From the NCBI GenBank assembly GCA_000218745.1, contig GL947595.1, positions 236,397 through 269,240 of the forward strand: a stretch of 32,844 bases of DNA, written 5' to 3'. The DNA comes from Prochlorococcus marinus bv. HNLC2. Its GTDB lineage: Bacteria > Cyanobacteriota > Cyanobacteriia > PCC-6307 > Cyanobiaceae. Numbering within the stretch: position 1 is the first letter of the stretch; the number at the start of each line of letters is the position of its first letter. Made by a program: the position numbers and the translations under genes. Of this stretch, positions 1 through 32,844 are shown in pieces. Below the pieces are notes generated by a model, which had not been told where the DNA came from, made no database searches, and saw nothing but the letters and a program-made list of their open reading frames with translations.

Positions 1-188
1 AATCTTAAAAGAGAATCTTCTATTAATGCTCGTCCTAATGGGGGATTAACAGATAATCTTCCCTGATTAAATGACCAAATAAAGTTCCATTTGAATTCAC
101 TTGCCTCAATAAACCCCTTTAGCTCTTTTGTTTTGAAGTTATATTCTTTAATACAGAGATAAGCTGTTGTTTTAGGTCTAGATTGCAT
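1..188 (-). CDS. Conserved cyanobacterial protein, N-terminal part (possible DUF3146)
   Basis: This gene runs off the left edge, so only about the first 62 residues are visible. Reading down from the ATG at 188 the protein starts MQSRPKTTAYLCIKEYNF and continues with a segment rich in W and F (SEFKWNFIWSFNQGRLSV) and then PPLGRALIEDSLLRF. The pattern of an opening TTAY strand, a W/F-rich middle and PxLGRALI resembles, from memory, the small cyanobacterial family DUF3146; I could not search for it. The start codon lies 11 bases inside the 3' end of pth, which suggests the two genes are co-transcribed. Function is unknown. The gene is real with fair confidence; the family name is tentative. Confidence 0.6.
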   Translation of the reverse strand, partial: MQSRPKTTAYLCIKEYNFKTKELKGFIEASEFKWNFIWSFNQGRLSVNPPLGRALIEDSLLR

Positions 189-792
189 CTTTTCTACTAG
201 TACTAAATGTATTTAATTGAGAAATTATAATTTCATTATTAATTGTGTCCCATTTTTCGATCGATTCAATGATTTTCTTAAAAATTTCATCAAGATTTAG
301 TTTTTCTCTACTAGAGAAATCTCCCAAAACATGAGAAATGGTATTACTTCTTTTTTCCTTTTCTAAATCTGGAGGTGAACCTATACCAATTCTGATTCTT
401 TTGAATTCTTTTGTTTTGATTTTGTCAATTATACTTTTTAAGCCATTATGACCACCAGAGCCTCCTTTCTTTCGAAATCTAATTTTTCCAAAAGGTAAAT
501 CAATATCATCAACAATAATAAATAATTTTTCAGGATTAATTTTGTACCAATCAATTATCGCTTTTACGCTATCACCACTATTATTCATAAATGTACTAGG
601 CATAAATAATCTGTAATTAACATCATCTATGAAATATTCGCAGTAATTGCAAAACAATTTATTCTTTTTATTTAATTTTAATCCGTATTTATTAGCAACT
701 TCCTCTATGAATAAAAAACCTATGTTGTGCCTGTTATTCTTGTAAGTTTTGCCTGGATTACCTAAACCAATAATAAATTTCTCACTTTTCAT
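178..792 (-). CDS. pth: Peptidyl-tRNA hydrolase
   Basis: Pth cleaves the ester bond of peptidyl-tRNAs that drop off the ribosome and so recycles tRNA in the cytoplasm. The 204-residue protein has the usual family length. Visible hallmarks are IIGLGNPG near residue 7 with Asn12, NRHNIGF with the catalytic His22, MNNSG around residue 69 with Asn70, IVDDIDLPFG with Asp95, and GSGGHNGLKSI with Asn116; these correspond to Asn10, His20, Asn68, Asp93 and Asn114 of the E. coli enzyme. The ATG at 792 puts the first beta strand at the expected place. It lies downstream of psbH on the same strand, with 85 bases between, and overlaps the next gene by 11 bases. Confidence 0.97.
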   Translation of the reverse strand: MKSEKFIIGLGNPGKTYKNNRHNIGFLFIEEVANKYGLKLNKKNKLFCNYCEYFIDDVNYRLFMPSTFMNNSGDSVKAIIDWYKINPEKLFIIVDDIDLPFGKIRFRKKGGSGGHNGLKSIIDKIKTKEFKRIRIGIGSPPDLEKEKRSNTISHVLGDFSSREKLNLDEIFKKIIESIEKWDTINNEIIISQLNTFSTSRKDAI

Positions 793-877
793 GATATTTA
801 AGCAAATAATGTTAGAAAAGATTGAAAATTATGTTTGATAATTGTTTTTTTTGAATTAAATATGAAATTAGGTAAAT

Positions 878-1078
878 CTAATTTCCATTCCAATCAACTG
901 AGAAACCTTGTAATAGTAATGATTGGTTATAAATCTGAAGAAGTATCACGAGAAATAATAAAAGGAATATCCCAATTATTGTCATTACTGGAACAGCACC
1001 CCATCCAGGAACAACTTTACCTTGACCAGAATTGCCAATTGCCTTTAATAAACTTCCCAGTGCAGTTTTTTGACCCAT
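878..1078 (-). CDS. psbH: Photosystem II protein PsbH
   Basis: PsbH is a single-span thylakoid subunit of photosystem II that sits near CP47 and helps quinone-site function and assembly. The 66-residue product starts [20 protein letters not shown], followed by the conserved [11 protein letters not shown] and one hydrophobic span ([18 protein letters not shown], about residues 34-51) and a short tail ending SVDWNGN. Length and motif order match cyanobacterial PsbH, which lacks the longer phosphorylated N-terminus of plants. It is transcribed divergently from psbN with 81 bases between the start codons, the conserved cyanobacterial and plastid arrangement. A 99-codon open frame on the other strand here is only its shadow. 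Confidence 0.97.
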
Positions 1079-1159
1079 GGTTTAAATACCCTAAATACAA
1101 TTTATTTCGTTATTGTATTAGATGTTTAACATAATTTGTTTACAAACTTATCAAAATTG

Positions 1160-1312
1160 ATGCAATCTTTATCATCTACACCTGATCCTGCTCTTTCAAT
1201 TGGGATATCTATCCTAATAGTTTTAGTTGGTTTAACTGGTTTTGGCTTGTGGAGAGCATTTGGAGCAAAGTCTGCACAATTAACTGATCCATGGGATGAC
1301 CATGACGATTAA
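1160..1312 (+). CDS. psbN: PsbN, photosystem II assembly factor
   Basis: A 50-residue protein, starting MQSLSSTPDPALSIGIS, with one membrane span (about residues 13-33, rich in I, L, V and G) ending in GFGLWRAFGAKS and an acidic tail TDPWDDHDD. The GLWRAFG and (L)xDPWDDHDD elements are typical of PsbN. Despite the name it is not a subunit of mature photosystem II; work in plants shows a role in assembling the reaction centre. It is divergent from psbH and followed 125 bases later by psbI on the same strand. The ATG at 1160 is the only reasonable start. Confidence 0.95.
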   Translation: MQSLSSTPDPALSIGISILIVLVGLTGFGLWRAFGAKSAQLTDPWDDHDD

Positions 1313-1437
1313 TTTTAAAATTTCTGTTTATTAACAAAAAAGTATTTCAAAATCTAGCAAAATTTCACATTTAGGCACTATTTCTCATCAATTAAATATA
1401 AATTTAATAAGATAAATTCTGAAGGTTAGTTAATTTC

Positions 1438-1566
1438 ATGCTCGCACTTAAAATTTCTGTTTACACAATTGTATTCTTTTTTGTAGGAATATTTCTTTTT
1501 GGATTTCTTGCAAGTGATCCAACTAGAACTCCTAACAGAAAAGATTTAGAAAGTCCTCAAGACTAA
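1438..1566 (+). CDS. psbI: Photosystem II reaction centre protein PsbI
   Basis: PsbI is a one-span thylakoid subunit at the edge of the D1/D2 reaction centre and is needed for stable dimers and assembly. The 42-residue product begins [19 protein letters not shown], an N-terminal membrane span, and continues [20 protein letters not shown] and a short end SPQD. The sequence MLxLKISVY...F(V)[20 protein letters not shown] is the well-known PsbI pattern, so identification is secure in spite of the size. It stands alone, 125 bases after psbN and 99 bases before the convergent end of leuD. Confidence 0.97.
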
Positions 1567-1665
1567 TTATTTAAATACTAGGTACTTCTGTCTTTAGATC
1601 GATTTAGCCAAATAAAGATCTATTTGATAAATATTAATCTCATATTCTTTTAAAACAATTTTTGT

Positions 1666-2289
1666 TTATTTAGAAAAATCTTCATTTAATTGTACATAAG
1701 GTAGTTGTTTAATTTTTTCTTCAATTAAACTTGAGTTGTTTAATAAAGTTGAAGTAGCGTCCCACTCTCCAGATAAAAACATATTTCTAGATGATGATTT
1801 AATTTCAAGCTTAAATTTACTTTCAGAGGTCCTTGCTTCTGCTTTTGAAATATCTATATCAAATATTAACCCCTTCTCTGACTTCTCTTGAATTGTATTA
1901 ATTGAAATTTTATCCATCGTAAAACAAGGAATTCCAATTGCCACACAATTACTATAGAAAATCTCTGCAAAACTTTCTCCAATAATTGCTCTAATGCCCC
2001 ATCTTAATAATGCTTGAGGTGCATGTTCTCTACTAGAACCGCATCCAAAGTTACTATTAACAATTAGTATTGAAGAGTTTTTATTTATTGTTAAATCAAA
2101 GGGATGCTTACCTTTTAGATCTTTCCTATCATCTTCAAAAACTGCACTACCTAAAGAATCAAAAGTTACGCATTTCAGAAATCTTGCAGGAATTATCCTA
2201 TCCGTATCAATATCATCTCCAATTAATGAGATACATCTACCCTTAATTATTTTGATTTTACCTTGAGGGGCAAAAAAGTCTCCTGTCAT
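1666..2289 (-). CDS. leuD: 3-isopropylmalate dehydratase small subunit
   Basis: LeuD is the swivelling small subunit of isopropylmalate isomerase, which converts 2-isopropylmalate to 3-isopropylmalate in leucine synthesis together with LeuC. The 207-residue protein shows [15 protein letters not shown] near residue 24 and [19 protein letters not shown] near residue 79, the two signature loops of the small subunit, and [12 protein letters not shown] after them. Its ATG overlaps the LeuC stop by four bases (ATGA), so the two subunits are probably translationally coupled. Length is typical for cyanobacteria. Confidence 0.97.
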
Positions 2290-3695
2290 TTTTTTAGGAA
2301 ATCTCTGACATCACATACTTTTCCAGATATTGCTGCAGCAGCAACCATAGCTGGACTCATCAATAAAGTTCTTCCATTAGGAGAACCTTGTCTTCCTTTG
2401 AAATTTCTATTACTGGAACTTGCACTAATTTGATTACCTTTAAGCTTATCTGGATTCATGGCTAAGCACATGGAACATCCAGGTTCTCTCCATTGAAATC
2501 CGGCTTGTTTGAAAATCTCATCAAGACCTTCATGTATTGCCTCTTTAGCAACTTTTTCAGATCCTGGAACCACAAATGCTTTTATATGGGGGGCTACTCT
2601 ATTACCTTTGACAATTTTTGAGGCGACACGGAGATCACTAATTCTCCCATTTGTGCAGCTTCCGATAAAACAAACATCAATAGGGGTATTCTTAATTTTT
2701 TGCCCTGGATTGAAACCCATATATTCATAAGCTTCTCCAGCGATAAATTGGTCATCTTTGCTTAAATCATTTAACTCAGGAATTTTTTGATTAATACCCA
2801 CACTTTGACCAGGTGTTATTCCCCATGTAACTGTCGGCTCAACTTTTGCTGCATCAATAATAATTTCATCATCATATATGGCATTTTCTTCGCTAACTAA
2901 GGACTTCCACCATTTAACAGCTAAATGCCAATTTTGATTTTTTGGAGAACATTTTTTCTCTTTAATATAATTAAACGTAGTTTCATCTGGATTTATGTAT
3001 CCGCATCTCGCTCCTCCTTCAATAGACATATTGCAAATTGTCATCCTTTCTTCCATTGATAATTCACTAATTGCTGGACCTGTAAATTCATATGCGTAGC
3101 CAACTCCGGCCTTAACCCCTAATTGATTTATTATATGGAGTACTAAATCCTTAGCATATACACCATCGGTTAATTTATTTTTACAAAATATTTTTCTGAC
3201 TTTAAGTTTATTCATAGCTAGTGTTTGAGAAGCTAAAACATCTCTCACTTGGCTGGTACCTATCCCAAATGCTATTGATCCAAATGCTCCGTGTGTTGAT
3301 GTATGGGAGTCTCCGCAGGCAATTGTCATGCCTGGTTGAGTTAAGCCAAGTTCAGGGGCTACAACATGAACTATACCTTGACTTCCGCTGCCAATATTAA
3401 AAAACCTAATTTTATGATCTGCACAGTTCTTTTCTAAGGTGTCAATCATTTGCTCCGCAAGAATATCTTTAAAAGGCCTGCTTTGATTATCTGTAGGAAC
3501 TATATGATCAACAGTAGCAACGGTTCTTGATGGAAATTTAACATTTAAATTCTTATCTTTTAAAGCTCCAAATGCTTGCGGACTAGTAACCTCATGAATA
3601 AGGTGCAAGCCAATAAAAATCTGAGAAGATCCTCCCGGAAGATCTGCAACTTTATGCAAATCCCAAACTTTATCAAATAATGTGTATTGACTCAA
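2286..3695 (-). CDS. leuC: 3-isopropylmalate dehydratase large subunit
   Basis: LeuC is the aconitase-like catalytic subunit of isopropylmalate isomerase in leucine synthesis and carries a [4Fe-4S] cluster. The 469-residue length is standard. Cluster ligands are visible as Cys347 (in IGSCTNGR) and Cys407 and Cys410 (in [13 protein letters not shown]), the same positions as in E. coli LeuC. Other family stretches are HEVTSPQAF near residue 34, [14 protein letters not shown] near 126 and NPDKLKG near 414. The start is TTG at 3695 ([16 protein letters not shown]), which places TLFDKVW where the family has it; no ATG lies close by. It is followed by leuD with a four-base overlap and preceded by cinA on the same strand, 11 bases away. 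Confidence 0.97.
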
Positions 3696-3706
3696 TTTGA
3701 AAAAAG

Positions 3707-5008
3707 TTAACCCTTATTAGATAATAAGATCAATCGTAGACTGTTTAAACACTCATTTACACTTAGTTTCTGAATTTCACATCTATTTCTTCTTGAATTA
3801 TATAATTTTTTAATATTTGTATGTTTATTATTTGGATTAATTATAGAAATATAGACTAATCCTACAGGCTTCATTTCAGTCCCCCCCTGTGGACCTGCAA
3901 TACCGCTAATAGCGATTGCCCAATCAGCATTTAATTTGTTTTTAACACCTATTGCCATCTTTTCAGCAACTTCTTCAGAAACAGCACCATGGGTATCTAA
4001 AAAACTTTTTGGAACACCTAATAAATCTTGCTTAATTTCGTTGCTATACGCAACAATACCTCCTTTAAATATCTCAGAAGCGCCAGCTTCAGATGTGATT
4101 GATGAGGAGAGTAAGCCTCCTGTGCAAGATTCAGCAAAGACTATTGATTCATTTCTATCCTTCAATAAATTAATAATTACTGAAGACAAAGTATCATCAT
4201 CTTCTCCAAAAATATATTTAGTGAATTTTCTTTCTAACTCCTCCTTAATGGGTTGAATTTGTTTAATAGCATCATCTTTGCTTGTTGATTTGGCAGTAAT
4301 TCTTAACTTAACCTCTCCTAAATTTGCATAAGGAGCTACTGTTGGGTTTCTTAAATTAAGTAGATCTTCAATCTCTTCTGCAATGGAAGACTCTCCAATA
4401 CCTGAAAATTTTAAAGTTTTGGAAAAGAATATAGATCCATCAGAAAATTTAGTTTTTATGAATTCGTGAATACTTTCTTTCCACATTTCTTTTAATTCGC
4501 TTGGCACTCCTGGAAAAGTAATAATCGTGAATTCTTTAGTTGGGTTCCAAATCATTCCTGGTGCAATACCTCTTGGATTATTGACTATTTGTGCATTTTC
4601 TGGAAACAGACATTGCTTTCTTAAACTTGAATTTTCATTATTTATAACGAGTTTTGAAAGTTTATTTTGAATCTCAACCCAAAGATATTCTCTCTCAAAT
4701 AAATGGTTATTAAAAGCATTAGCGATAGCTTCAGTAGTTAAATCATCTGGGGTAGGTCCAAGACCTCCTGTAGTAATTAGTAGATTACTTCGTAATGAGA
4801 TTTCTTGTATGACTTTTGTTAATCTTTCAAGGTTATCTCCAATTGTTGTTTGTCTATAGTGGCTAACACCAATTGAAGATAACTGCTCAGAGATCCATTT
4901 TGAGTTGGTATTTAAAATATTTCCTAGGAGTAATTCTGTGCCTATAGAAAGAATTTCAACCCCTTTAATGGAATTTTTATTGGATTGATGGTTCAAGTTT
5001 CCCTTCAT
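3707..5008 (-). CDS. cinA: CinA-like protein (competence/damage-inducible family)
   Basis: CinA-family proteins join an N-terminal MoCF/MoaB-like domain, linked in some bacteria to ADP-ribose pyrophosphatase activity, to a C-terminal amidase domain linked to NMN deamidation in pyridine-nucleotide recycling. Here the N-terminal domain starts at [13 protein letters not shown] (residues 17-29) and includes [16 protein letters not shown] near residue 79; the C-terminal domain holds [15 protein letters not shown] near 291 and [11 protein letters not shown] near 366. The ATG at 5008 gives 16 extra residues before the family's usual start and lies 32 bases inside glyA. No other ATG, GTG or obvious start is nearer except a TTG four codons in, so the exact start is uncertain. 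The role in this organism is unproven. Confidence 0.93.
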
Positions 5009-6248
5009 ATAGAGGAAAGCGATTACATAAATCTAGCACTTTTTGTTTACAGGATTTTTCAATCGATAAATCATTAGGATTTAATAACCTTTCAGCTATG
5101 ATTTCTCCTACTTTTATAAATGCTTCCTCGTTAAATCCTCGTGTTGTGAGAGCAGCAGTTCCCAATCTTAAACCACTTGTCACAAATGGTGATTCAGGAT
5201 CAAACGGGACAGTATTTTTGTTGGCTGTTATATTCACTTCGCTTACTAATAAGTCTGCAACTTTTCCAGTCATATTTATCCCTCTTAAATCTAATAAAAC
5301 AATATGATTATCAGTCCCGCCACTAACAATATCAATTCCCTTCTCAATAAGAGTTTTTGCGAGGATTTTTGCATTATTAATTACTTTTTGAGAGTACTCT
5401 ATAAAATCAGGTTTTAGCGCTTCTCCAAAAGCAACTGCTTTAGCAGCAATAATATGTTCCAAGGGACCGCCCTGAGTACCAGGGAAGACTGATTTATCGA
5501 ATTTTTTGCCAAATTCTTTATCTCTGCATAAAATAAGTCCTCCTCTGGGACCTCTTAAAGTTTTATGAGTTGTAGTTGTAACAACATCACAATAACTAAT
5601 TGGATTAGGATGAAGTTTGCTTGCTACTAAACCTGCTATGTGAGCAATGTCAGCCATTAAGTAAGCCCCTGTTTCATCCGCAATTTTTCTGAACTCCTTA
5701 AAATCGATCAGCCTTGGATATGCTGAATAACCACAAATAATAAGTTTAGGTTTTGTACGAAGTGCAATTTCTCTTATTGAATTAAAATCTAAAAGATTTG
5801 TTTCTTTATCTACACCATAATGATGTGCTTTAAACCATTTTCCACTCATATTTACTGGTGAACCATGTGTTAAATGTCCACCATGAGATAAGTCCATACC
5901 TAAGATAGAATCACCAGGTTCAAGTAAACTTAAGAATACTGCTGCATTTGCTTGAGCTCCACTATGAGGTTGAACATTTGCCCAATCTGCCTCAAAAAGG
6001 GATTTAGCTCTTTCTATAGCTAATTCTTCTATTTGATCTACGAATTCACAGCCGCCATAATATCTTTTTTGAGGAAGACCTTCAGCATATTTATTCGTTA
6101 AAACAGATCCTTGTGCTTCCATAACAGCTAACGATGTAAAATTTTCGCTTGCGATTAGTTCAAGGTGATTTTCTTGACGGTTTTTTTCTTGTTCAATCAG
6201 ATTCGAAATTATTGGATCACTAAACTCGAGTTTGCTTAAAATACTCAT
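4977..6248 (-). CDS. glyA: Serine hydroxymethyltransferase
   Basis: GlyA moves the hydroxymethyl group of serine to tetrahydrofolate, giving glycine and the main supply of one-carbon units. The 423-residue cytoplasmic enzyme has the SHMT signature [17 protein letters not shown], with the PLP-binding lysine at 229, the same number as in E. coli. Also visible are LIASENFTS near residue 31, [20 protein letters not shown] near 52 and HSGAQAN near 95. The ATG at 6248 fits the family N-terminus. It is upstream of cinA, leuC and leuD on the same strand and overlaps cinA by 32 bases; tRNA-Arg lies 79 bases before it. Confidence 0.98.
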
Positions 6249-6327
6249 TACAAATAATGTTCAATATCTATTAAATATAATAGAAAATTTTCTTGAAAAT
6301 ATAAAAAAATTATTTGATAGTTTAAAA

Positions 6328-6401
6328 CGCGCCTGGAGAGATTCGAACTCCCGACACTCTGATCCGTAGTCAGATGCTCTAATCCACTGAGCTACAGGCG
6401 C
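6328..6401 (-). tRNA. tRNA-Arg (anticodon ACG)
   Basis: The reverse strand folds into a complete cloverleaf: acceptor stem GCGCCTG/CAGGCGC, D arm GCTC...GAGC, anticodon arm TCTGA-CTACGGA-TCAGA with anticodon ACG, a five-base variable loop, and T arm GGGAG-TTCGAAT-CTCTC (last pair G-C). The discriminator base is G at 6328 and no CCA is encoded. The anticodon ACG, with A34 expected to be changed to inosine by TadA, reads CGN arginine codons. Confidence 0.96.
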
Positions 6402-6572
6402 ACGTTATTGTAATATCTCTGTTCTAGGGTCTCTAAGTCAACCATCTGGTTCTTTAAAATATTGATTATTAACATTCTTTGAGAAATTTAGGATATTCAA
6501 AATTAAATGACTTTAACTCTTCGAAGAATTTAAGACTTATTATATTTAATTTAATAATATTGGTAATTAATT

Positions 6573-6860
6573 ATGAATGAAAATGCTTCAACAATTAGTG
6601 ACTTAGAAAATTTGATTTCTGAAAGAATTTGCATAAAGATTGAAAAATGGAATCTTTATCTTGGTGATGCAGGACTTTCAAGAAGATTAGCTTTGGGGTG
6701 TATGAGTAATTTGCAAATGGGTATTCAAGCTGCTGCAGAAACTAGTTTGAAATCTATCAATGTAAGTATTGGTGGCGGAAATGAAAATATTTCTCTATTC
6801 AAGTTCATTGCAAAATCTCAAGTTAAAGAACTAGAAGATATTCTTGATAAATTTATTTAA
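6573..6860 (+). CDS. Small cyanobacterial protein, DUF3181-like
   Basis: A 95-residue soluble protein of unknown function. It starts MNENASTISDLENLISERIC and then has the stretch IEKWNLYLGDAGLSRRLA near residue 23, followed by an NVSIGGG element near 62 and LFKFIAKSQVKELEDILDKF at the end. The KWxLYLxDAxL motif followed by a VxxGGG turn and a C-terminal helix ending in (D/E)ILxxF resembles, from memory, the cyanobacterial family DUF3181. No membrane span or signal peptide is visible. Its stop codon overlaps the stop of murJ on the other strand by four bases (TTAA at 6857-6860). Confidence 0.85.
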   Translation: MNENASTISDLENLISERICIKIEKWNLYLGDAGLSRRLALGCMSNLQMGIQAAAETSLKSINVSIGGGNENISLFKFIAKSQVKELEDILDKFI

Positions 6861-8440
6861 ATTTTTGATTTTAAATATAATTTATTAACTTTAAAGAATT
6901 TTGTTAAAACATAATAAATTAATGTAAAAACGGTGAAACCAATTATTAAGATTGTAATTTTTGAGATGAAACTATTTCTTGCATAATAAATTTGATTTAA
7001 TAAAGATAAGGATATTGAACTAGCAAAAATGCTAGAAATTACTTTAAAAACAACCTTTTTGAGTATTAAAAGATTAGGGATATCATAGTTATTTTTTGAT
7101 AATCTCAATGATAAAATTGAACATACTATTAAGTTGACAAATCCTGAAGATAAAACAACTCCCACAGCTCCATAATTAAAACTAAGCAAATTCCCATTAT
7201 TTATTGTTGGAGCACCTGTTAGAAGCCAATCAAATATAATATTTAAAACTATTCCAACTAAAGATATTTGAAAAGGTAGTTTGGTTTTCTCAATTGAGTA
7301 ATAAAATCTGATAAGTAAATCTCTATATAGATAAAATGGAATACCAACCGCATAAGCTATTAAAATTTTTTGAACCATAGAAACTGCTTGGTTATCAAAA
7401 GCACCTCTTTGAAAAACTAATTCAACAATTAATCCATTAAAAGTTATAAACAACCCGCCCAAAAATATAGTTGATAGAAAACAATTCTCTATACCTTCAA
7501 TCAGAATTTGCTTTACTTGATCCTTTTTGTTTTTGTTGATTAGTTTTGAAAATTTTGGGAGCAAAGGCAAAATTACAATATTTGATAATATGCCTAGCGG
7601 CGCTTGAATTAAAAGATTTCCATAAGCTAATCCCGAAGCTGCTCCTCTAAAACTTGAAATAAAAAACATATCTACTAAAACATTTATTTGTCCAAGCCCA
7701 GAAGTTAAGGAAGCGGGTAATATAAGATTTAATATTCTTTTCTCTGCATGAGTTGCTTTCATCAAAGTGATTTTTAAATCTAATAATCCAATTTTATAAA
7801 TTTCGTATAGTTGAATAAAAAACTGTATTGTTGTGCCTGCTAGGGTTGCTGTAGCTAATAATAACGATTTAGATAAGTAACTTATTCCAAAATCTTGAAA
7901 ATTATTTAGCCAAGAAAATGCAATGAAAATTACTGTAACTAAACTAATGATAGAGGGACTTAAACTAGATATTAAGAATTTATTTTTGGTATTTAATGCG
8001 CCATAGCTAAGTCCAATAAATCCAGAGAGAGGGATGCATGGTGAAAGTATTTTTAATTGTTGTATAGCAATGATTTGACTTTCATTATTTAAATTTGGTG
8101 CAAGAAACGGAATTATAAAGTCTGCTTTTAGAAATATAAGACAACCGATTAAAAGTAGTATGACGGTTATTTTTAAACTTACCTGGTTAAGTATGATTGC
8201 AGCTTCTTTTGTTTTTAAAGGAGTTAAGACGGCTACTAGTGCATTATGAAGAGGACCATTTATACCACTAATTATAATTATCAAGAAACCAGGAATTATG
8301 TAAGCATAGTTATATGCGTCATATGCAATACCTATCCCATAAGCTCCCGCAATAAATACTTGTCTTATAAATCCAATAAATTTACTTAAAAAAGTTCCAA
8401 AGAAGATTGGAATAATATTATTTTTAAAAAAAGATTTCAT
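6857..8440 (-). CDS. murJ: Lipid II flippase MurJ (MviN family)
   Basis: MurJ moves lipid II, the peptidoglycan precursor, across the plasma membrane. The 527-residue protein is very hydrophobic with about 14 likely membrane spans. Family features include the start (FFGTFLSKFIGFIRQVFIAG, residues 14-33), the loop AYGIGIAYDAYNYAY just after it, GLGQINVLVDMFF near residue 248, LAYGNLLIQAPLGIL near 272, and FQRGAFD near 344, the last typical of MurJ. The start ATG at 8440 keeps the first span intact. It is divergent from sfsA (69 bases between start codons) and shares a four-base tail overlap with the DUF3181-like gene. Confidence 0.95.
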   Translation of the reverse strand: MKSFFKNNIIPIFFGTFLSKFIGFIRQVFIAGAYGIGIAYDAYNYAYIIPGFLIIIISGINGPLHNALVAVLTPLKTKEAAIILNQVSLKITVILLLIGCLIFLKADFIIPFLAPNLNNESQIIAIQQLKILSPCIPLSGFIGLSYGALNTKNKFLISSLSPSIISLVTVIFIAFSWLNNFQDFGISYLSKSLLLATATLAGTTIQFFIQLYEIYKIGLLDLKITLMKATHAEKRILNLILPASLTSGLGQINVLVDMFFISSFRGAASGLAYGNLLIQAPLGILSNIVILPLLPKFSKLINKNKKDQVKQILIEGIENCFLSTIFLGGLFITFNGLIVELVFQRGAFDNQAVSMVQKILIAYAVGIPFYLYRDLLIRFYYSIEKTKLPFQISLVGIVLNIIFDWLLTGAPTINNGNLLSFNYGAVGVVLSSGFVNLIVCSILSLRLSKNNYDIPNLLILKKVVFKVISSIFASSISLSLLNQIYYARNSFISKITILIIGFTVFTLIYYVLTKFFKVNKLYLKSKI

Positions 8441-8509
8441 GTAATAGTTATATCTTTTTTATCAAAATTTTAATAATGTATATAAATAAATTTTCTTATT
8501 TTATACAAA

Positions 8510-9259
8510 ATGAGTAATCGATTGATTACGTTTGAACCCTTAAAAGAGGGGAAATTAGTAAAAAGATATAAAAGATTTCTTGCGGATATTGAACTTGATG
8601 ATGGCACTACTATTACTGCTCATTGTCCAAATACTGGGCCAATGAAAAGTTTGATCACAAAAGATTCACGAGTAAGGGTAAGTTTTTCACCTTCCCCAAC
8701 AAGAAAACTCTCTTGGACATGGGAACAAGTAGAGATTATTAGTTATCAAGGCGAAAAAATATGGGTGGGAGTAAATACACTATTTGCAAATAAATTAATA
8801 AGAAAAACTATTGAAGATAAACTATTAGAAGAATTTATAGGTGAAATAGAATTAATCAGGGCAGAAGTACCCTATGGGATAGAGAATAAAAGTAGGATAG
8901 ATTTTCTAATTACTCCAAAATCATCAAATCCCGACAAAAGAAATATTTATATTGAAGTGAAAAATACTACTTGGGTTAAAGATGATGTTGCTCTTTTCCC
9001 TGACACAATAACAACCAGGGGGCAAAAACATTTAAGAGAATTAATGGAAATAATTCCAAATTCAAAAGGAGTTTTAATACCTTGTATCACAAGGACGGAT
9101 GTACAATCTTTTTCATCTGGTGATGAAGTAGATCCTTTATATGGAGACTTGTTTCGCGAATCTATCAAGAAAGGTTTGATAGTAATACCCTGCTGTTTCT
9201 CTTTCTATAAAGATCATGTAACTTTGAAAAAAATTATTCCTTTATTAGAAACTAAATAG
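8510..9259 (+). CDS. sfsA: SfsA family protein (sugar fermentation stimulation homologue)
   Basis: The 249-residue protein belongs to the SfsA family, first found in E. coli as a factor affecting maltose gene expression and later seen to have an OB-like DNA-binding part and a nuclease-like fold. Visible family stretches are [15 protein letters not shown] near residue 18, [12 protein letters not shown] near 37, [16 protein letters not shown] near 119, [10 protein letters not shown] near 145 (a D/E-x-K-like element), and [16 protein letters not shown] near 163. Its role in cyanobacteria is not settled. It is divergent from murJ and lies 170 bases before the ammonium transporter gene. Confidence 0.95.
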
Positions 9260-9271
9260 TCAATATTTTGG

Positions 9272-9288
9272 GTTGATTATTAATCAAC
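9272..9288. promoter_or_regulatory. 17-base palindrome upstream of the ammonium transporter gene
   Basis: GTTGATTA and TAATCAAC flank a single T, giving a perfect dyad of eight bases per arm. It begins 12 bases after the sfsA stop and ends 45 bases before the NtcA-type box. A one-base centre makes an RNA hairpin with the full stem impossible and no T run follows, so this looks more like a protein-binding site than a terminator. No regulator is identified. Confidence 0.35.
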
Positions 9289-9333
9289 TAAAAGTATTTG
9301 AAAATAAATAAATATTAATAAACTCTCAAAACG

Positions 9334-9347
9334 GTATCAACAACTAC
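9334..9347 (+). promoter_or_regulatory. NtcA-binding box before the ammonium transporter gene
   Basis: The sequence GTA-TCAACAAC-TAC matches the NtcA consensus GTA-N8-TAC exactly, and both half sites are complete. NtcA is the cyanobacterial activator that responds to 2-oxoglutarate under nitrogen shortage. The box lies 82 bases before the start codon. A -10 element at the usual 22-24 base spacing is only weak (CAAAAT at 9371-9376; TTATAT at 9376-9381 is a second choice), so the transcription start is not fixed. The gene itself, an ammonium transporter, is a known NtcA target in picocyanobacteria. Confidence 0.8.
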
Positions 9348-9384
9348 TAGCCATGAATATATTTTCTGGTCAAAATTATATGTG

Positions 9385-9413
9385 AAGAGAACAGGAGAAA
9401 CCTGTTTTCTCTT
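9385..9413 (+). promoter_or_regulatory. Hairpin in the leader of the ammonium transporter mRNA
   Basis: The stem pairs AAGAGA-ACAGG with CCTGT-T..TCTCTT around the loop AGAAA: six pairs next to the loop, a two-base TT bulge at 9407-9408, then five more pairs. It ends 16 bases before the start codon and is not followed by a T run, so it is not a terminator. It could influence mRNA stability or ribosome access. I did not see the conserved core of the known cyanobacterial glutamine riboswitch. Confidence 0.45.
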
Positions 9414-9429
9414 GTAAATAAAAAATTTT

Positions 9430-10890
9430 ATGACCACTGCAATGCAAACGCCTCAAAGGCGCTCTAGGTCAAAATTACAAGATGTAAGTCTTGTTGATGG
9501 CCCAATGCTCTTATTAAGGAGTATTCGTGGATTCAGTTCAAATCGCTCTCTTTTGTGGCTTGCAACTGTTCCATTAGCTTTATTTGGATTAGGACTTTTC
9601 AATCTATCTGCTCATGCAGCTGAATTGCCTGAATTAAATGCAGCTTTTCTTGCCAATAATTTATGGCTTTTGATCGCTACAATTTTGGTGATCTTCATGA
9701 ATGCTGGCTTCGCTATGGTTGAAGCAGGTATGTGTCGTTCAAAAAACGCAGTAAACATTCTCGCAAAAAACCTTTTCGTATTTGCTCTTGCTGTAACTGC
9801 ATATTGGACAGTCGGTTACTCAATTATGTACGGAGGAAGTATAGCTGGAGGTTGGCTGTATTTTAATGGTTTATTTTTTGACCCTACTGTAACAGCTGAA
9901 ACTGTAGCTGATGGAGGATTAGTCCCTACTGTAGATTTTCTATTCCAGTCTGCTTTCGCTGGTACTGCTGCAACAATTGTTTCTGGTCTTGTCGCTGAAA
10001 GAGTCAAGTTTGGTGAATTTGTTGTTTTTGCTTTAGTACTAACAGCAGTAATTTATCCAATATCAGGAAGTTGGCAGTGGAATGGTGGCTGGTTATCTGA
10101 ATTAGGATTTGTTGATTTTGCAGGATCCTCTATCGTTCACTCTGTAGGAGCTTGGGCTGGATTAGTTGGAGCTATGCTACTTGGACCAAGAATTGGTAAG
10201 TTTGTTTCTGGTAAGCCTCAGGCAATGCCAGGCCATAATATGGCTATAGCCACTTTGGGAGCCCTTGTCTTATGGATTGGTTGGTATGGGTTTAACCCAG
10301 GATCTCAACTAGCTATGGATCAATGGGTGCCATACGTTGCAGTTACTACAACATTAGCTGCTGCAGGTGGAGCTATCGGAGCAACTGTGATTTCTACAAT
10401 GACCTCTGGTAAACCAGACTTAACCATGATTATCAATGGTATTCTTGCAGGACTTGTAAGTATTACTGCTGGCTGTGCAAATTTAACACTTGTAGGCTCT
10501 TGGCTTGCAGGCTTAGTAGGAGGAGTGATTGTTGTATTCGCAGTTTCTGCTTTAGATGCTGCTGAAATTGATGATCCTGTTGGCGCATTCTCAGTACACG
10601 GAGTTTGCGGTGTCTGGGGAACTTTAGTTGTAGGTATTTGGGGCTATGACATACAAGGTGATGGATCTCCTCTTGGTTTCTTAGTTGGTGCTGGATTTAA
10701 TCAATTCTTTGTACAAGCACTTGGATGCGCAGCTTATGCAATATGGACACTTGTTACATGTTGGATAGCTTGGTCAGTCATCGGAGGATTATTCGGTGGA
10801 ATCCGAGTATCTGAAAAAGAAGAGATACAAGGTTTAGATATTGGAGAGCATGGAATGGAAGCATATCCTGACTTTGCCTCTATTAAATAA
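9430..10890 (+). CDS. amt1: Ammonium transporter, Amt family
   Basis: This 486-residue membrane protein carries ammonium across the plasma membrane, the main nitrogen source for oligotrophic picocyanobacteria. A basic N-terminus is followed by a hydrophobic stretch (about residues 41-60) and the possible signal-peptidase site AHA-A near residue 63. About 11 spans follow. The two pore histidines are visible as His237 in SSIVHSVGAWAGLVG and His390 in FSVHGVCGVWGT; MNAGFAMVEAGMCRSKNA (about 90-107) is the family's first signature. Codons look well chosen for high expression. Regulation is indicated by the NtcA box at 9334-9347 and a leader hairpin; a strong terminator follows 20 bases after the stop. 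Confidence 0.97.
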   Translation: MTTAMQTPQRRSRSKLQDVSLVDGPMLLLRSIRGFSSNRSLLWLATVPLALFGLGLFNLSAHAAELPELNAAFLANNLWLLIATILVIFMNAGFAMVEAGMCRSKNAVNILAKNLFVFALAVTAYWTVGYSIMYGGSIAGGWLYFNGLFFDPTVTAETVADGGLVPTVDFLFQSAFAGTAATIVSGLVAERVKFGEFVVFALVLTAVIYPISGSWQWNGGWLSELGFVDFAGSSIVHSVGAWAGLVGAMLLGPRIGKFVSGKPQAMPGHNMAIATLGALVLWIGWYGFNPGSQLAMDQWVPYVAVTTTLAAAGGAIGATVISTMTSGKPDLTMIINGILAGLVSITAGCANLTLVGSWLAGLVGGVIVVFAVSALDAAEIDDPVGAFSVHGVCGVWGTLVVGIWGYDIQGDGSPLGFLVGAGFNQFFVQALGCAAYAIWTLVTCWIAWSVIGGLFGGIRVSEKEEIQGLDIGEHGMEAYPDFASIK

Positions 10891-10905
10891 ACTTAGTTTT
10901 GTAAA

Positions 10906-10937
10906 TAAAAAACCTGACTTATGTCAGGTTTTTTTTT
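10906..10937 (+). terminator. Rho-independent terminator after the ammonium transporter gene
   Basis: An eight-pair stem, AACCTGAC (10911-10918) with GTCAGGTT (10923-10930), closes a TTAT loop and runs into a nine-T tract at 10929-10937. A-rich sequence before the stem could pair with the T tract and would make it work in both directions. It isolates the transporter gene from ispH. Confidence 0.93.
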
Positions 10938-10977
10938 GTTTCTTTAAATTTAATGAAAATGTTGTAATATCTTAAAC

Positions 10978-12174
10978 ATGGATACTCAAGCAGTAAAACA
11001 CGCCATACAACACTCAGGAAGGTATAACCGTCGAGGTTTTGAATCTCCTACTCAGCGAGCAAAGGCGCTGGGGGAGTCATATCAAAGTGAATTAATAGCA
11101 TCTATAAGGGAAAATAATTTTACTTTTCAAAAGGGTAGATTAAATATTCAATTAGCTAAATCATTTGGATTTTGTTGGGGTGTCGAACGCGCCGTAGCAA
11201 TGGCTTATGAGACGCGCAGACATTATCCAAAAGAAACTATTTGGATGACGAATGAAATAATCCATAATCCATCAGTCAATAATCATTTAAGCAGAATGAA
11301 TGTGAAAATAATTTCTGCAAAAAATGGAATAAAGGATTTTTCATCAGTTTCACATGGAGATGTTGTTATTCTTCCAGCTTTTGGAGCTACTGTTCAAGAA
11401 ATGCAATTATTACATGAGAAAGAATGTCATATTATTGATACTACATGTCCCTGGGTGTCAAAGGTTTGGCATACTGTTGAGAAACATAAAAAACATACTT
11501 TTACCTCTATTATTCATGGTAAATATAAACATGAAGAAACTTTAGCTACAAGATCTTTTGCTGGAAATTATTTAGTTGTTTTTGATTTAGCTGAAGCAGA
11601 GTACGTATCAAATTACATATTAGGCAAAGAGAAGAAAGAAGAATTTATGAAAAAGTTTGCGAAGGCTTGCTCTAAAGGATTTGATCCTGATATTCATCTT
11701 GAAAGAGTTGGTGTAGCGAATCAAACTACAATGCTCAAAAGTGAGACTGAAGAAATTGGAAAATTATTTGAAAATACTATGTTAAAAAAATATGGTCCTG
11801 CAAAGATTAATGATCATTTCTTAGCTTTTAATACTATTTGTGATGCTACTGAAGAGAGACAAGATGCAATGTTTTCATTAGTTGATGAAGATCTAGATAT
11901 ACTTGTTGTTATAGGAGGATTTAATTCATCTAACACAACTCATCTTCAAGAAATTGCGGTTACCAATAATATTGTATCTTTTCATATTGATACTCCTGAT
12001 AGGATTTCAGTAGAAAACAATTCAATATGTCATAAGCCTCTTGAGTCAGATTTGGTATTGAAGAAAAATTTTATTCCGGATGGGAATATTAATGTTGGAA
12101 TTACCTCTGGTGCCTCTACTCCAGATAAAGTTGTAGCAGATGTTATTGAAAAACTAGTTTTAATAACTTCATAA
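10978..12174 (+). CDS. ispH: 4-hydroxy-3-methylbut-2-enyl diphosphate reductase
   Basis: IspH (LytB) makes isopentenyl and dimethylallyl diphosphate in the last step of the MEP isoprenoid pathway, feeding carotenoid, chlorophyll tail and quinone synthesis. The 398-residue protein is the long cyanobacterial/plastid type, with about 50 residues before the core start ([19 protein letters not shown]). The three [4Fe-4S] cysteines are Cys66 (FGFCWGV), Cys157 (DTTCPWV) and Cys288 ([11 protein letters not shown]). HNPSVN near residue 96 and [10 protein letters not shown] near 178 are substrate-binding elements, and [13 protein letters not shown] is at the end. The ATG at 10978 gives the family N-terminus. 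It has its own promoter region after the upstream terminator; reductant is probably ferredoxin. Confidence 0.97.
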
Positions 12175-12260
12175 TCTCAAATTAGCTTGATAATTTAATA
12201 ATTTTTAAATTTCCTAAAGATGTACTTTATTATTTAGAATAATAAAAACTTAAAAGTAAT

Positions 12261-12821
12261 ATGGAAGACACATCACTCCCTGAACAAAATCAAACCGCTC
12301 AAATGAATACATCTAAAGCCCCCCAGAAGGTAGAAGTAGTTGTAGCTAATCCTTCTGGAAATCCTGAAGTTAATATTTTAGGAGAATTATCAATTTTTAT
12401 TCTAAGAATAGGCTTCTCTTTATTGATGATTCATCATGGACTTGAAAAACTTCAGGATCCTCAGGGTTTTGCTGAATTTGTTGTTGGTAAATATTTTCCT
12501 TTTTTACCTGGCGACCCTGTTGTCTGGACATTTGGTGCTGCAATAACCCAGTTAGTTTGCCCGCTTGGTTTAGCTACTGGTGTTTTTGCTAGGTTGTCCG
12601 CTTTAGGTCTCTTTTCAACTATGGCATTTGCTTTATATTTCCATATGTTGGATACAGGTTTAGAGGGTTTCCCACTGGCTGTCGTAGAGGGACATAATTA
12701 TGCATTTGAATTATCATTTATTTATGGAGCTATTTCGCTTTATTTCTTATGCGCGGGTCCAGGAAGATTAGCTCTATTTAGAAAGACAAATAAAATAACT
12801 TATTATCCTAAGAGTAATTAG
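12261..12821 (+). CDS. DoxX family membrane protein
   Basis: A 186-residue protein with a polar N-terminal tail of about 40 residues followed by four likely membrane spans. The DoxX pattern is seen in [17 protein letters not shown] (residues 48-64), the substrate-loop style stretch [13 protein letters not shown], and [19 protein letters not shown] in the third span. DoxX-like proteins are small membrane proteins whose roles vary, with links to thiosulfate:quinone oxidoreductase and redox stress in other organisms; none of that can be assigned here. It lies 86 bases after ispH on the same strand and its TAG stop shares four bases (TTAG) with the convergent purH stop. Confidence 0.88.
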
Positions 12822-14363
12822 TGAAGGAAGTGCCTTCTATTAGTAAATATCATTGATATATCTAATTTATTACACATATCTACCGATTCTTGATCTCTTA
12901 CACTACCTCCTGGTTGAATAATTGATTTAATACCATATTTATTTGCAATTTCAACACTATCTGCGAAAGGGAAGAACCCATCGCTTGCAAGTGAGCCACC
13001 CTTTGAATAATTTTTTGCAGATTCAAGAGCTATTCTGGCAGCACCTACCCTATTCATTTGACCCGCTCCAATGCCAATTGTCTGTAATCCTTTAGAAATT
13101 ACAATTGCATTAGATTTAACATGTTTGCAAACTTTCCATGCAAAATCTAAATTCTTCAAACTCCTCTTCAGTTGGCTTTTTATTTGTAACTAATTTCCAT
13201 TCATGGCTATTATCTTCGATATTGTCACTTTCTTGAATTAATAACCCACCTAAAATTGATTTGTAGGAAGATTGATTTTTATAATTAATATTTTTAAGAT
13301 CTAATTCAAGAAGTCTCAGATTTTTTTTGTTTTTAAGAATATCTAATGCTTCTTGGCTAAAAGATGGAGCTACTACGCACTCAAGAAATATATTAGAAAG
13401 TTGTTTAGCCGTATCAACATCAACAATATTATTTAAGGCTACTATTCCACCAAATGCGCTAATAGGATCACATGCAAGTGCTTTTTTAAAAGCATCCTCA
13501 ATAGAGCTACCAATAGCTGCTCCACAGGGATTATTGTGTTTTAGTATGATCGCAGCATTTGAGCTTAGTTCGGATTTGTTTTTGTTGAACTCTAAAACAG
13601 TGGATAGAGCTGATTCCAGATCAAGTAGATTGTTATAACTCAATTCTTTCCCTTGCAATTGCTTAGCTTTCTTCCAGCCTTCATCATATGAACCATACCA
13701 ATTCGCCTTTTGATGGGGATTTTCCCCATATCTCAGAGTCTGAATTAATTGATTGGTATCTAAATGATATTTTTGCTCTAGTTTTTTTTCTTTGCTCATC
13801 CAATTAGAAATCGCTACATCATAATCAGCAGTATGTTGAAAAGCTTCATAGGCTAATTTGGTTCTAAATTGATCTGAGAGTTTCCCTTTCTCTATCTCCC
13901 TTAAAAAATGATCATATTGAGTAGGGTCTATTAATATAGAGACATCTTTATGATTTTTTGCAGCTGATCTAATCATTGAGGGACCTCCAATATCAATATT
14001 TTCAATTGCTTCATCCCAATCACAATCATCTTTGATTTTTTGTTGAAAAGGATATAAGTTTACAACTACAAGATCAATAAATTCAAAATCATTCACTGCC
14101 AAATCATTAATATGATTTTTATCAGATCTTTTTGCTAAAATTCCTCCATGAATTTTAGGATGAAGTGTTTTTACTCTTCCTTCAAGTATCTCTGGCGATT
14201 TTGTGAAATCTGAAACTTTGATTACAGGTATATTGGCTTTATGCAAATATTCAGCAGTTCCTCCACTTGATAGAATTCTGTAATTAAATTTTTCAACTAA
14301 AGTTTTTGCAAAAGGTATGATGTTGGTTTTATCAGAGACACTTATTAAAGCAAATGGAGACAT
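12818..14363 (-). pseudogene. purH: Bifunctional purine synthesis protein PurH, interrupted by a one-base frameshift
   Basis: PurH carries out the last two steps of IMP synthesis: formylation of AICAR and closure to IMP. The gene is split into two open frames, 13116-14363 (415 codons; IMP cyclohydrolase domain at residues 1 to about 190, then most of AICAR transformylase with LRYGENPHQKANWYG and ILKHNNPCGAAIG) and 12818-13159 ([59 protein letters not shown]). Family continuity ([16 protein letters not shown]) is restored by removing one A from the AAA at 13149-13151, which changes EEFRFCM into EELDFAW. Total length is 1546 bases, one more than a 514-residue protein needs. Everything else is intact and conserved, so a sequencing error or a very recent mutation is likely. 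Confidence 0.9.
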
Positions 14364-14397
14364 TTAGAATTTTATTTAGTTACTTAAGAATATACAC

Positions 14398-15012
14398 ATG
14401 AAATCTTTTATGCATCATGAATATGTTTCGATTAACTCTAAAAGTGCGAAATATAGAATAATTCTTCTTCATGGCTGGGGAGCTGATGCCGATGATCTTT
14501 TACCTATAGGGAAACAGGTCACAGATGGTTTACAAAAAGATTTTGATATTATTTCTTTAAGAGCGCCTAATTTAAGAACTGATAGTATAGGTAGACAATG
14601 GTATGGTTTATATCCTGCTAATTGGTCAGAAGCAGAACTTGAGGTTAATAAGTTAATATCTACACTTAAAGAAATAGGCAATAACGATATCCCGCTAAGT
14701 AATTCAATCTTACTAGGTTTCTCTCAGGGGGCAGCAATGAGTATTGCAGCTGGTTCAAGATTAAATTTAGGTTTAATAGTCTCTTGTAGTGGATATCCTC
14801 ATCCTAATTGGGATAAAAAAATTAATTCACCAATATTATTAAGTCATGGTGAAAAAGATGAAGTTGTGCCAGTTGCAGCTTCTAGGCAAATTTATGGCGA
14901 CTTAAAAAAATATTCAAATTATTCCTGTAAATTGCATGAATTTAGTGGATTTCATGAAATTGATATTAATTTTATCGATATTATAAAGTCTGAAATTAAT
15001 ATTATTTTCTAA
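14398..15012 (+). CDS. Serine esterase, phospholipase/carboxylesterase type (alpha/beta hydrolase)
   Basis: A 204-residue cytoplasmic hydrolase of the abhydrolase_2 (carboxylesterase/lysophospholipase-like) family. The oxyanion region is LLHGWGADADDLLPIG near residue 23. The catalytic triad can be read as Ser109 in LLGFSQGAAMS, Asp154 in SHGEKDEVVPV and His186 in FSGFHEID. The family usually cleaves short-chain esters or lysolipids; the natural substrate here is unknown. It is divergent from purH with 34 bases between starts, and its TAA stop overlaps the DUF3155-like gene's stop by four bases (CTAA). An alternative ATG lies four codons in. Confidence 0.9.
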   Translation: MKSFMHHEYVSINSKSAKYRIILLHGWGADADDLLPIGKQVTDGLQKDFDIISLRAPNLRTDSIGRQWYGLYPANWSEAELEVNKLISTLKEIGNNDIPLSNSILLGFSQGAAMSIAAGSRLNLGLIVSCSGYPHPNWDKKINSPILLSHGEKDEVVPVAASRQIYGDLKKYSNYSCKLHEFSGFHEIDINFIDIIKSEINIIF

Positions 15013-15377
15013 ACAAACGCGTATTCATACTCTTCAATTTCCTCCCAATCATCTGCAGATAATTCTAATCCTTCAAAAATCTTTTCTTCTCCAATACCTT
15101 CGACTACAGTTTTTAATGATGGAAATAGAAAATGGTTTTCTTCTGCGTATTGCGCACTAAATAATCCTTTTTCTCCCCAGAAGAACCTATCAGTAGTGTG
15201 CTCATTTCTTCTCACATTGAATACGCATGGTGCAGATAACCCGTTTTCAGCGATGAATCTTCTAGCTGCGGTTACAGGCTTGTGTTTACCTGTCTCAATA
15301 TGATAAATAGGCACATGAGCCATAACTCTTTGTCCTGCTAATCTTCTTCTGCTAATTCTTTTTCTTTTTTTTGACAT
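15009..15377 (-). CDS. Small cyanobacterial protein, DUF3155-like
   Basis: A 122-residue soluble protein of unknown function. It starts with a very basic stretch (MSKKRKRISRRRLAGQRVM), has VTAARRFIAENGL near residue 35, then NVRRNEHTTDRFFWGEKGLF (about 54-73) and the aromatic run AEENHFLFPSLKTV, and ends in an acidic tail (WEEIEEYEYAFV). The RRNEHTTDR(F/Y)FWxEKGLFxAQY pattern matches, from memory, the cyanobacterial family DUF3155. The basic head suggests binding to nucleic acid or the ribosome, but that is only an inference. The upstream intergenic stretch to the histidine kinase gene is unusually rich in dyad symmetry. Confidence 0.85.
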   Translation of the reverse strand: MSKKRKRISRRRLAGQRVMAHVPIYHIETGKHKPVTAARRFIAENGLSAPCVFNVRRNEHTTDRFFWGEKGLFSAQYAEENHFLFPSLKTVVEGIGEEKIFEGLELSADDWEEIEEYEYAFV

Positions 15378-15629
15378 TGATTTAGATCCTCTATAGTTCT
15401 TTATTTTGATTAAAAGTAAAATTTTGTTTTACTAATCAATTAAATGTGACTTAATCACTTGTATATATACATAGAGGACCCATCAACCTCTGATGTAGCA
15501 TATTAATTATGAACATTGGTTCATAAAAAAGGATGATCAAATTCAGCCATCCCTAACAATCTTAATACTTTTTTTATATTTTACAAGCTTTTTTAGAAAT
15601 TTTTTTGAAAAAATTTCTTGATTTAAATT
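15378..15629. other. Intergenic region with several inverted repeats
   Basis: This 252-base gap between two divergent start codons holds five dyads: the palindrome TGTATATATACA (15460-15471); TAGAGG/CCTCTG around a nine-base loop (15472-15492); TTATGAAC-ATTG-GTTCATAA (15507-15526); GGATG/CATCC around 12 bases (15531-15552); and AGAAATTTTTT-TG-AAAAAATTTCT (15595-15618), which ends 11 bases before the kinase start. No open frame with a recognisable product is seen. It may hold both promoters and possibly a small RNA; nothing matches the small RNAs I know well. Confidence 0.4.
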
Positions 15630-16769
15630 ATGAAGCCCTCTATTAAATTTGAAGATTTAGTTTTAAAGCAGCTCGAGAGTTTTGGCTGCTTTATGGGGGT
15701 TAGGCATCTAGTCGTTTATTTAGCTTCTGCGAAAGAGGGAGCTAATGCTGGATTTGAGTTGATAGGGCAGTGGCCACAAATTGATAGGTCACTACTGCCT
15801 ATAGATGATGATCCTGAATTAAAATTTGCCTCAGCGAATCGAAGATGGTATCCATTGCAAGATGAGGATATCTTAATTGGTGTACTGAGGGTGGAAACAG
15901 AGTACAAAGATAGTGAGTGGCCATTAATACTTGACTCTAGATTGAAAGCTTTAGCCTCCTCATTGGCAAAAACTTTTTCTATTGAAATTGAAAGGCAAAA
16001 CAATAATAAGGAAATTAATTATCTTAGAAATCAAGTTGGAGTTATCGTTCATCAATTAAGAAATCCATTAGCTGCATTGAGAACTTATGCAAAATTACTT
16101 ATAAAGAGACTTGGCTCAGATAGCGATGCTTTAGATATTGTCGAAAGTATGTTGAATGAGCAGAAGCAAATAAATGAATATGTAAATTCTTTTGATCAAC
16201 TAAATAAAACTATAAAAATCAAAGGAGGAATTAGTGATGAAAGATTACTTCTCCCACCAAATCTTAAATCTAATAAAACGATAAATCTTCAAAGCCTTTT
16301 ATTACCTATTTTTGAGAGAGGCAAAGCGAGTGCAAAGTTACAAAATAAAGTGTGGTGCCAAAATATTGAATGGCCTGATTGGATCCTAGAAGAAGTTCCT
16401 TCAAAATATGGGGTAATTGCTGAGATAGTTGCAAATTTGTTAGAGAATGCTTTTAAATATTCAAATAAAAATTCTGAAGTAGGAGTAAAGTTTATAAAGT
16501 TTGGAATTTTAATTTTTGATACTGGTAAAGTTATTTCAAAAGAAGAAAAGGTAAATATTTTTAAAAAAGGATTTAGAGGTGATGCTTCAAAAGATAAGGA
16601 GGGATCTGGTGTGGGTCTTTATGTAGCAAGACAACTAGCTACTCAAATTGGCGGGGACTTAATTCTGTATGAACAAAATAATGATGAGGATTTAGATTCT
16701 TATTTTGAAGATACTAGTAAAGTTAATATTTTTTATCTAAAATTTCCTAATGAAATATTGCATGTGTAA
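15630..16769 (+). CDS. Soluble sensor histidine kinase
   Basis: A 379-residue protein with no membrane span. Residues 1 to about 120 look like a GAF-type sensory domain (inference from pattern, not a match I can name). The HisKA dimerisation part follows a short helix and carries the H box VIVHQLRNPLAALRTYAKLL with the phosphorylated His141. The ATP-binding domain shows the N box IVANLLENAFKYS (Asn273), the D/G box ILIFDTGK (Asp297) and the G2 box GSGVGLYVARQLA (325-337). It is not SasA, since the KaiB-like N-terminus is absent. No response regulator lies nearby, so its partner is unknown, as is common for the few two-component proteins in Prochlorococcus. The 3' end overlaps cobS by 23 bases, tail to tail. 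Confidence 0.9.
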   Translation: MKPSIKFEDLVLKQLESFGCFMGVRHLVVYLASAKEGANAGFELIGQWPQIDRSLLPIDDDPELKFASANRRWYPLQDEDILIGVLRVETEYKDSEWPLILDSRLKALASSLAKTFSIEIERQNNNKEINYLRNQVGVIVHQLRNPLAALRTYAKLLIKRLGSDSDALDIVESMLNEQKQINEYVNSFDQLNKTIKIKGGISDERLLLPPNLKSNKTINLQSLLLPIFERGKASAKLQNKVWCQNIEWPDWILEEVPSKYGVIAEIVANLLENAFKYSNKNSEVGVKFIKFGILIFDTGKVISKEEKVNIFKKGFRGDASKDKEGSGVGLYVARQLATQIGGDLILYEQNNDEDLDSYFEDTSKVNIFYLKFPNEILHV

Positions 16770-17439
16770 GAAGTAATGTGGTCTCACATATTATGATGCA
16801 AGCCCCACAACTATCTCCATTGAAGCCACCAATCTTTTTACCTAAAACTTGAGGTACCTTAAATGAACAAAAAATACTGATAAATAATAAAGATAAATGT
16901 TTGAAAATATCCTGATAAGAATTAGATGTAGAAAAATCTAGACTAATAATTATTGCCAAAAATATTATTGAAATAATAGCCTCTTTTTTTAAACCTCTCC
17001 AATACTTTTTATGAGATAAAGTCTTACTTTTGTAGCTGATATATTTGAATTTTTCTATATAAATAAGAGTTGAGAATCTACCCCAGAATAAACATATTGG
17101 CAAACTGTAAATCAAGTTATTCTCAAGTTGTATTATTGAAGCTAATTGTATGAAACTAAAAATAAGCATAGCTAAAACTCCAAATGATCCAACTCGAGAG
17201 TCTTTCATTGCTTTAAGCCTTTTTTTCTTATTTGCATATATTCCATCAAAAGTATCCATCAAACCGTCAATATGAAGACCACCTGTAAGAATATATCCAC
17301 TTACCAAACATATAATTGCGCTTGCAATTGGAGACCAAGAGTTGATTATTAATAATTTAAAAATAAGGCATTGAATGAAGCCAATTATCAAACCTAAAGG
17401 AGGTGAAAATTGTGCGATATTTTTAAATTTTGGTTTCAA
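16747..17439 (-). CDS. cobS: Adenosylcobinamide-GDP ribazoletransferase (cobamide synthase)
   Basis: CobS joins the activated lower ligand to adenosylcobinamide-GDP in the plasma membrane, completing the cobamide; marine picocyanobacteria are known to make pseudocobalamin with an adenine ligand. The signature TGGLHIDGLMDTFDGIYA and the following KDSRVGSFG near residue 52 are clear, and several spans follow; Gly/Asp-rich GGFNGDSCGA is near the end. The first usable start is TTG at 17439 (230 residues), but the same frame stays open upstream and encodes family-like sequence from about 17514 (KNLLNDFAGAWIFYTIFPQL). No ATG, GTG or TTG lies in that extension before the stop near 17557; ATT at 17509-17511 or an ATA would be needed. 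The true protein is probably about 254 residues. Confidence 0.88.
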   Translation of the reverse strand: MKPKFKNIAQFSPPLGLIIGFIQCLIFKLLIINSWSPIASAIICLVSGYILTGGLHIDGLMDTFDGIYANKKKRLKAMKDSRVGSFGVLAMLIFSFIQLASIIQLENNLIYSLPICLFWGRFSTLIYIEKFKYISYKSKTLSHKKYWRGLKKEAIISIIFLAIIISLDFSTSNSYQDIFKHLSLLFISIFCSFKVPQVLGKKIGGFNGDSCGACIIICETTLLLTHAIFH

Positions 17440-17587
17440 ATAAGGTAGCTGAGGGAATATCGTATAAAATATCCAAGCACCTGCAAAATCATTTAGGAGA
17501 TTCTTTCTAATAACAAATAAATCTATATCTTTTATTGATAATAGAGTAAATTTAGAGAATAGTTAGGATTATAGATTAATAAAGATT

Positions 17588-18706
17588 GTGTTTGATTTTG
17601 AGATTACATCCTTCTGCAAAAATTCAGCTGCAAGAACTGGTATATTTTATACTCCACATGGAATAGTTGAAACACCAAAATTTATGCCAGTGGGAACACT
17701 TGGAACAGTTAAAGGAATAAGTTCTCGTCAGTTAGCTTCTACTAATGCATCGATGATTTTATCTAATACATTTCATCTACATCTGCAACCTGGTGAAAGT
17801 ATTATTAAAAATGCTGGTGGTATACATAAATTTATGAATTGGGATAAACCAATACTTACTGATTCAGGAGGTTATCAAGTATTTAGTTTGGCAAATTTGA
17901 ATAAAATAACTAATGCTGGAGTGGATTTTAAAAATCCTAGAGATGGAAGTCATATCTTCCTTTCTCCCGAAAAAGTTATGGAAATACAAATGGATATCGG
18001 ATCAGATATAGCAATGGCCTTTGATCACTGTCCTCCTCATACGGCCTCAGAAAATGATATTGAAGATTCTTTGATAAGGACTCATCATTGGTTAGAAAGA
18101 TGTATTAAAGCAAAGACTAGAAATGATCAGGCACTATTTGGGATAGTACAAGGAGGGAAATATTCTGCTTTGAGAGAATTAAGCGCTAATTTCGTTAGCT
18201 CATTTGATTTACCTGGTATTGCAGTTGGTGGAGTAAGTGTTGGAGAAAATATTGATGAGATTCATAATGTTATAAATCTCATACCAAACTTTTTACCTAT
18301 TAATAAACCAAGATACTTGATGGGTATTGGTTCTTTAAATGAAATTGCGTTAGCAATTTCAAAGGGTTTTGATCTATTCGATTGTGTTTTACCTACGCGA
18401 CTAGGTAGGCATGGTACTGCATTATTTAACAATGAAAGGTGGAATATGAGAAATGCTCGATTTAAGAATGATTATTTGCCCATTGATAAAACATGCTCTT
18501 GTGAAACATGTACAAAGTATTCTCGTGCTTATATACATCACCTTGTAAGAAATGATGAAATATTAGGCCTTACCTTGATTAGTTTGCATAATATTCATCA
18601 TTTAATTCGATTTACGTCTTCAATTTCAAAAGCAATTAAAGATAATTGTTTTACAATAGATTTCGCTCCTTGGAAAAGATCCTCCATTGCTCACCATACG
18701 TGGTAA
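17588..18706 (+). CDS. tgt: tRNA-guanine transglycosylase
   Basis: Tgt exchanges guanine 34 of GUN-anticodon tRNAs for the queuine precursor preQ1. The 372-residue length is normal. Catalytic elements are [10 protein letters not shown] with Asp92 and [16 protein letters not shown] with the nucleophile Asp265; GIVQGG near 185 and [13 protein letters not shown] near 208 form the base pocket. Zinc ligands are Cys303, Cys305 and Cys308 in CSCETC and His333 in ISLHNIHHL. The start is GTG at 17588. It is divergent from cobS, and psbK follows 33 bases later on the same strand, so the two may share a transcript. Confidence 0.97.
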
Positions 18707-18732
18707 CGTCTTATAGTAATTATATTTTTTAT

Positions 18733-19878
18733 TTAGAAGGTGTTGTTTTTTTTAAATACATTCGCTGAACTCCCAGAGGCGTACAAAGCTTTTGCTCCAA
18801 CTGTTGATGTTCTACCATTAATCCCTCTATTTTTCTTCTTATTAGTTTTTGTGTGGCAAGCTGCCGTTGGATTTAAATAAGTGTTTCTAAGATTATTCCC
18901 TTTACTAGGCTTTTCTACTGCACATTCAATAAAATCTGCAATACTAAGTGCTCTTGAGGCTTGTTCTCCATCCACTTCTGGTAACTCTTTACCTTGAACA
19001 CATTTCAAAAAGTGTTCAAGTTCTGCATAAAGAGGTTCAATTGATGTAGTACTAACCTCTTCTACGAATCCATCATTGCGATAAACCAACTCACCGTGAT
19101 CTGCGGTATAAGATTCATTTGATTTTCTATGAATATGAAGCGTATGATTGAGAAAATCTGTTTCCACTAAGGAATTCTGGCAATGAACGCTTAAACTACG
19201 TATTTTTTTATGACTCATTTTGCTTGCAGTAAGACTAGCTATTACATTGTTGTTAAATACTATAGTTGCATTTACATAGTCAATTAAACCATCTTTATTA
19301 CGACCTCCTACAGCTGATAAATTTTTAATTTTTGAGTTAACTAATTCAAGAATAAGATCTATGTCATGAATCATTAGATCCATTACCACAGAAACATCAT
19401 TAGCTCTATCTGCATTTGGACTATGTCTTCTAGCTTCTAAAACAACTATTTTCTCATTATTAATAATTTTGGATAATTCTCGAAAGGCTGGATTAAAACG
19501 TTCTATATGGCCAACTTGTAATAAGCAGTTTTTAATTTTAGATGCTTTTATTAGAGAAGCTGCTTCTGCTTCTCTTGCTGCTATTGGTTTCTCAATAAGT
19601 ACATGTACACCAGCATTAAGGCAATCTAATCCAACTTTATGATGCAAAAGAGTTGGAACTGCAATACATATTGCATCCACTTTCGCTATTAAATCATGAT
19701 AATTTTCGTACCAATCGCATTGGAATTGATCAATAGCTAATTTACCTCTTTCTTCATTAAGATCTGCAACACCCACTAATTCTGCATCCTTTAGTAGGCT
19801 AAGTACCCTAGCATGATGCCACCCCATATTACCTATACCAATGACTCCGACCTTTACCGGGTATGAGTCTTTTTTCAT
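18733..19878 (-). CDS. Gfo/Idh/MocA family oxidoreductase
   Basis: A 381-residue NAD(P)-dependent dehydrogenase-like protein. The Rossmann fold opens with [19 protein letters not shown] (residues 9-27), AVPTLLHH is near 73, and the family's catalytic-lysine motif is IEKPIA at 95-100. HIERFNPAF near 124 and the HDIDL element at 171-175 belong to the C-terminal domain, which ends around residue 325 ([16 protein letters not shown]). The remaining tail of about 50 residues, low in complexity and rich in K, N, T and S, is the reverse reading of psbK and may have no function. Substrate unknown; sugar or inositol derivatives are typical of the family. Its start is 49 bases after the end of the CorC-like gene on the same strand. 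Confidence 0.88.
18740..18880 (+). CDS. psbK: Photosystem II protein PsbK
   Basis: PsbK is a one-span photosystem II subunit next to CP43. The 46-residue product starts (GTG start) [18 protein letters not shown], then [20 protein letters not shown] and the end WQAAVGFK. The mature PsbK pattern [35 protein letters not shown] is clear. The start codon is not certain: GTG at 18740 gives the length I recall for other Prochlorococcus PsbK, TTG at 18743 is one codon later, and both sit against an AGAAGG purine run and an eight-T run, where an indel would be easy. The whole gene lies antisense to the last 49 codons of the oxidoreductase gene on the other strand. Confidence 0.93.
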
Positions 19879-19927
19879 TTCTTATTTCCCATAGATATTT
19901 AATATTATCGTCTATAAGATGGTCAAT

Positions 19928-21196
19928 TTAGGTTAATGGAAGAATTATTTTTACACGATCTATTTTAGGACCAGACATAGATATTATTTCAAATTTAATA
20001 TTTTTATATTCTAAAGTATCACCTATACTCGGAACTAATTGAAATTTTTCTAATAAAAAACCCGCAAGTGTATGATAATCAGTACCCTCTGGAATGAAAC
20101 AATCCAACCTCTTATTTATCTCAATAATTTCAGCTTTGCCTGCTAAAGACCATTTCTTTGAAGAATTGTCCAATTGTTTCATATCAGAATATAGTTTATT
20201 ATTTTGCATCTCATCTCCGACTATTTCTCCAGTTAAGTCAGCAGCTGTGATTAAACCTTCAGTGCCTCCATGTTCATCAACAACAAGGAGAAATGGATTG
20301 TAATCTCTAACTAAAGGTAATATTTCTGCTAAGGAACATGTCTCAATTACTTTTGTCACGGGAAGAAGAAAGGGTTCTAAAGAAGTATTTGCATCCATTT
20401 CGCCTTTAGATATAGGCTTTGCAAGATATCGAAGATCTAAAACACCTAAAACATCATCAAGAGATTCATCAATTACAAAAAATCTTGCATGCCTCGTTTT
20501 ATCAACCTGTTCCATAAGTTTTGCAAAAGTTATATCTTTAGGCAAAGTTACCATCTCTGATCTAGGAATCATTGCCTCTTTTACTTGGGTGTCTTTTAGT
20601 GCAAAAACCCCCTCAATTATATTTTTTTCATCTGGTTTTAGACCTGTAACATTGTTTGTTTCTATTAATGTTTCAAGTTCGCCTGCCGATAAACCTGAAT
20701 TTAATGAGTCCCATTTATTATTTAAATTAAATAACCTTAAACATGCGCTTGCAAATAATTCAAGAATAGAAACTACTGGTTTCATTCCCTTTCTCACAGC
20801 TTCAAAAATTGTTGTTAATCTTAAAGCTGCAGTTTCAGGATTATTAATTACCAGTGCTTTTGGAATTAGTCCTGAGACAAGTGTGCTGATTAAAACAATT
20901 ATAAAAAAAAGAAAAAGATCAAAAAATCTACTTTTTAAGGAATTTATTGTCCATACACTGCTAGCTATACTTTTACCTATCCATCCTATTGCTACTAATG
21001 AAATAGTGACTCCAAATTGAGATGTGATAAGAGAAGATCTAAATCTTTTTTGAATTTTTAATATTGAGTATGCCCCTTTCCTTTTTTCTTCAATTAATCT
21101 TAGAACTTTACTTGGTCTTAGAAGTAAAACTGAAAGTTCACTAGCCGCAAAGAAAGCAGGCAATATTAGAAAAAGAAATAAAAAAATTATTTTCAT
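19928..21196 (-). CDS. CNNM/CorC-type membrane protein with CBS domains
   Basis: A 422-residue protein of the hemolysin C-like family. Residues 1 to about 185 form a DUF21 (CNNM) membrane domain with the start FLFLILPAFFAASELSVLLL and further spans near 58, 85 and 125. A pair of CBS domains follows (AMIPRSEMVTLPKD near 208; the second around DYNPFLLVVDEHGGTEGLIT near 294), and the end (about 335-420) is a CorC_HlyC domain with LAGFLLEKF and IGDTLEYKNIKFEI. Relatives transport or sense magnesium or other divalent cations; hemolysis is not a likely role. It lies 18 bases after the tRNA gene on the same strand and upstream of the oxidoreductase. Confidence 0.92.
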   Translation of the reverse strand: MKIIFLFLFLILPAFFAASELSVLLLRPSKVLRLIEEKRKGAYSILKIQKRFRSSLITSQFGVTISLVAIGWIGKSIASSVWTINSLKSRFFDLFLFFIIVLISTLVSGLIPKALVINNPETAALRLTTIFEAVRKGMKPVVSILELFASACLRLFNLNNKWDSLNSGLSAGELETLIETNNVTGLKPDEKNIIEGVFALKDTQVKEAMIPRSEMVTLPKDITFAKLMEQVDKTRHARFFVIDESLDDVLGVLDLRYLAKPISKGEMDANTSLEPFLLPVTKVIETCSLAEILPLVRDYNPFLLVVDEHGGTEGLITAADLTGEIVGDEMQNNKLYSDMKQLDNSSKKWSLAGKAEIIEINKRLDCFIPEGTDYHTLAGFLLEKFQLVPSIGDTLEYKNIKFEIISMSGPKIDRVKIILPLT

Positions 21197-21214
21197 GCAT
21201 TTTCAAATTGGTGA

Positions 21215-21287
21215 TGGGGGTGGCGAGGATCGAACTCGCCTAAGGCGAATTATGAGTTCGCTGCATTCACCAGATTGCTACACCCCC
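21215..21287 (-). tRNA. tRNA-Met (anticodon CAT)
   Basis: The reverse strand gives a full cloverleaf: acceptor stem GGGGGTG/CACCCCC, short D arm, anticodon arm GCGAA-CTCATAA-TTCGC with anticodon CAT, variable loop CTTAG and T arm GCGAG-TTCGATC-CTCGC. The discriminator is A at 21215 and CCA is not encoded. The G1-C72 pair and the lack of three G-C pairs next to the anticodon loop argue against an initiator tRNA. Elongator Met is preferred, but a tRNA-Ile with lysidine at position 34 has the same anticodon and cannot be fully excluded by eye. Confidence 0.9.
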
Positions 21288-21422
21288 AAAATTTGTACAT
21301 TAATAAAACAATGTTTATATATATAGTACACAAAAATAATATTTCAAAAAGCACCAACTTAGTAAGGTTTTGTGAGATTTCTTTTTTTTCTTCTAATCTT
21401 TAAATATATAAATGCTTTTTTT

Positions 21423-21986
21423 ATGAATAATTTATCTAAAGATTTCAAAGATAAAAGGGCTAAGCTTTGTCAACTTTTGCAAGAGAGATCTTATAGAAAT
21501 GGTGATTTTACATTGTCTTCAGGTAAAAAAAGTCCGCACTATATCAATTGTAAACCTGTTTCTCTTAATGGATATGGATTAAATTTGATAAGTAATTTAT
21601 TTCTAGAATTAATTGATCCACAATCTAAAGTAGTTGCTGGATTAACTTTAGGGGCAGATCCATTAGTAAGTGGTGTAATTGTATTGGCTGCAAATCGTAG
21701 TTTATTTCTTGATGGTTTAATTATCAGAAAAGAAGTTAAAAAATATGGTACAAAAGCAGGGGTGGAGGGTCCTGATTTAGAACCTCATAATATTGTTACC
21801 GTTTTAGAGGATGTTGTTACTACTGCAGGATCTTGTTTGAAAGCAATACAAAAGTTAAGAGATAATAATTTTATTGTTAACGAGGTTATTTCAATAGTTG
21901 ATAGAGAGGAGGGTGGAGAAGAGAATCTTTTAAAAAATAATATAAAGTTAAAAAGTTTATTTAAAATACGTGATTTTATAAATTGA
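21423..21986 (+). CDS. pyrE: Orotate phosphoribosyltransferase
   Basis: PyrE joins orotate to PRPP, giving OMP in pyrimidine synthesis. Starting at the ATG at 21423 ([19 protein letters not shown]) the protein has 187 residues, the usual size; an in-frame GTG at 21372 would only add a hydrophobic 17-residue stretch with no family counterpart. Visible parts are [19 protein letters not shown] near residue 26, [13 protein letters not shown] near 73, the catalytic loop [10 protein letters not shown] near 102, and the PRPP-binding motif [12 protein letters not shown] near 125. The stop TGA overlaps the ATG of the ygfZ-like gene by one base. Confidence 0.94.
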
Positions 21987-22828
21987 TGAAATCAATAATG
22001 AATAATGGGAATTATTGGTTAGAAGAGTTTGAGGCTCTTTCGATTAAAGGAAAAGACTCTAATCGATTCTTGAATGGCTTAACAACTTCAAATATGAATT
22101 TACAAAATGAAGTTGTTCAAACCTGTTGGTTGACACCTAAAGGTGCTTTAAGAGCAATATTGGAAATATATTTCTATGAAAATGACATCATTATTATTGC
22201 TTTAGAGGGCGATCTTTATGAAATTAAAAAGTTTTTTGAAGATATGATATTTCCTACTGATGATATTTCATTAAGTGATATATACAAAAACTTTAGAATT
22301 CAAGAGGTAGATGAGAATATTCCTTGGCGCGATGGATGTCCTAAATTAATAAAAGAAAATAATATTGAGGAGTATATAAAAAAGAATAATTTTACGGTTT
22401 TTGATAAGTTACGACTTAAAGAATGGAAAATTTTGCAAGCGCTTCCTATTCTAAATTATGAAATAGAGGGGACCCATAATCCTCTTGAGCTTGGTTTGTT
22501 AGATCTTGTGGATTTTAATAAAGGATGTTATTTGGGACAAGAAACTATGGCTAGATTAAGAAAATTATCATCACTAAAACAAGAAATTAGGGTATGGCGT
22601 GGATCTATCTCTGAGGGGAATACTATATGCAAAAACAAAAAAATTTACCTAAACGTAATAAAAGATATAATCGTTGGATATATCACATCATATATTTTTT
22701 CTGAGAATTTAAAAGTGATAGGTTTAGCAATAATTAAAAGTAAATATTTAGAAGAGCATGAGTCTTTTTATTTAGAAGATTTTGGAGAAATTAATATGAA
22801 AAAATCTATAGGTTCTATCTTTTTATAA
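21986..22828 (+). CDS. YgfZ/GcvT-like folate-binding protein
   Basis: A 280-residue protein of the YgfZ family, which binds tetrahydrofolate and supports iron-sulfur cluster repair and tRNA modification (MiaB) in other bacteria. The signature K-G-C-Y-x-G-Q-E is seen as VDFNKGCYLGQETMARL near residue 172. SIKGKDSNRFLNGLTTSN near 20 and TCWLTPKGALRAILEIY near 42 are typical N-terminal elements. I chose the ATG at 21986, which shares its A with the pyrE stop, over the TTG one codon before; another ATG lies at 21998. Its 3' end overlaps the nuclease gene on the other strand by 14 bases. Confidence 0.88.
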   Translation: MKSIMNNGNYWLEEFEALSIKGKDSNRFLNGLTTSNMNLQNEVVQTCWLTPKGALRAILEIYFYENDIIIIALEGDLYEIKKFFEDMIFPTDDISLSDIYKNFRIQEVDENIPWRDGCPKLIKENNIEEYIKKNNFTVFDKLRLKEWKILQALPILNYEIEGTHNPLELGLLDLVDFNKGCYLGQETMARLRKLSSLKQEIRVWRGSISEGNTICKNKKIYLNVIKDIIVGYITSYIFSENLKVIGLAIIKSKYLEEHESFYLEDFGEINMKKSIGSIFL

Positions 22829-24245
22829 ATTCATCACTAGAGTTTTTTAATAACCACCTTGCAATATGCAAAGTTGCTAAGCAATCGTCTTTATTATAGT
22901 TGATTATTTTTTCAAGAAATATATTGGTTTTGTTGTTTTGATATTGAAGCCACCAGAATAATGCTTTAGATCCACTTACATTTTTCTGTTCCCAATTAAA
23001 GCCAACCCAATTTGCAACTGTTTTTAAACTATAGTTTTTTAATGGAAGTATCCAGGATTTTCTAACAATTACATGTAAATCTATGAATCTTGATTTTAGG
23101 ATTTCAATTTCTGATTCCATATAGTTTGCTTTTCTTGCAAGTTTAATAATGGCAATTTTTTCTGTGTCACCATAATGTAAAATTGGCCAATCATTTTTCA
23201 ATTTTAATTTTTTTAAAATTTCAGATTCAGATATTTTTTTCTTTTCATTGTTTAAATCTAGTATTGGTTCATAAATATCATTTGTTGAATTTTGCCAAAT
23301 ATTTCTTATTGATAAAAGACCATATAAAAAATCGTGATTTTCATCCGGATTTGACTCAATATCAAAGATGAGAAAGCCCGGTTGGTTTTCAAAAAATATT
23401 TTTAAATATTGATTTCTATTTGGCAAACTAATTGCCCTTCCTGAAATATATGCTTTAGATTGATCTATAAATTTTAAATATTTTGGAATATTTTTTTCTT
23501 GATTGTTTAATAATTTTAGATCTAATACCTTTTTATTAAAACTTGCTAATTGATTAATATCTTTTACACCTAGTTTGTTGAGAAATATAGAAGTATTTAA
23601 ACCAATACCATCAATATCAGTTAAGTATCCTTTGGATTTTGCTTCATTATCGCAATATTTTTGCCAAGAACAAATTGAACACTTTTTTCTATTCTCTGTG
23701 ATTTCAGGAATATTTTGATTTAAAGAATTTTTTAGTTCAGAAAATATATTGATAGCTTTATCCTTTAATTTTTCTTTTAAAAAAATTTTTTCTGCTTTTA
23801 TATGATTTTTATATCTTTTTAAAACTATTCCATGGTCTACTCTTGAATTTTGGAATTTTTCTAAGGCTATAGATGATAAAGCTAAATCAAATAAATGTTC
23901 TTTGGTGGTACGATTACCTAATTTTGATATTGCTGGAATGTATTTATACTTACCCCAAATACTTTCCCCTTTTACTTTTATTAGTATTGAGGGATTGATT
24001 ACACTTTCTAAGTCTTGTTTTAAATTGTAGTGAATTTTGATTCCGAGAACTCCCATATACCCATCCTCACAACCTTTTAATCCACTAAATAAATTATTTT
24101 CTGTGTATTCTTCAAAAGTTTTAAACTCTACAAAGTTTTGAATTGAATTTTGTGCAGACCAGCTTTTATATTTTTGATCTCCTTTAAAATCTAGCCAAGC
24201 CTTTCTTTTACACTTTAAATAACTTTTTAGTAAGAAATTATTCAA
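22815..24245 (-). CDS. RecB-like nuclease fused to DnaQ-like exonuclease domain (TM0106 type)
   Basis: A 476-residue protein with the layout of the TM0106 family. Residues 1 to about 190 look like a RecB-like PD-(D/E)XK domain, with Cys12 in LKCKRKAWLDF and Cys192, Cys195 and Cys201 in CSICSWQKYC as likely [4Fe-4S] ligands. A helix-hairpin-helix part (DGIGLNTSIFLNKLGVKD, about 212-229) follows. The C-terminal part is an RNase H/DnaQ-like fold with FLIFDIESNPDENHDFLYGL near 291, PILHYGDTEKIAIIKLA, IDLHVIV and the late motif YNKDDCLATLHIARWL. In the first domain the usual D-x-K is not visible (KYIPAISKLGNRTTKE), so that nuclease may be inactive. The start is TTG at 24245. The role is probably DNA repair or processing, by inference. 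Confidence 0.8.
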   Translation of the reverse strand: MNNFLLKSYLKCKRKAWLDFKGDQKYKSWSAQNSIQNFVEFKTFEEYTENNLFSGLKGCEDGYMGVLGIKIHYNLKQDLESVINPSILIKVKGESIWGKYKYIPAISKLGNRTTKEHLFDLALSSIALEKFQNSRVDHGIVLKRYKNHIKAEKIFLKEKLKDKAINIFSELKNSLNQNIPEITENRKKCSICSWQKYCDNEAKSKGYLTDIDGIGLNTSIFLNKLGVKDINQLASFNKKVLDLKLLNNQEKNIPKYLKFIDQSKAYISGRAISLPNRNQYLKIFFENQPGFLIFDIESNPDENHDFLYGLLSIRNIWQNSTNDIYEPILDLNNEKKKISESEILKKLKLKNDWPILHYGDTEKIAIIKLARKANYMESEIEILKSRFIDLHVIVRKSWILPLKNYSLKTVANWVGFNWEQKNVSGSKALFWWLQYQNNKTNIFLEKIINYNKDDCLATLHIARWLLKNSSDEFIKR

Positions 24246-24323
24246 AAAAATAATTAAGCGTTGTTAAATTAATATTACATAAATTATTATAGAAATTTAA
24301 ATCTAACTCGGGAGCTTAATAAG

Positions 24324-25778
24324 TTGGATCAGACTGTTTCCTCAACTATTAAATTTGGAACAGATGGGTGGAGAGGGATAATTGGTTTCGATTTTAATAT
24401 GGCAAATTTGAGTAGAGTTGTTGTGGCTTCTTGTCAAGAATTAAAGTTTCAATATTCAGATAGGGTAAAAAGCAAAAAAATTTTAATAGGATACGACCGA
24501 AGATTTATGGCCGAACATTTCGCAAAATCAATAATACCTTTCGTTAACGCTTGTGGATTAGAAGTTATTTTATCCAGTAGTTTTGTAACTACTCCCTCTT
24601 GTAGTTTGTACGTAAGAGAATTAAATATACTGGGTGCATTAGTTATTACAGCTAGTCATAATCCATATAATTGGCTTGGTTTAAAAATAAAAAATTTTCA
24701 GGGCTCTTCTGTAAATGAATTATTTACTAAGGAAGTTGAGAGAAGAATCAAGTTAGGCAATATAACAGAACCTATTAAGTCAAATTATCAAATTGAGGAT
24801 ATTAAACAATTTCATATTGAAAAAATTAATTCATATTTTGATATGCAATTTATCTTAGATAGATTGAGAAAAATGAATATAAAAGTTTTTATTGATGCGA
24901 TGCATGGTTCTTCAGCTGCAAGTATTAATCAACTTTTTCATGGTAATACTCAGAGTGTTATTCAAGGGATTAGAGAAGAAAAAGATCCTTATTTTAGTGG
25001 TAATCCACCTGAGCCATTAATAAATTATCTTGATGAATTAAAAAATACCTTACTTAAAAAAAAGGAAGAGGGATTTAAAACATTAGGAATAGTATTTGAT
25101 GGGGATGGAGATAGAATAGCTGTAATAGATGAAAAAGGTAGATATTGTAGTACTCAGGTTTTGCTTCCATATTTTATAAATTTTCTAGGGAAAAAAGCTC
25201 AAAATAATTATCCGGTAATTAAAACTGTAAGTGGTTCAGATGTTATTACCAAAATTGCAGAGGGTCAAAATAGGAATGTTTTTGAATTGCCAGTTGGTTT
25301 TAAATATATAGCAGAAAAAATGATTAAGGAAAAAATTTTAATAGGTGGAGAAGAATCTGGTGGAATAGGTTTCGGTCATTTCTTACCAGAAAGAGATGCA
25401 TTATTTGCTTCCATAGTGTTATTAGATTGTATTGCAAAAGAAGAACAATATCTTTGCGATAGTCTCGATCAAATCCAAAGAAATTATGGTCCAAGTTTTT
25501 ATGACAGGATTGATATTAATTTTCCAGATCACTCCAAGAAAAATGCTTTAAAAAACTATATTTTTGATAATATTCCAAAATATATTTGTGATTATGAAGT
25601 AAAAAGCGTATCTCATCAAGATGGTATAAAGTTACGTATTGATAATAATTATTGGGTACTTTTTAGATTCTCTGGGACTGAACCTTTATTGAGATTATAT
25701 TGCGAAGCCCCTTCAGAGGATAGTCTTAAAGATACGTTAAGTTGGAGTAAACTTTTTATTAAAAATATAATTAGTTAA
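24324..25778 (+). CDS. Phosphoglucomutase/phosphomannomutase family protein
   Basis: A 484-residue alpha-D-phosphohexomutase. The N-terminus FGTDGWRGIIGFDFN (residues 11-25) is the family's opening; the phosphoserine loop is VITASHNPYNWLGLK with Ser111; the magnesium loop is FDGDGDRIAV with Asp259, Asp261 and Asp263; the sugar-binding loop is GGEESGGIG at 341-349; and the phosphate-binding loop near the end is RFSGTEPLLRLY. Which sugar is used (glucose, mannose or glucosamine phosphate) cannot be decided from these motifs. The start is TTG at 24324 with GGGAG 9 bases before it; no ATG is near. rdgB follows directly, its ATG touching the stop. Confidence 0.93.
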   Translation: MDQTVSSTIKFGTDGWRGIIGFDFNMANLSRVVVASCQELKFQYSDRVKSKKILIGYDRRFMAEHFAKSIIPFVNACGLEVILSSSFVTTPSCSLYVRELNILGALVITASHNPYNWLGLKIKNFQGSSVNELFTKEVERRIKLGNITEPIKSNYQIEDIKQFHIEKINSYFDMQFILDRLRKMNIKVFIDAMHGSSAASINQLFHGNTQSVIQGIREEKDPYFSGNPPEPLINYLDELKNTLLKKKEEGFKTLGIVFDGDGDRIAVIDEKGRYCSTQVLLPYFINFLGKKAQNNYPVIKTVSGSDVITKIAEGQNRNVFELPVGFKYIAEKMIKEKILIGGEESGGIGFGHFLPERDALFASIVLLDCIAKEEQYLCDSLDQIQRNYGPSFYDRIDINFPDHSKKNALKNYIFDNIPKYICDYEVKSVSHQDGIKLRIDNNYWVLFRFSGTEPLLRLYCEAPSEDSLKDTLSWSKLFIKNIIS

Positions 25779-26357
25779 ATGAAGAAAATTTTATATTTAG
25801 CAAGTAAAAATCCAGGCAAAATAAATGAATATAAAAAAATGCTTGGAAATATTAATTGCCAATTATTATTACAACCTAGTGATATCGATATTATTGAGGA
25901 TGGCAATGATTTTAGAGAAAATGCTCAAAAAAAAGCATGTGAAATTTCTAAAAAGACAAAAAATTATGCTATTGCTGATGACTCTGGTTTATGTATAGAT
26001 GCGTTGAATGGCCGTCCAGGTATTTTCTCTTCAAGATTTGCAACCACCGACAAAAAAAGAATTGATAGGGTCCTAAATGAACTTAAAGATAATAATAATA
26101 GAAGTGCTTTTTTTGCAGCAAGCATATGTTTGTCCTCTCCCCAGGGGGAGGTAATTATAGATGTAGAAGATAAATGTTATGGAAATATATTATTTAATCG
26201 TAGGGGGTTGGGCGGTTTTGGCTATGATCCTATCTTCGAAGAGTTAACTACTAATTTAACTTTTGCAGAGATGGATAATGAACTTAAGGATAAACTTAGC
26301 CATAGAGGAAAAGCCTTAAAAAAAATAATCCCTCATTTAAATTCTATTTTCAATTAA
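25779..26357 (+). CDS. rdgB: Non-canonical purine NTP pyrophosphatase (dITP/XTP)
   Basis: RdgB (Ham1 family) hydrolyses dITP, ITP and XTP to monophosphates and keeps deaminated purines out of DNA and RNA. The 192-residue protein shows LYLASKNPGKINEYK near residue 5 (nucleotide-binding loop), FRENAQKKA near 46, IADDSGLCIDALNGRPGIFS (65-84), GFGYDPIF near 147 and LSHRGKAL near 172. These are the complete family motifs. The ATG directly follows the stop of the phosphohexomutase gene, so the pair is very likely co-transcribed. The stop shares TTAA with the convergent carotenoid oxygenase gene. Confidence 0.96.
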   Translation: MKKILYLASKNPGKINEYKKMLGNINCQLLLQPSDIDIIEDGNDFRENAQKKACEISKKTKNYAIADDSGLCIDALNGRPGIFSSRFATTDKKRIDRVLNELKDNNNRSAFFAASICLSSPQGEVIIDVEDKCYGNILFNRRGLGGFGYDPIFEELTTNLTFAEMDNELKDKLSHRGKALKKIIPHLNSIFN

Positions 26358-27850
26358 TCTTCTTCATTATTAGACCATGATCCGTGTAGTCCATGAGGAA
26401 TATTTATCGGTAGTTCATAAGTGGATAAATGTTCTAAATTTTTAGAGTCTAATATAATTAAATCACTACCTCTACGAGCCCCATTCCATACAAGAATTAG
26501 AAGATAACCTTCATCTTCCTTTTTGGAATTGGTTTTAGGGACCATGATAGGTTCACTTACAAATCCTCGAGGTGCAGCAGACCAAAAAATCTCTTCCTTA
26601 GTATCTAAATTAATCTTTTTAATAGCTTGTAATGGTGCATTCCCTGATTTTGCATTTGTGCAAGCCATCCAACTATGAGTGGCTTTTATTCCTGTAAATT
26701 TTGGATTAATTACTGCAAATTCGCAAGTTTGTTCGCTAATAGTTGATAATTCTGAGTAACGACTCTTTAGATTTATGATTGATCTTTTAAGTTTACCCGC
26801 AGGATATTTTTCGAAATCTATATCTCTAAAGTCTTCATCTGGACCTACAGATGGAAAATCATCGTAAAAAATACTATCTAACACAATATTTTCTTCATCT
26901 TCATAAGCATTGACATGATGAAATACAAATCCTTCAGGAGCATCGATTATTACTGGCGGTTTTCCTCTATATAAACCGCTATCCCTTGGGACAATGAAAA
27001 ACTTTGCTTTTTTATTAGGACTCGATTTTAAGCATTGCGCAGCCCCTTTTTGGCCCATTACAAATGGAAGAGGATTAAAATCAATGGCATTTTGTAAAAA
27101 TATCGCCCAATTTGTCGTAATCGCAAAATCATGTAAAAATGCAAATCCGTTTAATTTATCTTTTCTATCAAATAAAATTTCCCCTGCCTTATTACCTTTA
27201 TTTGAAAACTCCATTAATCTTATAGTGCTTTGAGGACCAGTTTGAACTCCAAAAGTAACAAGGACCTCTTTTGAATATTTAGAATTCAAATCTATCTTTG
27301 GATGAGCACTAAAAGCCTCGTTTTTTTTGAGAACCCCTTTTAATGTTGTTAATCCAATTGTTTCTAAATTTTTAGGATCAAGAGCATGTGGACCTGCTGC
27401 TTCCCAAAGAGCGAGTAATTCATCTCCCAATTTTATAACGTGGGTATTAGCAATATTTTTAAAATTTAAGTCTAGGACATTATTTAAAATACCTCCTTTC
27501 TTTTGTGTTCCAAATACTCCTCTGTAAAGAAATTTATTTTTCTTTTTTTCTTCTAAATATCCTTTCGTTTTGACAAATTTATTAGTGAAAGTTGCTTTGC
27601 CATCTTTAAAATTAATGGCACTGATCATACCATCACCATCAAATGGATGATGAAGCCACTGTCCATCTCTTTCTAAAATACCTGGTCCATTTTTAAAAAG
27701 AGTTCCATTTAATTCTTTAATAGAATTACCTTGAGTTACTTCTAAATTTTTATTTTCTAATTCTAATTCAACGTTTTGATAAGCACTTGACCAATCTTCT
27801 TTATTGAATTGATTATTTTTGATGGATTGCTTTTCTTGTAAACTTGTCAC
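26354..27850 (-). CDS. Carotenoid cleavage oxygenase (RPE65-type)
   Basis: A 498-residue non-haem iron dioxygenase of the carotenoid cleavage family, which splits carotenoids or apocarotenoids into aldehydes such as retinal. The four iron-binding histidines can be read as His183 in SAHPKID, His240 in FLHDFAITT, His311 or 312 in FVFHHVNAYEDEE and His486 or 489 in IPHGLHGSW. GPGILERDGQWLHHPFDGDG near 55 is the conserved opening. Length and motif spacing are close to the Synechocystis apocarotenoid 15,15'-oxygenase. The substrate is not certain, and no rhodopsin gene lies nearby. The start is GTG at 27850. Confidence 0.93.
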   Translation of the reverse strand: MTSLQEKQSIKNNQFNKEDWSSAYQNVELELENKNLEVTQGNSIKELNGTLFKNGPGILERDGQWLHHPFDGDGMISAINFKDGKATFTNKFVKTKGYLEEKKKNKFLYRGVFGTQKKGGILNNVLDLNFKNIANTHVIKLGDELLALWEAAGPHALDPKNLETIGLTTLKGVLKKNEAFSAHPKIDLNSKYSKEVLVTFGVQTGPQSTIRLMEFSNKGNKAGEILFDRKDKLNGFAFLHDFAITTNWAIFLQNAIDFNPLPFVMGQKGAAQCLKSSPNKKAKFFIVPRDSGLYRGKPPVIIDAPEGFVFHHVNAYEDEENIVLDSIFYDDFPSVGPDEDFRDIDFEKYPAGKLKRSIINLKSRYSELSTISEQTCEFAVINPKFTGIKATHSWMACTNAKSGNAPLQAIKKINLDTKEEIFWSAAPRGFVSEPIMVPKTNSKKEDEGYLLILVWNGARRGSDLIILDSKNLEHLSTYELPINIPHGLHGSWSNNEED

Positions 27851-27926
27851 TTTTACATCGAATTTTTTTTATTCTCGCTAAAAATCATTTAAATTGTGGA
27901 AATACCATTAAAGAATGATTTTATAA

Positions 27927-28529
27927 TTACTTTTCAAGCATGCCTTTACTACTAGGAATAGTTTCAGATCTTCTTTTGTCTATTTCAGTAGCCATCCTCA
28001 TCGCACGTGAGAAAGCTTTAAAGGTTGCTTCTACTATGTGATGAGCATTAACACCTTGAATTTGATTTATGTGTAATGTTATCCCACTATTATTTACAAA
28101 AGCTATGAAAAATTCTCTTACTAGTTCTGTATCATAAGACCCAATTTTTGAAGATTGAATTTTAAGATTATATGATAAGTGAGGTCGGCCGGAACAATCT
28201 AAAGTTATTTGGATTAGCGCTTCGTCAAGGGGAGCAAGAAAATGACCGAATCTATTGATCCCTTTACGATCACCAAGTGACTCAGAAAAAGCCTTGCCTA
28301 AAGCAATTCCAACGTCTTCATTAGTATGGTGATCATCTATCTCTGTATCTCCTATCGCTTTGATATTTAAGTCAAATAATCCATGACTAGAAATTTGGTG
28401 AAGCATATGATCTAAGAATGGAACCCCAGTATCAATATTTGAGTTGCCGCTTCCATCAATATCCAGAAAAACGCTTATTTCTGTTTCATTAGTTTTTCTC
28501 TGAATTTCAGCCTGTCTAAGTAGTGACAT
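27927..28529 (-). CDS. hisB: Imidazoleglycerol-phosphate dehydratase
   Basis: HisB removes water from imidazoleglycerol phosphate in the sixth step of histidine synthesis. The 200-residue monofunctional form lacks the phosphatase domain found in E. coli. Metal-binding motifs are [17 protein letters not shown] near residue 39, [10 protein letters not shown] near 66 and [18 protein letters not shown] near 161. It follows fabI on the same strand with 23 bases between, so a common transcript is likely although the pathways differ. Confidence 0.97.
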
Positions 28530-28552
28530 TATTTTTAAAAGAGAATTTGAAT

Positions 28553-29335
28553 TTACATACCATTAATGCAATAACCTGCATCAACGTAAATGGTTTGACC
28601 AGAAATTCCACTGGAAAGGTCACTTAAAAGAAATGCAGCTGTGTTACCCACCTCTGTTTGAGTTACTGTTCTTCTTAATGGTGATTTTTCCTCAACATTA
28701 TGAATCATATCTAAAATGCCACCTATAGCTGAACTCGCAAGAGTTCTAATAGGACCTGCACTTATTGCATTAACTCTTACTTGTTTCTCTGGTCCTAGTT
28801 CTGCTGAAAGATATCTTACAGAAGCCTCCAATGCTGCTTTTGCAACTCCCATGACATTATAATTTGGTATCGCTCTTTCGGACCCAAGGTATGTTAAAGA
28901 TACTACGCCAGCCCCATCTGTGAAAAGTGGTTTTGCAGCATTACAAAGTGGTGCTAAAGAATATGCACTTATATTAAGAGCTCTATCAAATCCTTCTGAA
29001 GAAGTTGCACTATAATCCCCGATTAATTCATCTCTCCCTGCGAATGCGAGGCAATGTACTAAGCCGTCAAGATTTCCCCAATTATTTTTAATATTTTCAA
29101 AGACCTCCTCAATTTGTGAAGGATTTTGAACATTTAATGGCAAAAACAGTGATGGATTTAAAACCTTTGTTAATTCTTTAACTTTAGATTCAAATCTGCC
29201 TTTCTCATCTGGTAGGTATGTTATTCCAAGTTCAGCCCCAGCTTTTGAGAGTTGTTGCGCAATCCCCCAAGCTATAGAACGGTTATTGGCAATTCCAGTA
29301 ACAAGAATTTTTTTGCCAGTTAAATCGAGTAACAT
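28553..29335 (-). CDS. fabI: Enoyl-[acyl-carrier-protein] reductase (NADH)
   Basis: FabI reduces the enoyl-ACP double bond, the last step of each fatty-acid elongation round. The 260-residue SDR-type enzyme has the nucleotide loop [18 protein letters not shown] (12-29), the acidic DxxD-like stretch LNVQNPSQ near 67, [13 protein letters not shown] near 92 and the catalytic Tyr159 and Lys166 (Y-x6-K spacing of FabI) in [27 protein letters not shown] near 194 is the substrate loop. The ATG at 29335 is well placed. It is divergent from the peroxiredoxin-like gene across 103 bases. Confidence 0.97.
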
Positions 29336-29438
29336 TTTATTTATTGTTTTTATAATTGTCCTACAAAGAGTGCACTTGTATACGTATTACTCAAAAATAT
29401 ACAATAATCTTCAAGTATATTTCCTGTTTTAAATAAGT

Positions 29439-30032
29439 ATGGTGAAAACAAATTCTCTTGATATAGAAATTGGTACAAGTTTGCCAAATTTTGATTTAAT
29501 TAACGCTAATTCATTAAATAATGAAAAATTTTCTTTTTCCGATTTAGATGATAGACATTTATTTTTAATGTTCATATGTGCTCATTGCCCATTCGTAAAA
29601 CATTTAGAAAAACAAATTACAGAACTTTATATGGATTTTCAAGAGAATGTTCAAATAATTGCTATATCAAGTAATGACATTAATACCCATCCTGCAGATT
29701 CTCCTGAAAATTTAAGAAACCAAGCAAAAAAAAATAATTGGCATTTTCCTTATCTTTTTGATGAAGATCAAAGTTTTGCTAAGACACTTAAGGCCGCATG
29801 CACGCCTGATTTTTATATATTTTCTAATAAGGGAAATAGTAACTTTTCTCTTTTTTACCATGGCCAATTAGATGATAGTAGACCATCTAATAATATTCCG
29901 GTAACTGGTGTGGATATAAGAGCAGCAGTAAAAGCTCTTAATGATGGTTTGGCATATAATAGGCAACAAATACCATCGCTTGGATGTAATATAAAGTGGA
30001 CTCCTGGAAAGGAACCTGATTGGTTTAATTGA
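29439..30032 (+). CDS. Thioredoxin-fold protein, peroxiredoxin-like (AhpC/TSA type)
   Basis: A 197-residue soluble protein with a thioredoxin fold. The strand-helix motif FLMFICAHCPFVKHLEKQI (42-60) holds the redox pair Cys47 and Cys50 in a CAHC setting, followed by AISSNDINTHPADSPENL near 85 and the cis-proline region CTPDFYIF (Cys-Thr-Pro) near 129. This matches the redoxin subgroup that joins a thioredoxin-like CxxC to a peroxiredoxin-like body. No signal peptide or membrane span is seen, so it should act in the cytoplasm as a thiol oxidoreductase or peroxidase; the partner is unknown. Confidence 0.88.
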   Translation: MVKTNSLDIEIGTSLPNFDLINANSLNNEKFSFSDLDDRHLFLMFICAHCPFVKHLEKQITELYMDFQENVQIIAISSNDINTHPADSPENLRNQAKKNNWHFPYLFDEDQSFAKTLKAACTPDFYIFSNKGNSNFSLFYHGQLDDSRPSNNIPVTGVDIRAAVKALNDGLAYNRQQIPSLGCNIKWTPGKEPDWFN

Positions 30033-30086
30033 AATTTTATTCTCCTTATTATCCCGAGACATTTTATTTAGGGTTAAGATAATTTT

Positions 30087-31292
30087 ATGAAAATACCTCC
30101 TTTTACTTTAGAAAGACAATACTCTGAGATAGGTCATGATATTGAGAATGCTGTTTTAAATGTACTTCAGAAGGGACAATATATCGGGGGTTATGAAATT
30201 GCTAAATTTGAAGATTCTTTCGCCTCACTAATAGGTGTTACAGATGTTATCAGCTGCAATAGTGGAACTGATGCTTTAGTTCTTGCATTAAGAGCATTTG
30301 ATATAGGTCATGGAGATGAGGTCATAACTCCTTCCTTTAGTTTCTTTGCTACTGCTGAAGCTATAAGTTTAGTTGGTGCAAATCCTGTTTTTGTTGATAT
30401 TAATCCTGATACTTTTTTATTAAATATAAATCAAATTGAATCGAGAATAAATTCTCGCACTAAGGCAATAATTCCAGTTCATTTATTCGGTAATGCAGTT
30501 GATATGACAAAATTAAAACTGATTGCGAAAAAACATAACTTAAAAATAATTGAGGACTGTGCTCAGGCTACAGGATCAATGTGGGGAAGTAACAATGTTG
30601 GTAGTATTGGTGATATTGGTTGTTTTAGTTTCTTCCCAACCAAAAATTTAGGTTGTGCTGGAGATGGAGGAGCTGTAACTACTTCTGATCAATCTCTTGC
30701 GCAAAAGATCAGGGAACTTGCAGTCCATGGTAGCCCAAAACGATACAGCCATAACCACATTGGGTACAACACTAGACTTGATGTAATTCAAGCTGCGATA
30801 TTAAATGTAAAAATTAAATCAATAAAAAAATGGATTAAAGCAAGACAAAAAATTGCTGATAACTATATACAATTAATCGATAAAAATGCATTATTGAGGC
30901 TTCCTCAAACTAATTCTGAGTTAAGCTGCAATACTTGGAATCAATTTGTGATAAAAGTGCAAAATGAAAATTTTTCAAATACAAAAAATTACTTAGAACT
31001 TTTTGAGACCGATGTAATAAAAAATAAAACTTCTAGAAATTTCTTAAAATCAGAATTACTTAAAATTGGAATAAATACAATAATTTATTACCCAATACCA
31101 ATTCATGCTCAATTAGCATATAAAGATAAATTTTTTGATAAAGATTTACTTTTAAATACGGAAAAAGTATGTACGGAAGTTCTTAGTCTGCCAATGTTCC
31201 CAGAAATAACCTTTGAAGAACAGTTGCATATTTCGGAAAACTTGAATTTAATCTTAAAAAAGTATGATCAAATCGCTCAGATATCAGCATAG
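30087..31292 (+). CDS. DegT/DnrJ/EryC1/StrS family aminotransferase
   Basis: A 401-residue PLP enzyme of the sugar aminotransferase family, which normally transfers an amino group to nucleotide-linked keto sugars for surface polysaccharides. Visible are the opening PFTLERQYSEIGHDIENAV, NSGTDALVLALRA near residue 58, PSFSFFATAEAI near 82, Asp157 in IIEDCAQATGS and the PLP lysine Lys186 in FSFFPTKNLGCAGDGGA; HGSPKRYSHNHIGYNTRLD near 224 is the acceptor-side stretch. No other sugar-modifying genes are close. It lies 54 bases after the peroxiredoxin-like gene, and its end overlaps phrB by 16 bases. Confidence 0.93.
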   Translation: MKIPPFTLERQYSEIGHDIENAVLNVLQKGQYIGGYEIAKFEDSFASLIGVTDVISCNSGTDALVLALRAFDIGHGDEVITPSFSFFATAEAISLVGANPVFVDINPDTFLLNINQIESRINSRTKAIIPVHLFGNAVDMTKLKLIAKKHNLKIIEDCAQATGSMWGSNNVGSIGDIGCFSFFPTKNLGCAGDGGAVTTSDQSLAQKIRELAVHGSPKRYSHNHIGYNTRLDVIQAAILNVKIKSIKKWIKARQKIADNYIQLIDKNALLRLPQTNSELSCNTWNQFVIKVQNENFSNTKNYLELFETDVIKNKTSRNFLKSELLKIGINTIIYYPIPIHAQLAYKDKFFDKDLLLNTEKVCTEVLSLPMFPEITFEEQLHISENLNLILKKYDQIAQISA

Positions 31293-32722
31293 AGAGATTT
31301 GAATAACCTTTGTTGAGAATTATGTTGAATTACTGGATCAGGATAATTTTTTCTTTCTGATTTTGAAATATCTCCAGTAATTATGTCTGAATTATTTATT
31401 TTTGATAATTCTGGTATCCAATACTTAATGTAATTGCAAAGAGGATCAAATTTTTGAGTTTGAGTATGTGGATTAAAAATGCGCAACGGTTTAGGATCCA
31501 TTCCACTACTTGCACTCCATTGCCAACCACCATTGTTAGCGGCTAAGTCTCCATCAACAAGATGTTCCATAAATTTTTGTTCCCCTAATTGCCAATTGCA
31601 AATTAAATCTTTTACAAGAAAAGAAGCAACAATCATCCGGCATCTATTATGCATCCAACCGCTTTGATTTAGTTGACGCATTGATGCATCAATTATTGGA
31701 ATTCCAGTATCTCCACTACTCCAGCGGATAAACCATTCATTATTATTGTGCCATTGGAAATTATTCCATTTTTTCCTATAAGGTCCTTTTTCTAACTCAG
31801 GGAAATGGTATAGGCAATGTTGATAAAACTCTCTCCAAGCTAATTCTTTTTGCCAAGTCTCAATTGAAAGTAAAGAATTCTCATTTCTCGTTGAATGATT
31901 GAGTTGTGTTGTCTTTCCCCATGCTTTTCTAATACTTATTGTTCCAAATCTTAATGATGCGCTTAAGTAGGATGTCCCATTTATTGAGGGAAAATCTCTT
32001 TGTGATGCATAATTAATTAGCTTTTGAGAAGATATAAAATTATTTAGTAATTCCTCAGCACTATTTTCTCCAGGTTTGCATGGGCATATAACCTTGCCTG
32101 AAAAATTAATGTCTTTAATAAATTCATTAAATATTGATTTAGACTTTGTAATCAATTGATTATCTATTAATTCATCTTTTAAATCTTTTAATTTTTCAAA
32201 TCTGAAATCCTTATCCTCTTCATTATCAAAATTTAGCTTATCTATTTTAGCTTTGAACTTTTTAAAAAATGGACCATAGACCGTATATGGTGTGTTGCTT
32301 CCAGTCGAAATTTCTGAGGGATTAATTAATAAATGATCCCATAAATCAATAATCTCAATATTTGAGGTTTTCAAATCAGCTTTAATCTTTTCATCTCTCT
32401 CAATTTCATAAGGTTCAATTGGTTTATTCCAAAATATATATTTGGCATTAATTTTTTTTGCTACAAAAGGAATCAGATGTGTGGGGGAACCTTTTTGAAA
32501 AAGTAATCTACTTCCTGCTTTCTCCCAATTTTCATTTAATTCTTTTAAACTCTCGCTTAAAAACCATGCACGCGATTTTGAATTGAAATCATATGGATAG
32601 GTTTCATCAAAAATATAAATTGATGTTATCGCTTTTGATAAAGCAAGTGCCTTTATTAGAGCTTTATTATCGTTAACTCTAAGATCTTTTCTATACCAAA
32701 AAAGAATTCTTGGGTATTCCAT
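31277..32722 (-). CDS. phrB: Deoxyribodipyrimidine photolyase (class I)
   Basis: PhrB uses blue light and FAD to split cyclobutane pyrimidine dimers. The 481-residue protein has the antenna-domain start RILFWYRKDLRVNDNKAL and the FAD-binding domain with TSYLSASLRFGTISIRKAW near residue 251, WQKELAWREFYQHCLYHFPE near 289, MHNRCRMIVASFLVKDL and VDGDLAANNGGWQWSASSGM, all typical of class I CPD photolyases. It is a light-protection gene expected in surface-water strains. The ATG at 32722 shares one base with the stop of the upstream NUDIX-like gene (TAATG), so the two are likely coupled. Confidence 0.95.
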   Translation of the reverse strand: MEYPRILFWYRKDLRVNDNKALIKALALSKAITSIYIFDETYPYDFNSKSRAWFLSESLKELNENWEKAGSRLLFQKGSPTHLIPFVAKKINAKYIFWNKPIEPYEIERDEKIKADLKTSNIEIIDLWDHLLINPSEISTGSNTPYTVYGPFFKKFKAKIDKLNFDNEEDKDFRFEKLKDLKDELIDNQLITKSKSIFNEFIKDINFSGKVICPCKPGENSAEELLNNFISSQKLINYASQRDFPSINGTSYLSASLRFGTISIRKAWGKTTQLNHSTRNENSLLSIETWQKELAWREFYQHCLYHFPELEKGPYRKKWNNFQWHNNNEWFIRWSSGDTGIPIIDASMRQLNQSGWMHNRCRMIVASFLVKDLICNWQLGEQKFMEHLVDGDLAANNGGWQWSASSGMDPKPLRIFNPHTQTQKFDPLCNYIKYWIPELSKINNSDIITGDISKSERKNYPDPVIQHNSQQRLFKSLYADI

Positions 32723-32844
32723 TAGATCTTTAAAAATTGTTTAGCTCTAAACCATGCCGTTATAGTTTTTGCATCTAAAACTTCTTGTCCACTAGCAATT
32801 AAATTATCAAGTCATTAGGATAGAAAGTTAGAACTTCAATATCT
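32722..32844 (-). pseudogene. C-terminal end of a NUDIX-like hydrolase, partial, one-base frameshift
   Basis: This gene enters from the right edge. From the edge the frame reads DIEVLTFYPNDL and then meets a stop; in the next frame the sequence continues as IASGQEVLDAKTITAWFRAK and ends QFLKI just before phrB. Adding one G on the minus strand (one C beside the C at 32808 on the plus strand) restores PNDLDNLIASGQEVLDAK. The end with LIASGQ...DAKTITAWFRAK recalls the C-terminus of picocyanobacterial NUDIX/ADP-ribose pyrophosphatases, from memory. Only 41 codons are in the window and the NUDIX box itself lies outside, so the family name is tentative. Confidence 0.55.

Follow-up and report, generated by a model that had tools for sequence, protein, structure and literature searches.

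The window, by which we mean the whole 32,844-nt stretch analysed here, belongs to a 1.48-Mb single-contig Prochlorococcus genome and carries purH, an esterase gene, DUF3155, a histidine kinase gene, cobS and tgt around a gap of 252 nt (15378-15629). The gap is flanked by the DUF3155 gene on one side and the kinase gene, possibly of the Hik2/CSK type, on the other, and the two point apart (DUF3155 on the minus strand, the kinase on the plus strand), as the preliminary description of this DNA had noted. The closest named locus is that of uncultured Prochlorococcus AH-321-J17, whose DUF3155 protein is 100% identical and which shares 99.2% identity with the source over 266 positions around the gap, where HNLC1 shares 73%. 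The features discussed below are collected in Table 1.

All 61 family genomes (40 genera) encode DUF3155, as do 115 of 116 genomes sampled across the class, and each of the 61 family loci has a kinase match on the divergent side of the gene, an E limit of 1 being used in part of these searches. The protein is strongly conserved, with 47 of 123 aligned columns invariant across 19 loci, and its N-terminus is basic. Its structure model (mean pLDDT 83) gave no Foldseek match at E ≤ 0.001 and none at Z ≥ 5, a result that is uninformative either way, and a PDB sequence search returned nothing to E 1; neither the sequence search nor the fold search gave a sign of RNA binding. In the available parts of the literature searched, DUF3155 is mentioned only in the context of annotation software.

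Table 1. Features of the DUF3155-kinase gap and its two flanking genes (window coordinates).
Feature	Position	Strand	Basis or remark
DUF3155 gene, 122 aa	15009..15377	-	Pfam PF11352, E 5.2e-45
Predicted DUF3155 mRNA 5' leader, ~175 nt	15378..15552	-	promoter position; start near 15552 placed from the -10 element
Shine-Dalgarno AGAGGA of DUF3155	15387..15392	-	
Predicted hairpin P4 (GATTA...TAATC)	15408..15437	-	covers the 7-pair repeat; by eye
7-pair inverted repeat	15415-15433		within the P4 place
12-base palindrome TGTATATATACA	15460-15471		
Predicted hairpin P3 (UACAU-C-AGAGG / loop UUGAUGGGU / CCUCUAUGUA)	15468..15497	-	
Linker GCUACA	15494..15499	-	between P2 and P3, overlapping the P3 foot; columns nearly invariant, 61 aligned loci
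Predicted hairpin P2 (UUAUGAAC-CAAU-GUUCAUAA)	15507..15526	-	8-pair dyad of the preliminary description
8-pair inverted repeat	15507-15526		loop 4; equals P2
Predicted hairpin P1 (GGATG/CATCC)	15531..15552	-	predicted 5' end; letters vary in relatives, by eye
Predicted -10 element TAAGAT of DUF3155 promoter	15559..15564	-	16-nt spacer; block unchanged between the window and 12 named relatives
Predicted -35 element TTGTAA of DUF3155 promoter	15581..15586	-	-35-like hexamer common across loci
11-pair inverted repeat	15595-15618		loop 2; T-run facing A-run
6-pair inverted repeat	15601-15613		nested in the 15595-15618 repeat
Histidine kinase gene (HisKA, HATPase_c)	15630..16769	+	Pfam; divergent from DUF3155

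The gap had been singled out for five inverted repeats at an unusual density. Counting perfect inverted repeats with arms of at least 6 and loops of at most 12 indeed yields exactly five, but dinucleotide shuffles of the gap hold 2.3 ± 1.6, and five or more occur in 89 of 1000, so the density is ordinary for so A+T-rich a composition. An arm of at least 8 arises in 218 of 1000 shuffles and one of at least 11 in 6, leaving the 11-pair dyad as the only repeat that is rare by chance. Compared by eye with relatives, the repeats divide: the 8-pair repeat recurs, as does a hairpin at the place of the 7-pair repeat, so that the expectation of conserved dyads holds at two of the five places and fails at the 11-pair dyad, the 6-pair repeat nested in it and the 12-base palindrome. 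The stretch near the kinase that holds the 11-pair dyad is the least conserved part of the gap; this dyad, which had been noted just before the kinase start, exists in the source sequence, but it is not kept in relatives and is probably incidental. Folded as RNA, the whole gap is more stable than its shuffles on both strands (z -3.0 for plus, -3.6 for minus). A search of the gap for small open reading frames found a single frame of 29 aa, which is not conserved.

Sequence conservation identifies other parts of the gap. The stretch around it is matched in 146 of 151 genomes of the genus, some only by short weak pieces, and 89 relatives with the full stretch have both start codons in place, a gap of 229-262 nt and 74-78% identity, conservation that is clearly beyond chance. 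It is concentrated in three blocks (15559-15586, 15507-15526 and 15468-15499), which within the genus read, on the minus strand, as the promoter block AAAAAGTATTAAGAT, the P2 arms TATGA..TCATA, and GCTACATCAG[AG]GGTTGATGGGTCCTCTATGT in P3. Among 125 distinct leaders of the genus, which are 152-182 nt long, an identical 36-nt core string occurs in 87, and five lay outside the search expression. Across the family the core (at most 3 mismatches) and the promoter block (at most 4) are found together in 54 of 61 loci, the source genome included; at these thresholds the seven others (L112, L116, L132, L143, L166, L167 and L168) lack one or the other. In two of these, L167 and L168 of genus g8, the gap is much shortened, to ~130-190 nt, and contains neither promoter block nor core.

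The consensus of the promoter block is TTGNNA, 16 nt and TAAGAT, read on the minus strand. Of 59 loci, 50 have TAAGAT exactly and 49 have a -35-like hexamer (at least 4 of 6 letters, at a spacing of 15-18), where shuffling of the block predicts 9.9. When one rule was applied to both strands, with 4 of 6 letters matched in each hexamer, a -35/-10 pair was found on the minus strand in 51 of 59 loci (14.1 expected) and on the plus strand before P3 in 4 of 55 (7.4 expected). Since promoter pairs exceed expectation on the minus strand and not on the plus strand, we read the conserved element as minus-strand RNA, with a predicted promoter for DUF3155 lying upstream on the gene's own strand, as expected of a cis-acting leader. 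Fold stability provides mixed evidence as to strand. Using 20 shuffles each for 55 leaders from other genera and 12 chosen leaders from the genus itself, z was lower on the minus strand in 44 of the 55, and in the window was -3.5 on minus vs -1.7 on plus, yet in 9 of the 12 own-genus leaders it was lower on plus. Choosing the strand from G-U pairs was also tried and dropped, as the full count shows no preference: P2 has 11 cells that are G-U on minus and 9 A-C cells, which would be G-U on plus, and P3 has 25 of each. In many of loci L138-L165, GTATCGACCAATAC or a near-variant follows shortly after TAAGAT on the minus strand, where transcription is expected to begin; it has the appearance of an operator or of a hairpin at the 5' end.

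Downstream of the predicted start, four hairpins can be drawn on the minus strand, of which P1 and P4 are evidenced by reading the sequences by eye. P1 is followed by six U on the minus strand (15525-15530) and resembles a weak intrinsic terminator placed right after the start; the U-run is absent from most of the relatives compared. The P2 arms, TATGA..TCATA in the genus, become GGUUGCAC..GUGCNACC in other genera. P3, which had not been listed among the original repeats, is the best conserved part of the leader. P4 takes the form GATTAG..CTAATC in many relatives within the genus and a different stem in L203, again by eye.

Several ways in which these hairpins might communicate with the ribosome-binding site were considered. 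The Shine-Dalgarno region (15387-15394) is complementary over 8 nt to the 3' arm of P3 (15471-15478); a switch between P3 and this pairing fits the window and its nearest relative L196, and over 6 nt also L197. The remaining relatives compared do not fit it, and it is not put forward as a general feature. Among other-genus leaders, 47 have a recognisable Shine-Dalgarno site and 8 others have none; in 40 of the 47 (27 expected) a hairpin of at least 5 pairs containing the site can be formed, which we treat as weak evidence, as the stretch upstream is pyrimidine-rich and a search of the window for a local version found none. A long-range GTCGACC/GGTCGAT pair, present in some loci, was set aside because the same letters also form a direct repeat in L125. 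In L127 and L128 (genus g20), the minus-strand DUF3155 leader carries two tandem copies of P2, the linker and the P3 5' arm, upstream of a single P3 3' arm for which the two 5' arms could compete.

The loop of P3 also raises the question of translation within the leader. In the genus of the window it contains an AUG that follows AGAGG or AGGGG, and the peptide that would start there, MGPLC..., is common in the genus (among the 30 commonest peptides listed), as might be expected if a leader peptide controlled DUF3155. The AUG is, however, found in the loop of only 13 of 52 other-genus leaders, and within the genus the peptide ranges from 5 to 36 aa, with a one-base insertion in L009 shifting the frame. 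As a conserved reading frame with its start was not found, the upstream reading frame was rejected as an explanation, and we regard it as extremely improbable.

We examined pairing in P2 and P3 in two alignments. The first, A2, was aligned without regard to structure and comprises 23 loci (L111-L136 minus L112, L116 and L132). Here P2 and P3 are paired in 73.9% of cells, against 35-50% for slid versions of the same stems, and 1 of 500 shuffles reaches the pairing value and 1 of 500 the covariation score. Five pairs show double changes (9 double-change cells), a number matched by shuffles in 145 of 500, so the covariation in A2 is modest. In A3, which was fitted to a model and in which the fitting leans toward structure, 78.1% of cells are paired and double changes occur in 12 of 17 pairs (50 cells), with none of 500 shuffles as high. 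A3 consists of 55 matches from 57 sources, five of which gave none; second, opposite-strand matches in L111, L126 and L113 are probably spurious. A further alignment, A1, included no more than ten loci from the window's own genus, and L109, L112, L116, L132, L143 and L166 had been left out before it, together with L167 and L168, which have no promoter match. In genus g38 (15 genomes) the P3 loop AUUGAUGGG is invariant while the stem takes the forms CAGAG/CUCUG, GAAG/CUUC or CGGA/UCCG; 11 of 13 distinct P3 hairpins there still pair, and L284 and L288 have only two pairs in the stem search. Taken as sequence evidence, these comparisons point to a conserved RNA structure with compensatory changes, one whose strand the G-U pairs leave undecided.

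These results also bear on a purely DNA-level account of the gap, in which two divergent promoters and protein sites for both genes are what is conserved and the hairpins are incidental palindromes. The gap is shared by the divergent genes in 61 of 61 loci, few of its pieces vary as little as the promoter block, and the operator-like GTATCGACCAATAC or its near-variant at the expected start in many of L138-L165 would suit a protein site. DNA sites do not, however, explain why the P3 loop is kept while its stem changes or why the pair counts exceed those of slid controls, and in the window P2 and P3 lie ~26-85 nt downstream of the predicted start. We consider conservation at the DNA level quite unlikely as the explanation.

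To determine how widely the P2-linker-P3 core is distributed, we used a covariance model, R1, built from 23 loci. At E ≤ 0.01, R1 matches 66 of 101 family genomes and has no match in the remaining 35. Below E 1e-4 there are 49 matches in these genomes, every one of them directly upstream of DUF3155. By genus, the DUF3155 place is matched in 30 of 40; 8 genera have no match, and in genera g4 and g16 the match is weak and away from DUF3155. Matches away from DUF3155 are weaker, reaching 24.8 bits; the same 24.8-bit match recurs in three g38 genomes (G187:C1:1791052-1791101, G233:C1:447410-447459 and G248:C1:472964-473013), where it may reflect either a second copy or chance resemblance within a conserved gene. 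A search of 97 class genomes, 88 of which lie outside the family, gave a best outside match that also has 24.8 bits (E 5e-4, in G416). Three things were thus observed directly in the sequences: the conserved elements, the order in which they stand, and one strong location in each genome, in every case ahead of DUF3155. The last of these is as expected of a cis-acting leader. In 19 loci of other families (L173-L191) the core was sought before DUF3155 and none was found, so the gene does not need it. Many of these loci have a TTGAAA..TATACT-like promoter followed, by eye, by a small hairpin GTAGC..CTACA, ~60-90 nt before the DUF3155 start and farther in L190.

The recurrence of the core bears directly on the simplest account, that the gap holds an ordinary promoter and nothing more, with repeats such as A+T-rich DNA is expected to contain. 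The number of repeats, reached by 89 of 1000 shuffles, and the loss of the 11-pair dyad and 12-base palindrome in relatives agree with it, but recovery of the core ahead of DUF3155 by the covariance model in 30 of 40 family genera does not, and we hold this account to be very improbable.

The other possibility raised for the gap was an unannotated small RNA, either acting in trans after being cut from, or ending within, the DUF3155 leader, or transcribed from the plus strand. The core is short, compact, structured and deeply conserved, Prochlorococcus MED4 is described as having many non-coding RNAs (PMC2518516), and the lower z on plus in 9 of 12 own-genus leaders, together with a C-rich loop when P3 is read on plus, would suit a plus-strand transcript. 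Promoter-like pairs before P3 on that strand are, however, at chance (4 of 55, 7.4 expected), no terminator-like site was found in 14900-16100, and synteny with DUF3155 is fixed. Nor is there a credible Rfam match to the gap at gathering or relaxed thresholds, a 14-bit match to the L20 leader (RF00558; gathering threshold 58.7) being dismissed as noise; 16 other-genus loci gave no Rfam match up to E 1, and the phage records searched gave no match.

An earlier prediction is relevant here. Axmann et al. (2005) list for MED4 a cluster 217, a predicted structured RNA flanked by a two-component sensor histidine kinase gene and the gene of a conserved hypothetical protein, represented by one MED4 sequence with Z -1.63 (reverse -4.28) and the entry '-' for experiment in the accessible part of the paper (PMC1242208). 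Judged from its neighbour genes only, cluster 217 is probably the MED4 copy of the gap. According to the same part of the paper, both strands of seven candidate regions in MED4 were probed, and because the MED4 sequences of clusters 194, 51, 53 and 217 total seven, cluster 217 was probably among them; it is not among the candidates with strong signals named there (PMC1242208). The entry '-' is ambiguous, as it is also printed for cluster 245, which according to the text was left out (PMC1242208). A probable MED4 copy that lacks a strong Northern signal on either strand, as far as that part of the report shows (PMC1242208), disfavours an abundant small RNA. With promoter-like pairs on plus at chance and no Rfam match besides, a separate small RNA appears unlikely; an RNA from the minus strand that ends within the leader would still be compatible with these results. 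If cluster 217 is this locus, an old small-RNA candidate that failed in Northerns would be explained as a long mRNA leader.

We therefore return to the leader. In our preferred reading, to which we assign a probability of about 0.6, the gap comprises the promoter and a structured 5' leader of the DUF3155 mRNA on the minus strand, in which P2, the linker and P3 form a receptor that controls DUF3155. The order promoter, P1, P2, linker, P3, P4, Shine-Dalgarno and start is what such a leader would be expected to have. Transcription would begin near 15552 and run through the four hairpins to the Shine-Dalgarno sequence and the start codon at 15377. The core would serve as receptor for the DUF3155 protein, another protein, a metabolite or a small RNA, and binding of this ligand would shift the downstream fold and alter how readily ribosomes reach the start site. 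The transcript and its start, the regulation and its action at translation, and the ligand are here deduced from sequence, and control at translation is the likely form. Start-site data for MED4 and MIT9313 are cited in PMC5069720. The suggestion that the gap controls both divergent genes is therefore retained for DUF3155, from the direction of the promoter and the positions of the hairpins, but not for the kinase, whose dyad lies in the least conserved part.

Because it is small and strongly conserved and its N-terminus is basic, the DUF3155 protein itself is our first candidate for the ligand, a guess at autogenous control that we offer as possible but doubtful. In a more specific form, held tentatively and below even odds, P2-linker-P3 may represent a new class of regulatory RNA receptor peculiar to the picocyanobacterial family. 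Binding would then take place at the near-invariant linker and the loop UUGAUGGGU, the DUF3155 protein or a small molecule would set DUF3155 synthesis, and the duplication in one genus would form a tandem switch. A leader kept in at least 30 genera beside a class-wide gene of unknown function provides a handle on DUF3155, as its binding partner should reveal what the protein does. Prochlorococcus is described as having few regulatory proteins in the sections available of PMC2518516, and RNA control would for that reason matter there.

What remains is a predicted structured leader, conserved ahead of the uncharacterised DUF3155 gene, that belongs to no Rfam family; a literature search covering articles apart from their supplements found no paper on it. 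Cluster 217, in the part of PMC1242208 at hand, likewise is a structured RNA predicted between a kinase and a hypothetical gene, but it is a one-strain prediction without parts or function, whereas for the present locus we describe a predicted promoter, an argument for the strand, a P2-P3 core and a distribution across the family. The Yfr small RNAs of Prochlorococcus resemble the DUF3155 leader in being intergenic, structured and group-specific; the leader differs in being fixed beside DUF3155, with no promoter or terminator of its own found. Overlap with a Yfr RNA is unlikely as judged by coordinates, since single-contig genomes of the genus have the gap locus at about 252-285 kb and the lowest MED4 coordinate in the portions of the Yfr tables available is ~340 kb (PMC2518516, PMC1242208). 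The accessible text of PMC2518516 names no non-coding RNA between such genes, its table listing gene numbers, and new Prochlorococcus small RNAs are named in the part available of PMC7368042.

Riboswitches share with the leader a conserved hairpin core upstream of the Shine-Dalgarno sequence, which in one genus is duplicated (L127, L128), but the leader has no Rfam riboswitch match, stands before one gene only and has no metabolic hint from DUF3155. Autogenous 5' leaders that bind ribosomal or other proteins, such as the L20 leader, occupy a single place and act in cis as structured RNAs before the gene of a small basic protein. To our knowledge DUF3155 is not a known ribosomal protein. The DUF3155 leader differs from these leaders in that no Rfam model fits it, and shares with them the single place, the cis position, the structure and the small basic protein gene that follows.
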